Program-made: the position numbers and the translations under genes
Origin: Gammaproteobacteria bacterium
GTDB lineage: Bacteria > Pseudomonadota > Gammaproteobacteria > Steroidobacterales > Steroidobacteraceae
DNA: 64,000 nucleotides
Assembly (NCBI GenBank): GCA_003134045.1
Contig: PLAH01000161.1
Coordinates: 21,464 to 85,463 of the forward strand
Reading direction: 5' to 3'
The notes under the pieces: model-generated
What the model was told of the DNA's origin: nothing
The model's database searches: none
The model's input: the letters and a program-made list of their open reading frames with translations, nothing else
Part shown: in pieces, positions 1-64,000 of the stretch
How the letters are laid out: every line of letters begins with the position of its first letter
Position numbering within the stretch: position 1 is the stretch's first letter

Positions 1-378
1 ATCGATCCGAAGACCCACAAGCGCCTCGTATTCCTGACCAATCAGTTTGGCTTGCCCGCATTGAGCATCGCCGACCTGTATCGCTGCCGCTGGCAGGTAG
101 AGCTTTTCTTCGAATGGATCAAGCAGCACCTCCGGATCAAGGCGTTCTTCGGAACTTCCGAAAACGCGGTGAAGACACAAATCTGGATCGCCATCTCGGT
201 CTACGTCCTCGTCGCCATCGTCAAGAAACGCTTGAGCCTGCCGCGGTCGCTCTATGAAAATCTACAGATACTCAGCCTCACCCTCTGCGAGCAAATGCCT
301 TTGGATGAGCTACTTGCGCAAATCGCCACCGACCAAAATCCATCCGAAGCGCATAACCAGATGAATTTATTCGATTAA
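1..378 (+). mobile_element. IS4-type transposase, C-terminal part (cut by window edge)
   Basis: The frame is open from base 1 to the stop at 378, so the N-terminus lies outside the window. The segment contains YRCRWQVELFFEWIKQHL, which fits the Y-(2)-R-(3)-E-(6)-K signature of IS4-type DDE transposases exactly; the E is the third catalytic acid. The tail is hydrophobic and ends in NQMNLFD, as in many IS4-group enzymes. The terminal inverted repeat was not located. It marks the left part of the window as accessory DNA. Confidence 0.85.
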
Positions 379-535
379 CGTTGGGACACTACTGAAGAAA
401 GATCTAAAACTCTGAGCGAAATCCAATAGTTGTGAAATTGACGGGCCAGCACGTGTGACCGGCATGTGAACAATAGCCGATTTCTAAATCGGCGCAACAT
501 TTTACATATCAACGCCGGGCCTCCAATCCCCGCCT

Positions 536-832
536 TCAAACGCGATTCATCCAGAAACGTGGGTGGCGGCTGCCGTGCAAGACACCGAGGACCATGACCC
601 CGTCTCTATCAAAGACATAGAACACGCCGAATGGAAATCGATGCAGCAGTGCACGGTGCACCGACCGATGGATCATGGCGAAGCCGTTAGGGATATCCGC
701 TATTGCGGAAAATGTGGCAAGCGCCTCATCCAGGAATTCCTGCCCTAACCCAGTCCGCTGTTGCTCGTACCAGGCTGCCGACTCCGCCAAGTCCTGCTCC
801 GCCTCCGGCCGGAGGCGGACTTCCACGGTCAT
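536..832 (-). CDS. RelE/ParE-family toxin
   Basis: A 98-residue protein of typical RelE/ParE length. It has the LRPEAEQDLAESAAWYEQQ N-terminal helix and a C-terminal HGSRHPRFW segment seen in ParE-like toxins annotated as plasmid stabilization proteins. Family members block translation (RelE) or gyrase (ParE); which one applies here cannot be told. The start overlaps the 3' end of the antitoxin gene by 4 bp, so the two form one operon on the minus strand, antitoxin first. Confidence 0.85.
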   Translation of the reverse strand: MTVEVRLRPEAEQDLAESAAWYEQQRTGLGQEFLDEALATFSAIADIPNGFAMIHRSVHRALLHRFPFGVFYVFDRDGVMVLGVLHGSRHPRFWMNRV

Positions 833-1038
833 AGGCGGCGACGAATATTTGAAACCGCGTCTGTCGCGATCTGCCCGCGATTCGCGTCAATCGCATACGC
901 ATCAAGGCGGCGGTCAAGCTCGACCTTCTGATCTGCGGTGAGAGGAAGCGCGCTCTGGTCGGCGGCAATGCTGTCCCAAAGGTCCTCAACGAGCTTAATT
1001 CGTTCGTCGACGGGAAGTAGTTGCAGCTTCGTTTCCAT
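829..1038 (-). CDS. Addiction-module antitoxin (TIGR02574-like)
   Basis: The ORF track starts at 1125, but the conserved part begins METKLQLLPVDERIKLVEDLW at 1038. This gives 69 residues, the usual length of the small helical addiction-module component that partners RelE/ParE toxins. The pattern of a short helix ending in LWDSI, followed by LT..QK.ELDRRL, is characteristic. Its last codons overlap the toxin start. In such pairs the antitoxin binds the toxin and usually represses the operon. No clear operator palindrome was noticed upstream. Confidence 0.8.
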   Translation of the reverse strand: METKLQLLPVDERIKLVEDLWDSIAADQSALPLTADQKVELDRRLDAYAIDANRGQIATDAVSNIRRRL

Positions 1039-1232
1039 AATTCGGAACCCACATCCATGAACTCGGAAGAGCATACCGCCGTGTTTGCCATTACGCCAAT
1101 CGACATTTCCGCTGTCTTCAGCCAATTTCCAGCATGCGTCGCAACCGGCAGAACTGTTTCAATTCTTTAGCCTGCATTGATCGCCCCGAATCGACCCATT
1201 GCACGCACTCGTGAACGGCCGGTTCCGGCAGG

Positions 1233-2066
1233 TCACTGCATGGAAATGTCCTTCAAGAAGTTAATTGTGGCTCCAACAATCGCCTCCGGGGCGTCCTCAT
1301 GCATGAGATGTCCTGCGTTCGGGACAGAATGGAATCGCGCACCAGGAATCAGTTCCTTGAGTCGCTGCCCAGCCTCAATCTGGAGCCACTGATCTGCCTC
1401 ACCCCATAAGATCGACGTTGGACAGCGGACACATGAATACTTAGCCTCGACCTCATCGGTGTAGCGGCGGTCAAACTGGGAGATTTGCTTGTAGAACGCG
1501 GCTTGCCCCACCTCACCTATCCAAGGCCGAACGTATTCGGCCATGTCCTCGTCAGCCATTGCGCGAGAGTGAGCACTGCGAATGTACGCACGGACCAAAG
1601 CCTCATGAATCGCAGCCGGCAGCGAGCGAAATACATCCACATTTGCCCGTACCTGGCTAGAAAATGGTGAACCCCATGGGGACAGTGCTACCGGATCAAT
1701 TAGGGTCAGGCTCCGGTATTCGCATCCATTGAGGAGGTGGCATCGTAGCGCGGTAGTGCCCCCAAAGTCGTGAGCGATTACATCGGGTGCGTCGAGCCGC
1801 CAATGATCAAGAAGACCTGCAAGCAGCTCATTCTGTACGCCGAGGGACACGTCGGACACGCCGTTCTGATCGGATTGTCCGTACCCAAGCAAATCAAAAT
1901 AATACACGCGCCAGTGCGTTGCCAGACACGGCACGATCCGGCGCCATTCATAGGATGAGAAAGGCGTGCCGTGTATCAGGACAATCGGCGGTCCGTCACC
2001 ATTTGCGCCGTATCGCACGTCGTGGCCACGAAAAGTGTAAGTGCCAGGGAGCGTCCAATTATTCAT
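1233..2066 (-). CDS. Alpha/beta hydrolase (haloalkane dehalogenase/epoxide hydrolase-like)
   Basis: A 277-residue alpha/beta-hydrolase. The oxyanion-hole motif HGTPFSSYEW lies near residue 33. The nucleophile elbow AHDFGG carries an Asp rather than Ser, as in haloalkane dehalogenases and epoxide hydrolases (HDWG type). The catalytic His is in NAGHLMHEDAPE near the C-terminus. The substrate cannot be read from sequence. It is divergent from the CGNR-type regulator at 2167, and the 100-bp gap holds inverted CTAATG/CATTAG half-sites, so the neighbour probably controls it. Confidence 0.85.
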   Translation of the reverse strand: MNNWTLPGTYTFRGHDVRYGANGDGPPIVLIHGTPFSSYEWRRIVPCLATHWRVYYFDLLGYGQSDQNGVSDVSLGVQNELLAGLLDHWRLDAPDVIAHDFGGTTALRCHLLNGCEYRSLTLIDPVALSPWGSPFSSQVRANVDVFRSLPAAIHEALVRAYIRSAHSRAMADEDMAEYVRPWIGEVGQAAFYKQISQFDRRYTDEVEAKYSCVRCPTSILWGEADQWLQIEAGQRLKELIPGARFHSVPNAGHLMHEDAPEAIVGATINFLKDISMQ

Positions 2067-2078
2067 AACATATTTGCA

Positions 2079-2157
2079 CTAATGGTTATTAGCCTACTTT
2101 TGCATTAGGAACTATCCGCTGGCTCACCTAATGTGTCAAGATGTAATAACCCATTAG
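2079..2157. promoter_or_regulatory. Nested inverted half-sites between divergent hydrolase and CGNR regulator
   Basis: Outer pair: CTAATGGTTATTA (2079-2091) faces TAATAACCCATTAG (2144-2157), a near-perfect inverted repeat. Inner pair: CATTAGG (2103-2109) faces CCTAATG (2127-2133), a perfect inverted repeat. All four share the CTAATG/CATTAG core and fill the divergent promoter region. Operator function for the adjacent regulator is inferred. Confidence 0.6.
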
Positions 2158-2166
2158 AGGCACGAC

Positions 2167-2781
2167 ATGATTCCGCAACGCTATGAGTGGACTACTGATG
2201 ATTTCGTCGCTGGCGCGCTATGCTTGGAGCTGGCAAACACGGTTGGGGACCATTCCAAAACCCGCGACGTCGAGCGCCTTACTGACTGGGACACATTGCT
2301 CAAGTGGGCCGTGGCAGCGAAAGTCCTCCGGGTAGCGGAGGCCCGGGAGCTACGCAAGGCCGGTGACCATGACCCCTCGAGCGCACAGCAGGCACTTCAG
2401 GCCTTGCTCAAGTTCCGAGAGGTGCTATTTAAGATTGTTTCCGCACTGGCAGCAGATCGCGCCCCCGTTCAAGACGACCTTGATAAGGTCGAGGCCACTA
2501 TTCTCGGCGCGGTGCGATCAGCTCATCTTGTTCGGCAGGGTGAGGGTTTCGATTGGACCATCGGCTCAATTGATGCCCCGCTGAAAATGCCGCTATTTCG
2601 CGTCGCTTTGTCCGCATTGAGACTGCTACAAGGAAAGGAGCTCCCCTATCTGCGAGAATGCCAACGGTGCTCATGGGTGTTCGTAGATCGCTCCAAGAGT
2701 CACGGCCGCCGCTGGTGCCGGGCTGATGCGTGCGGTAATCGGGCACGGGTGGCTCGCCATTACCATGCTAAGTCGAGCTAA
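2167..2781 (+). CDS. CGNR zinc-finger (ABATE-domain) transcriptional regulator
   Basis: A 204-residue protein with a helical N-terminal ABATE-type domain (GALCLELANTVGD near the start) and a C-terminal CGNR zinc finger: CQRCSWVFVDRSK then RRWCRADACGNRARVARHY. The two Cys pairs for zinc and the CGNRAR helix predicted to contact DNA are intact. Family members are putative one-component regulators. It is divergent from the alpha/beta hydrolase with shared operator-like repeats, so it likely regulates that gene and itself. Confidence 0.88.
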   Translation: MIPQRYEWTTDDFVAGALCLELANTVGDHSKTRDVERLTDWDTLLKWAVAAKVLRVAEARELRKAGDHDPSSAQQALQALLKFREVLFKIVSALAADRAPVQDDLDKVEATILGAVRSAHLVRQGEGFDWTIGSIDAPLKMPLFRVALSALRLLQGKELPYLRECQRCSWVFVDRSKSHGRRWCRADACGNRARVARHYHAKSS

Positions 2782-3314
2782 GCGTGGTGCCGGACAGAGA
2801 TCGTACGGAGAACCAGCCACGGCCTGCGACTGATGGCTTCGTCGCGAGCAAATCAAACCGGCGAATGACGGGGTGTGGCCGCATCGAGACCTTGGGAAAA
2901 GAGAACCGCGCGCGTTGCCCTGCCTAGGACAACGCAGGCCAACGTGAGCCAACAAGAAGTGGAGCGGGCGATGGAACACACATCCAGACCCCAACCCCTT
3001 GTCATTGCAGAGGTTTCGCCTCCCTAGCTCCGACGATGCACTTAAACATGTACTCTTTCGGGCGACATGACAATAGTCGCCGGACGGGCCTGTGAATCAG
3101 TTGGTCTCTCGTTTCGCTGTCCCCCAGAAGCCGCGGCCGACTCCGGTGCGACGGATGCGGAAATGACCCCTTTCGTCCGTCGTACGCGTGCGATGCGCTG
3201 ACAAGTACTTCGTCGGCTTACTTTTTTCCGAGCGTGTCACTGAAATTCGGGGCGATCATGATCGCTCACTCCCAATCCACGCTCTGCTGATTTCACCGCC
3301 GTCTCGCGCAACGC
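2782..3314. other. Intergenic stretch without a convincing gene
   Basis: No ORF here has family-like sequence; listed ORFs are shadows. It contains a degenerate copy of the tRNA-Gly 3' end at 2960-2980, preceded by an arm resembling the left flanks of the copies at 20606 and 38675 (cctaggacaacgcagg versus ccaagacaacgtaggg). The remainder shows nothing recognisable. Confidence 0.5.
2960..2980 (-). repeat. Degenerate tRNA-Gly 3'-end copy (att remnant 1)
   Basis: TGGAGCGGGCGATGG matches the first 15 bp of the tRNA-Gly 3' end at 42066. The following gaatcg is then missing, leaving aacacac. It lies in the same orientation as the native tRNA. Interpreted as a decayed attachment-site copy. Confidence 0.55.
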
Positions 3315-4019
3315 TCAGTGGTGCCGATGATCCTCATCGTCCCGCTCCGGTTCAGGTAACTGCAGCCACCACACGAGATTGGGCCGTGCCGGTTCCGACG
3401 TAATGTCAGGATTGTCGCAGGTATCGAAGCATTCAAGCCGGAAATTGAATCCGTTGTACGGCGTCAGGAACTGACCGAATTCTTCCCAACTGTACTGTCG
3501 ACCATCGACCACGACCACCGGTGTCCCATCGTCGCCCTCGTCGATTCGTCCGTTCACGGCGGTCCCCTTCATATAGAGTCGGTTCTGACCTGCCCCAGAG
3601 CCCGGAAAATCCGACGAGCGAAGATATCGTACCGCTAGAGCCGCCTCGATCTTTTTGACGAGCTTGTCATAGGCTACTCTAACCGCCGTCTGCGGAGGCT
3701 CGAGAACGAAAAACCGGTATCCCCCTGGCACGCCGTCCACCATTTCGAACGCTTTGATACCAAGGCCGGTGCTCATATGCACGACAAAATGGAACGTGTG
3801 CTCCTTGCCCACACAATCACGACGGGTTAGCGGCTCGAAATCCACGGTCTCAAGCTCGGGCAATCCGGCGCGATGCATATACTCTCGGTTACAGCACTCG
3901 GAACAGAGTTTTCGCCCTGGGCCACCCCCTTCCGAAGTCAGAAGGGTAAAGCCGAATGCTGGCTTCATCTGGCCGCACTCATCACAGGGGTCTGTCGGCA
4001 TTTGCGCCGTTGTGTTCAT
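3315..4019 (-). CDS. Hypothetical protein with N-terminal Cys-rich zinc-ribbon-like region (possibly DUF7713)
   Basis: The start was moved to the ATG at 4019 (MNTTAQMPTDP), because upstream codons belong to the other frame of the next gene. The 234-residue protein has CDECGQ and LCSECC early on, four cysteines that could bind zinc. A mixed alpha/beta region follows, with a conserved-looking RQYSWEEFGQFLTPYNGFNF segment, and an acidic/His tail. I do not recognise a function; DUF7713 is only a tentative memory. It sits 13 bp downstream of the DUF6880-like gene on the same strand, so both are probably co-transcribed. Confidence 0.6.
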   Translation of the reverse strand: MNTTAQMPTDPCDECGQMKPAFGFTLLTSEGGGPGRKLCSECCNREYMHRAGLPELETVDFEPLTRRDCVGKEHTFHFVVHMSTGLGIKAFEMVDGVPGGYRFFVLEPPQTAVRVAYDKLVKKIEAALAVRYLRSSDFPGSGAGQNRLYMKGTAVNGRIDEGDDGTPVVVVDGRQYSWEEFGQFLTPYNGFNFRLECFDTCDNPDITSEPARPNLVWWLQLPEPERDDEDHRHH

Positions 4020-4032
4020 ACCAGCCTCATTC

Positions 4033-5448
4033 TCATGGTCGAATCGACATTTGTCTCCAGAATCCGGTTTTCCGGCCATGGCGCTCGCGCAGCCGGGCCT
4101 CATATTCCGCGTGCGTCGGCAGCCCCCGATGGTCATCGATGGTGCCGGCGAGCCGGCGCAGCTCACTCAAATACTGCGCGGCGTGATAGTACGCCTTTGA
4201 GGCGCCCCGCTCGAGGATGGGGTTGAGCAGCGCACGCCAGATGATCACGGACATTAGCGGATATCTGCGGGCTTCCGCCTCTTTCGCAAGCGGCTCGAGT
4301 TGTGTACCCAGAGTGACATCGAACTCCTTGGCGCGGGCCAACAGAATCGCCTGCGCAAGAGGCCAATTGCCTGCCGCACAGAGGAGCTGTGCCGCGGTGG
4401 CGACATCGCGCAGCTCAACAGCGTCGATGGAAACTTGTGCGCGCAATTCTTGCCGTGCTGGAACGTCCAATAGCTCGTTCAGCGCTTGGTAGGTCCAAAC
4501 GCATGGCAGGTGCTGATAGCGTTTGCGCCGAACGTCGATCCGCGAGGCATTGTCGCCGAGTTGTCCATAGGCCCGATCAAGCAGGTCAAGGCGGACGGTT
4601 TCCCGACCCCCTTCCCAGGGTGACTCCAGAATATCGAGCGCGCCTGTTGCGTCCCCGCAATCGAGGTGAAAGCGCGCCATCGCTTCGAGCGCACGGTCGT
4701 CGGGATTGACGTGATGCAAGCGGACTGCGCGGTTATACAGCTGCGGGTCCTGCAGCGCTTTGGCAATGTCCTGCAATACAAGAGTCTGAACCCGCGGGTC
4801 GTGGGGTACGTCATCCGGTGCGCCCAGGTCTCCCGGTTCGGTTGCAAGCGCCGCGACCGCTTGGCGTTCCTGGCTCTCGGCCATGGCGCGCAGTTGCGGT
4901 TCATCGAACAGCAGGTGTGCCTGTTGCAGCATCGCCCGACGGACGCCGCAATCGTCCTGCCCCGCCACCTCCTTCAATCGAGCAACCCAATCCATTTTGG
5001 GCAGCGCACCACTCTCGCGAACCACGCGTGCGATTTTCAGCCACAGCGTGCAGGCTTCCTCGATTGCCATCCCAATCGTGCCGTCATCCAGAGACCGATT
5101 CATGAGGGGGCCATTCAGCGCCATCAGCTGCTCGGTCAACGCCAGTGCCCGCACTGGCTCGCGCGGCAAGACATCACGTTCAATATCCTCGGCGACTCCA
5201 CGCACGACACGCACCATCTCATCGAGGTCACTGTGGTCGACGAACCGATCGTCTCTGCGAATCCCCCTGATCCGCAGCGCAATGCTCTCCACAGCCGACT
5301 GCGGGCGCGTGAGATAGTCGATTCTGGCAGAAAATGCTTCGCCGTCGTTAGCTAATCGCTCAATCAGAGACCGCAACTCACTGGCCGTCAGCGTGCTCAG
5401 TCGCACAGACAGGGAGGACGCGCTGCTTCCATCGCGCAGAAAGTTCAT
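4033..5448 (-). CDS. DUF6880-like helical repeat protein
   Basis: A 471-residue, largely alpha-helical protein with TPR-like pairs (VRLHHVNPDDRALEAMARFHLDCGDATGALDIL). It ends in HAEYEARLRERHGRKTGFW, a tail shared with DUF6880 and SWIM-zinc-finger-associated proteins. No SWIM Cys/His motif is seen at the N-terminus. Function is unknown; the repeats suggest a protein-protein scaffold. It is followed by the Cys-rich hypothetical gene at 3315-4019. The family name is from memory and should be checked by HMM search. Confidence 0.6.
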   Translation of the reverse strand: MNFLRDGSSASSLSVRLSTLTASELRSLIERLANDGEAFSARIDYLTRPQSAVESIALRIRGIRRDDRFVDHSDLDEMVRVVRGVAEDIERDVLPREPVRALALTEQLMALNGPLMNRSLDDGTIGMAIEEACTLWLKIARVVRESGALPKMDWVARLKEVAGQDDCGVRRAMLQQAHLLFDEPQLRAMAESQERQAVAALATEPGDLGAPDDVPHDPRVQTLVLQDIAKALQDPQLYNRAVRLHHVNPDDRALEAMARFHLDCGDATGALDILESPWEGGRETVRLDLLDRAYGQLGDNASRIDVRRKRYQHLPCVWTYQALNELLDVPARQELRAQVSIDAVELRDVATAAQLLCAAGNWPLAQAILLARAKEFDVTLGTQLEPLAKEAEARRYPLMSVIIWRALLNPILERGASKAYYHAAQYLSELRRLAGTIDDHRGLPTHAEYEARLRERHGRKTGFWRQMSIRP

Positions 5449-5658
5449 CGGAGAATATTATCCAAATTAGCGAGTCCAGACGATACGCAGTGATGAGCCG
5501 CGGTGCAACCTCGCCGGTATCCTGCTGCCAGACGGTTCTCGCCTGGGGTCGGCGACCGTCCGCGGCGGCCAGTTCCCACCGAACTCTCTTCAGCTTGATC
5601 GGCTCGCCGACGGTGGGAGAATGGTGGCCTTCAAACATACGGACTCTCGGTACTAAAA

Positions 5659-6057
5659 ATGAAGAACAACTCAAGACTCCGCTCGACAGGACAGACAGCG
5701 GGAGCGGCGCTAACGCGGCGAGCGGAGACAGTGCTCCGATGCTGGCCGCCGAGCCGGGCTCAACTCAAGGCACTGATCAACGAAGCCACTGTGGACGCGC
5801 ACGACGAATACGAGCAGCGGATGGGATTTGCCACGATGATCGGGGACAATCTCGCTCTGCCGTTTGAAACTGAGGTACTGGGTATACCGGTTACTGTCGA
5901 AGGCATAGATATCTCCGCGCCGGAGGAGATCGTCGCAATTTGCCGCCGAGGCACGAAGCGGCAGAAGATCGGCATAGTCCACCTGCCACTTCCGAAAGCT
6001 GTACCTGCGGGTGCCGAATGGATCGAAGCTTACCGCCGGTGGACACGCCATGGATAA
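5659..6057 (+). CDS. CcbP-like (putative calcium-binding) small protein
   Basis: 132 residues. The central part (residues 38-110) runs LINEATVDAHDEYEQRMGF, then LALPFETEVLGIPVTVEGID, then a short beta-rich end. This resembles the CcbP-type fold, in which an acidic helix is followed by an F-P-F-like strand and a small barrel. Calcium binding is inference from that resemblance only. The N-terminal 30 residues are Arg-rich and may not be translated. The last 8 bases overlap the next gene, pointing to a three- or four-gene operon through 7404. Confidence 0.45.
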   Translation: MKNNSRLRSTGQTAGAALTRRAETVLRCWPPSRAQLKALINEATVDAHDEYEQRMGFATMIGDNLALPFETEVLGIPVTVEGIDISAPEEIVAICRRGTKRQKIGIVHLPLPKAVPAGAEWIEAYRRWTRHG

Positions 6058-6382
6058 CCCGACCAGCTCCAAGCCCGTTCGTATCCCCGATCACCTGCGG
6101 GAATGGATCACCGCCCGCAAACGCCACCGCCTGTCGCACGCTCAGGTTCAAATGGCGCGCGAGCTTGGCATGAATCCCAAAAACCTCGGAAAGCTCGATA
6201 ACGCCGACCAGGAGCCCTGGAAACTGCCGCTGCCGTCCTTCATCGAATCTCTCTACCAGAAGCGCTTTGGCAGGGATCGTCCCGACGTGGTGCATTCGAT
6301 TGAAGAGCACGCCCGCCTCCTGGAACAGAAGAAGGCCGCCCGACGCGAAGCAAAACGGTTGCGGCGCGAGGCCGCACTATGA
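6050..6382 (+). CDS. Conserved hypothetical protein (HTH-like, 110 aa)
   Basis: The start at 6050 (MDNPTSSKPVRIPDHLREW) overlaps the upstream stop by 8 bp. The protein has SHAQVQMARELGMNPKNLGK, a helix-turn-helix-like stretch, and then LPSFIESLYQKRFG. A basic, coiled C-terminus follows (EQKKAARREAKRLRREAAL). Similar small proteins are common in proteobacteria but carry no functional name that I know. It overlaps the next gene by 4 bp. Confidence 0.6.
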   Translation: MDNPTSSKPVRIPDHLREWITARKRHRLSHAQVQMARELGMNPKNLGKLDNADQEPWKLPLPSFIESLYQKRFGRDRPDVVHSIEEHARLLEQKKAARREAKRLRREAAL

Positions 6383-6921
6383 GTGAGTATCAGTATTACG
6401 AATTCCTGGCCCTCGATCGAGCCTTCACACATCACGACATCCGTGAGCTGCGTAAATACTCGACCCGCGCGACCATCACGGCCACGCGCTTCGTCAATCA
6501 CTATGAATGGGGTAACTTCAAGGGTAATCCCTCCACATGGGTGCAAAAGTACTTTGATGCATTCCTGTATTTTGCGAACTGGGGCACGCATCGGCTGATG
6601 CTGCGCCTGCCTTCCCAGGCGCTCGACATCAAGATTGCGAAGCGCTATTTGCGCGGCCACTCTGTTGCAGAATACAAAAAGAGCGATATCTTAATTCTGG
6701 ATCTCATGGCGGAAAACGAGGGCGGCAATTGCGATGCGGATGATGGCGCTGGCTTACTCTCCTCGCTCATTCCCTTACGTGCAGAAATCGCGGCGGGCGA
6801 TCACCGCGCCCTGTACCTCGCGTGGCTGTCATCCGTACAAAGCGGTGAACTGAACGCTGATGACCCCGAGCCACCAATCCCTCCAGGTCTAGGCGCGCTC
6901 AGCGCGCAGACCCGCTGGTGA
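6379..6921 (+). pseudogene. Conserved hypothetical protein, probably C-terminally truncated
   Basis: 180 residues starting MSEYQYYEFLALDRAF, a start I associate with a much longer family of more than 400 residues. The frame ends at ALSAQTRW*, right after a PPGLG.LSA segment where relatives run on. The next ORF, starting 6 bp later, looks like part of another member of the same locus. The stop may therefore mark a deletion fusion. If the truncated product is made, it is intact in its N-terminal domain. The comparison is from memory; an alignment would settle it. Confidence 0.45.
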
Positions 6922-6927
6922 CGAGAA

Positions 6928-7404
6928 TTGCAGGTGAAGGAAAAATTGCGCAAATCAGCTGTCAAGCCGGTCGCGAAGTCTAAGGCTCCCTCTTGCTCCA
7001 GGGTTCTCGAATCGCTAACAGGCTCCGACGCGTTGTCGATACTGCAAATCCTGGCCGAGCGCGATGCGGGGTTAGCGCGCGAAATTGACGCCGTCGCCTG
7101 CGAACTCCTGGGCGAAGTCGATGTTGCAGGCGTGGCGGCGAACGTGAAGGACGAGCTGAAGTCCCTGGATGTCGACGATATCTTCGACAAGTCAAGCGCG
7201 CGGCGCGACGGGAATATGGATCCCGGGGAGATGGCATTTCAGATGTTCGAGGAAGCGCTGACGCCATTTCTGCAGGACGTGGAGAGATACCGCACGCTTG
7301 GGCTGCCTGAACGAGCGAGTGCGTATTGCCTGGCAATATTGCAAGGCATCTATGACTTCGACACAGATTCATCGACACAGTACAAGGAATGGGCCGTGGA
7401 CTAA
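6928..7404 (+). CDS. Hypothetical protein, downstream part of the same locus
   Basis: 158 residues in a TTG-started frame (ttgcaggtgaag). It is Lys-rich at the N-terminus, helical afterwards, with VKDELKSLDVDDIFDKS, then an acidic FQMFEEALTPFLQDVERY and YCLAILQGIYDFDTDS. It is plausible as a real protein and continues the operon from 5659. It ends abruptly at EWAVD, and homologs may be longer, so it may be the 5' part of a truncated gene. No function can be named. Confidence 0.5.
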   Translation: MQVKEKLRKSAVKPVAKSKAPSCSRVLESLTGSDALSILQILAERDAGLAREIDAVACELLGEVDVAGVAANVKDELKSLDVDDIFDKSSARRDGNMDPGEMAFQMFEEALTPFLQDVERYRTLGLPERASAYCLAILQGIYDFDTDSSTQYKEWAVD

Positions 7405-7430
7405 GCCCATGACTGCATGCCCTCGAGGCA

Positions 7431-8081
7431 CTACAAATCAAAGAGCTGTTCAATGCCGATGTGCTCGGCGAGTTCGAGCAAGACATCGAGATGCTCGTCC
7501 TGGCACAGAGGCTCGCAATCGACTTCAATTTTGAACGCTGATTCCAGGAGTCGATCACCGAACAAGACGACCGCTCCCGCGGCGTCATCCTGCCGGGACG
7601 TCCAGAGAAGTCCCTTGGCGCGCGTCGCAGTATGAAACCACGCCGCCCACTCGCGCGTCCGCGGATATGCGGTAACCGGAGTGTCAATGAGATCCGTACG
7701 ATGGAGGCCCAGGCGTTTGAGTCCCTTCACCGAAAGGTCGACCGCCTGCAGACGACGCTTCGGCCGAATGCGTGAGACGACGAGGTGCTGCTCCCGCAAA
7801 GCGTCGATATCGAGAATGTATCCGCCGGGCGGAGTCGGAACATCGTGAAACACGGTCTCCATCATCGCCCCCGCCAAAGTGCTTGCCCCGTACAGCACAG
7901 GAATGGTTGTGCCGTCAGGTCGCCCGATCGGACTGAACCGGGCGTCGCCGCGGTTGCTAGGATTGAACTGGGTAGAGCGGTAGGAGCTGGAGTGCACCCG
8001 CCATAGCGCACCCACGCCAAGTGCAACGAGTTTGGGAGAGTTTTCAGACGGCGGGCGCGGAGCCGTCCGACGCCTAGCCAT
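7431..8081 (-). CDS. RES-domain toxin
   Basis: The start was chosen at 8081 (MARRRTAPRPPSENS), which overlaps the upstream gene by 8 bp. The 216-residue product has the RES-family core: WRVHSSSYRSTQFNPSNRGDARFSP, then VLYGASTLAGAMMETVFHD with the conserved Glu, and WTSRQDDAAGAVVLFGDR. RES toxins (MbcT/ParT class) act on NAD+ or by ADP-ribosylation; which applies here is unknown. It is paired with the upstream antitoxin-like gene as an operon. Confidence 0.85.
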   Translation of the reverse strand: MARRRTAPRPPSENSPKLVALGVGALWRVHSSSYRSTQFNPSNRGDARFSPIGRPDGTTIPVLYGASTLAGAMMETVFHDVPTPPGGYILDIDALREQHLVVSRIRPKRRLQAVDLSVKGLKRLGLHRTDLIDTPVTAYPRTREWAAWFHTATRAKGLLWTSRQDDAAGAVVLFGDRLLESAFKIEVDCEPLCQDEHLDVLLELAEHIGIEQLFDL

Positions 8082-8658
8082 GGCTGGAGTTACGATAGTA
8101 TTCCGTGGCGCGTAGCACCTTTTTCGGCTCGTTGCCCAGTAATTCACGCGGGCGGTGATTGCCGAGCCAAGCATTGGTAGATTCAAACCAGACGGCGACG
8201 CGCCACGGGCTGATCGGCCCAAACAGCTTCAGAACGGATTCCAGACCGGGTATGGGTCGATATGCCTCGTCAAGCGCATAGCGCGGAAATCGATCTTGCC
8301 CTTGGTACGGAACGGCAAAAATTTTTCCCTCCTGTTTCCAGCGATTTGCAGGCGCAGCGAGATTGCTGGGACTGAACTTGCCGTGCTCGCCGATCTCTTC
8401 GGCCGTAAGCCACTCGGAATTCTCCAGCACAGCCTCAAGCGCTTTCGCTTGCTTCTGAGCCCGGCGGATATCGAGAGTACGCAGTTTGACTCCGCGCAAC
8501 AGCACGTCGAGCAGCGACTTGAAGTCCGTCTGCCGTTTCTCCTTTACCCGAGCGGCAACCAAGGGGATCAGTTCCGCCAGGACGCTTTCGACCTCCGGCT
8601 TCAAAGCTCGCGGCACGTCGGCTGAAGGGATGCGGACGATATACGTATCATTGCTCAT
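8074..8658 (-). CDS. Antitoxin partner of RES toxin (MbcA/Xre-like C-terminus)
   Basis: The start is at 8658 (MSNDTYIVRIPSADVP); the longer track ORF reads through a promoter region. The 194-residue protein has a helical middle and ends GPISPWRVAVWFESTNAWLG followed by RPRELL. This is the end typical of MbcA/ParS toxin-binding domains, which cap the RES active site. Gene order (antitoxin first, 8-bp overlap) is as in known RES modules. An inverted repeat at 8674-8713 just upstream is a likely autoregulatory operator. Confidence 0.75.
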   Translation of the reverse strand: MSNDTYIVRIPSADVPRALKPEVESVLAELIPLVAARVKEKRQTDFKSLLDVLLRGVKLRTLDIRRAQKQAKALEAVLENSEWLTAEEIGEHGKFSPSNLAAPANRWKQEGKIFAVPYQGQDRFPRYALDEAYRPIPGLESVLKLFGPISPWRVAVWFESTNAWLGNHRPRELLGNEPKKVLRATEYYRNSSHG

Positions 8659-8673
8659 GGCGAGTCTCGTGAA

Positions 8674-8713
8674 ATACATGAACGCCAGGAATATTATCAC
8701 TAATTTCATGTAT
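8674..8713. promoter_or_regulatory. Inverted repeat upstream of RES antitoxin
   Basis: ATACATGAA (8674-8682) faces TTCATGTAT (8705-8713), a perfect 9-bp inverted repeat with a 22-bp AT-rich spacer, 16 bp upstream of the antitoxin start. The position and symmetry suggest an antitoxin operator; this is inference. Confidence 0.5.
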
Positions 8714-8752
8714 GTGCCATTCGACGATGGCGGCCAGGTTATGAGTGCCCGC

Positions 8753-9055
8753 TTAGCCATCGGGGCACGGCTCATGCTGCAGGACGGATTGAATGAACTC
8801 CTGGCGCGCAGGCTCCAGTTGCCAGTCCGGAATACGTTGCCCGTTGCCCTCGATTTCCCATGACCAGGGATATAAGGCATCGATCTTCGATCTCTCGATT
8901 GATCTTGGGGGCGGGCGGGACTTTCCAGCCAGCTTGGCGAGTACGGCCAGAGGCAGATTATGCGGCGCCTCAAAAATCGCCAACATCATGGCGCGGTCGC
9001 GCTGGCTGTCCGACAGCATGGGCTGTGAGCGTTGGTCCGTACGCCAGACGATCAT
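8753..9055 (-). pseudogene. Remnant of a second antitoxin-like gene
   Basis: The 100-residue ORF contains QRDRAMMLAIFEAPHNLPLAVLAKLAGKSR and GQRIPDWQLEPARQEF. These pieces are typical of DUF2384-adjacent antitoxins in which AKLAGKSR is followed by a DNA-binding helix and RGQRIPDWQLDP. The part between them (PPPRSIERSKIDALYPWSW) no longer fits the family, and the ORF ends before the toxin-binding domain. It lies upstream of the RES pair on the same strand and looks like a decayed relative. Confidence 0.5.
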
Positions 9056-9345
9056 CGTCGTTGGACGTAGTGTCAGTGTCGTATCTGGACCGAAAACAAC
9101 TTCGTGTCTTGCTGTGTCGATGGTCTCCGCGTCACCGTGGACAGGATTCTTGTGACCCCGGGGAAGGAACTGTGGAACATGGATTTGAAGCGAGACCCGG
9201 TTTGACGTACTGATTTATGTACTAAAAAGTCGTGGCTGCCGGTAGCTTTCGGCGGAAGTCACTGGACGACTCAAAGGGTGAAATACCTTTGAATCAACGA
9301 CTTGTGGTCTTCCTTGGACCTCACTGGAACTCCGTGGAAGATACT
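9056..9345. other. Short non-coding stretch
   Basis: No supported gene is seen. The segment separates the decayed antitoxin gene from the attachment-site-like repeat at 9346. Repeated ctTGGAcc / acTGGAac words at 9300-9350 are noted but unexplained. Confidence 0.4.
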
Positions 9346-9488
9346 TGGAGCGGGCGATGGGAATCGAATATATCGCTGGGATGCCGCCCCACGTTTTGGA
9401 TCAGATAGTTGCAAGCGCGGACAAGTGCTGCGTGCGATTTTCGTGTGAAAAGCCTTGCGATACCAGCCAACTGCAGCCAATGCCGCCA
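9346..9488 (-). repeat. tRNA-Gly 3'-end copy with type-B flank (att remnant 2)
   Basis: TGGAGCGGGCGATGGGAATCGAA (quoted in two parts: TGGAGCGGGCGATGG, GAATCGAA) equals the first 23 bp of the tRNA-Gly 3' end, followed by tatatcgctggg. The right flank (gtgctgcgtgcgattttcgtgtgaaaa, then accagccaactgcagc) is shared with the copy at 38675. The flank contains GTGCGA...GTGTGA direct repeats resembling integrase arm sites. Confidence 0.7.
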
Positions 9489-9570
9489 TAGTTTAACAAT
9501 ATGCACTGTTCTGCCGCCGGCCGCCGGACTCTCGCTCGACCAAGTTGCAAAAATAGGCGATCGCACCAGT

Positions 9571-9589
9571 TATGGCGTTTGACGCCATA
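9571..9589. promoter_or_regulatory. TumE/TumA operator O1
   Basis: TATGGCGTttgACGCCATA is a perfect 8-3-8 palindrome 26 bp upstream of the toxin start. It has the same geometry and nearly the same sequence as O2, centred 26 bp away. Confidence 0.65.
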
Positions 9590-9596
9590 ATGCTGG

Positions 9597-9615
9597 TATG
9601 GCATCTTATGCCATA
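9597..9615. promoter_or_regulatory. TumE/TumA operator O2 overlapping the start codon
   Basis: TATGGCATcttATGCCATA is a perfect 8-3-8 palindrome whose last base is the A of the toxin ATG. Repressor bound here would cover promoter-proximal DNA and the translation start. Inferred target of the HVO_A0114-type antitoxin. Confidence 0.65.
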
Positions 9616-9902
9616 TGAAAGCAGTTCTTGCATTCAATGACAAGCAAGTACTGCCGGATGGAGCTATCGTCGAAATGACGATATGGGACGTGGCAACCCC
9701 CGTGGCGGGTAGTACCCATAAGCTGAAGTACAGTCTATTTTACGGTGCAAAGGATAAGCGTCTCGTCGGCTATGACAATGAGCGAGGAAAGGGCGACCAT
9801 CGACACATCGGGGATCACCAGGAACGGTATGTCTTCAAGACGGTGGAGATTTTGATTGCGGATTTTTTGACCGATGTGCGTCGCCAGCGAGGTGAACAAT
9901 GA
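9615..9902 (+). CDS. tumE: TumE-family toxin (DUF6516)
   Basis: 95 residues, the usual size for the TumE/DUF6516 toxin family. Conserved blocks are seen: GSTHKLKYSLFYGAKDKRLVGYDNERGKGDHRH with the GYDNE..KGDHRH core, then YVFKTVEILIADFLTDV. The catalytic activity of the family is not settled to my knowledge. The stop overlaps the start of the next gene by 4 bp, giving a toxin-first operon. Two identical-geometry palindromes precede it. Confidence 0.85.
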   Translation: MKAVLAFNDKQVLPDGAIVEMTIWDVATPVAGSTHKLKYSLFYGAKDKRLVGYDNERGKGDHRHIGDHQERYVFKTVEILIADFLTDVRRQRGEQ

Positions 9903-10246
9903 GCAAACGCGTAAAAGTCAATGTGGGAACTCTGGACGAGATGGGTCAGCGTTTCGTGAACGCCTGGCACCGACTCGAGCACGGGGAGAAGGTGCGAGAG
10001 AGGCATCTCACCTTTCCCGATCTGGCGGCAATGCTGAACGCGCTTTCTCCAAAGCGCCTCGAGCTGCTGCGCGCGGTCCATGAAACCCCGGCGCCTTCTG
10101 TGAAAGCATTGGCGGAGCGCCTTGGCCGCGATTACAAACGTGTACACGAGGACGTCGAGACATTGACTGCTTCCGGATTACTGCGCCGGGACGACGGCAG
10201 CGTGTCTGCGCCGTACGACGCCATCACCGCGGAAATGCGCCTCTGA
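9899..10246 (+). CDS. tumA: TumA-type antitoxin (HVO_A0114-like winged-helix protein)
   Basis: 115 residues with a winged-helix core: LSPKRLELLRAVHETP, PSVKALAERLGRDYKRVHEDVETL and ASGLLRRDDGSVSAPYD. This is the layout of HVO_A0114-family DNA-binding proteins that accompany DUF6516 toxins. It is translationally coupled to the toxin by a 4-bp overlap. It very probably neutralises TumE and represses the operon via the 8-3-8 palindromes upstream. Confidence 0.85.
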   Translation: MSKRVKVNVGTLDEMGQRFVNAWHRLEHGEKVRERHLTFPDLAAMLNALSPKRLELLRAVHETPAPSVKALAERLGRDYKRVHEDVETLTASGLLRRDDGSVSAPYDAITAEMRL

Positions 10247-10460
10247 CTTCAAGCTTGCCAGACACGCAAGGCATGCCCCGTTGCCATGGATGGCGTGGAC
10301 ATCTCGCTGACATGCATGGGATCGACTCATGCGAAGCACTCTTGCTTGCCATGAGTTGGCGCGACGACCCCTCGCTTGAGGTCACGGTACGGGACATTTT
10401 CGGGAGAGACGCCTGACACCGATCTCGGTCCCTCAGTTTCCTGACCTACCAACCTGGAAA

Positions 10461-10496
10461 TGGAGCCGTCGATGGGGATCCAATATATCGCTGGCA
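10461..10496 (-). repeat. Degenerate tRNA-Gly 3'-end copy (att remnant 3)
   Basis: tggagccgtcgatggggatc followed by caatatatcgctggc aligns with the type-B copy at 9346 (tggagcgggcgatgggaatc, then gaatatatcgctggg) with several substitutions. It is a decayed copy in the same orientation. The surrounding 10247-10530 shows no gene. Confidence 0.5.
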
Positions 10497-10530
10497 TGCG
10501 GTTGTTGGGTTACTGGCTGCAAATCATTCG

Positions 10531-11436
10531 CTATTCTAGGTAGGGCGCGAGCACATTTTCGATCCATTTCATGAATGCGCGGACTCGGCGCGACAGGTTG
10601 CGCCGATGCGCTACGACCAGGGAGACGTCGAGCGGCTTGTGCTGAAAATCTGGAAGAAGCTCTACCAACGCGCCACTCTCCAAGTAACGGCCAATCCCCA
10701 ACAGTGGTGCCTGAATCAGGCCAAGGCCGGCGATACCAGCGGCTTCGTAGGTCTGCACGCTGTTGACGTGCAGTGCACCTGGTAACTCAAGCCTCGCGTA
10801 GCTATCGCCGTGCGGATACTCCCATCCATAGGGTTTTGCGCCGAGCGTCCGTGCGAAATGAACTGCCCGATGTTTCTGATGCTGCAGATCTTCCAGCGAT
10901 CGAGGGACGCCATAGCGTGCCAGGTAGGCAGGACTGGCGGCGTTGACCATGCGTAACTTGCCCAGCGGGCGCGCAATCAGCGTCTCGTCCCCGATGGGAC
11001 CCAGTCGCAATACGCAGTCAAACCCCTCCTGAACCAGATCAACTTGGCGATCCGTACTCGACACCTCCAGCTCCAACTCGGGATAAGTCGCCATGAAGGC
11101 CGGCAAGGCCGGCACGATAGTGGTGCGCGCCAACTCGCTCGGCAGATCAACCCGTAAGCGCCCGCGAAGTGCCACTCGATCGCTTGCGAACATTGAGTGC
11201 AGATCATCAACGTCAGCAAGCAGATCGCGGGCACGTGCATGAAATACCCGTCCGTCTTCCGTCAACTGCACGCTACGCGTCGTCCGGTGCAGAAGCCTGA
11301 CACCGACATCTTCTTCCAGCTTCCGGACCGCCGTTGAGGCCCTTCCCTTCTGAATGCCCAGGCTATCGGCTGCGTGGGTGAAGCTCCCCATTTCCGCTAC
11401 CGTTATGAAAATGAGGATGGGTTCGAGATTCTGCAT
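10531..11436 (-). CDS. LysR-family transcriptional regulator
   Basis: 301 residues, normal for LysR regulators. The N-terminal winged HTH runs LIFITVAEMGSFTHAADSLGIQKGRASTAVRKLEE, followed by the RLLHRTTRSVQLTEDG wing; the remainder is the substrate-binding domain with a LIARPLGKLRMVNAASPAYL segment. It resembles the group that controls NmrA- or quinone-reductase-type genes. It is divergent from the DoxX-like and NmrA-like genes, so it likely regulates those. The effector is unknown. Confidence 0.92.
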   Translation of the reverse strand: MQNLEPILIFITVAEMGSFTHAADSLGIQKGRASTAVRKLEEDVGVRLLHRTTRSVQLTEDGRVFHARARDLLADVDDLHSMFASDRVALRGRLRVDLPSELARTTIVPALPAFMATYPELELEVSSTDRQVDLVQEGFDCVLRLGPIGDETLIARPLGKLRMVNAASPAYLARYGVPRSLEDLQHQKHRAVHFARTLGAKPYGWEYPHGDSYARLELPGALHVNSVQTYEAAGIAGLGLIQAPLLGIGRYLESGALVELLPDFQHKPLDVSLVVAHRRNLSRRVRAFMKWIENVLAPYLE

Positions 11437-11556
11437 TTTCGTGCCTCGGTATTGTTCACCGCAGAGAGAACAGTGAGTTCAGTTCCTCGGTGATTATCAT
11501 ACCTAAGAGACACAGTAAGCTCCGAATATTGGGATTCCCCCATAGGAGAACGACAA

Positions 11557-11979
11557 GTGTTCGAAACTATGAAACTGCATCGGTTGCCTGAACCCACGAC
11601 CTTGCATGGCGCCCTGTGGGCCGGCCGGATAATGAGCGCGTTCGTTGTTATCGCTCTAGTGGCAGACGCCACTATTCAGCTTTTCGCGCCGGCACAGATC
11701 GCGAGCATGTTGCAGGAAACCGGGTTCACGATCGACCTGACCCGTGTCTTGGGTCCGATCATACTCGCCTGCGCCATCCTTTACGCCATCCCGGCCACCG
11801 CCGTGCTCGGCGCGATCCTAGTGACGGGCTTTTTGGGAGGTGCCATCTGTGCCCATGTCCGCATTGGTGAGTTGGGGTCGCCGCCGGAAATGATTGCCCT
11901 GCTTCTGGGCGCGATGACATGGGTCGGCCTCTACGCGCGCGATCCCCGTATCCGGGCCATTCTGCCGCTCATCCGTTAA
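11557..11979 (+). CDS. DoxX-like small membrane protein
   Basis: 140 residues with four predicted membrane segments (AGRIMSAFVVIALVADATIQLF; VLGPIILACAILYAIPATAVLGAIL; VTGFLGGAICAHVRIG; MIALLLGAMTWVGLYA). Topology and the GGAICAHVRIGE motif match DoxX-like inner-membrane proteins. The start could instead be the ATG at 11569. Such proteins accompany redox or stress enzymes. It lies 45 bp ahead of an NmrA-like gene and is divergent from LysR, forming a common small cassette layout. Confidence 0.8.
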   Translation: MFETMKLHRLPEPTTLHGALWAGRIMSAFVVIALVADATIQLFAPAQIASMLQETGFTIDLTRVLGPIILACAILYAIPATAVLGAILVTGFLGGAICAHVRIGELGSPPEMIALLLGAMTWVGLYARDPRIRAILPLIR

Positions 11980-12024
11980 ATCAACCGGGGCAGTGCTCTG
12001 TCCCTCAACATCAGGAGAAAACTT

Positions 12025-12897
12025 ATGTTTCTAGTAATGGGAATCACGGGAAAGGTGGGCGGCGCGACGGCAGAACATCTGTTGGCGCGCGGCAAGGAAG
12101 TACGCGCGCTTGTCCGCAATCGCGAGAAGACGTCAAACTGGGCAAACAAGGGCGTGGAACTGGTTGACGGTGATTGGAATGATTCGGCAGCCATCGAGCG
12201 GGCGCTCAAAGGCGTCGAAGGCGCATTTGTCATGTTGCCGGCTGTCTGGGCCCCCTCGCCCGATTACAAAGAAGCCAAGGGCGTGATTGCGAAGTATGTC
12301 GAGGCGCTCACCAAGGCAGCGCCGCCGCGGGTGGTAGCGCTTTCGTCGATGGGTGCGAACAGGACCAGCGGGCTTGGGATGATCACGGTCTTGTCGCTTC
12401 TGGAGCAAGGTTTTCGCGACCTGATACCGCCGATCGCATTTGTGCGCGCAGGTGGATTCTTCGAAAACTTCCTCTACGGCTTGCAGGTCGCCCAGGGCGG
12501 AACGCTACCGGTCTACTACAATCCGACAAACCGGAAATCGACCATGGTCGCGACGAACGACATCGGCGCGGAGGTCGCAACCCTTTTGACCGGGCCAGCG
12601 TGGTCAGGGCAGCGCGCCGTCGAGCTTGGTTCGATGGTCACCGCGGATGAAGTCGCGGAGCAATTGGGTGAAGTCCTGAATCTCGACGTGAAAGCCTTTG
12701 CAGTCCCGCGTGCAGGGTGGGCGAAAGCGTTCGAGCAGTTCGGCGTCCCGAAGGGCCACACCGGACCTGCCGAAGAAATGTTTGAGGCCGTGAATGCAGG
12801 ATGGATGGACCTCGGAGTCGAGGGTACAGAGCACGTCGCGGGTACGACGTCCGCACGCGACGTCTTCGCGGCGGCCCAGAAGGCCATGACGGCGTGA
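12025..12897 (+). CDS. NmrA-like NAD(P)-binding protein
   Basis: 290 residues with an N-terminal Rossmann motif MGITGKVGGATAEHLLARG and the NmrA-style ALVRN.EK turn. It continues with VELVDGDWNDSAAIERAL and the ALSSMGAN strand; the Tyr/Lys dehydrogenase pair is not evident, as in other atypical SDR members. These proteins act as NADPH sensors or quinone reductases; the exact role is unknown. It is probably co-transcribed with the DoxX-like gene. Confidence 0.88.
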   Translation: MFLVMGITGKVGGATAEHLLARGKEVRALVRNREKTSNWANKGVELVDGDWNDSAAIERALKGVEGAFVMLPAVWAPSPDYKEAKGVIAKYVEALTKAAPPRVVALSSMGANRTSGLGMITVLSLLEQGFRDLIPPIAFVRAGGFFENFLYGLQVAQGGTLPVYYNPTNRKSTMVATNDIGAEVATLLTGPAWSGQRAVELGSMVTADEVAEQLGEVLNLDVKAFAVPRAGWAKAFEQFGVPKGHTGPAEEMFEAVNAGWMDLGVEGTEHVAGTTSARDVFAAAQKAMTA

Positions 12898-12934
12898 ACC
12901 GCGACGTTCACGCCAATGAAGATCGAGATCGAAC

Positions 12935-13000
12935 ATGAAGGTTCTTGTTTGGTGCAACGGGCGGAATCGGACGGCTGATCTCCCTGCAGCTTCGGATCAG
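12935..13000 (+). pseudogene. 5' fragment of another NAD(P)-binding protein gene
   Basis: ATGAAGGTTCTT begins M-K-V-L. With a two-base gap the reading continues FGATGGIGRLISLQL, a Rossmann-type start like KVLVFGATGGIG. Nothing else of the gene remains; the sequence runs into the flank of the attachment-site repeat at 13124. It is a gene decapitated, probably by recombination at the repeat. Confidence 0.5.
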
Positions 13001-13021
13001 CCCAGGTCATGCAGCGAAGTT

Positions 13022-13266
13022 GCGTGTGAAACCACTACCAATGCCAGCCAACGTCTGCGAACGTAATGCGCCCCACGCGGCTGGCCGCTGCATTGGCTGG
13101 CGTTGGCCAGCCTTGGCGGGGATTGGAGCGGGCGATGGGAATCGAACCCACACGGCCAGCGCTTCCGGGCCTTGAAAACAAGCTCATTGGCGCGATGACG
13201 GATGCTAAGTGTGATTAGCGTGTGAATTTTCGCGGTATGTGGGGCCACGTAGGGCAACGTCGGGAT
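13022..13266 (-). repeat. tRNA-Gly 3'-end copy with type-A flank (att remnant 4)
   Basis: The core at 13124-13150 matches all 27 bp of the native tRNA end through cgaaccca. The left arm (gcgtgtgaaaccac, accaatgccagc) resembles the DNA just beyond the native tRNA at 41963. The right arm (ttgaaaacaagc, then aagtgtgattagcgtgtgaa) is shared with copies at 20606, 24195 and 34657. It has GTGTGA direct repeats and ends near acgtagggcaacg. Confidence 0.8.
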
Positions 13267-13397
13267 ACTCGACGTGCAAAGTCTCGGCTCAAGCCTTTGT
13301 GTCGTAAGTCTCTGGCCGGGTCACTTCCCGCCTCTGTGTGCTCGCTGGCATGCATGCCCGAAGCGGCCATCCAGATTCGGGCATCGATCGCCGTAGT

Positions 13398-13427
13398 TGC
13401 TACAATGTGCTACAGTGTGCTACATTT
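13398..13427. promoter_or_regulatory. Three tandem 10-bp repeats upstream of Phd/VapC
   Basis: tgctacaatg, tgctacagtg and tgctacattt follow one another with exact 10-bp period, ending 7 bp before the antitoxin ATG. One-turn spacing puts the repeats on one face of the helix, as expected for cooperative antitoxin binding; this is inference. Confidence 0.55.
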
Positions 13428-13433
13428 CGACTC

Positions 13434-13685
13434 ATGAAAATCCGTACCATCACTCAACGAGAGCTTCGCAATCAATCCGCCGCGGTGCTCCGCGAGGTGG
13501 AGGCCGGACGGACGATCATCGTGAGCCGAAACGGCACGCCGGTAGGAGAACTGCGGCCTATTAAGCGACGTCGCTTCGTGCCTCGCGCGGCCATCGCGGA
13601 TGCTGCAGGAAGAGCCGCCCGGATCGACGCCGCGCAATTCCGTGCAGATCTCGATGCTGTAGTTGATCCTCACACCAATGACTGA
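13434..13685 (+). CDS. Phd/YefM-family antitoxin
   Basis: The start at 13434 (MKIRTITQRELRNQSAAVL) gives 83 residues, normal for Phd/YefM antitoxins. The N-terminal DNA-binding fold shows RELRNQSAAVLREVEAG, RTIIVSRNGTPVGEL and RPIKRRR; the C-terminal helix would wrap the toxin. The last 8 bp overlap the VapC gene. Three 10-bp direct repeats precede it as probable operator. Confidence 0.88.
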   Translation: MKIRTITQRELRNQSAAVLREVEAGRTIIVSRNGTPVGELRPIKRRRFVPRAAIADAAGRAARIDAAQFRADLDAVVDPHTND

Positions 13686-14079
13686 GGCGAGTCGCGGTGT
13701 TCTGGACACGTCGGTTCTGATCGATCACGACCAGATTATTGCGGACCAACTTCCTGATGAATCTGCAATTACTGCGGTGACGTTGGCCGAACTCGCTGCC
13801 GGCCCACATGCAACGGAGAATAAAGACGAGCGCGCTCGACGCCAGGATCGTTTGCAGTGGGCGACGGCCACCTGGGATCCATTGCCTTTCGATGCGGATT
13901 CGGCACGTATGTACGGCAGGGTCTTTGCTGCCGCGCGGGCAGCCGGACAATCTAGCCGCGCACGCCTCGCCGACCTGCTCATTGCCTCGACGGCTGCGGC
14001 AAATGAATTGCCGCTCTACACGCGCAACCCCTCTGATTTCGCCGCGCTAAAGCGCATCCTCAAGGTCGTCAAGGTCTAG
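13678..14079 (+). CDS. vapC: VapC-type PIN-domain toxin
   Basis: 133 residues from the ATG at 13678. PIN-domain acids are in place: VLDTSVLID (first Asp), AITAVTLAELAAG (Glu), ARLADLLIASTAAAN (Asp) and LYTRNPSDF. VapC toxins are Mg2+-dependent RNases that cut tRNA or rRNA. It forms an overlapping operon with the Phd-type antitoxin, the mixed Phd/VapC pairing often seen in mobile DNA. Confidence 0.9.
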   Translation: MTEASRGVLDTSVLIDHDQIIADQLPDESAITAVTLAELAAGPHATENKDERARRQDRLQWATATWDPLPFDADSARMYGRVFAAARAAGQSSRARLADLLIASTAAANELPLYTRNPSDFAALKRILKVVKV

Positions 14080-14273
14080 TTGCCTGCTCAACGGACTCTC
14101 TAAAGGGATTTCGGCTTGAACGATTCAGCGGACGGCGTAATCCTGGAATCATGGCAGTCGGCAGCCGGCCATCTCCGGACGGTGGTGTTTCGATTTCGAT
14201 GGCCACTTACCTGCCATTCGGCGGCGATTCGCGCTCGCCGTCCCCAATAAAAATGGCGCGTCCTGTAAAAGCC

Positions 14274-14580
14274 CTATGAGCATTGACTGGAAGTCTCAAA
14301 CCGCGACTTAGTGACATCCGGCAACAATAACGCGACAGCACCGAGCAAGGGCACGTATGCGCAGAGATTGAAGACTGACTCAATCCCCAGGCGATCCGCC
14401 AGCGCGCCGAGAATGGCGGCGCCGATGCCGCCGAATCCGAAGGCGAGCCCGAAGAAGAGACCAGACACCGTCCCGATATGATTAGGCCTAGCGGCATTGC
14501 TGAGGCGCCTTCGAGAATCGGCCCTATCGTGCTTGCGAGAAGTAGACCGGACTGATTTTCGCGAGTATTGAAATGGCAAC
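14274..14580 (-). pseudogene. C-terminal fragment of an MFS transporter (Fsr-like)
   Basis: The ORF includes GTVSGLFFGLAFGFGGIGAA, LGALADRLGIESVF and a final hydrophobic LLGAVALLLPD. This matches the last two or three helices of fosmidomycin-resistance-type MFS transporters. An adjacent frame holds LLASTIGPILEGASAMPLG, so a frameshift is present and the rest of the gene is missing. It is a remnant beside the GNAT gene. Confidence 0.55.
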
Positions 14581-14582
14581 GA

Positions 14583-15038
14583 TCACGGTGGTGGGCTGAT
14601 CTGTGGGGCAGCTGCCATTGGGTTGCCGCCATTGGTAATAGGCAGCTCGATAATTTCAATCCCGTCTGCTAGATGTTGACCGGTCGGCTGCCATCCCAAT
14701 GCTCGGTAGAATCGGTAGGCTGGCAGGGTGGAATCGGAAGGTGCCTCGAGCCAAATTCGTTGAACACCGTCAGCAAGTAGGAGATCGACGACTAGCGAGA
14801 GAAGCTTCCGTGCGATGCCTTGACGGCGATAGCTCTGATCGACCGAGAGCCCAATAATCTCTCCGGTGGCGGAGTTCCCTATGCAGTGGCCGACTACTCG
14901 GCCATCGTGTACGCACTCCCTGAACTTGACCCGCCCACTCAGCACGTCTGCCGCAAAAGGTTGATCCTTCCCCGTGACGGCACGGAGCATTTGAATCCTG
15001 GCTTCGGTCAATTGAGTTGGGCGAAATTCCAGATCCAT
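14583..15038 (-). CDS. GNAT-family N-acetyltransferase
   Basis: The start was chosen at 15038 (MDLEFRPTQLTEARI) because GGAGG lies 6 bp upstream; the track start at 15113 adds 25 residues of low-complexity sequence. The 151-residue product has the acetyl-CoA loop SYRRQGIARKLLSLVV after the IIGLSVDQ strand, then YRFYRALGWQPTG. The substrate cannot be inferred. It closes a cassette next to the IS21-like unit. Confidence 0.85.
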   Translation of the reverse strand: MDLEFRPTQLTEARIQMLRAVTGKDQPFAADVLSGRVKFRECVHDGRVVGHCIGNSATGEIIGLSVDQSYRRQGIARKLLSLVVDLLLADGVQRIWLEAPSDSTLPAYRFYRALGWQPTGQHLADGIEIIELPITNGGNPMAAAPQISPPP

Positions 15039-15209
15039 CGTTGCCTCCGCCGGACTGATCAGGCTGCCAGTTGTAGCCGGAGCCTCTGACGCGTCCGCGT
15101 CAGACGGCGTCATGTTCTTCCTGAATTATCCACGCAACCCCATAAGTGGTTGCCCTCGTTGCCGTAGCCGTGCAGTGGCGATTTCGATCAATATAAGCGA
15201 GGGCCCGGG

Positions 15210-15221
15210 CACGATTTGGCC
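15210..15221 (+). repeat. Left subterminal repeat of IS21-like unit
   Basis: CACGATTTGGCC is the inverted partner of GGCTAAATCGTG at 18791-18802 (11 of 12 positions). Both lie just outside the four-gene block. The true ends of the element were not fixed. Confidence 0.4.
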
Positions 15222-15297
15222 ATCTACCCCGGGCCCCCGGCGTTACGGTTGCTTGTGGGCGAGCCGTTCAGCATAGCCTTTATGCCTGCTCGCCCCG

Positions 15298-15745
15298 GTG
15301 CTGTCCAGCGCCCGGTGGGAGGGCGCGTGGTCGGTGCAGGATGCGGTTCGGGAGTTCGATTGCCGGCGTTGCGGGCGGCGAACCTGCGTGTGTCGGCCGT
15401 GTGACCGGGGCCAAGAGTACTGCGGGGAGAGCTGCGCCGAGCTCAGTCGGCAGGCGTATTTACGAGTAGCTCGCGCCCGCTACCAAAAGACTCGGCGCGG
15501 CGCACACTTACACGCGGCTCGGCAACGGCGATACCGGGCACGGTGCGCGGCGCCGGCGGGTGCGACAGCCAAAATAGTGACGGATCTGGGTTCCGCGGCA
15601 GCACGCCTCGTCGGCACAGTGGTGGCCCATGAGGAAGCCGCCGAGAGGACCGATGATCCCGTCTGTGCACTGCCTGCCGGCGTCGCGACGCGCTGTGACT
15701 TCTGCGGCGCGAGCTTCCCTGATCCGGATCCTGAGGTAGGCGCGG
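15298..15745 (+). CDS. Small Cys-rich protein of IS21-like unit (3' end undefined)
   Basis: The GTG-started frame encodes DCRRCGRRTCVCRPCDRGQEYCGESC, a dense Cys array that could bind zinc. A basic stretch YQKTRRGAHLHAARQRRYRAR follows, then CDFCGASFPDP. I associate such proteins with ParB-domain and IS21-like transposase genes in proteobacteria, without known function. No stop occurs in this frame until 18006, where it is in frame with the IstA-like gene. The given 3' end is the ParB start and is a guess. Confidence 0.5.
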
Positions 15746-16612
15746 GTGCAGCTGGAACTGCATCAACTGAACCTGCGCTACGAGCGGCTGCGCAAACGCA
15801 GCCCACGGGAGGAACGGGCGCTGTTGGTCTCGCTGTCGGAGATCGGCCAGCAACTGCCGGTGGTGGTGATCGAGGAGACGCCGCAGTTCATCCTGATCGA
15901 CGGCTACAAGCGGGTGCGGGCCATGAAGCGCCTGGCGCGCGACTCGGTGCGCGCGACGAGCTGGCAGATGGCGGAAGCCGAGGCGCTGCTGCTGGAGCGG
16001 AGCCTGCGCCGCGGCAGCGAGGATGCGCTCGATCAAGCCTGGTTGCTGGCGGAGTTGCAGGAACGATATCAATGGTCGCTCGAGGAGTTGGCGCGGCGCT
16101 TCGAACGCAGCAAAAGCTGGGTGAGTGGCCGGCTCGCGCTGCTGCAGGCCTTGCCGGTCTCGATCCAGGAACAAATCCGTGTCGGGACCTTGAGTGCGCA
16201 CGCGGCGATGAAGTATCTGGTGCCGCTCGCGCGCGTGAACGCGGCGGCGGCGCAAGCCCTGGCCACGGCGTTGACGCCGCTCAAGCCCACGTCGCGACAA
16301 GTCGAAGCGCTGTATGCCGGCTGGCAAGCCGGCACCGAGCGCACGCGCGAGCTCATTGTGCAGAGTCCGCAGATCTACCTCCAAGCACAGGCGACCCGCG
16401 AGTCGCCGCCGCCGGCGGCGGCGCAGCGCTTCCTGCAGGATCTCGGGGCATTGGGCGGCATCGCGCGCCGTGCCCACCGGGTGCTCGAGGGCCGCCTGCT
16501 CGCCGAGTTGCAGGAGAGCGAACTGAACGAAGTCACTACCGCGTTCGCGCGCGCGAACGGCGAGGTGCAACGACTCATCCAGCGCTTCGAACGGGAGATC
16601 CGACCATGCTAG
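15746..16612 (+). CDS. ParB-nuclease-domain protein of IS21-like unit
   Basis: 288 residues with a GTG start. The N-terminal ParB/Srx-like domain shows LLVSLSEIGQQLPVVVIEE, then FILIDGYKRVRAMKRL, equivalent to the ParB box I region. A KorB/ParB-type HTH follows: YQWSLEELARRFERSKSWVSGRLALLQ. It resembles chromosome-partition ParB but is encoded 7 bp inside the start of an IstA-like transposase gene. It may therefore be a transposition accessory or target-selection factor; that role is inference. Confidence 0.75.
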   Translation: MQLELHQLNLRYERLRKRSPREERALLVSLSEIGQQLPVVVIEETPQFILIDGYKRVRAMKRLARDSVRATSWQMAEAEALLLERSLRRGSEDALDQAWLLAELQERYQWSLEELARRFERSKSWVSGRLALLQALPVSIQEQIRVGTLSAHAAMKYLVPLARVNAAAAQALATALTPLKPTSRQVEALYAGWQAGTERTRELIVQSPQIYLQAQATRESPPPAAAQRFLQDLGALGGIARRAHRVLEGRLLAELQESELNEVTTAFARANGEVQRLIQRFEREIRPC

Positions 16613-18006
16613 ACGAAGACACCCGCACGGCGATCTTGCGCCTGCACGTGCAAGGCCACGGTAGCCGCAAAATCTCGCGGGCCTTAGGGATCGCGCGCGA
16701 CTCGGTGCGCCGCATCATCCGTTCCGGCAGCGCCACCGTGCCGCCGCTCCTGCGCAAGGAACGGGCGGAGGCGTGGCGCGATGAGATCTTGGAACTGTAC
16801 ACCCGCTATGAAGGACACCTCGGGCGCGTGCACGACGCGCTCAGCGATCTCGGTGTCACCATCTCGTATCCGGCGTTGACCGCGTTCTGCCGTCGCCACG
16901 GCATCGGCCATACCCCGCCGCCGCCGGCGGGGCACTATCTGTTCAGCGCCGGTGAGGAGATGCAGCACGACACGAGCCCGCATCGGGCGAACATCGCTGG
17001 CACCGAGACCCGGGTGCAAACCGCTTCGCTCGTGCTGTGCTACTCGCGCATGATCTTCTTCCAGCACTATCCGCGCTTCACCCGCTTCGAGTGCAAGGCG
17101 TTCCTCGCCGCTGGCATAGACTACTTCCACGGATCGGCGAGCCGCTGCATGGTGGATAACTCGAACGTGGTCGTCGCCGCCGGCACCGGAGCGATGATGA
17201 TCCCGGCACCCGAGATGGCCGCCTTTGCGGCGCGCTACGGCTTCGTGTTCATCGCGCACGAAAAAGGCGATGCGAACCGCTCGGCGCGAGTCGAGGCGCC
17301 GTTCCATCGTATCGAGACCGCCTTCCTGACCGGCGAGACGTTCGCCGACTGGCGTGCCTTGAACGCCCGAGCTCGGGCCACCTGCGAGACCTGGAACGCC
17401 AAGTACTCATCGAAGCTGCATGCCAGCCGCCGTGAGCTCTTCGCCGCCGAACAGGCCCACTTGAAACCCCTGCCGCTGCACGTGCCGGAGGTCTACCAAC
17501 TCTGCAACCGCATCGTCGATGCGGAAGGATATGTGAACGTGAACCGGATACGCTACTCCGCCCCGTATCGACTTATAGGGCGAACACTCGAAGTGCGCGA
17601 GACGCTCGAGCGGGTCGTCCTGTATGACGGACCGCGGCGGGTGGCGAGCCACGCGCGGGTGCATGGACCCTTCGATACCCGGGTCACCGATCCGGCACAT
17701 CGACCCCCGCGCGGCCAGGGACTGGTGCGCCACCGGCCACCGGCGCCCGAGCTGATCGAGATCTTGCAGATCGACTCGCGCATGACCTGTTATCTGAACG
17801 CCTTCAAAAGCCACGTCGGTGAGCGGCGCGCACCGCTACGGCGTCTCCTCTCGATGCTGCGTGACTATCCGCGCGAACCCTTCCTCGCCGCCATCGCCGA
17901 TGCCGAACGGTATCGGCTCTTCGATCTGGACCGGCTCGAGAAGATGGTACTGCGGCGGATCGCAGATGATTACTTCCCGCTCGATCTGGAGCCCGACGAT
18001 GAATGA
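16606..18006 (+). CDS. istA: IS21-like transposase IstA
   Basis: 466 residues starting MLDEDTRTAILRLHVQG at the ATG overlapping the ParB stop. The N-terminal HTH is GSRKISRALGIARDSVRRII. The DDE core is readable: D in MQHDTSPHR, D in CMVDNSNVV, and E in ARVEAPFHRIE. The C-terminal beta-barrel region has YVNVNRIRYSAPYRLIG. All catalytic acids are present, so the enzyme may be active. The stop overlaps the istB ATG (ATGAATGA). Confidence 0.85.
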   Translation: MLDEDTRTAILRLHVQGHGSRKISRALGIARDSVRRIIRSGSATVPPLLRKERAEAWRDEILELYTRYEGHLGRVHDALSDLGVTISYPALTAFCRRHGIGHTPPPPAGHYLFSAGEEMQHDTSPHRANIAGTETRVQTASLVLCYSRMIFFQHYPRFTRFECKAFLAAGIDYFHGSASRCMVDNSNVVVAAGTGAMMIPAPEMAAFAARYGFVFIAHEKGDANRSARVEAPFHRIETAFLTGETFADWRALNARARATCETWNAKYSSKLHASRRELFAAEQAHLKPLPLHVPEVYQLCNRIVDAEGYVNVNRIRYSAPYRLIGRTLEVRETLERVVLYDGPRRVASHARVHGPFDTRVTDPAHRPPRGQGLVRHRPPAPELIEILQIDSRMTCYLNAFKSHVGERRAPLRRLLSMLRDYPREPFLAAIADAERYRLFDLDRLEKMVLRRIADDYFPLDLEPDDE

Positions 18007-18724
18007 AGATCTCGAGCAGTTGCTGCAGAATCTCAAGCTCAAAACCATCGCCGCGCGCTTCGATGAGATGCTCGCCGGGGCCGAACAAAACGGCACCCCC
18101 GTACAGACTCTGGTGACCCAGTTGCTGCGTGCCGAGTGGCATGCGCGCCAGGAAAAGGCACTGCAGGCGCGCATCGACCGTGCCGACTTCCCCGAGCCGT
18201 GGACCCTGGAGTCGTTCCCGTTCAAAATGCAAAAAGGCGTCAAGGAACGCCAGATCCGCACCTTCGCCGAACTTGACTTCATCCCCAAGGCCGAGAACAT
18301 CGTCTTCATCGGCGAGACCGGCGTCGGGAAAACGGGGTTGATGGTGAGCCTTGCCCGCAAGGCCGTGCAGAACGGCTACCGGGCGTTGTTCATCACGGCA
18401 CAGGATCTGCTCGATGACATGTATGCCTCGCTCGCGGACCGATCGTCGCGGCGCTTGCTCAAGACGCTCGCCAACGTCGATGTACTGGCCATCGATGAGC
18501 TGGGCTACGTCAACATCAAGCCCGAGCAGACCAACATCTTCTTCAAACTCATGGAGGAGCGGCATCGACGTAAACCAACCTTGATCACGACGAACCTACC
18601 CTACTCAACGTGGCCCGACTTCCTCGCCAATCCAGCCCTCACCAAGGCGCTCTTGAGTCGCCTCCGCGAGCGTTGCCACACCATCATCATCGACGGTCCC
18701 TGCATCCGCCCTCAGACCGGCTGA
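17999..18724 (+). CDS. istB: IS21-like helper ATPase IstB
   Basis: 241 residues from the ATG at 17999. Walker A is GETGVGKT and Walker B is VLAIDELGYV; sensor I is TLITTNLPYSTW, the IstB/DnaC family signature. IstB is the AAA+ partner that selects target DNA and activates IstA. Coupling to istA by an 8-bp overlap is normal for IS21. The ORF is intact and full length. Confidence 0.9.
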   Translation: MNEDLEQLLQNLKLKTIAARFDEMLAGAEQNGTPVQTLVTQLLRAEWHARQEKALQARIDRADFPEPWTLESFPFKMQKGVKERQIRTFAELDFIPKAENIVFIGETGVGKTGLMVSLARKAVQNGYRALFITAQDLLDDMYASLADRSSRRLLKTLANVDVLAIDELGYVNIKPEQTNIFFKLMEERHRRKPTLITTNLPYSTWPDFLANPALTKALLSRLRERCHTIIIDGPCIRPQTG

Positions 18725-18790
18725 TCGAATCCATCCTCCGTTCAACCGCGTTCGATCCGACCCTTACGCACCTCGCTGCGCACGATCACG

Positions 18791-18802
18791 GGCTAAATCG
18801 TG
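18791..18802 (-). repeat. Right subterminal repeat of IS21-like unit
   Basis: GGCTAAATCGTG is the reverse complement of CACGATTTAGCC, matching the left repeat at 15210 in 11 of 12 positions, 67 bp beyond the istB stop. It supports a mobile unit of about 3.6 kb that includes all four genes. Confidence 0.4.
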
Positions 18803-18892
18803 AAACCCGATGGGTCTACCTCAGACGAGTAAACCCGGACTGGTTCTGACGAGCGCCGCAGCGGCATTGCGGGCCGCCACACGGCTTACACG

Positions 18893-18945
18893 TCAATCAG
18901 ACAGCTTTTCGACGACGCCTCAGCCATCCATGTTTGCCGCCGGCG
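18893..18945 (-). pseudogene. Remnant of a BrnA antitoxin 3' end
   Basis: cagacagcttttcgacgacg and cctcagccatccatgttt match, with changes, the 3' end of the intact brnA gene at 20810 (cagacggctttcgacagcg, cctcagccatacgtgtct), and similarity continues past the stop. It is a leftover of a second BrnA-type module cut off next to the IS21-like unit. The rest of 18803-19296 holds no recognised gene; a triple aagttc repeat lies at 19104-19121. Confidence 0.5.
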
Positions 18946-19296
18946 TCCCCGCAAATAGTCATCCAGGACTTCATACTCTCGCCGCTGTGGCTGACGGTCA
19001 AAGCTGGCTCAGCCTTTACCTGGACCGATCAGAACCAAGAGCCCCCACACGTTGGTGAGCGATACCGGGCAGTTCCGCTCAAGAGCCGTGGACACGAATG
19101 AGAACTTCAAGTTCAAGTTCAAGTTCAACGGGGCGATCGCGACCTGCATAGCCGACTCCAAGGGCGGTAGGGCGACCTGCAAGGTGCCAAGCACGTTCTC
19201 ATGGAGGCGCTGGGTGAGACGCTGTGGCAGGCGCAGCGCAGCGGCCGAGCGCCGAATGAGGCGCTGTATCTGCGGCGAGCGAACGCGCGTCTGGCT

Positions 19297-20256
19297 TCAG
19301 GAACATCGCGATGAGGACGCATCGTAACGGCGACGCGGCCGATTCTCCCCTTTCTGCGCATACATTCGTCGATCAGCATGATCGAAAACCAACTCGAACT
19401 CCAGGCCATCGACAGGGCATAGACCGACTCCGACGCTGCATGACGCAGCGAGTCGGTGACCTTGAATCATCATCGGCTGCTCGACGATTGCCTTTAGACG
19501 CGCATCGAGGGTCTGAGCCGGAGCGTCGCTATGTGTCGATTGTATAAGGACGGCAAACTCATCGCCGCCCAGTCGGGCGACTGTGTCTTCGGCCCGCAGT
19601 TGCCGCCTTAGACGCGAACCAACCGTGCGCAACAGATCATCGCCCGCGCGATGTCCAAATGTGTCGTTGACAAGCTTGAAGTCGTCGAGGTCGATGAGCG
19701 CAAGAGAGAATTCGTGAGCGTCGCGACGCGCGCGCTCCACCGCCTGCCCAAAGTGATCGATGAGAAGACGCCGATTCGGTAACCCAGTCAGGGCATCGTG
19801 GAATGCATTGTGCGCGAGTTCCTCGAGGCGATTACGCTCGTCGTTGATATCCCGCATCACGCCTACATAGTACCGCGTGCCACCATCCTCGGTCAGCGGA
19901 GCCATATTCAATTCGCTCCAGAACCACGAGTCGTCCGTCTTAGAGTAACTGCGCAGTTCGACTTGCAGCTCGCTGCCACGGCGCATGGCCTGTTGAAGGT
20001 GCGCCAGTGCGCGCTCATTGTCCTTGCCGGCATGCACTGCCCACCAGTCGGTGCGACGGATCTCCTCTGCCGCATAGCCAGTGCGCTTCGAAAATGCCCG
20101 ATTGACGAATCGAACGGACGGATTGCGCTCATCACACGCGAAAACCATGATCGGCGCTGCACTCGCCTCGATGATCTGCTGGCAAAGCCGAGGCGAAAGG
20201 CCGGCACTGCCTTCCATTTCACCTTTGACACGAATATCGAACGTCGCTTGCTCCAT
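19297..20256 (-). CDS. PAS-GGDEF diguanylate cyclase
   Basis: 319 residues. Residues 20-140 form a PAS domain (VRFVNRAFSKRTGYAAEEI; YYVGVMRDINDERN), and the rest is a GGDEF domain with ARLGGDEFAVLIQS, an intact active-site loop. RAED five residues before it fits the RxxD product-inhibition site. It should make cyclic di-GMP from GTP in response to whatever the PAS domain senses. No membrane segment is seen, so it is cytoplasmic. Confidence 0.93.
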   Translation of the reverse strand: MEQATFDIRVKGEMEGSAGLSPRLCQQIIEASAAPIMVFACDERNPSVRFVNRAFSKRTGYAAEEIRRTDWWAVHAGKDNERALAHLQQAMRRGSELQVELRSYSKTDDSWFWSELNMAPLTEDGGTRYYVGVMRDINDERNRLEELAHNAFHDALTGLPNRRLLIDHFGQAVERARRDAHEFSLALIDLDDFKLVNDTFGHRAGDDLLRTVGSRLRRQLRAEDTVARLGGDEFAVLIQSTHSDAPAQTLDARLKAIVEQPMMIQGHRLAASCSVGVGLCPVDGLEFELVFDHADRRMYAQKGENRPRRRYDASSSRCS

Positions 20257-20564
20257 CTCTCAAGCCCTCATTGGCTTCTGACAATGACCCCAGGTTATGT
20301 TCGCCCCCCGCAGTGCAATATTCGTAGATACCCTTAAAACGACAGGGAGAACCACCCGGTCGATAGGAACTGCATCACAGTTTTAGAATCTTCTCGATCT
20401 GATGTTTAGCCCATAACTCGAAAGCGGCGTAAATCTCGGCGAGGCCAATGACGGACGGAAGAGACCTCCGTGAACGAGCTCAAGGGAGGGACCGATCGAC
20501 GGAATCGGTCAATAGACCGGCTGTAGCCGCATAGAGACTGTGGGAACCAGGCAATGAGCCCGGG
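20257..20564. other. Intergenic region with a short coding-like tail
   Basis: No complete gene. On the minus strand a frame ending near 20377 reads VIGLAEIYAAFELWAKHQIE, which looks like the C-terminus of a lost protein I cannot identify. The segment otherwise leads into the attachment-site repeat. Confidence 0.35.
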
Positions 20565-20745
20565 TGTGTCCCAAGACAACGTAGGGACACGCCGGCAACA
20601 AAAAGTGGAGCGGGCGACGGGAATCGAACCCACACGGGAGGCGCTTCCGAGCCTTGAAAACAAGCGGTTTGGCGAGATGGCGGATCCCAAGTGTGATGGG
20701 CGTGTGAATTTTCGTGTTACGTGGGGCCACGTACGGCTACGTGAG
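20565..20745 (-). repeat. tRNA-Gly 3'-end copy with type-A flank (att remnant 5)
   Basis: The core at 20606-20632 differs from the native 27 bp at one base (gacgg for gatgg). The left arm (ccaagacaacgtagggacac) is shared with the copy at 38675. The right arm (ttgaaaacaagcggtttggc, then aagtgtgatgggcgtgtgaa) is shared with the other type-A copies. The core lies 3' of the BrnTA operon. Confidence 0.8.
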
Positions 20746-20809
20746 ACAACACCCGGACTCCTGATGCTCTTGGCGGCATTGCCGGCCAGTCGCACAGTTG
20801 GCTGTTCGA

Positions 20810-21085
20810 TCAGACGGCTTTCGACAGCGCCTCAGCCATACGTGTCTGCCAGCCAGGACCCGTGGCCTTCCAGCGCGCCAATGTCTCCGGTGGCAAACGC
20901 AGAGAGATCGATGTACGCGCCCTGCCCGACTTCGGTCGCCCGCGAGGCTTCATCATTTTGGCTGCGGTTGCGGCGCCGAAGATTTCCGGCAACACCTCGC
21001 GCGCCTTGCGAGCGCGTGCAAAGGTCTCCTTCGTCCAGGCCGGGTTCTCGCGATCGACCTTCCCGGGATTAGGCTTGCGCTTCAT
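20810..21085 (-). CDS. brnA: BrnA-family antitoxin
   Basis: 91 residues, normal for BrnA. It has the basic region RGRPKSGRARTSISLRLPPE, which forms the ribbon-helix-helix DNA-binding fold, and the conserved end GPGWQTRMAEALSKAV. It follows brnT with a 17-bp overlap, giving the usual toxin-first order. BrnA binds BrnT through its N-terminal part and represses the operon. Confidence 0.9.
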   Translation of the reverse strand: MKRKPNPGKVDRENPAWTKETFARARKAREVLPEIFGAATAAKMMKPRGRPKSGRARTSISLRLPPETLARWKATGPGWQTRMAEALSKAV

Positions 21086-21338
21086 ATCGTTTCACCTCGC
21101 GTTTGTTGGCCTTGCGCAGGCTGATCACATGCGCCTTTTGGGCGCGCGGCGTGAATACCATCATATGCAATCGATCTCCGATCAGACCTAATGCCTGAAA
21201 TCGCCGTTCACCGTAGTCCTTTCGAAGATCCTCGACTATGAGCGCGCTGTCCCATTCGAACTCGGCCGCCAATTCGAACGAGATGCCCCGCGCGAGCAAA
21301 TTCTTCTCGCTCTTGGCTGAGTCGAAGCTGATATGCAT
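21069..21338 (-). CDS. brnT: BrnT-family ribonuclease toxin
   Basis: 89 residues. BrnT features are seen: FDSAKSEKNLLARGISFELAAEF, then the DLRKDYGERRFQALGLIGDRL strand pair and a final VISLRKANKREVKRYE. These are RelE-fold RNases that inhibit translation. It overlaps the brnA start. An AT-rich 16-bp palindrome 8 bp upstream is the probable operator. Confidence 0.92.
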   Translation of the reverse strand: MHISFDSAKSEKNLLARGISFELAAEFEWDSALIVEDLRKDYGERRFQALGLIGDRLHMMVFTPRAQKAHVISLRKANKREVKRYEAQA

Positions 21339-21346
21339 TTTTTATT

Positions 21347-21362
21347 GTATATACGTATATAC
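21347..21362. promoter_or_regulatory. BrnTA operator palindrome
   Basis: GTATATACGTATATAC is a perfect 16-bp palindrome made of two direct GTATATAC copies, each itself a palindrome. It lies 9 bp upstream of the brnT ATG on the minus strand, overlapping the expected promoter. Confidence 0.6.
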
Positions 21363-21513
21363 GGTAATGCAACCACCTTCCTAAGCGCGCTGCGTTCGGC
21401 CATTCATCAGAGGAGGTTGCGAATCCGCGCGCCGCGACGCGGCGCTTTCGGCCAACTGCAGGCATTCGGGTTGCTGAAATGGCGGCTCCAGAGCGGCCGG
21501 TGGCCAACGCGCT

Positions 21514-22500
21514 CTAATTGAACGCCGCCACGAGTGCGCGTATCGCGTCCGGTCGGGTCACCATGTCCGAATGGCCCAGGCCCGGAATGATGGTTACCGG
21601 TATATCGGAACGCTGCGATTGAAACTCAGCCTTCAACCTCTCGGCGTCGAGGAGTTCGTCTGAACCGCCGACAAGAACCTGTACAGGGCGAACGGCCCGG
21701 CGAATATCAGCGAGATAATCGTCCCCGGCTCCAAAATTTCTCTGCATGCGCCACGAGTAGGTCCTGGTCGCCGAATCGGTATTTTCAGGTACTGGGAAGG
21801 CAAGCACCGGTAAGCCGTCCCACAAATGCACACCAAAATGATTCAGTATTGTGAGACCAATGATTCGACCCGTTGATACGACCGCCCAGCTTTGCGGTAC
21901 CGCCGATTTTGGTTCCGACTGTCTGACAGACGGAGCGTTGTAGCGCAGATAGGGCGAAACCAGCAGGTACCGGTCCACCGTCTGACCGACCGAAGACTCG
22001 GCCGCAAAACGCAAGCCAAACGCGGCCCCCGATGAGAACCCCAAGACCGTCCACGAACAGTTTGGAAAATGTGGCTTCTCGTTCGTGATGAGGTCCGCTA
22101 AGTCATCATCGAGTTGACCGACATAGACGATGTCACCGTGAGGACGGTTTGCACCGTGCCCTCGCAGATCTGGAACGAGTACAGTGACCCCCACCCGCTG
22201 CAGCGCCAGCGCAAGCGGATGCATATCCACACTGCTACCCGCCGATCCGTGCAGCAGCACGGCAGCGTTCCTACCGGACGCTCGGTACTCGCGGTAGGAC
22301 AGGAGCGCTCCGTCGCGTGCTTTGTAACGGAGCAACCCTGGCAACGCGTGGATATCAATGGCCGAGAATGGCTCCGTAATGGCAGTAGCCGCGGCCGGTG
22401 GCTTCGCCGTACCGAAGGTAATCAGCCCCATAACGACTGCGCTCCAAACGAACAGAGAGATGCACACGCGGCGCAGAAGTCGTTTCAAGTTCACTTTCAT
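21514..22500 (-). CDS. Exported alpha/beta hydrolase
   Basis: The start was set to 22500 (MKVNLKRLLRRVCISLF), because the track start crosses the operator and the tetR gene. An N-terminal membrane anchor or signal (LFVWSAVVMGLITFG) precedes the hydrolase fold: AAVLLHGSAGSSVDMHPLA (oxyanion hole), VLGFSSGAAFGLRFA (Ser nucleophile in GFSSG) and GLGHSDMV (His). The substrate is unknown. It is divergent from the TetR gene with a perfect palindrome between them, so it is probably under TetR control. Confidence 0.85.
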   Translation of the reverse strand: MKVNLKRLLRRVCISLFVWSAVVMGLITFGTAKPPAAATAITEPFSAIDIHALPGLLRYKARDGALLSYREYRASGRNAAVLLHGSAGSSVDMHPLALALQRVGVTVLVPDLRGHGANRPHGDIVYVGQLDDDLADLITNEKPHFPNCSWTVLGFSSGAAFGLRFAAESSVGQTVDRYLLVSPYLRYNAPSVRQSEPKSAVPQSWAVVSTGRIIGLTILNHFGVHLWDGLPVLAFPVPENTDSATRTYSWRMQRNFGAGDDYLADIRRAVRPVQVLVGGSDELLDAERLKAEFQSQRSDIPVTIIPGLGHSDMVTRPDAIRALVAAFN

Positions 22501-22501
22501 T

Positions 22502-22520
22502 GGGTGTACAGTGTACACCC
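22502..22520. promoter_or_regulatory. TetR operator palindrome
   Basis: GGGTGTACAgTGTACACCC is a perfect 19-bp palindrome, 1 bp from the hydrolase start and 28 bp upstream of the TetR start. Its position in a 48-bp divergent gap suggests that one repressor dimer site controls both genes. Confidence 0.7.
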
Positions 22521-22548
22521 TAAGGCTACTTGGTACGCAATCTAGCTC

Positions 22549-23154
22549 ATGCCCCAACTGAAAACGCAGTCAACCCGAGAGAAGCTCCTCGCCGTCGCGC
22601 TCGAACTCATGGAAGGTCCCGAAGGCGTTGACGGCGTCACAATGCGCGGCGTCGCCGCCTCCGCGGGCGTGACAACGATGGCAACCTACAAGCATTTTCA
22701 AAATCGCGACGCGCTCTTGCGGGCCGCTACGGCCGCCGAGTACCCGCGCATCGCAGGCTATTTCTCCCGGGCAAACGCGCGGACGGAAGTTCCTGGGTTG
22801 CGGGGAATGCTTGGCTACTTGAACTACGCGCTGGATCATCCGCAGCTCTTCAGATACATGTTTTCAAACCATCGTGACGATGCCTTTGTATTCCCGCGCG
22901 ACCTCCAAGGAAGCAAATCGCCAACCTTTAACGTCTTACAAAAGGTCGTTTCCGAATTGATGGACCGCCGCGTCCTTCAGCCGGACGACGTCGCCGAGAC
23001 CGCACTGAGCATTTGGGCGCACGCGCACGGGCTCGTCATCTTGTATCTATGTGGGCGGATCACGGCGCCGCGCGCCACGTTTCAAAAGCTGTACATGCGC
23101 TCGTTGGACCGTTTACTACACGGACTGGCGGTACGCACTGCCAACAAAGGCTAA
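22549..23154 (+). CDS. TetR/AcrR-family regulator
   Basis: 201 residues. The N-terminal HTH is TREKLLAVALELMEGPEGVD, GVTMRGVAASAGVTTMATYKHF, typical of TetR. The C-terminal half resembles the WHG/TetR_C ligand domains (ALSIWAHAHGLVIL). It probably represses itself and the divergent hydrolase through the 19-bp palindrome. The ligand is unknown. Confidence 0.93.
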   Translation: MPQLKTQSTREKLLAVALELMEGPEGVDGVTMRGVAASAGVTTMATYKHFQNRDALLRAATAAEYPRIAGYFSRANARTEVPGLRGMLGYLNYALDHPQLFRYMFSNHRDDAFVFPRDLQGSKSPTFNVLQKVVSELMDRRVLQPDDVAETALSIWAHAHGLVILYLCGRITAPRATFQKLYMRSLDRLLHGLAVRTANKG

Positions 23155-23434
23155 GAACAGTGAAATGGTCTGCAGAAAGCTGGCGTTCTCGACCGTCGCC
23201 TTCGGGTCAAGAGTACGCGTTGGCGATTGGCACCGACATCGTGGGCTCCCTGCCGTTCGTGGGTTGCGGTAGGCTACGCGAGCGATGGATGAATCCATTC
23301 CCATTTCTGAACCTTCATGCGCTTTTAAAAAATGAAGCTCAACCGGCGGCGATAGATGGGCCGGTCGGAGCGCGCGCACAAGCTTCCGGATGGGGCCAGT
23401 GTGATATTGCAATTCGGTTGCGTAGCGGTGAACC

Positions 23435-23776
23435 ATGATCGAATCGTGCTGCCATTGCGGCGCGGTGAAACTATAAATCCTTACCGCCCCGGAAGTAGTG
23501 ACCGACTGCAATTGCTCCATATGCCGGCGCTACGGCGTTTTGTGGGCCTATTACTCTCCCGCCGACGTTCGCATTATCGCGACGGAGGGCGCGACGCAGC
23601 GCTATCTGTGGGGCGATAAGATGATTTGCTTCCACCGCTGCCAGAACTGTGGCTGCATCACTCACTGGGCGGACCTGGATCCGGCGTATGACCGCATGGG
23701 CGTAAACGCGCGACTCATGGCACCCGACGTTCTCGCGGCAGCACGCCGGCGTCTTGTCGATAATGCCAACAAGTAA
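23435..23776 (+). pseudogene. GFA-family protein with in-frame stop
   Basis: ATG at 23435 reads MIESCCHCGAVKL, then TAA (23474-23476), then in the same frame LTAPEVVTDCNCSICRRYG and a full GFA-family body to 23776. The zinc ligands CxC and CNCSIC are kept. Only one codon is spoiled, so the gene is either freshly inactivated or translated from the GTG at 23498, which would lose the first zinc motif. GFA relatives bind glutathione-formaldehyde adducts; the true substrate is unknown. Confidence 0.75.
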
Positions 23777-24047
23777 ACATTTTTCGAAGTGTGACAACAG
23801 AATAGCGTTAGATGGATTGGAAGCCCGGGACCATCTATTCAATCTTTCCAAATAGTGGCCCTGGTTGAGAATGCTTCCGCCTCAGAAATCGCGCTTATGG
23901 GAAAGTTTCTTGTTCTTCACAGTCTCATAGCTGCCGTTCGTCACCGTCCGTTGTGGGTCGTCGATGGCCGACGGCGACCATCAAAGATCGCGAACGCACA
24001 CGACCTTGGGATTCACACAAACCATTTTTGGAAAGTGCTGCGTGTGA
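23777..24047. other. Non-coding leader to att remnant 6
   Basis: No gene is supported. The segment ends in gattcacacaaaccattttt followed by ggaaagtgctgcgtgtgac, which is repeated at 26232-26277 with small changes. Confidence 0.4.
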
Positions 24048-24342
24048 CTGTACGTGTGAATGCTGGGCAATGCGGGGATGTGCGTGAGGCCACGAGACCG
24101 CCTCCCAGTCATCGTCGATTCCCAAGACTTTCCCACAGGATCAATGTCTTGACCCCAATCTCATGTCCCTACGTGACCTGAGCTAGCCTGGAAGTGGAGC
24201 GGGCGATGGGAATCGAACCCACGGGGAAGGAGCGTCCGGATCTAGAAAACAAGCGGTTTGATGCGAATGCTGATGCCAAGTGTGATTAGCGTGTGAATTT
24301 TCGCGGTATGTGGGGCAACGTAAGGCTACGAAGGGATACATC
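24048..24342 (-). repeat. tRNA-Gly 3'-end copy with both conserved flanks (att remnant 6)
   Basis: The core at 24195-24221 matches the native tRNA end 27/27. The left arm of about 147 bp (actgtacgtgtgaat, then gatcaatgtcttgacccc) is shared with 34509-34656. The right arm (gaaaacaagcggtttgatgc, aagtgtgattagcgtgtgaa) is shared with the other type-A copies. This and the 34657 copy are the most complete units. Confidence 0.8.
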
Positions 24343-24465
24343 GCCATCTCGCCCCCTCAATTCTCCGATAGGCGGACAATGCAGCAATCTCTCCATGAAG
24401 CGCAGGAATCGCGTCGCACTCGGCTCGGGCACCACTCCAATAGGTGGGAATTTCATCCGCGATCC

Positions 24466-25002
24466 CTAATCGTTGATCTTTGCCGTGAAACCGATTCCCC
24501 GGCGCTTGGGCTCGGGCTCCTTCATCAGGCTACGGATCACGTCAAACACCACCTTGAAGTGCCGATCGTACTTATTCTCCAACGCCACGAGTTTGTGCGC
24601 CAAATCTTGGTGCGTTGAGACTACCTGTCGCAGGCGAATAAACGCCCTCATGATCTCGATGTTTACTTGGACGGCGCGTTCACTTGTAAGGACGGAGGAC
24701 AGCATGGCGATTCCCTGTTCCGTGAAAACGTACGCTGCATACTTCCGGTGCCTTCCGCGCCCGGTTTTTAAGGCGCCAGATTGGCTCCTTAAAGAAGCAG
24801 ACTCCTCAACCGCAAGTTGGAACATGAAATCGGCCGGAAAGCGACCCGGATTGCGACGCACTGCACGGGTAAGCGCCTTTGTCGCCACCTGATACAAAGC
24901 GGCGAGGTCAGAATCAAGCAGTACCCTCTGGCCACGAATGACGAGGATGTTCCGCATGATCGCGTCGGTATCGACAGTAACTGACCTGGTGCTGGCCATC
25001 AT
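24466..25002 (-). CDS. ORF6N-domain protein
   Basis: The start was set at 25002 ([16 protein letters not shown]); the 346-residue track ORF includes unrelated upstream sequence. The 178-residue product has the ORF6N core: [55 protein letters not shown]. The C-terminal part is helical ([20 protein letters not shown]). ORF6N proteins are phage- and island-borne putative DNA-binding proteins. It suggests phage-derived cargo. Confidence 0.88.
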
Positions 25003-25149
25003 GCAACTGTAAACCGTCCGGGTGCTGCCATCCTCAGCACAAATGGAGGTGATCAGGCAGATTGAGCGCTCGCTTTCGGCCAATGGCGGGCGTTGGAGGT
25101 ACCAAAATGACCGCCTCGAAGCGGCCAGTAAGATATAGTCACAGCCGAA

Positions 25150-25380
25150 ATGGAAATCACACACAGTCAGATCCTCTGGCAAGTATTGCTGAACGTGGCC
25201 AGCGCAGTGTGCTTTGTGACCGCAATTACTTGGATTCGAGCGACCTACGCAATGTATAAATCCGGGGAAGCTCGCCCCCTGCAACTGCCATTTCCGGTTT
25301 TCATGATGCTGGATATTTCCACGATTATCATGCGAATGAATCGAGATCGATTGCCGCCCAACATGGAATTGGGCCTCTAG
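25150..25380 (+). CDS. Small membrane protein, unknown
   Basis: 76 residues with one hydrophobic span ([22 protein letters not shown]) and a short charged tail. It is not recognised. Coding is plausible but unproven; a 22-codon ORF with a hydrophobic product follows 36 bp downstream. Confidence 0.35.
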
Positions 25381-25416
25381 AAAATACGGTTTGAATCGAT
25401 CATAACGGGTAATTAC

Positions 25417-25485
25417 ATGGAGGCGTTCATGCTGTTCATGTTCGGTTTTATAGCGATAATGTTGGCGTTTCTGGTTCCACACTAA
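25417..25485 (+). CDS. Possible 22-aa hydrophobic peptide
   Basis: ATG GAG GCG TTC ... CCA CAC TAA encodes [20 protein letters not shown] plus two residues, almost entirely membrane-spanning. It is too short for the ORF track. It could be a small membrane peptide (type-I-toxin-like or leader) or chance. It lies between the small membrane protein and the zinc-ribbon gene on the same strand. Confidence 0.25.
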
Positions 25486-25552
25486 GCACGGTGATTGCGC
25501 CGACAATTGAAGACGGGCTCTCAGGCAGAAAGCGAACGACGCGGAGACTCAA

Positions 25553-25987
25553 GTGAAATGTCCAAGATGCAGCGTGGATCTGTTGCCGACGATACGGCAC
25601 AAGATCAAGGTTAACTACTGTCAGTCCTGCAAAGGAATGTGGCTCGAGCACAATGAACTTGAAGAATTGGAAGATGAGGTCTTTGATTTCGGCGATCGCT
25701 GGAAGGGAAGTTTGGTATTTAGTTCAGCCGCTACGACTCACAAGTGCCCGGAATGTAGCGCTCTCCTCCAGAGGTTCAAGTACAGACTTTACGATGTGGA
25801 AATGGAGTTCTGTCCGAACCAACATGGCTACTGGCTGGATGATGACGAGGACACAAGAGTTTTGGATCTGATGAAAAGAGAGGAAGTGGATCTACAACGA
25901 AAATTGCTCGCAGAAGACCAATGGACCGCGACCTTAAGACACATGCGCTCTCCGTCATTTTTTAGAAAACTGCGGGATCTGTTTTAA
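25553..25987 (+). CDS. zf-TFIIB zinc-ribbon protein
   Basis: 144 residues with two zf-TFIIB-type ribbons: MKCPRCSVDLL, then YCQSCKGMWLEHNELEEL, and HKCPECSALLQ, then FCPNQHGYWLDDDED. Both Cys pairs of ribbon 1 are intact; ribbon 2 ends in C-x4-H instead of CxxC. The tail is helical and charged. Family members are small zinc proteins of unknown function. It stands alone on the plus strand. Confidence 0.8.
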   Translation: MKCPRCSVDLLPTIRHKIKVNYCQSCKGMWLEHNELEELEDEVFDFGDRWKGSLVFSSAATTHKCPECSALLQRFKYRLYDVEMEFCPNQHGYWLDDDEDTRVLDLMKREEVDLQRKLLAEDQWTATLRHMRSPSFFRKLRDLF

Positions 25988-26215
25988 TAGTAATCTTAAG
26001 GGGCTGGGGCTTGGTCGTGTGCGGACCGGATGCGAATTCGGAGTGCAACCGGGAGTCTCACATCGTAGTTGGCGGCAAGCCGGCGATCAATCTCCAAAGA
26101 AACGGTCCCGCCAATCAGCTATGAATTGATGCCGCAGCCCTCGCCGCGCTGCCCGTAAGCCGCCGCTCGCGACAGACCGGAATGGGTTGAGTCCAGCCAC
26201 CTGCGATCGCTCTCG
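25988..26215. other. Gap without gene
   Basis: No supported ORF. It runs into a degenerate tRNA-end-like motif at 26222. Confidence 0.4.
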
Positions 26216-26505
26216 CTACGAGTGGAGCGTGGGAATCACACAAATTATTTTTGTGCAGTGCTGCGTGTGACTGTACGGCAAGCCTGCGGTGAACTGCGCG
26301 GAGAGATTCAGGCGCAGCGCCCCGGACAGCCCGGCCCCGGCGTCGCTTTCATCGGATGGCTCCGCTGCCCCACCCCCCGCTGCCACTTCCTGGGACTTGG
26401 CGAGGGCCTTCAGCGCCTTCTTGTCCTCGGCGCGAATCAGCCCGCGCGTAATTGCCACCCGGCCGTCATGTTCGACAGTCAAGAGAATGCCGGCGATCTT
26501 CACCG
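26216..26505 (-). pseudogene. C-terminal fragment of a plasmid-type ParB protein
   Basis: The minus frame reads AGILLTVEHDGRVAITRGLI, RAEDKKALKA, a Gly/Ala/Glu linker, and GLSGALRLNLSAQFTAGL. The order (beta pair, RGLIRPED-like turn, acidic linker, LS..L...L.A.RTAAL-like helix) is that of ParB-like proteins from plasmids and ICEs. It is truncated at both ends and fused to attachment-flank sequence. It is a scrap of an integrated element. Confidence 0.5.
26222..26277 (-). repeat. Degenerate tRNA-Gly end plus flank (att remnant 7)
   Basis: gTGGAGCGtGGGAATCacaca resembles the att core with an internal deletion. It is followed by gtgctgcgtgtgactgtacg, the same flank as at 24031-24053 and in part at 34509. 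Interpreted as a decayed attachment copy. Confidence 0.4.
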
Positions 26506-26831
26506 CTCGCGCGCCAGCCCGTGAGTTGCTCAAGCGCGCGAAAATACTCGCCGCGAAGAACGACACGTCGGTAAACGCGCTATTCAACGCCGAATTGCGC
26601 TACCTAGTCGAGACTTTCGAGGCGGCGGAGGCCAGCGGCAACCGAAACTTTATGACATTGCTGGATTTCTCCCTGGGGCGCATTGATGACCGCAAGACCA
26701 TGGACGCTTTGGGCATCGATACCGACGAAGACCTATTCCTACTCATGGCCGGGGCTCACCTGCCGATGCCACGCCTTGCTGAAGCGGATACCCGTCGTAT
26801 GGCCGAGATCCTGAGCACCTTGCATAAATAA
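26487..26831 (+). pseudogene. RHH-like antitoxin-type protein, N-terminus replaced
   Basis: From residue 11 the frame reads RELLKRAKILAAKNDTSVNA, the ribbon-helix-helix end of CopG-like proteins. It then continues LGIDTDEDLFLLMAGAHLPM and ADTRRMAEILSTL, a tail known from antitoxin-like proteins. The first beta-strand and start are missing, with upstream sequence belonging to the ParB fragment on the other strand. It is probably a fusion remnant. Its 3' end abuts the broken IS66 gene. Confidence 0.5.
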
Positions 26832-26845
26832 GGTGACGGGGATGA

Positions 26846-27755
26846 GCGTCATAGGCGTCGGCCTGCACATAGCCCCGGTAGTCGGCGAGGACGGTCAAGG
26901 GCGCATCCCGAGATCGAGACCGGGAAAACTTGTAAACGATCAGTGGCGGCCCGTGCCGGTGATCCGTCGCGTAGACCCAGAGCTTTCCCTCGACGGTCGT
27001 CCTTCGAGCCGGGTCATCGTTCTGCAGCGGCAAGGTCGTGTCGTCGGTATAAATGTGCCCGGAATCGAGTACTTTGCGCATCATCCGTCGGTGCAGATCC
27101 TCCAGCAGCGGATAGCACTGCATCAGCCACTCGGACATGAGGGTGTGGGACAACTCGATCCCGAGGCGTCGAAGTCTGCCGGCAATCCGGAACAGCGGCA
27201 GGCCATCGGCAAATTTACTGACGATCAAATAGGCCAGCAGGCTGGCAGAGGCCATGCTCTTGGGGATCGGCGGCAAGACCAGACGGGGTGCGCGGACCAC
27301 AGCCCCATGGCAGCGGCCGCAGGAATACTTCCTGCGCCGTGTCTCGTGGACTTCGAGCCGAGCCGGGATGTAATGCAGTTGCTCCGAGGCCTCGTGACCG
27401 AAACGGCTCATGGCATCGCCGCAGCAGGGACAGATCTTCTGCGTCTCGGGGACATCGATCTCTTCGATCACCCGAGGCAGGTTGCACAGCACCCGAACGG
27501 CTCGACGCCGTTCGCCGGTGGCCGAACTCGTGTTGCTGCGCTCGGGGTGGGTGCAGACGCCGGAACCTCGATCACAACGCTGCCATCGACAAAAAGGCCC
27601 AGCTGATCGACGTTGATGTGCTCGCTCTTGGGTCCGAATTGCCACTTGAGCAGCCGGTGCAGGTTCGCCTTGAGCGACTCGATCAACTGCCGTTGCTCAT
27701 CGAGCATGAAGTGCAGCGTCTTCACATCGGTCGGGTAAGTTGCAGCGCTGGCCAC
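26846..27755 (-). pseudogene. IS66 transposase TnpC, frameshifted and truncated
   Basis: The N-terminal part (27755 downward) has the coiled leader TLHFMLDEQRQLIESLKANL and LLKWQFGPKSEH. A second frame continues with CPCCGDAMSRFGHEASEQLHYIP (zinc finger), LAYLIVSKFADGLPLFR and HIYTDDTTLPL (catalytic D). A frameshift lies near 27500, and the gene stops at RGYVQADAYDA, losing the last catalytic residue. tnpB is absent upstream. It is a dead element. Confidence 0.85.
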
Positions 27756-27765
27756 GCCAATATTT

Positions 27766-27795
27766 TATCAAACACTTCGGTGAGAGAAAGGCCTC
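27766..27795. repeat. 27-bp direct repeat, left copy (flavocytochrome module)
   Basis: ATCAAACACTTCgGTGAGAGAAAGGCC (given as ATCAAACACTTC + GTGAGAGAAAGGCC) recurs at 31517-31545 with c for g at the variable base. The pair brackets the 3.7-kb redox module exactly where IS66 tnpB should be. Confidence 0.6.
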
Positions 27796-27968
27796 GCAAA
27801 AGATATTTGCAGCACTCATGGCGGCGGTGCGTGCAAAGAAAGGATGCGTCATCGGTATGGCACTGATGATGTTGGTGGTCGTCAGGCCCCTGCATTGGGA
27901 TATCGGGGTACGTCCTCTCCTCGATACGTTGGCCGAGCGCCTCTAGCGTAAGGCCTACATGGGGGTAT

Positions 27969-28364
27969 CTAAGGCACCTTGAAATCGAATCGCGTGTGGC
28001 AGCCCGAGCAGTCGTTTACGGAGGCCTGATGCTGGTGATGGCACAAGTTACAATCGGTTTCGGTGCCGTAATGCGGATTGTTGTGCGGATTGGTCGGCTT
28101 AAACTCTGCGGTCTTCGACGCCAAGGCGGCCGAGGCGTGGCACGTCTGGCAGGTTTCCATGCGCACCGGCGCACTTCTTGCCGCCGCGACATGGCAGCTT
28201 GCGCATTTGACACCGGCGAGGCTGTGCACTTGGTCGAGTTGCCGTTCCGGGCCGCGCGGGGGAGTCTCGGTACGGGCGACACCCACCAGTGAAGCAGCTG
28301 CGATGACGAGTAAGCCTGCGAACATGAGGTAGCGTAACGCGTTGATGATGCGAGGGGCTTTCAC
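27969..28364 (-). CDS. Exported tetraheme cytochrome c
   Basis: 131 residues with a signal peptide (ALRYLMFAGLLVIAAASLVG). Four haem-binding CxxCH motifs are seen: CASCH, CQTCH, CNLCH and CSGCH. Extra His residues (NPHNNPHYG, HHQH) could be axial ligands. Size and spacing match the small tetraheme partner or domain of flavocytochrome c reductases. It is downstream of the flavoprotein gene on the same strand, so it would pass electrons to it in the periplasm. Confidence 0.88.
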   Translation of the reverse strand: MKAPRIINALRYLMFAGLLVIAAASLVGVARTETPPRGPERQLDQVHSLAGVKCASCHVAAARSAPVRMETCQTCHASAALASKTAEFKPTNPHNNPHYGTETDCNLCHHQHQASVNDCSGCHTRFDFKVP

Positions 28365-28456
28365 GGTTTAGGATCTCTTCTGGGCAAGCACAAGGCGCGT
28401 GGAGTTCATGTTCCCGAGGGGTATGTAGGCGAGCGCAATCTTAAAACTCTGCACGG

Positions 28457-30139
28457 TCACGCTCCCAGCCGCGCGACATACCGACCAGTGACGTAGCCGG
28501 AAGTGTAACAGCGGCCCAAGGACATGCCGTAAACGGTGAGCGGATAATCCACACCTCCGTAGAAGCCGCCACCTAAATTCCCTACGATATATAAACCCTT
28601 GATAGGCGCACCGACCGCATTCAGCGCGTTGTGGTGCAAGTCCACCAACATGCCGGAGCAGATGGCCGAGACGCATACGTGGCGATGGATCCCGTAGAAG
28701 GGTGCCTTCTCGATGGGAATCAGCCGGTCGGCAGGCTTGCCGAAGTCCGCGTCGTTACCTGAGGCGACGAGCGTGTTGTAGCGCTTGACAGTGGCGACGA
28801 AGGCCACGGGGTCCACGGTGAGCTTTACCGCGAGTTCCGCGAGCGTCGCGGCCGCATAGGTATTGGTGAGCGAGGGGAATACGTCCACCTTCGGGCCAGG
28901 CTCCTCGGGCATGTAGTTCTTCAAGCCCTCGGGAGGGATGAGGTGGCCCGGCCAAGTGGCCGCCTGCGTCATATAATTAGCATCGAACACTTGAGCGTAG
29001 TGACCGGCGTCCTTGGCCTCGCGCAGGTAATTATTCATCTCTGACATTCCGACCGTCTCATTCACGAAGCGCTGTCCGGCGCGATTGACGTTGAGGAACG
29101 GCATGTCGCACATCGAGGGCGGCCCTGCATCAAAATCATGCACCATTTTCGTGTGGCCGATGGGCTCGATCACCCCGCCTGCCCAGTACGCCATGGCGAA
29201 ACCATCGCCCGTTCGGTCCAATTGCTTGCGGCCGAGATGTTTGATGTCCGGTAGGAAGTAATCGCACATCGCCTGATTGCTTTGATAGTCACCGCTCGCG
29301 AGGATGACGCCCTTCTTGGCGTAGAACTTTGTATAGCTACCATCCGCGTTTTGCGCAATGACGCCGGTGATCTCGCCAGCTGAGTTTTGCAGCAACTGCG
29401 TCGCAGGCGTTCGATAGAAAAACTGCACTCCGGCCTTCTTGGCCACCTTGGCGAGCGCGATGATGCCATCGCCGGTGTTGTAGGGCTTGGGCCCGAAGTA
29501 CGACGTGACGTAATTGAGGGTGTAGCCGTTGACCTTGTGAATGGCCCCTTGCTGCTCGTTGCCCTGATCGATGACCCGTGCACCGCCTTGTCGGGCGTGC
29601 TCGATGATCCAGCGCACGGCTTCACCGGAATTGAGCGCCCATTCTTCCAGCAGCGCTGGGTTGCTGCGGTTTTGATTATCGCGCATCACGAGCGCAATCA
29701 GGGCGGCAATGCCCGCCTTGTCGGTAGTCGCAAGGTCGATACCCGTGCCGGTGTTCCCCTGCGAGACCGGCATGGGGTGCTTCTGCACCACGGCAACCTT
29801 GGCGCCGCTCTGGGCTGCGGAGAGGGCTGCTGGGACGCCCGAGGCGCCAGCCCCCACCACCACGATATCGAAGCTCTTAGTGTCCTTGATGTCCCCATCG
29901 GGAATCACCTTCGGTGCGGGGAGGAAATCGAGGATGGCGCCGCCGTCGGAGCTCCTCGCAAAGTTGGTGCCGCCGGCGATGCCGGCGAGTCCCGCCGCCG
30001 CGCTCATGCCAGACAGACCGAGTGCCGCGACACCTCCGGCCGCTTGGGTGAAGAAGCTACGCCGTGAAAGACCGTGGGTGATAACGTGCTGAACATAGGG
30101 GTCCAGTTGCGCATCGGACCCTACTTGCCTTTTATCCAT
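28457..30139 (-). CDS. Tat-exported FAD-dependent reductase of the flavocytochrome c type
   Basis: The start was set at 30139 (MDKRQVGSDAQ), removing 163 track residues that overlap the divergent gene. The 560-residue product has a Tat signal (SRRSFFTQAAGG), an FAD Rossmann motif VVVGAGASGVPAA and the fumarate-reductase-like fold (GQRFVNETVG; LYIVGNLGGGFYGG). The HTMGG block of true fumarate reductases is replaced by CSGMLVDL, so the substrate is probably not fumarate. With the tetraheme cytochrome it forms a periplasmic reductase for an unknown organic acceptor. Confidence 0.82.
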   Translation of the reverse strand: MDKRQVGSDAQLDPYVQHVITHGLSRRSFFTQAAGGVAALGLSGMSAAAGLAGIAGGTNFARSSDGGAILDFLPAPKVIPDGDIKDTKSFDIVVVGAGASGVPAALSAAQSGAKVAVVQKHPMPVSQGNTGTGIDLATTDKAGIAALIALVMRDNQNRSNPALLEEWALNSGEAVRWIIEHARQGGARVIDQGNEQQGAIHKVNGYTLNYVTSYFGPKPYNTGDGIIALAKVAKKAGVQFFYRTPATQLLQNSAGEITGVIAQNADGSYTKFYAKKGVILASGDYQSNQAMCDYFLPDIKHLGRKQLDRTGDGFAMAYWAGGVIEPIGHTKMVHDFDAGPPSMCDMPFLNVNRAGQRFVNETVGMSEMNNYLREAKDAGHYAQVFDANYMTQAATWPGHLIPPEGLKNYMPEEPGPKVDVFPSLTNTYAAATLAELAVKLTVDPVAFVATVKRYNTLVASGNDADFGKPADRLIPIEKAPFYGIHRHVCVSAICSGMLVDLHHNALNAVGAPIKGLYIVGNLGGGFYGGVDYPLTVYGMSLGRCYTSGYVTGRYVARLGA

Positions 30140-30392
30140 CGCTCTATCCCTTACGTGAAGCTGCGTATGAGGGAACTTTACGCGAGTTACCTCGCGCAGC
30201 GTCCACCACGTGTCCGGCACTTGCAGCGCCCGACGGAGTGATTCTAGTAAGAATGCGGGGGTCTTATCCGTTCGTTGGCGCACAGACGCCATCTCGGTGC
30301 CTCGGCATATTCTTTGCGCGAATAGCCACCCTAATGGGCTCAATCCGCCAAGCACTGTACTTAACGGGATGTCGCCCTTTTTTTGAGGCCCT

Positions 30393-31388
30393 ATGGATCT
30401 TCCTATGCCGATGCCAAAAATGACCGGAGCACGACGCTGTACCCGCCCTATGTGGCTCGCTGACCCAGCGGCGAGTTGCCGCTTTATTGCGCCGTTGGTG
30501 GTGGCAGTCTTGTGCTTGAGCGCTCGACCAGCCATGGCCACTGAGAATGGGCTCACCGAGATGCCCATCGGTGTCGATACCGCGATGCCCGCCCTCGTGC
30601 CGGAACCGGGAGGGACGATACTGCTCAACTACATGGAATATTACTCGGCTCGGCGCACCAACGATGGTGCTGGAAACCCGGCCGTGCCAGATTTTCGCTT
30701 GGATGTCGAGGCGGAAGCGCCCAAGATCGTCCATACGTGGGCGCGCTTTAACGGTATTGATGTGAGCTCCGGGTTCGTGCAACCACTCGTCAATATCGAT
30801 ATTCAGATCATTCCGGGCGAGGTCACCGGGCACGAATTCAACCGCGGCGACACGGACTTGCTGCCGCTGATATTGCATACGGTCGTTGGCAATGGCTTGC
30901 ATTTGGAGACCGCAACGAATATCTGGCCTCGGGACGGCTTCTACAATGGTCATAACCCCGCGAGTGAGGGCCTTAATAGGTTCACGGTGGGGCAGCAGTT
31001 CGTGACCACCTGGCTGCCGGACAAAACGTGGGACTTGAGTACGTCGACGCTGCTCGAATTCGGCTCAAAGAATTCAACGACCAATTATCGTTCGGGCTCC
31101 TACTGCGATACGGATTTTCACATAGGCAATCGCGTGTTCGCGGCATCTCCCAAGTGGGAGCTTGGCCTGCAGGGCTACTATATGAAGCAATTTCAGAACG
31201 ATCGGCAGAACGGCGTACTTGCCGATGGTGATGGTCATAAGGGTCGCGCCTTCGCCTTCGGCCCACAAATCTCCTATGACGCCTGGGAACACGGCGCCAT
31301 TGTGGTCAAGTTTCAGCATGAAGTACTTGTCGAGAATCGCCCCACGGGCGATAAACTCTGGGTGCAGTTCGCCCTTCCCCTTCAGTGA
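30393..31388 (+). CDS. SphA/MetA-type outer-membrane protein
   Basis: 331 residues, perhaps starting at the second ATG (30420). A signal peptide (RFIAPLVVAVLCLSARPAMA) is followed by beta-barrel-like sequence: VEPGG-type start LVPEPGGTILLNYMEYYSA, regular aromatic strands, and an end HEVLVENRPTGDKLWVQFA. It fits the phenol meta-pathway outer-membrane family (PF13557, SphA). It is divergent from the flavoprotein and may admit its substrate. Confidence 0.75.
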   Translation: MDLPMPMPKMTGARRCTRPMWLADPAASCRFIAPLVVAVLCLSARPAMATENGLTEMPIGVDTAMPALVPEPGGTILLNYMEYYSARRTNDGAGNPAVPDFRLDVEAEAPKIVHTWARFNGIDVSSGFVQPLVNIDIQIIPGEVTGHEFNRGDTDLLPLILHTVVGNGLHLETATNIWPRDGFYNGHNPASEGLNRFTVGQQFVTTWLPDKTWDLSTSTLLEFGSKNSTTNYRSGSYCDTDFHIGNRVFAASPKWELGLQGYYMKQFQNDRQNGVLADGDGHKGRAFAFGPQISYDAWEHGAIVVKFQHEVLVENRPTGDKLWVQFALPLQ

Positions 31389-31446
31389 AAAACTATCAAC
31401 ACGGTCTACGCCACCAATGACACCTTCGAATCAAGCCCCTCGCGCG

Positions 31447-31875
31447 TTAACCCGCTAGGCGTGTCCAAATGACAAATTCCAAGCGCAACGTGAGCTGGTC
31501 TGGGATTCGAGCAAATGATAAATCAAACACTTCCGTGAGAGAAAGGCCGCAGATCCCGTTGCCGAGGCTTAAGCGCAGTGCCACGATCACGGGTGCTTCG
31601 TGTGGCGACTTCGCTCGAGGCACTGCCGGTGCGGGCACCGTGCGCTCGGCCCGCACCACGACCGGAACCAAGCAATCCGACTCCACGGTCTTTGCGGAAA
31701 CCCTCGGATCACGGAGCTTGCGCTTCCAGAGCGTAAAGTACTTAGGATCGAGGTCCCGCGCCCGACAGTACTCCACCTGGCTCTGCCCGGAATCCCGCTG
31801 CGCCTTCACATGCGCGGCCCACCACGCCCGAATATCCGCCCGCCGCCTCGACGGCGACAACCGCGTCCCGCTCAT
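31447..31875 (-). pseudogene. IS66 accessory protein TnpA, 3' end altered
   Basis: The N-terminal half is a clear IS66 TnpA: RADIRAWWAAHVKAQRDSGQ, SQVEYCRARDLDPKYFTLWK. The last third (GLSLTEVFDLSFARIPDQLT) is encoded by the direct repeat and foreign DNA, so the original C-terminus and all of tnpB are gone. It pairs with the TnpC remnant at 26846-27755 across the redox module. Confidence 0.75.
31517..31545. repeat. 27-bp direct repeat, right copy (flavocytochrome module)
   Basis: Matches 27766-27795 apart from one base (ATCAAACACTTC then c then GTGAGAGAAAGGCC). It lies inside the altered end of tnpA. Confidence 0.6.
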
Positions 31876-32091
31876 CCGTCACCTCCCGGTCTGTTACCTG
31901 GGGTGAACTGTGGCCGATCAGGCCGCAGCGGGAAATACGCGGATTACCGGACGCATACTATCGTGACAGCGTTTTGGGCGCTCGGCTATGGTTCTCGTGA
32001 CGAGAAGGCTGCCGATCTTCGAATGTCCGCTTTTCGGCATGTACGTCGGTGTGGGACCGCAGTTGGCCGCCAGTTGCCTTATGACCAGCAC

Positions 32092-32445
32092 TCATCGTCG
32101 CTCAATTATGGCGTGAACTTCTACCGGACCGATCTCCTTTCTGAGTTCCTCAGGAGCGAAGGTTGTCAAATCCCGTTCGAGCACATGCTCCACATCGGGA
32201 AGGTTTGAGCGGAATGTGGCGATAGCGTGTGCATCGCGATCGACAGCTGCGACGCATTTCAATCCCGCGCGCTCCAAGCCGAGACTAAAGCCACCACAGC
32301 CGCAAAATAGGTCCACATAGTTGAGAGTCGCGCCTCGGCCGGCGGCCCCCAATGGGGGATCGTGCCAGCGAAATCGCGATGGAGGAATTGGCGAAGCAGG
32401 CGCAGGAATTGGAGATGGGCTATCAGTGAGACACTCATCGTTCAC
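32092..32445 (-). pseudogene. Cytosine-C5 DNA methyltransferase, N-terminal fragment
   Basis: Residues 40-95 read LNYVDLFCGCGGFSLGLERA, AAVDRDAHAIATFRSN, LPDVEHVLERDLT, which are motifs I and II of Dcm-type enzymes. The frame ends after 117 residues, before the PC catalytic motif, so the enzyme is inactive. No restriction gene is nearby. The long Pro-rich leader may be non-native. Confidence 0.75.
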
Positions 32446-32887
32446 TGCTGTGTACGATGCATGCGTGCTCTACCCGGCAGCGCTACGCGACTTCCTCATC
32501 CGACTCGGGCTATCGGGACGGTTCCGCGCCCGTTGAAGCACGCAGATTCACGACGAATGGAAGCGCAACTTGCTGTTGAACCGGCCTGATCTGACGGCGA
32601 AGCAGCTAAACCGTACGTCCGCTCTGATGGATCGGGCCATTCCGGATGCTCTCGTTACGGGGCACGAAGAATTGATCGCCGGCCTGACACTCCCGGACGT
32701 TGATGATCGACATGTCCTTGCAGCAGCTATTCGGTGCAACGCCAGCGTCATCGTAACGTTCAATGAAAAGGACTTCCCAGCTGCGGTTCTATCGCACTAC
32801 GCAATAGAGACGCAACACCCGGACGTTTTCGCAGACAACCTTTTCGATTTGGATCATGCGGCCGTTATCGCCGCAGCTCAGCGGTAA
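32426..32887 (+). pseudogene. PIN-domain protein with in-frame TGA
   Basis: The frame from the GTG at 32426 reads SSFTAVYDACVLYPAALRDF and GLSGRFRAR, then TGA (32534-32536), then in the same frame IHDEWKRNLLLNRPDLTAKQL and a complete PIN end (LPDVDDRHVLAAAIRCNAS, IVTFNEKDFP). The stop sits where relatives have Trp, so TGG to TGA is likely. The catalytic acids are intact on both sides. No antitoxin is next to it. Confidence 0.75.
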
Positions 32888-33413
32888 CGTCAACAGCTCA
32901 AACACCCTCCTGTGGGAGTGGATGAGTTCCTTGAAACGTTACTTCGACAAGGACTCGTCCAGACATCGAAATCTCTTGCCACTTATCGGGCGATCCTCTG
33001 AGAAGGCGTGACCGACGTTCGCTGGGGGCCTTCCGCGGGAGCAGCGCCAAATTGGCGAGTGCCATTTGGCGGCCGCAACAAGGCTCAGCGCAGGCCAGCG
33101 CGGCCTAGCGGCCTAGAGCGTACCAGGGAGACTCTGAGATAGATGGACTAGGATTTTCTTTCGATTCTGTTTTTATTTTTTTGAGAATTTGAGTTGCCAC
33201 CAAAGCGTCACCGGTAATAATGACCAGCAATTCGTAAGGCATGTCCGCTCTAGGACGACTTGCTACGCTGGAGCCGTCTCGGACTAAGATGATATCGCGA
33301 TCTCGACGGTACGCAAGTTTTTCGCATGCGTCCCTGCCTTATCACTGCAGCGATCCTTTGGTTGCCCGCAAACTCGGACTCTACGTCATACACGGGTCCC
33401 CGATCGAGACCGG
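32888..33413. other. Gap without recognised gene
   Basis: No ORF with family-like sequence. It contains repetitive ggccagcgcggcctagcggc near 33090-33113 and a T-rich tract near 33150-33180, but no terminator hairpin was found. Confidence 0.45.
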
Positions 33414-33665
33414 TCATGGTAGCTGATCCTCTGGCTTGGGCTTCTCTCCACGCTTCCGTTTCATAATTTTGTCGAATGCAGCGTAATTCGCCCGCTCGCG
33501 TCTCTCGAGGAAAAACGTGGCCGTGTTCATGGCAGCAAGCTTCTCGGCGACCGCGGTTGCGACGAACTGATTGAAGCTCGTGCCATCTGCCTTGGCACGC
33601 CGCACTACTTCGGCTTTCACCGACGTGGGCAAGCGGAGGGGATATGTGCTTTGGGGCTTGCTCAT
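33414..33665 (-). CDS. RHH-type antitoxin of PIN toxin
   Basis: 83 residues: YPLRLPTSVKAEVVRRAKAD, GTSFNQFVATAVAEKLAAM is an Arc/HicB-like ribbon-helix-helix, followed by FFLERRERANYAAFDKIM, the toxin-binding tail. It is second in the operon, overlapping the PIN gene by 4 bp, which is the order usual for COG1569-type PIN modules. Confidence 0.85.
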   Translation of the reverse strand: MSKPQSTYPLRLPTSVKAEVVRRAKADGTSFNQFVATAVAEKLAAMNTATFFLERRERANYAAFDKIMKRKRGEKPKPEDQLP

Positions 33666-34084
33666 GATTTGATTCTCCGTAACGCATCGATTGGAGCTAA
33701 AACCTCGACGCTGAATCGCGTGGGTATGTCGCCGAAGTCCTTTCGATTGAAAGTCACAATGGCTTGGGCTCGGCCATTGACCGCCGCCTCGAGCACTAGC
33801 TCATCGCCGGGATCGCGCAACTGGGGACGCCACAGGAAATGTGTCTCGACGGGTTCAGCCAGAGCGATTACTGCGTCGATAAAGACGCCGACCTGGGCTT
33901 GGCTGAGCCCGGCGGCAACACCATGTTCCGCGCGGCGACAGGTTGCCTCGTATTCCAAAGCCAGTGCAACATTTGCCAGCATGGAGATTTCGCCTCGACG
34001 TACGGCCATCAATATGGCTGCCGAAGCACCCGTGGGACTGCGCATGGCCGCGATGACGACGTCCGTATCTAGAACAACTCTCAC
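33662..34084 (-). CDS. PIN-domain toxin (COG1569 type)
   Basis: 140 residues. The PIN acids are visible: VVLDTDVVIAAMRSP, LALEYEATC, RDPGDELVLEAAVNG and IVTFNRKDF. Length and motif spacing match the putative toxin component of the PIN family. It is an RNase by family knowledge; the target is unknown. It is first in a two-gene operon preceded by a 15-bp palindrome. Confidence 0.88.
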   Translation of the reverse strand: MRVVLDTDVVIAAMRSPTGASAAILMAVRRGEISMLANVALALEYEATCRRAEHGVAAGLSQAQVGVFIDAVIALAEPVETHFLWRPQLRDPGDELVLEAAVNGRAQAIVTFNRKDFGDIPTRFSVEVLAPIDALRRIKS

Positions 34085-34091
34085 ATTGCGA

Positions 34092-34106
34092 GTAATATCA
34101 TATTAC
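34092..34106. promoter_or_regulatory. Palindrome upstream of PIN/RHH operon
   Basis: GTAATATcATATTAC is a perfect 7-1-7 palindrome, 8 bp from the toxin start. It is a probable operator for the RHH antitoxin. Confidence 0.55.
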
Positions 34107-34321
34107 CGGTGATGTGTCTATCGGCGCCCGGAGATATTGTCTTAGGGCCGCCCTGACGGTGTGTGTATTTTCCGGGCCGCAGCAAAAGAATTTTCAGACG
34201 TCGCCTGGAGAATGTTTGGATAGCCAGGGGCGGTCTCGACGGTCCATACGTACAGCAGTTGTTCCTTCATCGTGCGCTTTGCCGTTTTCGTGCGGACCAT
34301 CCTACCGCCTGGGCAACCTGG

Positions 34322-34524
34322 TCATCCTATGGCCACCGTATGCCGACAGCGGGGAAACTGGGAGCAGCCCCAAAAACGATCGCCCGCCTGGCTACCCTTC
34401 TTGGCCGTACGAAGCATCATCGAGCTTCGGCACTTGCCGCAGGTCGGAGGCTCGGCGGTTGCAACTCCGGCCTGTTCAAGCTTTGGCACCGAGACCTGCA
34501 CATCCCGGACTGTACGTGTGAATC
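34322..34524 (-). pseudogene. Topoisomerase-type C4 zinc-finger fragment
   Basis: The minus frame reads PPTCGKCRSSMMLRTAKKGS, QAGDRFWGCSQFPRCRHT and stops. It has four Cys in the pattern of the topoisomerase I / nuclease-associated C4 zinc finger. The rest of the host protein (often an Mrr- or NERD-type nuclease) is missing and the upstream part is attachment-flank DNA. A fragment left at a cassette junction. The neighbouring 34107-34321 shows no gene. Confidence 0.6.
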
Positions 34525-34808
34525 TCGGGGCAATGCGGGGATACGTGAGGCCATGAGACCGCCGCCCCCTCAGCGTCGCTTCCCAAGACTTTCCCATCGG
34601 ATCAATGTCTTGACCCCAATCTTGTAGCCCTGCGTGGCCTGGCGTTGCCTTAAGAGTGGAGCGGGCGATGGGAATCGAGCCCACACGGGCAGCGACTCCG
34701 AAGCTAGAAAACAAGCGGTTTTGTGCGATGGCGGATGCCAAGTGTGATTGGCGTGTGGATTTTCGCGGTATGTAGGGCTATCTAGGGCTACCTAGGGATA
34801 CATCGGCC
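34509..34808 (-). repeat. tRNA-Gly 3'-end copy with both conserved flanks (att remnant 8)
   Basis: The core at 34657-34683 differs from the native end at one base (cgagccca for cgaaccca). The left arm matches 24048-24194 (gatcaatgtcttgacccc and others). The right arm has gaaaacaagcggttttgtgc, aagtgtgattggcgtgtgga and four agggct-like words near 34775-34800. Confidence 0.8.
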
Positions 34809-34833
34809 GCAGAACATCGGCCGAAACGTACGG

Positions 34834-35214
34834 TTAGGCCTCGGCGATCGCCGCAATGGAAACCTTTAGACCAGGGATGCGGGCAGGTAGCTTGGCACCC
34901 TGACGAGCTGGCGGATTAGAGGGGAACCATTTGAGCCACTCTTCATTCATGCCGGCGAAGTCGTCCTCATCCGCGAGCACGATGGTGACGCTGACGATTT
35001 TGTCTAATGAGCTGCCGGCTTCCTCAAGGATGGCTTGTATATTCGTTAGGCATTGCGCAGTTTGTTCTTGAACGGTCGTGCCCTTTAAGGCGCCTGTGGT
35101 TGAATCAGTCGGGGCCGTACCCGAAACAAACACCAGCCCGGCAGCTTTGACCGCTTGGCTGTACGTCGGTGGCGGCCTAGCCGCCTTTGGCGAGAACACA
35201 ATTTGACGTGCCAT
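34834..35214 (-). CDS. RidA-family protein
   Basis: The start was chosen at 35214 (MARQIVFSPKAARPPPTYSQ). 126 residues, the usual RidA size, with YSQAVKAAGLVFVSGTAPTD, EQTAQCLTNIQAILEEAGSS and VSVTIVLADEDDFAGMNEEW. The end ARIPGLKVSIAAIAEA lacks the usual R-x-x-V-E-V Arg context (Arg is still present in PARIPG). RidA hydrolyses reactive enamines or imines. It stands alone behind the AraC gene. Confidence 0.88.
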   Translation of the reverse strand: MARQIVFSPKAARPPPTYSQAVKAAGLVFVSGTAPTDSTTGALKGTTVQEQTAQCLTNIQAILEEAGSSLDKIVSVTIVLADEDDFAGMNEEWLKWFPSNPPARQGAKLPARIPGLKVSIAAIAEA

Positions 35215-35450
35215 TTTGCTTCCTTTCAGTGCGTATAGGGCAGCACTATTTTCTACGGTTAGACCGTGCGCGCGTAGCAACCGGCGGCGATCTTGATCAG
35301 CCCTGACGCGCGCGTGACGCCACACCAAGCATAATTACGCCCATAGGCACGTTGCAAGTGTACCCCTCCAAATTCGCAACCACTCAAAAGAAGATCCCGA
35401 CTCGGCGGCGAAGGGATCGACCACACACCTGACTCCGTTCACTGGGTATC

Positions 35451-36422
35451 TCAACGTACGTGATCGCGAACCGATCGGCGCCGGCGCCACGCTGCTGGCG
35501 GCAAGCCGTACTCGCGCCGAAACGCACGGCTGTACGCCGTATCGGTTTGGTAGCCTACATCCTCGGCAATCCGCGCCAGCGGCGCGTTGCTGCGGCACAG
35601 TAGATTGGCGGCGAGTAACATGCGCCACTGCATCAGGTACTGCATTGGCGAAGTGCCTACCAAGTGCTGGAATCGTTCTGCGAGAACTGACCTCGAGGTG
35701 CCTGCGTCGTGCGCCAACTCCTCCAATGTCCAGGCATGAGCCGGTCGCGCATGCAGCGCGTTCAATGCCGGACCGACGATGCGATCGCCTACCCCGGCCA
35801 GCCATCCGGTTCTACCTTCACCTTGCTCGTTCATGTACAAGCGCAGCACCTCGATGAACAGCACCTCGGCCAGCTTCGCCAGGACACCGGCACCGCCGGG
35901 CCGAGGTGATCGAGCTTCGGCCAGTGCGTAGCGAACCGAGGCTTCGAGCCAGATACCGGCATTCGATCCCCGCACATTGACTCGCACCAGTGCGGGCAAC
36001 CCAGCTAGCAGCATTCTCGCGAGCCGAGCGTCACAAGCTAGGTAGCCACAGACGAGGCGTGTCGTCGGCCCACCGCCACCGTAGACGAGCTGACGCGGTC
36101 TTCGCGGCAGCACTTGATCCAGGCGTGCACCGGCTGCTGGGGCAAGTCCAGGTTGAGAGGTCATGCGATGCGCGTGACCTTTGGGGAAAATGACAGCGTC
36201 ACCCGCGGTTAGACGTACCGGCGTGTCGTCGCCGATCTCGACGTAGCATTCCCCTTCGGTGATTAGGTGGAATATCACCACACGCTCGGCGCCGGGCTCG
36301 AGCAATGGCGCGGCCGAGTCAGCGCTGGGGGACTGATAGCACCAGGGCGCGGTAAATCGGGCATTGATGAAGATGGCACCTACCAGGTGCACGACTCGCA
36401 GAGTTTCTGAGAGCGCATCCAT
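35451..36422 (-). CDS. AraC-family regulator with N-terminal cupin
   Basis: 323 residues from the ATG at 36422, overlapping the stop of the OsmC gene (TAATG). The N-terminal cupin_6-like domain (VVIFHLITEGECYVEIGDDT, GDAVIFPKGHAHRM) is followed by two HTH motifs: WTLEELAHDAGTSRSVLAERF and LARIAEDVGYQTDTAYSRAF. Cupin-AraC proteins of this type often control neighbouring redox or OsmC genes. The ligand is unknown. Confidence 0.9.
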   Translation of the reverse strand: MDALSETLRVVHLVGAIFINARFTAPWCYQSPSADSAAPLLEPGAERVVIFHLITEGECYVEIGDDTPVRLTAGDAVIFPKGHAHRMTSQPGLAPAAGARLDQVLPRRPRQLVYGGGGPTTRLVCGYLACDARLARMLLAGLPALVRVNVRGSNAGIWLEASVRYALAEARSPRPGGAGVLAKLAEVLFIEVLRLYMNEQGEGRTGWLAGVGDRIVGPALNALHARPAHAWTLEELAHDAGTSRSVLAERFQHLVGTSPMQYLMQWRMLLAANLLCRSNAPLARIAEDVGYQTDTAYSRAFRREYGLPPAAWRRRRSVRDHVR

Positions 36423-36954
36423 TACCCGCCATCCACTTCGATGCACAAAGTCATGGGAACTGCGTCCCGCGCCGCCGCGGACACAGGCGAACAACGATTG
36501 CTTTCTTCGATCAGGATGCACAATCGCTCCGGCGAGACACCAGGTGCGGCGATGCGGACGAGCAACTGGATGTCGCGGGGCCCGGCGCTTACTGGTTCAC
36601 CGGAAGCCTCCGACATGCCGAATATTCCACGTGCGTCCGAGCGGCTGTTGGCTAACACTTCCAGCATTGCCAGTTCGAACCCCGCGGCAGCCGCGCCCAT
36701 TGCGATTCGGGTGGCAAGACAAGATGCAAGCCCTGCACGGAATAGCCATCCCGGCGTGACCTGCTCACCGCTGCCCCCGAGTTCGGTGGGCATGTCGGTC
36801 AACAGCTGTGTGCCGTTGGTGTGGGTCGTCACGACTCGCGTGCCACTCTCTACCGAGCAGCGGCCGGTGCGTCGTCGTGTAGGCCCACCTCAGGGCGACG
36901 CTTCAAAACCGACTCGACGCGTTGCATCGCTGCTGCGATCTCTTGTGATGCCAT
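36422..36954 (-). pseudogene. OsmC-family protein with one frameshift
   Basis: The first 34 codons from the ATG at 36954 read MASQEIAAAMQRVESVLKRR and GLHDDAPAAAR, then TAG. One base lost near 36863 would restore R-W-E-S-G-T and the following frame (VVTTHTNGTQLLTDMPTELG, GWLFRAGLASCLATRIAMGA, EESNRCSPV). Both OsmC cysteines (ASC and RCSP) remain. A full-length gene of about 178 codons was inactivated by a single deletion. It is co-transcribed with the AraC gene. Confidence 0.75.
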
Positions 36955-37203
36955 GGCTGCCATTCATTGCTGACTTGACGCTGCTGATTGTGGCCGGATC
37001 GGTGCGTAATGGCTAGCGGTGCGAAGGTCTGAAGCTCGCCGGCAGGACGAATGAACAGAAATTGCGGACGATTGGTTAGGTGTGAGCCAAGTCGATTGCC
37101 GAGCCCGGACGAACGGATAGGAAGGGGCGACACACAGATAGGACTCCGCAGCGCCTATGCGCAATAGTTCCGCACTCGATTGGTTATTTGGACGCACAAA
37201 GTA

Positions 37204-38037
37204 ATGGACGCAAGACTTCAACGCCGTATCCAACGCTATGGATGGGATTTGGCGGCAGATGACTACGAACCTCTTTGGCACGAACAGCTGGCGGAAGCTC
37301 AAGCCGTACTGATGGCACTCGCGTCTCCTGCGCCAGGCGACCAGGTGCTCGACGTCGCCTGCGGCAGTGGCCGCGCATCACTCGAGGCGGCTCGCGCGGT
37401 CGGTCCGGATGGACATGTGCTCGGCGTGGATATATCCGGACGGATGGTCAGTGCCGCCGAGCGGCGTGCCCGGGAAGCGAAGTTATCGAACTGCAGTTTT
37501 ACGCGCATGGATGCCGAGACGCTGGGTTTGCGGGACGCCACCTTCGACCTCGTGCTGTGCGCCCTCGGGCTCATGTACATGCCCAACCCCGAACAGGCCC
37601 TGCGGGAGATGCTACGGGTGCTACGGCCAGGAGGTCGGGTCTCTCTTGCCGTGTGGGGCGAACGCTCCAAGTGCGGATGGTCAGCGCTTTTCTCGATCGT
37701 CGATGCCGAAGTTGCGAGCGAGGTGTGCCCTCTATTCTTCCGGCTCGGGCAGCAAGATGCACTTGCGCGTCTATGTGCCGAAGCTGGGTTCGAGGTCATC
37801 GAACACCGTCGCATCTCAACAACTCTGAACTTTGCCGATACAACCGACGCCTGTAACGCCGCGTTTGTGGGTGGCCCCGTTGCGCTCGCCTGGTCGCGCT
37901 TCAGTGATGAGGTTCGGGCACGAGTCCGCACTGAATATGTGAACTCGATCGGCAATTGGCGGATCGGCAATGGCTTTGAGATTCCAGGGGAATTTGTCAT
38001 CGCAGCGGCGGCTGCGCCGAGGGCGTCTCATCACTGA
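37204..38037 (+). CDS. Class I SAM-dependent methyltransferase
   Basis: 277 residues from the ATG at 37204. SAM motif I is VLDVACGSGRASLEAAR; the acidic loop is VLGVDISGRMVSAAERRA; motif IV is FDLVLCALGLMYMPNPEQAL, then VLRPGGRVSLAVWG. It resembles the UbiE/small-molecule methyltransferases; the substrate is not known. It is divergent from the OsmC pseudogene over a 250-bp gap and lies 67 bp ahead of the cupin gene. Confidence 0.88.
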   Translation: MDARLQRRIQRYGWDLAADDYEPLWHEQLAEAQAVLMALASPAPGDQVLDVACGSGRASLEAARAVGPDGHVLGVDISGRMVSAAERRAREAKLSNCSFTRMDAETLGLRDATFDLVLCALGLMYMPNPEQALREMLRVLRPGGRVSLAVWGERSKCGWSALFSIVDAEVASEVCPLFFRLGQQDALARLCAEAGFEVIEHRRISTTLNFADTTDACNAAFVGGPVALAWSRFSDEVRARVRTEYVNSIGNWRIGNGFEIPGEFVIAAAAAPRASHH

Positions 38038-38104
38038 TTGATATTGGGGCGTGCGGGTGCGCGTTGCCATAAAGGCACGATAAGCTTTTCGAGGAGATCA
38101 CATC

Positions 38105-38584
38105 ATGTTTCTAAACGTACGTAATGCTGTTCTAATCGTTGCGGCAATGCTCATCGCACATGTATCTGCGGTCGCCGCGGATACGGCTGTGGTTCGATCG
38201 GCGAAGGACGTAAAATGGGGCGCGCCTCCACCAGTTTTTCCGCCCGGCGCAAAGTTCGCTGTGATCGCGGGTGACCCTGCGGCGACGGGCCTTGTCACCG
38301 TGCGGTTTGAAATGCCCGCGGGCTACATGATCCCGCCTCATTTTCATCCCACCGACGAGCACATAACCGTTTTGAAGGGCTCCTTCTCACTTGGCATGGG
38401 TGATGTTTTCGACAAGACGCACGCCCAGACGCTCTTACCGGGTGGGTACGGCGTTGCCATGGCGGGCATGCATCACTATGCGTACACAACCAGCGGAGCG
38501 ACGATTCAGGTGCACCTGCAAGGCCCGTTCGCAATTGCCTACGTCAACCCGGCCGATGACCCGAGCAAGAAACGCGCGCCATAG
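38105..38584 (+). CDS. Exported cupin protein
   Basis: 159 residues with a signal peptide (NAVLIVAAMLIAHVSAVAA). The single cupin has motif 1 IPPHFHPTDEHITVLKGSFS (metal ligands H, H, E) and motif 2 with MAGMHHYAYTTSG. It is probably a periplasmic metal-binding cupin of unknown activity. It is the last gene before the attachment remnant at 38675. Confidence 0.85.
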   Translation: MFLNVRNAVLIVAAMLIAHVSAVAADTAVVRSAKDVKWGAPPPVFPPGAKFAVIAGDPAATGLVTVRFEMPAGYMIPPHFHPTDEHITVLKGSFSLGMGDVFDKTHAQTLLPGGYGVAMAGMHHYAYTTSGATIQVHLQGPFAIAYVNPADDPSKKRAP

Positions 38585-38634
38585 CGCTTGACGGAGGGGG
38601 CGGCTCAAACGCCGACGGCAGTCGCTGCCGAGCG

Positions 38635-38812
38635 CGTCCCAGGACAGCGTAGGGACACGCCAGACAACGAAAAATGAAGCGGGCGATGGGAATCGAATAT
38701 ATCACTGGCAAAAGCTGAACTCACTGGAATCATGATGTTGCAAGCGAGGGACTGCGCTGCGTGTGATTCTCGTGTGAAAATTGCTGCCACACCAGCCAAC
38801 TGCAGCGAACGC
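38635..38812 (-). repeat. tRNA-Gly 3'-end copy with type-B flank (att remnant 9)
   Basis: The core tgaagcgggcgatggg, aatcgaa begins at 38675. The left arm (caggacagcgtagggacac) is shared with 20565-20605. The right arm (gctgcgtgtgattctcgtgtg, accagccaactgcagc) is shared with 9346-9488. The remainder of 38585-39086 holds no gene. Confidence 0.7.
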
Positions 38813-39087
38813 AACCATTCGTTACGCGCGCCGCAGGGGTCGCGAAGAAATCGGTGCGAATGGTGTTGAACGACCCCACGGACTCGGTTCGCATCGTCGC
38901 GCAGGAATCAGTTTCACGAACACGTTCGTGTCAAGGCGCGCACGTCATAGGAACCAGACTGCATGTGTAACCACGGCCAGTGGTTTTCGGAAATTCAAGC
39001 GGTGCCGGCGGACCAAAAGCCCAGGCCGCCTATTCTGGAGATGTTCAGCCAGGCGCTTGCGGGCTAATCGGATTCACCGAAAATGAG

Positions 39088-39116
39088 AACGCCCCGGAGT
39101 CCGGGGCGTTTTCTTT
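39088..39116. terminator. Strong bidirectional terminator hairpin
   Basis: AACGCCCCGGagtCCGGGGCGTT is a perfect 10-bp GC-rich stem with a 3-base loop (39088-39110). TTCTTTCC follows on the plus strand, and a TTCTCATTTT tail on the minus strand. It lies 16 bp beyond the stop of the minus-strand VPLPA-CTERM gene and likely ends it. Confidence 0.75.
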
Positions 39117-39126
39117 CCTATGCGAT

Positions 39127-40014
39127 TCAACTACGCTGCTTGGCGCGACGCTTGCGTGCCAGGCCGCCCAGGGCGCCCAGGCCAGAGAGCATCAGCCAGG
39201 CAGTGGCCGGCAGAGGCACGGGCGTGGCCGTTCCGGAGATCGCGACGTTGTCGAAACGCCAGTTGCCCGAGCTGTTATTCAAGGCAGTGCCCTGCGTGCT
39301 GACATCGTCGGCGCCCGTCGATGCGTTGACCAGCCTGATGGCAAAGTTCGGATCGTTTGCGGCGTTCGGGTTGGTGATCGTCGCGGTCAGGTCAGTGAAC
39401 CAATCCTGGCCGGCCTTCGATCCGTTGTTCAAAAGATTATCGCTGACATATGACCCGGTAACCGTATTGGTGTCGGAGCCACTGTTGGTGAGAACCTTCA
39501 ACCCGGTGTCAGATCCGCTGAGGGTCAGCGCAGCATTCTGCCAGGTGGTGCCGTTGGTGGTGTATTGCAACTGAAGATTCGCTTCACCCTGCGTCGTCGC
39601 GTACCAATCGAAGCTCACGGTGACGTTGCCGTAGCCCGCCGTACTCGCGGCGAACTGGGCGCCCTGCGTCCCGATCGGCGCCAGGCTCGACCAGCCGTTG
39701 GCTGCCCCGTTGGCGCCGGCCTGCCCCCGTACGCGCCAAGTTTGGGTCGTATCCGCCACGTTGTTCGCGCCTGTGTCTGAGTTTGTGCCCTTGAGGACGT
39801 CGTCCGTGGTTACGCCAACGTTGGGGGTTGCGTAGACGTTCATGCCAAGGGAACTGGCGGTGCCTGTACCGGTAGAAGGTGCGGGGTTGTTGTTAACAGC
39901 GATCGAATCGTTCTCGAATGTCCACTGCGTGATGGTGGCGGCCTGAGCGACCGCACACGCACCGACAGTGCCGAGCGCGAGCCCAATGCGGACCGCCAGA
40001 ATTGCTTTCTTCAT
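39127..40014 (-). CDS. VPLPA-CTERM exported protein
   Basis: 295 residues from MKKAILAVRIGLALG (40014). A signal peptide is followed by a beta-rich Gly/Asn/Thr body (ITQWTFENDSIAVNNNPAP), which reads like a lectin or jelly-roll. It ends VPLPATAWLMLSGLGALGGL plus ARKRR, the VPLPA-CTERM sorting signal processed by exosortase systems. No exosortase gene is in the window. It is followed by a strong terminator. Confidence 0.88.
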   Translation of the reverse strand: MKKAILAVRIGLALGTVGACAVAQAATITQWTFENDSIAVNNNPAPSTGTGTASSLGMNVYATPNVGVTTDDVLKGTNSDTGANNVADTTQTWRVRGQAGANGAANGWSSLAPIGTQGAQFAASTAGYGNVTVSFDWYATTQGEANLQLQYTTNGTTWQNAALTLSGSDTGLKVLTNSGSDTNTVTGSYVSDNLLNNGSKAGQDWFTDLTATITNPNAANDPNFAIRLVNASTGADDVSTQGTALNNSSGNWRFDNVAISGTATPVPLPATAWLMLSGLGALGGLARKRRAKQRS

Positions 40015-40037
40015 CAGATCGTTCCCTATGTCAGTTG

Positions 40038-41516
40038 TTAATTGTGCAAGGCGGACTTGCGGCGGCGGGCAGTTACACCCAGCGCGCACAATCCGGAAAA
40101 CATCAGCCACGCCGCTCCGGGCAGCGGCACGGGCGCAAAGGCGACGCCGCGAATGTCCGTACCTGCGGCGGCCGTATCGAGCACATTGAAGGACTCGTTG
40201 CTCGCCTGGGCGAGCGTCGTGTCGCTCAAGGTGTCGGAGATTTCGTAGAGGTAGCTCGGCGACAGCTCGTTAAGCCCGTAGCTGGTCGCGAACAGTTCCA
40301 CCTGGCCCCCCACCACCTTGCCCGTCAGGCCGAACAGTCCGGTCACACCCGGAGAGGTGGGAGAGGGCGAATTGGCGCCGCCATTGGAGGCAACCAGGTT
40401 CAGGCCGGCGGACAGATCGTAATCGAGCTGCCAGGTTCCATTGGCCAGCACCCACTTCTGCAGTCCGCCATCGCCGAGGCCCGCCGCGGCCCCGGTCTGG
40501 CCATTCTTTGGCGAGCCGCTGTCGGTGACATACAGCACCGAGGGGCTGGCGAAGAAATACTGCTCGGGACTCAGGTAGACGAAGTTACCGGCACGCGAGT
40601 TATTGACGCCGTTCTTCGTGTTGGCCGTCACCGTGATCGAGCTGTCATTGTTGCTCACGGGATTCGGCGTCGTCGGCGCGACCACCTGGGTAGTGACCAG
40701 GCCGCTGGCGCTCGTCGGCAGCCCGCCGCTGCTGCTCGTCAGGGTGCTGATGTTGGTGGTGTTCTTGTTGGTGGACTTCACGTCGCGGGAGACGTACAGG
40801 GTATTGCCGCTGCCAGTATTGAGGATGGAAACGGCACGCGTATCCGTGCTGCCATCGATGGAAGTCGCCGTCGTCGCGCCCAGTGTCGTGTAGAAGACGC
40901 CTTCGGTTGAATCACCCTCGCTCGCACCTTGGCCGGAGACATAGAACGAGGTGCCATCGACGGTCGCCACACTGCGCGGGTTATTCATGTTGAACACGCC
41001 GGTCAGCGCCGTGCTCGTATCGACGCTGCCATTGGCACCGATCAGCGCCACGACGCGTGGCACCGTTACGAATGTACCGCCGGTCAGGCTGGTGCTCTGT
41101 CCCAGGGCAGCGGTCCCATAGACGCTGGCGCCGCCCGTGTTGAAGCTATTGGCATTGACGCCGTAGCCCATGATCGTCAGGTACTGGCCATTGGCGGACT
41201 GCTGCAGGATCCCTTCCGAAGCCGAGCCGTACTCGCCGGATATTGCGGATTGGTTACCGCTGGCCGTCTGGGTCAGGGTCAGCGTCCCGACGGAGGTCGC
41301 GGAAGTCGCGTTTGCACCAAGCTGGAATTCCTGCAACGTGATGGGCGATGCCGTGTCAAGCACGCTTGCATTGTTGTTCGCCAGTCCCGTGCTATTCGAG
41401 ACCGTACTGATGATCAGGTCGCCGGAATTGAAGGGGATCTGCTGCGCCTCAGCCACGCCGCCCAGCAACAGTACTCCCACGCAGGTCAATGGAAGCCTAG
41501 TCATTCTCACGGTCAT
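40038..41516 (-). CDS. VPLPA-CTERM exported protein with propeller-like body
   Basis: 492 residues; the start may be the ATG at 41504 (MTRLPLTCVGVLLLGG). A signal peptide precedes repeated beta-rich blocks (TVPRVVALIGANGSVD; SVATVDGTSFYVSGQGAS; NTLYVSRDVKSTNKNTTNIS) suggesting a propeller. It ends VPLPGAAWLMFSGLCALGVT + ARRRK, a VPLPA-CTERM signal. It lies 23 bp upstream of the second such gene, so the pair is an operon of co-sorted surface proteins. Confidence 0.88.
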   Translation of the reverse strand: MTVRMTRLPLTCVGVLLLGGVAEAQQIPFNSGDLIISTVSNSTGLANNNASVLDTASPITLQEFQLGANATSATSVGTLTLTQTASGNQSAISGEYGSASEGILQQSANGQYLTIMGYGVNANSFNTGGASVYGTAALGQSTSLTGGTFVTVPRVVALIGANGSVDTSTALTGVFNMNNPRSVATVDGTSFYVSGQGASEGDSTEGVFYTTLGATTATSIDGSTDTRAVSILNTGSGNTLYVSRDVKSTNKNTTNISTLTSSSGGLPTSASGLVTTQVVAPTTPNPVSNNDSSITVTANTKNGVNNSRAGNFVYLSPEQYFFASPSVLYVTDSGSPKNGQTGAAAGLGDGGLQKWVLANGTWQLDYDLSAGLNLVASNGGANSPSPTSPGVTGLFGLTGKVVGGQVELFATSYGLNELSPSYLYEISDTLSDTTLAQASNESFNVLDTAAAGTDIRGVAFAPVPLPGAAWLMFSGLCALGVTARRRKSALHN

Positions 41517-41962
41517 ACGACTGATCCCTCATCGGCAGCGGATCTTGCGGTCCGCATGTTCGGTTATTGCTACGGAGCGGTGATGCTAGTTGCGATTGGT
41601 CACGTCGTTATGACCGAATCATGGCAATCGTGTAACACCAGTCATTGATTATTTCGATCATTGGCGCTGTCGTACTGATGCCATTGTCGGAGGTTGGCTG
41701 GGTTGCCGGTTCCGGCTGCACCAAAGGCACGCCGACGTACACGATCGGGGTATCGTCATGGGGATCCCAAACAGTGGCACCGCACATCCCAGTTCAGGAT
41801 TTCCACACCCTGGGTGCCGGAGCGGCATAGCGCGAGGGACTCGGGTTGCACTGCTACGTTGATTGCCCTGCCTGCCGCGCGCAATGTACGTGCCCGGCAT
41901 CCGGATCGGCCCGGTTCTGCCGGATGGCGGCTATCGGTCAATTTAAGTCGAAGACGTTTGGC
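41517..41962. other. Gap between VPLPA-CTERM operon and tRNA flank
   Basis: No supported gene. The segment presumably holds the promoter of the VPLPA-CTERM operon. From 41963 (gcgtgtgaaaccaaggccag) it resembles the left flank of the att copy at 13124. Confidence 0.45.
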
Positions 41963-42065
41963 CGCGTGTGAAACCAAGGCCAGCGTTAGGCAATGTGTAC
42001 CAAGGTCGTGTCAGACCCGTCGGTGGAAACGAAGTCGGCGGGCGTTGGCGTGCGATGGCGGGGAA

Positions 42066-42139
42066 TGGAGCGGGCGATGGGAATCGAACCCACGGCTCAA
42101 GCTTGGGAAGCTTGGGTATTACCATTATACGACGCCCGC
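42066..42139 (-). tRNA. tRNA-Gly (CCC)
   Basis: The minus strand folds as a complete tRNA: acceptor GCGGGCG pairs CGCCCGC, D-stem GTAT/ATAC, anticodon arm CAAGC-TTCCCAA-GCTTG (anticodon CCC), T-arm GTGGG-TTCGATT-CCCAT, discriminator T and encoded CCA. It is the intact source of the 3'-end copies spread over the left 40 kb, so it is the likely integration target. Confidence 0.95.
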
Positions 42140-42249
42140 ATCCGCGAGGATTCTATTCGGGTAGCCACCCAACACGCAAATCGCGGTTCAAATCGGCCTG
42201 CCACCGCGGTGCCAGGCCGGCGCAGCGCAGGCGGGCAACCGCGCGCCGG

Positions 42250-42707
42250 TCAAACCGAAAGCGCGGCACACTCGCGCGTCCAACCGAACACATCCGGCGC
42301 GCGGCGCTCCTGAATGGCGAGCAGCGCCTCGCGCAACCGCGCGGCCACCACGTCGAGCTGTCGCGGCACATAGCTGCGCCGATCGCCGTCCGCGAGCACT
42401 TCGAGTCGCGCGTAACGCCCGGCCGCATGGGACCCGACGCGTATATCTCCACCGGATTGGCGATGACCGTGAAACGGAACGTCGTTGAATTGCGCAGCAA
42501 GTAGCCTGCTTCAGTGCCGTAAATGAAGGGCCGCAAATAGAGCGAACGGCCCGACTCGCGCGGTATGAAATCCGCGCAGGCGACGACGACGGCATCGATG
42601 GCCTCGAAGAACAACGGTAGCCGGTCCGGCAACGCGAAATTCGCGAGCGCGGCAGCCACGCCCGGTGCGATGTCGAAGGGCCGCACGTCAGCGACGCAGG
42701 GGGGCAT
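42250..42707 (-). pseudogene. Branched-chain aminotransferase-like fragment fused to another coding scrap
   Basis: Residues 25-95 of the frame starting at 42707 read ALPDRLPLFFEAIDAVVVAC, SGRSLYLRPFIYGTEAGYLL and TFRFTVIANPVEIYASG. This is the middle of an IlvE-type fold-IV aminotransferase; the PLP lysine region is absent. Downstream a different frame reads SYVPRQLDVVAARLREALLA and APDVFGWTREC before a stop at 42250, a coding-like tail of unknown origin. A decayed gene beside the tRNA. Confidence 0.5.
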
Positions 42708-42942
42708 CGCCGTACCCCTGTGCGATCACCATGCGCTCGGTCGCGATCGACCGTCGCGACACGTGCCGCCCGTCGATGGGTCGGCGGTCATGTCGTTCCC
42801 TAGACCTCGACACCACGCACGCATGCTCATCATCCCTCAGCTAAAACGACGCGCAATCAGCGTTCGAGGTTAACATGCTGACGGCGCGATCGCGCGTCGG
42901 CTAGACTCTGGCACGCACACCGGGAACCCGGATTCGCTCGAC

Positions 42943-44013
42943 ATGGATGCACCCAAATACGACTGGCATAAATGGTGGGAAGTCTTCTGGCGGGTCCTGG
43001 TCTTCATCATCGCCATCGCCATTCTGGTCGTGGTAACGACACGCTGGGATCGCTGGCAGGGAGCGCCAGGCTGGCAGACCACGGACGATGCCTACTTGCA
43101 GTCGGACATCACACCGATCGCGGCCAAAGTGGGCGGCTATGTACGCGACTTGCCGATACAAGACTACGAGCATGTGCATGCCGGACAGGTCCTCGCGCAG
43201 ATCGTGGAAGACGACTATCGGGCCGCGGTCGCGCTGGCGCAGGCCAACCTCGCCGCCGCCGCCGCCCAAGCGGAAACGCTGAAGGCGCAGCGAGAATTGC
43301 AATTGGCGACCATACGGGCCGCCAAGGCTGTGGTCGCGTCGGCGACCGCGACGCTCGATCAGAACGGCCGGGACCTGCTCCGGCAGAAACGACTGCTGCA
43401 AACAGGATCCTCATCCACCGAGGCGACCGAAAAACTCGACACGGTGCGCGCCCAGCTCACCGCGCAGCTTGCGCAGAATCGGGCTCAGGCCGACGCGGCC
43501 ACGCGCCAGCTCGGGGTGATCGCGGCGCAGGAGGCGCAGGCCGAGGCGGCAGTCGCCGCGCAACAGGCCAACGTGCAGACTGCCGTGCTCAATTTGGGCT
43601 ATACCACCATCGTTGCGACTCAGGACGGGGTCCTCGGACAACGCCAGGTCAAGCCAGGCCAGTACGTCGGCGTCGGCACTCAGATCACCACGCTCACGCC
43701 GGTGCGGAATATCTGGGTCATCGCCAATTACAAGGAGACGCAGCTCACGCACATGGCGGTGGGGCAACCGGCGCGAATCACCGTCGATACTTTTCCGGAG
43801 CACACCCTGCACGGTCACGTATTGGCATTCGCGCCGGCCGCCGGCTCGCAGTTCGCGCTGTTGCCGCCGGATAACGCCACCGGCAACTTCACCAAGGTAG
43901 TGCAGCGCATCGCAGTGAAGATTGCGATCGACGACGCCGGCGGCCTCACCGATCGCCTCGCGCCAGGCATGTCGGTGGAGGCGAGGATCGACGCGCGCGA
44001 CGGCCGGCGTTGA
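42943..44013 (+). CDS. HlyD/EmrA-type periplasmic adaptor
   Basis: 356 residues with one N-terminal membrane span (WRVLVFIIAIAILVVVTT). The lipoyl half-motifs are TTDDAYLQSDITPIAAKVGG and YTTIVATQDGVLGQRQVKPG, flanking a long coiled-coil hairpin (residues 90-210, Ala/Gln-rich). The beta-barrel domain includes VRNIWVIANYKETQL. It links the inner-membrane pump to an outer-membrane factor. The stop overlaps the MFS start (TGATG). Confidence 0.92.
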   Translation: MDAPKYDWHKWWEVFWRVLVFIIAIAILVVVTTRWDRWQGAPGWQTTDDAYLQSDITPIAAKVGGYVRDLPIQDYEHVHAGQVLAQIVEDDYRAAVALAQANLAAAAAQAETLKAQRELQLATIRAAKAVVASATATLDQNGRDLLRQKRLLQTGSSSTEATEKLDTVRAQLTAQLAQNRAQADAATRQLGVIAAQEAQAEAAVAAQQANVQTAVLNLGYTTIVATQDGVLGQRQVKPGQYVGVGTQITTLTPVRNIWVIANYKETQLTHMAVGQPARITVDTFPEHTLHGHVLAFAPAAGSQFALLPPDNATGNFTKVVQRIAVKIAIDDAGGLTDRLAPGMSVEARIDARDGRR

Positions 44014-45695
44014 TGAGCGATCCACCCGGAATACCCGCGGGCGCCCCGGCCATCCCACCCGTGCCGGCGGCGGCTGATGCCTCCACAGCGTCCGGCGCCG
44101 CACCGGCTACTCCAGCAACGCTGGTGGTTGCGCCCGACGCCATTCCCTGGCTGGGTCTGCTGGCCGTGCTCATGGGCACGTTCATCTCGACGCTCAACGG
44201 ACGCTTGTCGACCTTCGGGCTCGCCGACATTCGCGGCGCGATGCATGCGGGTTTCGATGAGGGTGCCTGGATCACGACGGCGCAGACGGTGGCGCAGATG
44301 CTCATCGCACCCGCGGCCGTTTGGATGGGCACCGTCTTCGGAGCGCGCCGGGTCCTGCTGGCCGGCGCCAGCGCATTCGCGGTGATTTCCCTGCTCACGC
44401 CGTTGTCGGACGGCTTGCCGATGCTGCTGGCGCTGCAGTTCGCCGGCGGTCTGGCGACCGGCGTGTTCGTGCCGCTGACCTTGAGCTTCATCCTGCTCAA
44501 CACGCCGCCCAAGTACTGGGCCTTCGGCGTCGCCGTCTATGCGCTCAATCTGGAATTGTCGCTCAACATTTCCGCATCGCTGGAGGGCTGGTACGTCGAC
44601 CACCTGTCCTGGCGCTGGATATTCTGGCAGAACGTTCCGCTCGCCCTCATCATGGCGCTGTGCTTGTATTTGGGAATGAGGCCCCGGCCCAGAAGTCCCA
44701 ACCTGCCGCCCGCCGACCGGTTCGGCCTCGCCATCGGCGGCCTGGGACTGGCTCTGATCTATGCCGGCTTCGATCAGGGCAATCGCCTGGACTGGCTGAA
44801 CTCGGGTCTGGTGTGGGGCTTGCTGCTGTCGGGCTGCACCATGCTGGCCGGATTTTTCGTGCACGAAGCGCGCACGCCGCATCCCATCATCAATCTGAAG
44901 GTGGCGTTCGCCGCGCCGTTGCCCACCCTGCTGCTGCTGATCGGCTTTCTGCGCCTGACCATACTGTCCACCGCGTATCTGATTCCGCTCTACTTGGGCT
45001 CGGTCCGCGGCTTTCGCGCGCTCGAGGTGGGACAGACCACGTTTTGGATCGCGGCTCCGCAGCTCGCGCTGTGCCCGCTCGCGGCGTTGATGCTGAGGCG
45101 CTCCGATCCGCGGCTGGTGGCGTCCATCGGCTTCATCTTCGTGAGCGCCGCCTGCTTGATGGTGGCGCACGGGCTGACGCCTTTGTGGGGTTCCGACCAG
45201 TTTCTGCCGTCGCAACTGCTGCAGGCGGTGGGCCAGAGTTTTGCGCTGTCGGGCATTCTATTTTTCGTCGTGCTGCATTTGAGGCCGCAGGACGCGCTGA
45301 CTTTCGGCGCAATGATCCAAACCGCCCGCTTGATGGGCGGTCAAGTCGGCCAGTCCTTCGTGGTGACATTGGCGCGCATCCGCGGCCAAGTGGCCTCGAA
45401 TCTCATCGGACTGCATGTGCAAAGCGGCGACGGCGAGGTGCTAAGGCGCGTGCAATCGTACGCCGCGGCGACCGCCCGAGTCGGGGACACCGCCTCGAGC
45501 ACCGTGCGCGGGGCCAGTGTGCTCAGCAACGTCGTGCGCAGCCTGGCGACGACGCAAGCGGTCATGGATTGCTTCGTCGTCTTGGGCGGGCTGACCGCGA
45601 TTGCCCTGCTCATCCTGGTGGTTCACAAACCGGCCCCGCATGGTGCGGCCTCCGCCCTCCCGCTGTTCCCGCGGCGGAATGCCAAGACATCATGA
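44013..45695 (+). CDS. DHA2-family MFS multidrug transporter (EmrB-like)
   Basis: 560 residues with 14 predicted helices. The Pro/Ala-rich N-terminus is followed by LGLLAVLMGTFISTLNGRLS (DHA2 motif D1-like) and the antiporter-type helix 5. It is the proton-driven pump of a tripartite EmrAB-TolC-like system. It starts at the ATG overlapping the adaptor stop and ends overlapping the outer-membrane factor start, so the three are translationally coupled. Confidence 0.92.
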   Translation: MSDPPGIPAGAPAIPPVPAAADASTASGAAPATPATLVVAPDAIPWLGLLAVLMGTFISTLNGRLSTFGLADIRGAMHAGFDEGAWITTAQTVAQMLIAPAAVWMGTVFGARRVLLAGASAFAVISLLTPLSDGLPMLLALQFAGGLATGVFVPLTLSFILLNTPPKYWAFGVAVYALNLELSLNISASLEGWYVDHLSWRWIFWQNVPLALIMALCLYLGMRPRPRSPNLPPADRFGLAIGGLGLALIYAGFDQGNRLDWLNSGLVWGLLLSGCTMLAGFFVHEARTPHPIINLKVAFAAPLPTLLLLIGFLRLTILSTAYLIPLYLGSVRGFRALEVGQTTFWIAAPQLALCPLAALMLRRSDPRLVASIGFIFVSAACLMVAHGLTPLWGSDQFLPSQLLQAVGQSFALSGILFFVVLHLRPQDALTFGAMIQTARLMGGQVGQSFVVTLARIRGQVASNLIGLHVQSGDGEVLRRVQSYAAATARVGDTASSTVRGASVLSNVVRSLATTQAVMDCFVVLGGLTAIALLILVVHKPAPHGAASALPLFPRRNAKTS

Positions 45696-47164
45696 AGGCG
45701 CGCTGCCGCCCGGCTTCGACTCGGACGGCGGTCGCCGGCCTGGGCGCGCTCGCGCTGGCCGCCCTCGTGGGGATCGCCGGCTGCCGCGTGGGGCCGGACT
45801 ATCGGGCACCGCAACCACCCGCGGGGGCAGAGGCGCCGCTGGTGTCGCTCGATGAGGCCGCCGAAACGCCTGCGGCGCCGCCCGACGACTGGTGGCGGCT
45901 CTATCGAGATCCGCAGCTCGATCGGCTGCTCGCGGAAGCGTTCGCTGCCAACACCGACCTCGCCGCGGCCGACGCCAACCTGTCCGGAGCGCGCGCGATC
46001 TTGGCGGCGGCGCGAGCCGGACGCTATCCCGATACGGTGGTGACGGCCGGCGGTATTCGCGGTCGGGATGCCGTCACCGACGAGATCTTGGAACTCGGCG
46101 GACACCGGCCGGAAACCGTCTGGATCATCGATGACCTGTTCGAGGTGGCTTACGAAGTCGATTTGTTCGGCCGTGTCCGCCGCAACGTCGAAGCGTCGCG
46201 CGCCAGCACCGAGGCGGCGGCGGCCGCTCGCGACAGCCTGAAAGTCGTGGTCGCCGCCGAAACCGCCCGCGCCTATGCCCAGGTATGTACTCTGGGAGAA
46301 CAAGTGGCGGTTGCCCGGCACTCGCTGGCAGTGGTCAGTCGTGAAGCCGATATCACCGTGCAGCGACACGACGCCGGCGCCAACTCGCAGTTCGATGTCG
46401 TCAGAGCCCAGGGCCTGGTGGCACAAGTCCGCTCCGCCATCCCGCCTCTCGAAGGTCGGCGGCGAGCGGCGCTATTCCAGCTCACCGCCGTCCTCGGGCG
46501 CACGCCCGTGAACGCGCCCGTCGAGGTCGAGACCTGCGTGACCGCACCGCAGCTGAGCGCACTCATTCCCGTGGGCGACGGCGCCGGACTCCTCAAGCGT
46601 CGGCCGGATGTCAGGCAGGCCGAGCGCTCGCTGGCGGCGGCGACCGCACGCATCGGCGTGGCCACCGCCGATCTCTACCCCAAGATCAGCTTGACCGGCC
46701 TGTACGGCGGCATCGGTTTGCAGTTGTCCGATCTCGGCGCCGAACGGGGTTTGACCTGGGGCTTGCGCCCCAGCATCAGTTGGACCTTCCCCAATCAAGG
46801 ACTGCCCCGCGCAAGGGTGCGCCAGGCGAAAGCGGCGGCGGCGGCTTCGCTCGCGTCCTTCGACTCGGTGGTGCTCACGGCGCTCAAGGAGACGGAAGAG
46901 GCGCTGGCGATCTATCGTGCCGCCCTCGACAACCGCGAGGCCCTGAGCGATGCGCAAGACAAGGCCCACGCCGCGTTCGAGATGGCCCACGATCAATTTC
47001 TGGCGGGCTCGCTCAGCAATCTCGATCTGCTGACCACCGAACAATCGCTGGTCGCCGCCGACGCCGCCGTTGCCGCATCGGACGCGGGCCTCGTCCAGGA
47101 TCAGATCGCGGTGTTCAAGGCTCTCGGCGGCGGATGGCGCGGCCCCGGTCCCGACAATCGTTGA
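45692..47164 (+). CDS. Outer-membrane efflux lipoprotein (NodT/OprM family)
   Basis: 490 residues from the ATG at 45692; the 947-residue track ORF is an open-frame artefact. The lipoprotein signal ends LVGIAGCRVGPDYRAPQPPA, the classic CxVGPDY start of NodT-type factors. Two OEP repeats are seen (LAEAFAANTDLAAADANL; LKRRPDVRQAERSLAAATAR with IGVATADLYPKISL). It forms the outer-membrane channel for the preceding EmrAB-like pump. Confidence 0.93.
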   Translation: MKARCRPASTRTAVAGLGALALAALVGIAGCRVGPDYRAPQPPAGAEAPLVSLDEAAETPAAPPDDWWRLYRDPQLDRLLAEAFAANTDLAAADANLSGARAILAAARAGRYPDTVVTAGGIRGRDAVTDEILELGGHRPETVWIIDDLFEVAYEVDLFGRVRRNVEASRASTEAAAAARDSLKVVVAAETARAYAQVCTLGEQVAVARHSLAVVSREADITVQRHDAGANSQFDVVRAQGLVAQVRSAIPPLEGRRRAALFQLTAVLGRTPVNAPVEVETCVTAPQLSALIPVGDGAGLLKRRPDVRQAERSLAAATARIGVATADLYPKISLTGLYGGIGLQLSDLGAERGLTWGLRPSISWTFPNQGLPRARVRQAKAAAAASLASFDSVVLTALKETEEALAIYRAALDNREALSDAQDKAHAAFEMAHDQFLAGSLSNLDLLTTEQSLVAADAAVAASDAGLVQDQIAVFKALGGGWRGPGPDNR

Positions 47165-47200
47165 AGCACGCTGAACCACGCGCGGCGCACCGCGCACCGT

Positions 47201-48241
47201 TCAATTGCGCGGCGAATCGCCGGTGGCCTCGATCTCCACCAGCAGATCCTCGCGGCAGACGTCGGCCTGCAAATACACGATGGACGCGGTGGCAGGCAAC
47301 GTTGCGAAGAGCGCATCCTCGATGGCGCCCAAGTCCGAGGGCTGCCGGACATACACCTTGAATTTCAGTTCGTCGAGCGCGTAGCGGCCCGCGCCGACGA
47401 TTCGATTGGCCTCCCCCAGCAACGCCTCGATGTTGGCCAGCGTCTCGCGCGTCTGTGCGGTGACATCGCCGTGATGAAGGGTCTCGTGGCCGACGATGCT
47501 GGCGGTTCCCGACACGAATAGATTGGTGCCCGCGGATTCGCTCAACACGCAGGCCCGGGAAAATATCGGGCTGTGCTTGCCGAATTTCGGCGGATAGTGA
47601 TAGGCGCTGATCTGCCGGGGATTCTCGATCATCTGCGGCGGCTCGAGCGACGCCAGAAAATAAATCGAGATGGGACTGCCGGCGGGCGAGCCCAGAGCGC
47701 TCGCGGCCGGTACGCTTCCGACCGTGCTCCTGCCGGAGCTGCGGAAGGCGCTCTGCCGCGCCGAGTTGAAATGACGGTAGCGTTCGTCGCCGTCGGCTTC
47801 GCGATTGATCTCCGGCAGATAGTTCCATACCCGGAGCAAGTGACGGTGCCGCGTCTCCTTCAGCACCGCAAAGATATCCTGATACGCCGCCATGGTCGCG
47901 CTCAGCAACGCGGCCGACGCATTGCCGTCGAATCCCTGTTCCTCGATGGTGACCGAGCCGAACAGGAGTTCATCGCAATATCGATAGTGAACGCGCCCCC
48001 GCTCGAGCAAGCCGGTGGACAGCTCGATGTCCTGACCGCCCGCCACCCGCCAGACCTCGCACAGGTCCTCCGCGCCGCCGAGCCACGGGGTCATGCTGGC
48101 CGTCACCGGAACCTGGGAGAGATCGATTCGGGGCGCCCTCTCGAACCCTACGACGCCCAAGACGCTGTCCCACCACGAAGCGGATTGCCCGGACAGGTCC
48201 CCCGAGGATACATAGTCGAGCTGTAGCGTTGCGGCATCCAT
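47201..48241 (-). CDS. Chorismate-transforming enzyme (FkbO/Hyg5/XanB2 type)
   Basis: 346 residues from MDAATLQLDYVSSGD (48241). Chorismatase features: VWNYLPEINREADGDERYRH with the W-N-Y-x-P-x-I-N core, RQSAFRSSG, GSPISIYFLASLEPPQMIEN, and the C-terminal half RidA-like fold (LFVSGTASIVGHETLHHGDV, QTRETLANIEALLGEAN). In Xanthomonas, XanB2 makes 3- and 4-hydroxybenzoate for the xanthomonadin pigment and ubiquinone. It is convergent with the efflux operon. Confidence 0.85.
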   Translation of the reverse strand: MDAATLQLDYVSSGDLSGQSASWWDSVLGVVGFERAPRIDLSQVPVTASMTPWLGGAEDLCEVWRVAGGQDIELSTGLLERGRVHYRYCDELLFGSVTIEEQGFDGNASAALLSATMAAYQDIFAVLKETRHRHLLRVWNYLPEINREADGDERYRHFNSARQSAFRSSGRSTVGSVPAASALGSPAGSPISIYFLASLEPPQMIENPRQISAYHYPPKFGKHSPIFSRACVLSESAGTNLFVSGTASIVGHETLHHGDVTAQTRETLANIEALLGEANRIVGAGRYALDELKFKVYVRQPSDLGAIEDALFATLPATASIVYLQADVCREDLLVEIEATGDSPRN

Positions 48242-48285
48242 CGACGCTGAGTCTATCCTGACACCATGCCCTGTGGGTATGGGAA

Positions 48286-49524
48286 TCAGAAGGCAATATA
48301 GGGGCCGGTATTCACCGCGGTGGTGTGATTCTCGATGGCGGTCGCAACGCGGCGGCCGTAATAAAAGGGCAGGCCCCAGTCGAATGTATCGGCGGAATTC
48401 GAATAAGTTCCTCCCAGGGCCGGCAGCACCGTGTAGGTCGGATTGCCCGAGGCCACGTTTTCCGCGTTTTCCACGCTGAAGGCTTCCGTGACGCTGACGG
48501 CGTTCAACCCCGTCAGGGTGGCGCTGAAGTTCTGCGTGCTGCTCGGACAATAGAAGCCGGAAAAACTCGACTCGGTGCACGTCGGAAGGGCGCTGTCGCT
48601 GAAGAAAATGCCGTTGGTACCCGAATCGATGAAACTCGCGTTGAAAGTCTGGCCGTTGAACACGATGGTGAAGTTCCCGTTCCCATCCACGGTCAGGACG
48701 GACTGGGTGCCCGATGCATTGTTGGTCCGGGTATCGATGCCGAAGATCAGCGAGCCGGTCATTGTCGCCTCGCCCGGCGCCGCGACCGAGGGCAAATCGA
48801 TGATGGTCCCGTTGTTGTCGGTCGCAAACAGCGGCACCGGATTGGCGACCTGGTCCGCGATCGGCACCGTCGTGCCAAGGCAGTCTCCCGTCTGCGGGCA
48901 CGAGTAATAGAATCCGTTCGCCGCATTGCTGTCGCACCCCGCACAATCCTGCTCGAACACCCCAATGCCCAGGATGCCGTTGGCACCGAAGGTCGCGACC
49001 GTGTCCTCGGCGTTTGGATTGGGGCTGGAACAGTCGTTGGGGACCGTGACGAAATTCGTATCCCCGATCACTTGAATCGGCACCGAGGCCGCGGTCTCGC
49101 CCGACACCTGCACGTCGGCCAAGGCCACCGGCCCCCAGCTATAACCGTCGACGAACTGGGTGCATTCCACCAATGCACTGCCATCCGAGGCCTTGGTCAA
49201 GGGCAGGCTCAGCGCCAGCACCGGAGCCAGCACCCGCAGCCCGTACGAGCCGGTGTCCACTTGAATGTGGTCGATGGTCTGGCATTGGGTGGTGCTGCCC
49301 GGCACACAGAGGGTCACGCTGGTGAACAGCGTATTGATGCTGGGGCTGGACGCGGTGGGGCCGCCGTCGACGATGACGGACGCCACGTTGGGCGCCGCCG
49401 TGGCTGGGGAAGTGGACCCGGACGCGGCACCGGAAGAAGAACCATCTCCGCCACCGCATGAAATCAAGGTGAGCATCCAAGCCGCCGCCACAGCGCCGCG
49501 CAGCGATCGCATGACCTTACCCAT
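48286..49524 (-). CDS. DUF3443 lipoprotein
   Basis: 412 residues from the ATG at 49524. The signal ends TLISCGGGDGSSSG, a lipobox. The body has SVTLCVPGSTTQCQTIDHIQ followed by VDTGSYGLRVL, a D-T-G-S aspartic-protease-like strand, and GILGIGVFEQDC, which fits DUF3443. Family function is unknown, though DTGSYGLR hints at an aspartyl-protease-like fold. The start overlaps the DUF2844 stop, so they are an operon. Confidence 0.85.
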   Translation of the reverse strand: MGKVMRSLRGAVAAAWMLTLISCGGGDGSSSGAASGSTSPATAAPNVASVIVDGGPTASSPSINTLFTSVTLCVPGSTTQCQTIDHIQVDTGSYGLRVLAPVLALSLPLTKASDGSALVECTQFVDGYSWGPVALADVQVSGETAASVPIQVIGDTNFVTVPNDCSSPNPNAEDTVATFGANGILGIGVFEQDCAGCDSNAANGFYYSCPQTGDCLGTTVPIADQVANPVPLFATDNNGTIIDLPSVAAPGEATMTGSLIFGIDTRTNNASGTQSVLTVDGNGNFTIVFNGQTFNASFIDSGTNGIFFSDSALPTCTESSFSGFYCPSSTQNFSATLTGLNAVSVTEAFSVENAENVASGNPTYTVLPALGGTYSNSADTFDWGLPFYYGRRVATAIENHTTAVNTGPYIAF

Positions 49525-49997
49525 CAGCGTATGTCGTCCAGGTTCGTGCCGGCCGGCAGCGAATTGCGCAAGTAAGCGCGGCCGCTGAACGCGCGCATGT
49601 GCCCGTTCGACTGCACGACCAGATCGTCTCGTTCGATCTGCAGATGCCGGTGCCAGGCGTGCGTCGACTTCGCAGCGTCGACATACATGCCGAAGTACTG
49701 GCCCAGCGCCTGCCGCAAGTTGGGCATCGCCGGGCCGCTCCAGGCCACCGCGAAAACGCTGCCCCCGGCCACCGAGAATTCGCGCAAGATCGTGCCCGAC
49801 GGCAATTGAATGGCGTGCACTCGATAAACCCCCCGCTCCGTCGATTTGATCGATCCGCCGAGCTCGAGTGCGTCGGCGGTGACCTGGCCCTCCGGCTCGC
49901 CCAGCGCGGCCTGCGCCAAGCACGGCTGCAGCGTGGCTCCCGCCACGGCTGCACACAGCACGATTCGTTTCAGGTCAAGCGTCGGCCGGGTCGGCAT
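49524..49997 (-). CDS. DUF2844 exported protein
   Basis: 157 residues from MPTRPTLDLKRIVLCAAVAG (49997). A signal peptide ends PCLAQAALG. The body includes YRVHAIQLPSGTILREFSVA, VFAVAWSGPAMPNLRQALG and FSGRAYLRNSLPAGTNLDDI, matching DUF2844. It regularly precedes DUF3443, as here (TGATG overlap). Function is unknown; probably periplasmic. Confidence 0.85.
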   Translation of the reverse strand: MPTRPTLDLKRIVLCAAVAGATLQPCLAQAALGEPEGQVTADALELGGSIKSTERGVYRVHAIQLPSGTILREFSVAGGSVFAVAWSGPAMPNLRQALGQYFGMYVDAAKSTHAWHRHLQIERDDLVVQSNGHMRAFSGRAYLRNSLPAGTNLDDIR

Positions 49998-50204
49998 AGT
50001 GTTCCCTTCAGGCATGTCGATCAGCAGTTGGAACGCTCCGGCGGCGAATCGTTCAGCGAAATCTCGCCGTAATTCATTGTTCTCGAGCACAATTCTACGA
50101 GGCGAGGCATAGAATCACGCCTCAATTTCTCGTCCACGGAATGATTTCCCGCGGCCGAGGTCTCACTCCCCGGAGGTATCGCGGAGCGCTGGAGGGCAAT
50201 TTTC

Positions 50205-51527
50205 TTGAAAACGGCGACATGGATCGGAATATTGGCGGTTTGCGTGGGCGTTTCAGCCTGCCCATTCGAGGCGAAGTACACCGTCGGCGGAACCGTGACG
50301 GGCTTGCGCGGCGCCGGCCTCGTCCTGCAGAACAGCTCCGGCAGGTATCTGAGCGTCACCGCGAACGGCGCCTTTACGTTTCCGACGGGGGTCGCGAACG
50401 CCAATACCTACTCCGTCACCGTGAGGACGCAGCCGACGAATCCGACGCAGACCTGCAGCGTGGTCAACGGCACGGGGACCATCGACAAGGCCGCCGTCAC
50501 CAATGTCCTCGTGCACTGCACCCAGGCCGGCCGCTTCGCGTACGTTGTCAGTCAGAGCTCCAATAGCATATCGGGGTTTTCGATCGACGCCACGACCGGC
50601 GCTCTCACACCCATTGCAGGATCCCCGTTCGCCTCGGTCGGCACCACCCCGGTCGCGGCCATGGTCGATCCCGACGGCGCGTTCCTCTACGTGACCAACA
50701 ACGGATCCGCCGAGGTCACGGTGTATGCCATCGATGACACCACCGGCATACTCACGCCCGCCGCGGAGGCCATTGCCACCGGCAATGCGCCGATCGCGGC
50801 CGCCATCGATCCCACCGATCGCTACCTGTACGTAGCCAATTCCGCGGACAACACCGTGTCAGCCTTCGCGATCGAGAGCGGCACCGGCTTCGCCACACTC
50901 ATAGCCGGCTCGCCCTACCTGGTCGGGCGCGATCCCGTTTCCCTGACCATCGACCCGAACGGCAATTTTCTCTACGTCACCAATTTTGTCGACGGCAGCG
51001 TGTCCGTATTGGCCATCGACTCGGCGAGCGGCGAGCTGACCGCGGTATCCGGCTCGCCCTTCAGCGCCGGTGCCGGCGCGGTGTCCATTGCCGTCAACCC
51101 GGCAGACTCGCTGGCCTACGTGGCCAATCAGACCGGGTCATCCATCTCTGAGTTTACCGTCGATTCGTCCACCGGGGCTTTGACCGCGGTCGCCGGCTCG
51201 CCCGTGTCGACCGGATCCAGCCCGCAGGCGCTTGCGGTGGCGCCGGCGGGGGGATTCCTCTACGCAACCAACGTCACCAGCCAGAACGACATCTCGACCT
51301 ACAGCATCGCGGCCGGCGGCGCTCTCACCTTGAGTTCCACGGTGGGCTCCGGGACGGAGCCGCTGTCGATCGTGGCCGACCCTCTCGGTCAGTTCGTCTA
51401 TGCCGCGAACAACGGCTCCGGGAATGTCTCGGTGTTCAGCGTCGATGCAAGCACGGGGACGCTCACCCGGGTGGCGGGCTCGCCCTTCGCCGCCGGTGCC
51501 GGCGCGCGGTGGATCGCGATCGACTGA
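50205..51527 (+). CDS. Beta-propeller (YVTN/lactonase-like) lipoprotein
   Basis: 440 residues with a TTG start behind GGAGGG. The signal MKTATWIGILAVCVGVSAC is a lipoprotein signal. Residues 25-105 form an Ig-like or carboxypeptidase-regulatory-type domain; then about seven blades follow with the motif DP.G.FLYVTN..... (for example AAMVDPDGAFLYVTNNGSAE, TIDPNGNFLYVTNF). It resembles the 6-phosphogluconolactonase-like propellers of the cell surface; enzymatic activity is not implied. Confidence 0.85.
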   Translation: MKTATWIGILAVCVGVSACPFEAKYTVGGTVTGLRGAGLVLQNSSGRYLSVTANGAFTFPTGVANANTYSVTVRTQPTNPTQTCSVVNGTGTIDKAAVTNVLVHCTQAGRFAYVVSQSSNSISGFSIDATTGALTPIAGSPFASVGTTPVAAMVDPDGAFLYVTNNGSAEVTVYAIDDTTGILTPAAEAIATGNAPIAAAIDPTDRYLYVANSADNTVSAFAIESGTGFATLIAGSPYLVGRDPVSLTIDPNGNFLYVTNFVDGSVSVLAIDSASGELTAVSGSPFSAGAGAVSIAVNPADSLAYVANQTGSSISEFTVDSSTGALTAVAGSPVSTGSSPQALAVAPAGGFLYATNVTSQNDISTYSIAAGGALTLSSTVGSGTEPLSIVADPLGQFVYAANNGSGNVSVFSVDASTGTLTRVAGSPFAAGAGARWIAID

Positions 51528-51660
51528 TGCCGATCTGAGAAAAGAAATCCCCTGTTTGAGCGCAAGTCGCGAGAAGCGGCACAGAACGATCGTAGCCTAA
51601 GGTTATAGTAGTGGGCTTGAGGTGCGCGCGCATCGAAACCCGTACGAGGATTCCGTTTAG

Positions 51661-52212
51661 ATGAGTATCAGCAAAGTCACGGCCGGCAAGAACGTACCGC
51701 AAGAATTCAACGTGATCATCGAAATTCCGATGAACGCGGATCCCGTCAAGTACGAGGTAGACAAGGAATCCGGCGCGTTATTCGTCGACCGCTTCATGAT
51801 GACGGCCATGCACTATCCCGCCAATTACGGCTATGTTCCGCAGACCGTCGGCGACGACAACGACCCCGTGGACGTCCTGGTGCACACGCCGTTCCCGCTC
51901 ATGCCGGGCGTGGTGGTGCGATGCCGCCCGTTGGGACTACTGCAGATGGACGATGAGGCAGGCGGCGATGCGAAGCTGCTCGCGGTTCCCACCGACGACA
52001 TCTGCCCGCTGTTCGTGCATTGGAAGTCCATCGAGGACGTCCCCGAGATCCGCCTGAAGCAGATCCAGCATTTCTTCGAGCATTACAAGGATCTCGAGGC
52101 CGGCAAATGGGTCAAGGTCATCGGCTGGGTGGGCCTCGACGCGGCGCACACCGAAATCGTGGAAGGCATGCAGCGGTTCAAGGCCTTGAAGATGCGACGC
52201 GCCACAGATTGA
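51661..52212 (+). CDS. ppa: Inorganic pyrophosphatase
   Basis: 183 residues, standard for family I. Active-site parts: [42 protein letters not shown] (metal-binding Asp residues) and [10 protein letters not shown]. It hydrolyses PPi to phosphate in the cytoplasm and drives biosynthesis. It is a stand-alone gene between the propeller lipoprotein and the convergent PLD gene. Confidence 0.97.
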
Positions 52213-52298
52213 AGTTCTGCGGCGGGTCGCACCGCCAACCCGTCAACCTCGTTTCGCGCGCTGGGCATCCAGGGCCGCGAGCCGGACGACGGCCCCGC

Positions 52299-53810
52299 TT
52301 ACAGCAATTCCTCCGGCGCAAACGGCGCCAGGATCTTCAGCGAGAAGCGCTGCAGCCGGGTGGTCTCCGGGTCCGTATGCCACTGCTGCTCGGCACCCAG
52401 CTCACCGCTCGACCACACGATCCGGCCGTTGCGATCCAGCTGCAATCGATAACTGCCGTCCGCGCTGATGTCGTCGAGCAAGCTGGTGACTTGGCGCGCG
52501 ATCTCGGTGCTGCGCATCACGAGGCCCATCTCGCTGTTGGTGCGGGCCGAGCGCGCGTCCATGTTCATGGACCCGATGAACACGGTTTTCTGATCGATCA
52601 CCAAGGCCTTGGCGTGCAGACTGGCGTTCGAACTGCGGAAGGGATGGAAGCGCGGCCGTTTCTGTCCGAGCTTGGGGCGCACCTCGCTCAGCTCGACGCC
52701 CAATTTCAGCAGCGCGACGCGATAACGCGAATAGCCGTTGTGAACCAGGGGGGAATCGGTGGACGCCAGCGAATTCGTGAGAATGCGAATGTGCACTCCC
52801 CGCCCCACGAGGTCGCGCATCAACGCCACGCCTTCGTCGCCCGGCACGAAATACGGCGAGATCACGATGACCTCCTGCTGCGCCGATCGCATGAGGGCGG
52901 CGATATTATTGGCGATCGTGACTTCCACGTTGGGAGCAACGTCGCTCGCAATTTTGGCCGGCCCATCCGCCAGCACCGTGGCCGGCACCCAGGTCAGCTG
53001 CAGATCGCCGGCGTCGAGTTCGTGCGCCAGCCAGCTCGCGTCGCCGGCGGCCGCGTTCTCCTCGAGCGCCGTGGACACGCCCTCGGCCTGCACCGGAGAG
53101 GCCACCGAGGCGATCGGATAGGCGTACTTGCTGTTCCAGAATTCGTCGAACGTCGCCGACAGCTGCGGCACGATCGTCCCGGCGGCCACCACGTCGAGAT
53201 CGATGAAGTTGGCGTGCGGGTCGCGCGTGAAGTACTGATCGCCGATATTGCGGCCGCCGGTGATGGCGATCGCATTGTCGGCGACGAACAATTTATTGTG
53301 CATGCGATGATTGATGCGCGGGATGTCGGACGCCGACGCGAGGAAGCGGGTCCACGTGGCGAAGCGGCCGCCGGGAAACGGATTGAACACCCTGACCTCG
53401 ATATTGGCGTGTTCGCCCAAGTGCATGAAGCGCCGGTCCTCCCCCGCCGTGTTGAGATCGTCGACCAGCACCCGCACCCGCACGCCGCGCTCCGCCGCCA
53501 AGCGCAGGTGATGCAAGAGAAGACGCGACGAATCGTCCTGATGAATCAGGTAGTACTGGATATCGAGCGTACGTTGCGCGCGGTCCGCCAACGCGATCAA
53601 GCTGGCCAGCGCCTCGTCGCCCGAACTCAGCAGCCGGATGCCGGACAGATTGCGGCCGCCATCGTTGCGCTCCACGATCTGCCCGAGCACCGTGGTGTCG
53701 GGACGCAGCAGCGAGACGCTGGAATGCTTGTCGACGTGCTTGGGCAGACCCACGCAGCCGGCGAGTATGAAGGCGACACTCGCCACGGCTCCGATCCAGG
53801 ATTTGCGCAT
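52299..53810 (-). CDS. Phospholipase D-family lipoprotein (cardiolipin-synthase-like)
   Basis: 503 residues. The lipobox is FILAGCVGLPKH. Two HKD motifs are complete: RMHNKLFVADNAIAITGGRN and SLHAKALVIDQKTVFIGSMN. Layout and length match ClsC/YmdC-like members. It probably transfers or hydrolyses phosphatidyl groups at the envelope. It is divergent from trmB over 31 bp. Confidence 0.9.
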   Translation of the reverse strand: MRKSWIGAVASVAFILAGCVGLPKHVDKHSSVSLLRPDTTVLGQIVERNDGGRNLSGIRLLSSGDEALASLIALADRAQRTLDIQYYLIHQDDSSRLLLHHLRLAAERGVRVRVLVDDLNTAGEDRRFMHLGEHANIEVRVFNPFPGGRFATWTRFLASASDIPRINHRMHNKLFVADNAIAITGGRNIGDQYFTRDPHANFIDLDVVAAGTIVPQLSATFDEFWNSKYAYPIASVASPVQAEGVSTALEENAAAGDASWLAHELDAGDLQLTWVPATVLADGPAKIASDVAPNVEVTIANNIAALMRSAQQEVIVISPYFVPGDEGVALMRDLVGRGVHIRILTNSLASTDSPLVHNGYSRYRVALLKLGVELSEVRPKLGQKRPRFHPFRSSNASLHAKALVIDQKTVFIGSMNMDARSARTNSEMGLVMRSTEIARQVTSLLDDISADGSYRLQLDRNGRIVWSSGELGAEQQWHTDPETTRLQRFSLKILAPFAPEELL

Positions 53811-53841
53811 CGTTTCATCATATCAGGCACACTTTGCAGCC

Positions 53842-54546
53842 ATGTATGCACAACGTCGCATTCGCAGCTTCGTACTGCGCGCCGGCCGGGTCACGGTGGC
53901 ACAGGAACGGGCGCTCGCCGAGCTCTGGCCAACCTATGGACTCGATTTCGCCGGCGGCCCGATCGACCTGGACGTGGCGTTCGCCCGCGGTACCCCGGGT
54001 CCCGCCGCGCGCTGCCTCGAGATCGGATTCGGCAGCGGCGAGGTCATCGGCGCTTTGGCGCAGAACAACCGCGATGTCGACTACCTCGGCATCGAGGTGC
54101 ACCGCGCCGGGGTCGGCCGGCTGCTGCTGCAGGCAAGCCAAGCCAAGCTCGCCAATCTGCGTGTCGTGTGCCATGACGCGGTGGAGGTTCTGCGCGATGC
54201 CATACCCGACGAATGCTTCGATGAAATTCTCGTGTTCTTCCCGGATCCCTGGCACAAAAAGCGCCATCACAAGCGCCGCTTGATCGAGCCCAAGTTCGTC
54301 GAATTGCTGGCGAAGAAAATGCGCCGCGGCGGCGTGCTGCGCCTCGGGACCGACTGGCAGGACTATGCCGAGCACATGCTGGCGGTATGCAACGCCGAAC
54401 CGCAGCTCGAATCCTTGAGCCCGGACGGTACCTATGTCGCGCGCCCGGACTTCCGCCCGCCCACGCGATTCGAACGGCGCGGCGAGCGCCTGGGACATGG
54501 CGTGTGGGATCTCGCCTATGCGAAGCGCGCGCCCAGCGCCTCTTGA
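53842..54546 (+). CDS. trmB: tRNA (guanine-N7-)-methyltransferase TrmB
   Basis: 234 residues from the ATG at 53842 (MYAQRRIRSFVLRAGRV). SAM motif CLEIGFGSGEVIGALAQ, substrate motif FFPDPWHKKRHHKRRL and the end TRFERRGERLGHGVWDL are diagnostic of TrmB. It modifies G46 in tRNA variable loops. The track start at 53638 overlaps the PLD gene and is rejected. Confidence 0.96.
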   Translation: MYAQRRIRSFVLRAGRVTVAQERALAELWPTYGLDFAGGPIDLDVAFARGTPGPAARCLEIGFGSGEVIGALAQNNRDVDYLGIEVHRAGVGRLLLQASQAKLANLRVVCHDAVEVLRDAIPDECFDEILVFFPDPWHKKRHHKRRLIEPKFVELLAKKMRRGGVLRLGTDWQDYAEHMLAVCNAEPQLESLSPDGTYVARPDFRPPTRFERRGERLGHGVWDLAYAKRAPSAS

Positions 54547-54556
54547 ACCGCGGGCG

Positions 54557-55180
54557 TCAGCTCAAGAAGCTGCCGCGAATGCCATCGACGATGAATTGCA
54601 CGGCGAGCGCCGCCAAGACCACACCTGACAAACGGCTCATCACGTTGGCGCCGGTCACCCCCAACACCTTCATCAACCGTGGTGCCGCCAGCATCAGACC
54701 CCAGCATATGACCAGCACCAGCGTGACCACCCCCAGAAAACCGGCGAACAATACCGGCTTCCCCCAGATCTCCCCCGAGGTCAATAAAATGGTCGCCAGC
54801 GCGCCGGGGCCGGCAATGAAGGGGAACGCCAGCGGGAACACCGAAATGTCCTCGCGCTTCAACGCTTCTTCGCGTTCGGGGGAGGTCGAGCGCGTTCCCG
54901 ACGTTCGCGCGAACACCATTTCGAGCGCGATCAAGAACAGCAACGTTCCGCCCGCGATCCGGAACGAGCTCAATTCGATTCCCATGGCGTCGAGAAACTT
55001 GGCGCCCGCCAGCGCGAACAAGACGCAGATGCCGAGTGCAATCGCGGTCGACTTGCCGGCCATGTTTTTCTGATAGCTGGGGGTCGAGCCTTCGGTCAGT
55101 CCGGCGAACAGCGGAATCAGGGAAATGGGCTCCACGACGACGAAAAAAACCACGAAAAATTTGAAGAGTTGTTCGGCCAT
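54557..55180 (-). CDS. MarC-family membrane protein
   Basis: 207 residues with six predicted helices. MarC signatures: FFVVVEPISLIPLFAGLTEG, FRIAGGTLLFLIALEMVFA, FPLAFPFIAGPGALATILL. Family function is unresolved (putative NAAT transporter). The start could be the ATG two codons upstream (55186). It is convergent with trmB, with 10 bp between stops. Confidence 0.9.
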   Translation of the reverse strand: MAEQLFKFFVVFFVVVEPISLIPLFAGLTEGSTPSYQKNMAGKSTAIALGICVLFALAGAKFLDAMGIELSSFRIAGGTLLFLIALEMVFARTSGTRSTSPEREEALKREDISVFPLAFPFIAGPGALATILLTSGEIWGKPVLFAGFLGVVTLVLVICWGLMLAAPRLMKVLGVTGANVMSRLSGVVLAALAVQFIVDGIRGSFLS

Positions 55181-55268
55181 GACCATGCTGCTACGCGCAA
55201 AATTTATTCGTTGCACGGAGGATTCATTGAGAGTTGAATGGGGTCGAGCATAACAGACGGAGGCGGCG

Positions 55269-55571
55269 ATGCATGCGATGAAGCCGAACGTAGGTCAGTG
55301 GTATCGCGGCGTCACCAACGAGCTGTTTGAGGTAGTCGCGCTCGATGAGAAAGATGAGACCATCGAAATCCAGTACTTCGACGGCACCGTCGCCGAAATG
55401 GACTTCGATTCCTGGAACGATCAGCTTCTCGACCGGATGCTCGATGCCGCGGACGCACCCGAGGACTGGTCCGGCGCGGTGGACGTCGAAATCGAAGATT
55501 TGAATCGCGAATTCGAGGACACGAGCCGCATCCTCTGGTCGATCCCCGAAGAACGCTCGATGCGCCGCTGA
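55269..55571 (+). CDS. DUF6763-like acidic protein
   Basis: 100 residues: GQWYRGVTNELFEVVALDEK, ETIEIQYFDGTVAEMDFDSW, then a very acidic helix. It fits the small DUF6763 family common in gammaproteobacteria, of unknown function. The start could also be the second Met (55278). It is divergent from marC. Confidence 0.75.
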   Translation: MHAMKPNVGQWYRGVTNELFEVVALDEKDETIEIQYFDGTVAEMDFDSWNDQLLDRMLDAADAPEDWSGAVDVEIEDLNREFEDTSRILWSIPEERSMRR

Positions 55572-55592
55572 GGGGCCCCTCGCCCCGGACTT

Positions 55593-56861
55593 TCAGGCCG
55601 CGGCGTTCGCCGCTTCCTGTGCTTCGAGTTCATTGATAGGCCGCCGCAGCACCAAGAGCAGTGCGAGCCCCGGCATGGCCGTGAGGAAAGTGACGATGAA
55701 GAAATTCGCCCATCCCACGGAGTCGACGACCTGCCCCGCGATGGCGCCCATCACCACCCGCGGCACGGCCGACAAGGCGGACAGCAGTGCGTACTGCGTC
55801 GCACTGAAGCTGGAACTGCACAAAGAGACCAAAAACGCGACGTAGGCTGCCTGGCCCATGCCGCCGATGAGATTGTCGAGGCTGGTCGCCAGAATCATCA
55901 GCCACAGCACTTTGCCGGAAAGAGCGAGCCACATGTACAGCAGGTTGGTGAGCGCCTGACCGATGCCGAAGATCAGCAGCGATCGAAACATGCCCCATCG
56001 CATGTACACCCAGCCGCCGAGCGCAACGCCGATCATGGTCGACACCGTCATGTTCACCTTGCCGGCGACACTCAGTTCATTGAGGGAAAAGCCCACGCCC
56101 TTGATCATGAAAGCGCTGTAGAGACTCAGGGCAAAAGCGTCGCCCACCTTGTACACCAGCACCAGCGCCAGAAAGCCCCAGGCGCCCTTCTTGTTCAGCA
56201 AATCGCGCAAAGGATGGACCACGGCATCCGCCAATGTGCGCGGCGGCCGCCCGGGCACCAGCGGCTCGGGCGCCGAGATCGTGGCGAATATCGTCAGCGC
56301 CATGATGCAGGCGACGGCCAGATAGGCAAAGCGCCAGCCGATATAGGAGGCCACGACCAGGATCACGGCACCTGCCAGCATGGCCGCCGAACGGTAGCCG
56401 AAGGTGGTGGCGGCCGCCGCAAGGGCGCGTTCGTTCGCCGGGATCACGTCGACGCGGTAGGCGTCGACCACGATATCCTGCGAGGCGGACAGAAAGGCGA
56501 CGATCAGGGCGATGACGGCCAGCGCATACGGTTCTCGAGAGGGCGAACTCAAGCCCATGACACCGATGCCGATGGCCAGAGACAATTGATAGATCAGGAT
56601 CCAGCCGCGGCGCCGACCCAGCAGCGGCGGCAAATACCGATCCAGCAGCGGTGCCCACAGAAACTTGAATACGTACGGCAGGCCGACCAGGGAGAACAGG
56701 CCGATGGTCTTGATGTCGACCTTGTCGAATGCCAGCCAGGCCTGCAGGGTCGCCCCGGTCAGATTCAGCGGCAGTCCCGAGGCGAAGCTCAGCATGAGAA
56801 TCGCCGCCATGCGCCTGTCGCCCAGTGCCTGCAGCAGCGTGGGCTTGACCGTTGCCGTCAA
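55593..56861 (-). CDS. ampG: AmpG-type muropeptide permease (MFS)
   Basis: 422 residues if started at the TTG at 56861 (GGAG 9 bp upstream); no good ATG is in frame before RRMAAILMLSF. AmpG markers: LMLSFASGLPLNLTGATLQA, LPYVFKFLWAPLLDRYLPP, FLSASQDIVVDAYRVDVI and LDNLIGGMGQAAYVAFLVSL. It imports GlcNAc-anhydroMurNAc peptides for peptidoglycan recycling. It is divergent from pyrE. Confidence 0.9.
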   Translation of the reverse strand: MTATVKPTLLQALGDRRMAAILMLSFASGLPLNLTGATLQAWLAFDKVDIKTIGLFSLVGLPYVFKFLWAPLLDRYLPPLLGRRRGWILIYQLSLAIGIGVMGLSSPSREPYALAVIALIVAFLSASQDIVVDAYRVDVIPANERALAAAATTFGYRSAAMLAGAVILVVASYIGWRFAYLAVACIMALTIFATISAPEPLVPGRPPRTLADAVVHPLRDLLNKKGAWGFLALVLVYKVGDAFALSLYSAFMIKGVGFSLNELSVAGKVNMTVSTMIGVALGGWVYMRWGMFRSLLIFGIGQALTNLLYMWLALSGKVLWLMILATSLDNLIGGMGQAAYVAFLVSLCSSSFSATQYALLSALSAVPRVVMGAIAGQVVDSVGWANFFIVTFLTAMPGLALLLVLRRPINELEAQEAANAAA

Positions 56862-56970
56862 ACTCTCGAACTCCGCTTCGACAATGTACGCATCCGCATG
56901 GCGCGCGATATTACCAGCCCGATGCGATCGCTGCTTGCGGCCCGGCGGATCCCTTGCCAGACTCGATGCC

Positions 56971-57657
56971 ATGACCAGCACGACGCCAAGCCGCACGCAG
57001 TCCGCCCCGGCGCGCGACTACCAAACCGATTTCATCGAACTGTGCATGAGGCTCGGCGTGTTGAAGTTCGGTACTTTCCGCCTCAAGTCCGGCCGCGACA
57101 GCCCCTATTTCTTCAACGCCGGACTGTTCAGTACCGGCCGAGGAATAGCCGCCGTGGGCCGTGCCTATGCCGCGGCGATCGCCGCCTCCGGCTTGTCGTT
57201 CGAGATGCTGTTCGGGCCGGCCTACAAGGGCATCCCCTTGGTCGCGGTGACGGCGGCCGCATTGGCGGATACCCAGGGCCTCGACCTGCCGTTCGCCTTC
57301 AACCGCAAGGAGGCCAAGGACCATGGCGAAGGCGGCCGCATCGTGGGCGGACCTCTGCGCGGTAACGTGCTGATCGTGGACGATGTCATTACGGCAGGAA
57401 CCGCCGTTCGAGAATCCATCGACATCATCCGGGACGCCGGCGCACGGCCCGCCGGCGTGCTGCTGGCCCTGGACCGCCAGGAGCGGGGCGCGGACGGTCA
57501 CCTGTCGGCGGTTCAGGAAGTTCGTGCGCAATTCGGCATCCCCGTCGTCGCCGTCATCGGCCTGGACGAGCTCATGCAGCACATGCAGGCGCAGGGCCGT
57601 ACGGCCGAACTCGCCAGCATGCAAAGCTATCGAGCCCGGTACGGGCTGGCGGATTGA
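56971..57657 (+). CDS. pyrE: Orotate phosphoribosyltransferase
   Basis: 228 residues from the ATG at 56971, with a 16-residue extension compared with E. coli PyrE. Signatures: LKFGTFRLKSGRDSPYFFNA, FGPAYKGIPL, FNRKEAKDHGEGG and the PRPP loop VLIVDDVITAGTA. It makes OMP from orotate and PRPP in pyrimidine synthesis. Four bp overlap the following ORF frame. Confidence 0.97.
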   Translation: MTSTTPSRTQSAPARDYQTDFIELCMRLGVLKFGTFRLKSGRDSPYFFNAGLFSTGRGIAAVGRAYAAAIAASGLSFEMLFGPAYKGIPLVAVTAAALADTQGLDLPFAFNRKEAKDHGEGGRIVGGPLRGNVLIVDDVITAGTAVRESIDIIRDAGARPAGVLLALDRQERGADGHLSAVQEVRAQFGIPVVAVIGLDELMQHMQAQGRTAELASMQSYRARYGLAD

Positions 57658-57725
57658 GGACTAGCCCCTGGAAATGCGCTCGTCCCGACCTCACAATGGC
57701 TGCGGCTCCAGTGGGGGGAACGCCT

Positions 57726-58352
57726 TTGAAGAATCTTGCCTGGGTCCTGTGCGCGGTCTTGGCGCTCGCAACGTCGGCGGCTTCGGCTGCATCCAATGGC
57801 AATGGGCGCAAGCTCTACAAATGGGTGGACGTACAGGGGATCACTCATTACGGCGACAGCATCCCGCCGGAATATGCGGCACAGGAACAGCACGTCATCA
57901 ACTCGCTCGGGATCGAAACCGAGCATGTGGACGCGCAGAAGAGCGCCGAACAAGCGGCCGCCGAGGAACAGAAAAGAATCGATGCCGAGCAGAGCGCGAG
58001 CCGGGATAAGAACTTGCTGAATACCTACGGCGCGGTGTCGGAGATCGAGCGTCTGCGCGATCAGCGTCTGGCGCTGCTGATGGACCAGGTGAAAGTCACC
58101 GGGCAGTTCCTCGAAGTATTGAATGGCCGCCTGAAGAAGCTGCGCGTCGCCAGCATGCGCTTCAGGCCGTACAGCAGCGATCCAAAAGCCCCCCCCATGT
58201 CCGATCAAATCGCCGAGGATCTGGTGCGGGTGGGCATCGACATCCATACGCAAGAACAGAATCTTCGCGAAAAGCGCAGCGAGGAGTCCGCCATGAGCAA
58301 GCAGTTCGAGAGCGATATCGCGCGCTTCAAACAATTGAAAGGCATCCATTGA
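57726..58352 (+). CDS. DUF4124 exported protein
   Basis: 208 residues from the TTG at 57726 behind GGGGGGA; the ATG at 57696 is an alternative. A signal peptide (NLAWVLCAVLALATSAASAA) precedes LYKWVDVQGITHYGDSIPPE, the DUF4124 motif. The rest is a charged coiled coil (residues 75-200). It is likely periplasmic, function unknown. Its stop overlaps the coaBC TTG. Confidence 0.85.
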   Translation: MKNLAWVLCAVLALATSAASAASNGNGRKLYKWVDVQGITHYGDSIPPEYAAQEQHVINSLGIETEHVDAQKSAEQAAAEEQKRIDAEQSASRDKNLLNTYGAVSEIERLRDQRLALLMDQVKVTGQFLEVLNGRLKKLRVASMRFRPYSSDPKAPPMSDQIAEDLVRVGIDIHTQEQNLREKRSEESAMSKQFESDIARFKQLKGIH

Positions 58353-59632
58353 CGATCAAGACACGCATATTGCTCGGGGTTACCGGCGGGATCGCCGCCT
58401 ACAAGAGTCCTGATCTGGTCCGCCGTCTGATCGAGCGCGGCGCAGAGGTCCAAGTGGTCATGACCGCGGCGGCGCAGAAATTCATCACTCCGATGAGTTT
58501 CCAGGCCGTATCGGGGCGGCCCACCCGCAGCGATCTCTGGGACAGCGCCGCGGAAGCCGCGATGGGACACATCGAACTCGCCCGCTGGGCCCAGCTCGTG
58601 CTGATTGCCCCCGCCAGCGCCGATTTTCTCGCCCGCCTGGCCGGTGGCCGCGCGGATGATTTGTTGACCACCCTATGCCTGGCGACCGAGGCGCCGGTGG
58701 TCCTGGCGCCGGCCATGAACCGGATCATGTGGGCCAACAAGGCCACGCAGGCAAACGTCGATACCGTGGTGTCCCGCGGCGTGCGCATCCTCGGGCCGGC
58801 CTCCGGCGGCCAAGCCTGCGGTGAGATCGGCGCAGGACGGATGTGGGAGCCGATCGAGCTCGCGGAGAGCTTGCTGCAGCCGCCGCCCAATGCAGGATTG
58901 CTGGCAGGTCTCAATGTGCTCATCACCGCGGGCCCCACCCGCGAGCGGCTCGATCCGGTCCGCTACCTGACGAACCGCAGCTCCGGGAAAATGGGCTTCG
59001 CCGTCGCCGAGGCCGCGCGTGAAGCGGGGGCGCACGTCACCCTGGTGAGCGGACCCGTTCAATTACAGACGCCCGCCGGCATTACGCGCATCAATGTCGA
59101 AAGTGCGCGAGAGATGTACGCGGCCGTGCACCGGCACATTGCCGAGGCGGATGTGTTCATCGCCGCCGCCGCCGTCGCCGATTTTCAGCCCGTTACCGTG
59201 GCCAAGCACAAGATCAAGAAGCAAGGCGTGTCGGTCAAGCTCGAGCTCGAACCCGCGCCGGATATCGTCAAATCCGTGGCCGACATGGCGAAGCGGCCCT
59301 TCGTGGTGGGATTTGCCGCGGAAACCGACAACGTCGAGGACAACGCGCGCAGCAAACTCAAGCGCAAGAAACTCGACATGATTGCCGCCAACCAGGTCGG
59401 CGACGGCATTGCGTTCGATTGCGACGACAACGCCCTGACCGTGCTCTGGCCCGGCGGCAAGACCGAGGTCCCCCGTGGGCCGAAGATCGACGTTGCCCGC
59501 GCGCTGGTCGCGCTGATCGTCGAACGCCTGCCGCCCCCCGATGGCAGTCCACGGCGCGGTGCACGCAAGCGCCGCCCCACACCACCCGCCGATCCGCGCG
59601 CGCGGCTGCGCAGCCGCCGTGCGCGCCGCTAG
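58349..59632 (+). CDS. coaBC: Bifunctional phosphopantothenoylcysteine decarboxylase/synthetase
   Basis: 427 residues with a TTG start overlapping the previous stop. CoaC half: [49 protein letters not shown]. CoaB half: [33 protein letters not shown], then [11 protein letters not shown] and MIAANQVG. Two steps of coenzyme A synthesis. The C-terminus carries an unusual Arg/Pro tail of about 30 residues. Confidence 0.96.
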
Positions 59633-59633
59633 C

Positions 59634-60107
59634 GTGAGCGCCGCGTCCCTCAACCGCAAAATGAAGTTGCGGATCCTCGACCCGCGCATCGGTCGGGAAT
59701 TCCCGCTGCCGCACCACGCCACCGCCGGCGCGGCGGGCATGGACCTGCGCGCCTGTATCGACGCACCCATGGTCTTGAGTCCGGGCGCCGCCGAGTTGAT
59801 CCCGACGGGGATTTCCATCTTCGTCGAGGACCCCGATCTTGCCGCGCTGTTGCTGCCGCGATCCGGGCTCGGCCACAAGAACGGCATCGTGCTCGGCAAT
59901 CTGGTCGGCTTGATCGATTCCGATTACCAGGGACCGCTGATGGTGTCGTGCTGGAACCGCGGAACAGCGCCCTTCACCATCGCTCCGGGCGACCGCATTG
60001 CACAGATGGTGATCGTGCCCGTGGTGCATGTGGATTTCGAGGTGGTCGAAGACTTTGCGGCGTCGGTTCGCGGCGCGGGCGGCTTCGGGAGTTCGGGACG
60101 AGCATGA
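59634..60107 (+). CDS. dut: dUTP diphosphatase
   Basis: 157 residues from the GTG at 59634, or 148 from the ATG at 59661. dUTPase motifs: [16 protein letters not shown] (1), [20 protein letters not shown] (2, 3), [30 protein letters not shown] (4) and [11 protein letters not shown] (5). It removes dUTP and supplies dUMP. It lies directly behind coaBC, the common gammaproteobacterial order. Confidence 0.97.
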
Positions 60108-60270
60108 GCCCCGGTAGGGCACGCTCGTGGGGACGCCTGCAAGAGTCACAGTTGAGGAACGCCTGCAGGCTCACCATTGGCGTAGCTCGCAAACGCCCCC
60201 GCCTCGTCGGCGCTGCGGATCTCGACGTTCGCCCACGAAATGACCGTAGAGTGTTTCGCTCCGCGCACCC

Positions 60271-60957
60271 ATGCTCGCACGCATGGCTATTCGAGACTGG
60301 CCGATCGACGAGCGGCCGCGGGAGAAACTGCTGGAAAAGGGCGCGGCGGCGCTGTCCGATGCCGAGCTGCTCGCCATCATGCTGCGCACCGGGGTGTCCG
60401 GGCGCTCCGCGCTCGATGTGGCACGCGCCGTGCTCGCCAACTTCAAGTCGCTGCGCAAGCTGATCGCGGCCGATCGCCAGCGCTTCTGCGCCGAGGCCGG
60501 CTTGGGCCCCGCCCGATTCGCCGAATTGCAGGCCGCGATCGAAATCTCGCGCCGGCAACTCAGCGAGTCGCTGCGCGCCGGACCGTCCCTGACGACGCCG
60601 CGAGTGACCTGCGATTTTCTCTCGGCAAAACTGCGCGACCTCGAGCACGAAATATTCTGTTGCCTATACCTGGACAAGCGGCATCGATTGATCCACTACG
60701 AGGAGCTGTTCCGGGGCACCATCGACGGCGCCAGCGTGCATCCGCGGGAAATCGTCAAGCTCGCCTTGCAACGCAACTCCGCCGCGGTCATCGTCGCCCA
60801 CAATCACCCCTCGGGCGTTGCCGAGCCCAGCCAGGCCGACGAACTCATCACGCAGCGGCTGAAGGAAGCGCTCGCGTTGGTGGACATACGCCTGCTGGAT
60901 CACATCATCGTAGGCGACGGCGTCAGCGTCTCGCTCGCGGAGCGGGGCTTATTGTGA
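60271..60957 (+). CDS. radC: RadC-family JAB domain protein
   Basis: 228 residues. The N-terminal HhH region ([20 protein letters not shown]) is followed by the JAMM metal motif [19 protein letters not shown] and [12 protein letters not shown]. The DNA-repair role originally claimed for RadC is doubtful. It is chromosomal and full length, unlike the shorter island-borne copies. The 163 bp before it have no gene. Confidence 0.93.
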
Positions 60958-61173
60958 ATCTCGCTGCTCGCTCGCCGTCCACAGCGCCGCCTTGGCGTCG
61001 CCCGCCGCAAACACCTCGTGTCCGAGCTCCGCCAGCATGTCCAAGGCGGCCATCCGGATGAACTCGTCGTCTTCGACGAAAAGAATCTTCAGGGTATGCG
61101 GGCGCTCGTCGACGGCGGCCGGAGGTGCGAGTTTTTTCCCGGCCGACTCCGAACGCTGTTGCTCTGCGGCCAC
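60949..61173 (-). pseudogene. Receiver-domain fragment
   Basis: The ORF reads TLKILFVEDDEFIRMAALDM, LAELGHEVFAAGDAKAAL, the first half of a CheY-like receiver with the acidic pair EDD. It stops before the phospho-acceptor Asp and overlaps the end of radC by 9 bp. It is a remnant, or possibly an N-terminal-only protein of no known use. Confidence 0.55.
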
Positions 61174-61410
61174 ACCTCGGGGGGCCCAACCACGAGCCGG
61201 CCCAATCGTGCCCGCGGAGCAACGAGCCCATCTCCCCGCCGCCCGCTAAAAAGCTGGCCGAACTGCTGGACTTAAGGCGCGCGCTCATCATGTCCGACGC
61301 TCTCGATTCACGCCCACCAGGCCGTGTTAAGTAATTGAAAAATATAGCTTACCGGAAGGGTTCCCGTCACCCCCGGGATGGCGTAATAATGAGAACCGCG
61401 TCAAGACTCA
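61174..61410. other. Gap upstream of rpmB promoter
   Basis: No gene is supported. The left part probably held the rest of the lost response-regulator locus; the right part (61335-61410) is AT-richer leader DNA. Confidence 0.45.
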
Positions 61411-61439
61411 TTGCCGAGGCGCGAGCACTCTGGTATAAA
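61411..61439 (+). promoter_or_regulatory. Sigma-70 promoter of rpmB-rpmG
   Basis: TTGCCG (61411-61416) and TATAAA (61434-61439) are separated by 17 bp, and the rpmB start lies 41 bp downstream of the -10. It is a good match to a strong housekeeping promoter. Confidence 0.65.
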
Positions 61440-61479
61440 ACGCGGCTGTTCCTACGTCTTCAAGTCCAAAGGTTACGCC

Positions 61480-61716
61480 ATGTCGCGAGTCTGCCAAGTC
61501 ACGGGTAAAGGCCCGAAAACGGGTAATACGGTGTCCCATGCGAATAATCGCACCCGCCGCCGATTCTTGCCGAATTTGCATACCCATCGTTTTTGGCTGG
61601 AGACCGAAAAGCGTTTCGTCAGCCTGCGCGTGACCACGCGCGGCTTGCGCACCATCGAAAAACGCGGCGTGGACGTGGTCGTCGCCGACCTGCGCGCCCA
61701 GGGCGTCAAGGTTTAA
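61480..61716 (+). CDS. rpmB: Ribosomal protein L28
   Basis: 78 residues from the ATG at 61480: [40 protein letters not shown] and [13 protein letters not shown]. Standard bacterial bL28 of the gammaproteobacterial length. It is followed at 10 bp by rpmG, the usual operon. Confidence 0.98.
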
Positions 61717-61726
61717 GGAGGCTCGC

Positions 61727-61882
61727 ATGCGCGATAAAATCAAGTTGATTTCCTCGGCCGGAACCGGGCATTTCTACACCACCACGAAGAACAAGCGGCT
61801 GCATCCCGACAAGATGGAGACCAAGAAATTCGATCCGGTCGCGCGCAAGCACGTCCCTTACAAAGAATCGAAGATCAAGTAA
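61727..61882 (+). CDS. rpmG: Ribosomal protein L33
   Basis: 51 residues, too short for the ORF track: [51 protein letters not shown]. It is the cysteine-free bL33 form, which does not bind zinc. AAGGAGG lies 6 bp before the ATG. Co-transcribed with rpmB. Confidence 0.98.
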
Positions 61883-61915
61883 CGGCCTTACGGCCTCTCG
61901 GGCGGGTGTCGAACG

Positions 61916-62731
61916 ATGCCCGAACTTCCTGAAGTCGAGACCACACGCCGCGGTATCGCGCCTGCCCTCATCGGCCGGCGCGTCGTCCATGCCATCGTTC
62001 GCGAACGCCGCCTGCGCTGGCCCATCGACCGTCATTTCGAAGCCGCCATCGAACACCAGTGGGTGCGCCGGGTCGAGCGCCGCGCCAAGTACATTCTGAT
62101 CGGCTTCGATGCCGGCACCTTGATCCTGCACCTCGGCATGTCCGGCAGCCTGCGAGTGCTCGACGCCGCCGTACCGCCCAAACTGCACGATCACTGGGAT
62201 ATCGTCTTGGATTCCGGCAAGGTGCTGCGCTTTCACGATCCGCGGCGCTTCGGCAGCGCGCACTGGGTGGAAGGCAATCCGCTCGAGCACAAGCTCCTGG
62301 CCAAGCTCGCCCCGGAACCCTTGAGCGATGCGTTCGATGCCGACTATCTCTACCGAGCCACCCGCAAGCGCGCCGTCGCCATCAAGCTCTTCATCATGAA
62401 TTCCCAGGTGGTCGTCGGGGTCGGCAACATCTACGCCAGCGAGGCGCTATTTCGCGCCGGCATCTCGCCGCGCCGCGCTGCGCGGCGCATCACCCGCGCC
62501 CAGGGCCAGGCGTTGACGCAGGCCATCAAGGACGTGCTCGCGGAAGCCATCGAGATCGGCGGCACGACGCTGCGCGATTACGTCAATGCCGACGGCCTCC
62601 CCGGTTATTTTCGGCAGAAGCTCTTCGTATACGAGCGGGACGGCCAAGCCTGCCGGGTGTGCAAGTCGCCGGTGAAGCAGTTCGTGCAGGGACAGCGCTC
62701 GACCTACTGGTGCTCGGTGTGCCAGCGTTAG
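61916..62731 (+). CDS. mutM: Formamidopyrimidine-DNA glycosylase
   Basis: 271 residues. The catalytic N-terminus PELPEVETTRRGI (Pro2, Glu3), Lys in RRAKYILIGF, the H2TH region VVVGVGNIYASEALFRAGIS and the C4 zinc finger (CRVCKSPVKQFVQGQR, YWCSVCQR) are all complete. It removes 8-oxoguanine from DNA. It is 33 bp downstream of rpmG. Confidence 0.98.
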   Translation: MPELPEVETTRRGIAPALIGRRVVHAIVRERRLRWPIDRHFEAAIEHQWVRRVERRAKYILIGFDAGTLILHLGMSGSLRVLDAAVPPKLHDHWDIVLDSGKVLRFHDPRRFGSAHWVEGNPLEHKLLAKLAPEPLSDAFDADYLYRATRKRAVAIKLFIMNSQVVVGVGNIYASEALFRAGISPRRAARRITRAQGQALTQAIKDVLAEAIEIGGTTLRDYVNADGLPGYFRQKLFVYERDGQACRVCKSPVKQFVQGQRSTYWCSVCQR

Positions 62732-62850
62732 CGACTGTGACCCGCTGACAGCCGTACTCGGTGCCCAATACCCGGTTCCGATATCCGCGGCTACCGATGG
62801 CGATGTCGGAAGTCATCGGCCGTGGTGCGCCGGTCCGCCGCGGCGACAAA

Positions 62851-63399
62851 TCACACGCGCGTCGACGTCAAGATTCGTGCCGCCGCCAACAGATCCGGCG
62901 CCACAAAATCCGCAGCGGTGGCCCGCTCGCCGCCCGACGGATTCGCGGCAAGCAGCACGGTCGCGGCTCCGCTATTGCGTCCGAACTCCACATCGGACTC
63001 CTTGTCGCCAATGACCACGGCGCAGCGCGGATCGAACCCCAATTCCGCGGCCGCGCGCAGCATCAGACCGGGTGCCGGCTTGCGGCAATCGCACCCCTCC
63101 TCCGGCGCGTGCGGACAGAAATAAATGCCTTCCAGCGTGACGCCTATTTCTGCCGTCATGGCGTGCAAGCGCGCGTTCATCTCGATGACGCCGCGCAGCG
63201 GAAATAGACCTCTGCCAACCCCGGATTGATTGGTGATGACGACGAGGCGGTAGCCCCGCGAATACAGCCAGCGCAGACCGTCGGCCGCCATGGGTTCGAA
63301 CTCCAATCCAGCCGGATCGGCGAGATACCCGCGATCGATCACCAGGGTCCCGTCGCGATCCAGGATGACGACTCTCTCGCCGCCGCGATCGGGATTCAT
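62851..63399 (-). CDS. gmhB: D-glycero-D-manno-heptose 1,7-bisphosphate 7-phosphatase
   Basis: 182 residues from MNPDRGGERVVILDRDGTLV (63399). HAD motif I is ILDRDGTLVIDRGYL, motif II is VITNQSGVGRG, the zinc loop is CPHAPEEGCDCRKPAPG, and the acidic motif is VIGDKESDVEFG. It removes the 7-phosphate in LPS inner-core heptose synthesis. It overlaps the hldE stop, consistent with one operon. Confidence 0.93.
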   Translation of the reverse strand: MNPDRGGERVVILDRDGTLVIDRGYLADPAGLEFEPMAADGLRWLYSRGYRLVVITNQSGVGRGLFPLRGVIEMNARLHAMTAEIGVTLEGIYFCPHAPEEGCDCRKPAPGLMLRAAAELGFDPRCAVVIGDKESDVEFGRNSGAATVLLAANPSGGERATAADFVAPDLLAAARILTSTRV

Positions 63400-64000
63400 G
63401 CGTCGGACGACCCGGCGCGTTTCACGGTCGCCGTGGTGCTGTGGCCGGGCAATAGATCCGCGAGCAACACCCTGCCCCCTCGCGCGAGCACCCACTCTGC
63501 GCCCACCACCGTTTCCACCGTGTAATCGGCCCCTTTCACCAAGACGTCGGGTTCCAGTACTTCGATGAGCCGAAGCGGCGTGTCTTCGGCGAAAATGACG
63601 ACGGCGTCCACCGACTTCACTGCCGCCAGCACGGTCGCGCGCGCGACTTCACCTTGCACGGGTCTGTCAGGGCCCTTCAAGCGGCGGATCGACAAATCGG
63701 CATTGAGCCCGACGATCAAACGATCCGCGCTGCGGCGCGCTTGTTCCAACAGCGAAATATGTCCCGGATGCAGCAGATCGAAGCAGCCGTTGGTGAATGC
63801 AATCTTCAAGCCCTGATCGCGCCAGCTCCGCGCCAGCTGCAATGCATTCTCCACCGCGAATATCTTCTGGGGGTCGGCGCGTCCGCCCAAAGGAGCGAGT
63901 GCGGCGACGACTTCTCCGCTGGTGACCGTGGCCGTACCCCGCTTGCCGACGACGAGGCCGGCCGCCATGTTTGCCAAGGTGCAGGCTTGAACCACATCGC
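63396..64000 (-). CDS. hldE: HldE heptose kinase/adenylyltransferase, 3' part (cut by window edge)
   Basis: The frame runs off the right edge. The visible N-terminal bit ACTLANMAAGLVVGKRGTAT is the end of the ribokinase-like domain. It is followed by the cytidylyltransferase-fold domain: IAFTNGCFDLLHPGHISLLE, LIVGLNADLSIRRLKGPDRP, LVKGADYTVETVVGAEWV. HldE makes ADP-heptose precursor; GmhB acts between its two steps. Only about 200 of roughly 480 residues are seen. Confidence 0.93.
   Translation of the reverse strand, partial: DVVQACTLANMAAGLVVGKRGTATVTSGEVVAALAPLGGRADPQKIFAVENALQLARSWRDQGLKIAFTNGCFDLLHPGHISLLEQARRSADRLIVGLNADLSIRRLKGPDRPVQGEVARATVLAAVKSVDAVVIFAEDTPLRLIEVLEPDVLVKGADYTVETVVGAEWVLARGGRVLLADLLPGHSTTATVKRAGSSDA

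What the first reader, a model, noticed from the sequence alone, without database searches (positions are those of the whole stretch)
15210..18802. IS21-like unit with two extra genes: Cys-rich protein and ParB-domain protein
The istA/istB-like genes are intact (DDE acids, Walker A/B) but preceded by a ParB-nuclease/HTH protein overlapping the istA start and by a Cys-rich small protein. Classic IS21 has only istA and istB. Tight overlaps and inverted CACGATTT(G/A)GCC words just outside all four genes argue that they move as one unit. A ParB-like factor in a transposon could bind target or end sequences, or use CTP as a switch.
Basis: partly seen in the sequence, partly recalled or inferred. 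Interest (0 to 1): 0.72.

Follow-up and report, generated by a model that had tools for sequence, protein, structure and literature searches.

The report
IS21-type transposon subfamily carrying ParB
This is a jumping gene of a known type (IS21) whose branch carries an extra DNA-binding gene related to chromosome-partition proteins, plus a small cysteine-rich gene; its exact ends could be mapped and the same package recurs in distant bacteria, so the extra genes look like part of the machine and not like passengers.

Summary
The element is 14500-18861 (4,362 bp), with CTGAGGCGC...GCGCCGCAG ends and an 8-bp target duplication, CGGCATTG. Both ends carry two 24-bp-spaced direct repeats, as IS21 ends do. 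It holds a GNAT gene (probable cargo), a cysteine-rich gene, parB, istA and istB. The same core order recurs in several proteobacterial families and on a Desulforapulum plasmid. All 12 ParB-linked IstA proteins form one branch (100/100) apart from 12 other IS21 transposases; one of the 12 keeps only a ParB remnant. parB overlaps istA in all seven elements measured. ParB is therefore most likely a dedicated subunit of the transposition machinery; whether it serves targeting, end binding or regulation is not shown. CTP use is doubtful because the motifs are degenerate. Unexpectedly, the cysteine-rich gene is a swappable module: its second type comes with conserved TTGCAAAGA repeats upstream of the next gene, also in unrelated serine-recombinase elements with two ParB-like genes. 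Other IS21 lineages carry related cysteine-rich genes too. New variant of a known kind.

The parts
14492..14499 (.). left copy of the 8-bp target duplication CGGCATTG
   Evidence: exact match to 18862-18869 directly outside matching ends
14500..14548 (+). left end: tip CTGAGGCGCCT, then two direct repeat units (14511-14524 and 14535-14548)
   Evidence: aligned with ends of L005, L006, L008, L010, L011 and pHRM2a
14583..15113 (-). GNAT acetyltransferase gene, probable cargo, found only in this copy
   Evidence: Pfam Acetyltransf_1 1.3e-14; no homologue in the other loci
15201..15236 (+). hairpin GGGCCCGGG...CCCGGGCCC upstream of the cysteine-rich gene
   Evidence: stem conserved in L008-L010 with different loops
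15334..15735 (+). cysteine-rich small basic protein (type cys1); start GTG inferred from relatives, no stop of its own
   Evidence: conserved in L008-L010; third codon positions diverge most
15573..15587 (+). short DNA word conserved inside the cysteine-rich gene (AATAGTGACGGATCT; AATAGTGACGCATCA in L008)
15746..16612 (+). ParB-like protein (N-terminal ParB/Spo0J region plus HTH_ParB)
   Evidence: Pfam HTH_ParB 8.3e-07; profile match to Spo0J/Noc/ParB structures 6.5e-16
16606..18006 (+). istA, DDE transposase
   Evidence: NCBIfam transpos_IS21 3.4e-40, below cutoff; IS5376 IstA structures 8e-24
17999..18724 (+). istB, AAA+ helper ATPase
   Evidence: Pfam IstB_IS21 9.4e-55; NCBIfam NF038214 211.9 bits, cutoff 200
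18813..18861 (-). right end: tip CTGCGGCGCTC (read inward on the minus strand) with two direct repeat units
18862..18869 (.). right copy of the target duplication CGGCATTG

Best explanation
The locus is a 4,362-bp transposon of a deep IS21-like branch whose core is cysteine-rich gene - parB - istA - istB. Shown: ends, target duplication, gene set, clade and the parB-istA overlap. Inferred: ParB is made in step with IstA and works as a DNA-binding partner of the IstA-IstB complex, most likely by tying it to a DNA site (target choice, end synapsis or self-avoidance). Inferred: the small cysteine-rich basic protein is a nucleic-acid-binding regulator whose gene, with its repeats, forms a cassette that controls the operon downstream. 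The GNAT gene is cargo picked up by this copy.
For: Ends and duplications in three elements: window CGGCATTG, L005 GGAGAAACG, pHRM2a GTGGAGGC. End repeat layout shared across two phyla. All seven family-type ParB matches found in other genomes (137 bits or more) lie directly upstream of istA. ParB-linked IstA are one branch, 100/100. The one full-length family IstA without an intact ParB has a ParB remnant. The parB stop overlaps the istA start by 7-53 bp in seven elements. TTGCAAAGA repeats go with the cys2 gene in both IS21 and serine-recombinase elements.
Against: No experiment; the role of ParB rests on association and gene overlap. The ParB model was poor (mean pLDDT 59.7). No binding site for ParB was identified: the repeats follow the cysteine-rich gene type, not ParB. 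The genome holds one copy plus a solo right end, so present activity is unknown.
Confidence: 0.6

Rival explanations
1. ParB is only a transcriptional repressor of the operon, like KorB-type regulators, and takes no part in the transposition reaction.
For: HTH_ParB is the best-supported domain and a KorB profile also matches weakly; gene overlap also fits an autoregulated operon.
Against: ParB follows one IstA clade while the cysteine-rich gene upstream is exchanged; no operator that follows ParB type was found.
Confidence: 0.3
2. The ParB protein works as a CTP switch: it loads on a parS-like site in the element and slides to recruit IstB.
For: Profile similarity to CTP-binding ParB and Noc; Glu and Arg of ENxQR kept in close relatives.
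Against: GERR is GYKR, Asn and Gln of ENxQR are replaced, and distant members lose more; no parA in the element and no parS-like site found.
Confidence: 0.1
3. ParB and the cysteine-rich gene are passenger genes that happen to be carried by the element.
For: Insertion sequences with passenger genes are known in general (own knowledge); the GNAT gene here looks like one.
Against: Conserved order and overlap across two phyla, one IstA clade, decay and not clean absence in the exception.
Confidence: 0.07

Closest known systems
IS21 family (IS21, IS5376)
   Same: DDE IstA with IstB AAA+ helper, overlapping genes, terminal inverted repeats each made of two direct repeats (PMC10122671, PMC11208146)
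   Different: adds parB and a cysteine-rich gene; IstA falls below the NCBIfam IS21 cutoff; duplications of 8-9 bp against 5 bp reported for IS5376
IS21-like elements with a cysteine-rich gene and a ~130-aa protein (L060, L061, Caballeronia pSBC1_4 L064)
   Same: cysteine-rich gene with internal direct repeats (GTTACAAGA), then a small protein, then istA
   Different: no ParB; separate IstA branch
Serine-recombinase elements with two ParB-like genes (Methylibium RPME01 L067, Variovorax RA8 L065, G660 L110)
   Same: type 2 cysteine-rich gene with TTGCAAAGA repeats; ParB-like genes downstream
   Different: unrelated recombinase; different ParB proteins
TIGR-TasA loci with tasParB (PMC12045711)
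   Same: a ParB-like gene in an operon with another DNA-targeting system
   Different: RNA-guided system without an IS21 transposase; analogy only

Membership tests
IS21 family | IstA DDE transposase | tested here: met
   D122, D184, E230 invariant; profile matches IS5376 IstA structures 8e-24
IS21 family | IstA passes the NCBIfam IS21 cutoff | tested here: not met
   138.4 bits against cutoff 160
IS21 family | IstB AAA+ helper | tested here: met
   IstB_IS21 9.4e-55; NF038214 211.9 bits, cutoff 200
IS21 family | inverted ends with two direct repeats each | tested here: met
   24-bp spaced units at both ends
IS21 family | only two genes between the ends | tested here: not met
   parB, a cysteine-rich gene and a GNAT gene besides istA and istB
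IS21 family | target duplication of the prototype's length (5 bp in IS5376) | tested here: not met
   8, 9 and 8 bp in three elements
IS21 family | transposition activity | not testable with these tools
   needs a laboratory assay
ParB CTPases | ParB N-terminal region and HTH_ParB | tested here: met
ParB CTPases | CTP motifs GERRxR and ENxQR | tested here: inconclusive
   GYKRVRA and ERxLR in close relatives; less kept in distant ones
ParB partition systems | ParA partner in the same unit | tested here: not met
   no parA among the element's genes
Tn7-like transposons | TniQ/TnsD target selector in the unit | tested here: not met
   none of the element's five proteins shows a TniQ match in Pfam

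The most novel reading that the evidence does not exclude
Several unrelated transposon types (IS21 with ParB, IS21 with a ~130-aa protein, serine recombinase with two ParB-like proteins) share an exchangeable control module: a small cysteine-rich protein gene with its own set of spaced DNA repeats, which sets when or where the element moves together with a ParB-like or other DNA-binding partner.
Probability: 0.3. Interest if true: 0.75.

Novelty: new variant of a known kind. Interest (0 to 1): 0.5.

Why it matters
IS21 is a simple model for ATPase-controlled transposition, and how IstB chooses targets or avoids its own element is open (PMC11208146). A branch that has kept a third, co-translated DNA-binding protein gives a direct way to test target choice. 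The exchangeable cysteine-rich module, if confirmed, would be a shared control layer across unrelated transposons.

Tried and rejected
CTP switch: motifs degenerate. TTGCAAAGA repeats as ParB sites: they follow the cysteine-rich gene type, not ParB. Structured RNA: no Rfam match at E 0.1. Viral or phage origin: no relative of ParB in viral contigs or phage records. AlphaFold models of ParB and of the cysteine-rich protein too poor to lean on; Foldseek still put Spo0J/Noc/ParB first for ParB. Empty site for the window: the insertion lies between a brnA-like remnant and an MFS remnant, so no intact gene tests it. A 902-codon frame joining the cysteine-rich frame to istA: stop position not conserved in relatives, so treated as chance in GC-rich DNA. 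Eight literature searches found no description of ParB in IS21 elements in the held library; ISfinder itself could not be consulted.

Full report
Observation. The ORFs are as described: a cysteine-rich frame, a ParB-like gene at 15746-16612, istA at 16606-18006 and istB at 17999-18724. Pfam and NCBIfam give HTH_ParB for the second, IS21 transposase for the third (below the NCBIfam cutoff) and IstB_IS21 for the fourth. A profile of the ParB proteins matches Spo0J, Noc and ParB structures (best 6.5e-16), and the IstA profile matches IS5376 IstA (8e-24).

Ends. A scan for close ParB relatives gave seven loci. L005, L006 and L007 carry near-identical copies (98.7-99.2%) of one element in three MAGs, which fixes its left end; L005 and L006 also fix the right end. 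The same ends lie in the window at 14500 and 18861, with CGGCATTG on both sides; L005 has GGAGAAACG, and the element on Desulforapulum plasmid pHRM2a has GTGGAGGC. For the window alone, an end match plus duplication this good was reached in 6 of 200 shuffles; it is the homologous ends in other elements that make chance unlikely. Every aligned end reads CTnnGGCGC followed by two repeat units 24 bp apart, the layout reported for IS21 ends (PMC10122671). The reported duplication for IS5376 is 5 bp; here it is 8-9 bp. L006 shows no duplication, so that copy may be rearranged.

Contents. The left part holds a GNAT gene not found in the other loci. L008 is a 3,939-bp version with only the four core genes. 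L005 and pHRM2a have a further small gene after istB, annotated as CHC2 zinc finger in pHRM2a.

Family. ParB profile searches found the same order in G246 (same class) and in G571, G465, G540 (two copies), G611 and G503 (elsewhere in the phylum). An IstA survey of 399 genomes separates family members (full-length 497-835 bits, fragments 161-322) from ordinary IS21 transposases (145 bits or less). The members without an intact ParB are G489, which keeps a ParB remnant, and G544, which is itself a fragment. In a tree of 24 IstA proteins the 12 ParB-linked ones (the G489 remnant included) form one branch with 100/100 support; the midpoint root is for drawing only. parB overlaps istA in all seven elements measured.

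Cysteine-rich gene. The window's type (cys1) also occurs in L008-L010 and, without ParB, in IS21 elements L072 and L073. L005, though 74% identical in ParB, carries a different type (cys2) shared with distant members, and it is nested among cys1 rows on the IstA tree, so the gene has been exchanged. In all eight ParB-type IS21 loci of the second kind (in L051 the gene itself was not detected), two to four copies of TTGCAAA(A/G)A stand upstream of parB. The first two are 81 bp apart in four of them, and the last is 77-86 bp before parB in six; expected counts are about 0.001-0.014 per 600 bp. In L005, L023 and L024 the last copy lies after the cys2 stop, so the constraint is on DNA or RNA and not only on protein. 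The same gene and repeats occur in serine-recombinase elements with two ParB-like genes. In 359 genomes the 18-mer with at most one mismatch was found in 11, mostly in these elements or in what look like remnants; G672 looks like a chance match. The window's own element lacks this repeat.

Mechanism. What is shown is anatomy, clade and the geometry of gene overlap. That ParB is a working part of the transposition complex, and that the cysteine-rich protein regulates the operon through repeats, is inference. CTP use is not supported by the motifs.

Limits. The surveys sample one genome per species and at most 400 genomes per search; several loci are MAG contigs, some only a few kilobases long. 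The insertion site in the window is an intergenic relic. For L005 the insertion seems to lie in the gene of a bacterial toxin-antitoxin toxin, so its flanks were not joined. The names cys1, cys2 and cys3 are labels of this report only. ISfinder was not available, so some members may already be listed there.

Noticed in passing
L005:5767-5924; L023:3883-4043; L024:412-581; L067:5291-5390: Spaced direct repeats TTGCAAAGA(T)GGACGCG inside and after the type 2 cysteine-rich gene, shared by IS21-ParB and serine-recombinase elements.
   Followed up: partly
L060:3207-3294 (-); L061:2514-2583 (-); L064:2395-2541: A second IS21 lineage has a cysteine-rich gene with GTTACAAGA repeats and a ~130-aa protein before istA.
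   Followed up: partly
L002:1520-1585 (own genome, contig C47): A solo right end of the same element type without the genes.
   Followed up: partly
15298-18006: The cysteine-rich frame stays open through parB and into istA (902 codons).
   Followed up: partly
18870-18938 and 20773-20850: The right flank resembles the 3' part of a BrnA-like antitoxin gene that is open nearby (20810-21085, minus strand).
   Followed up: partly
L005:9028-9342; L023:7245-7781: A fifth small gene after istB (CHC2 zinc finger in pHRM2a) in some members, absent from the window element.
   Followed up: partly
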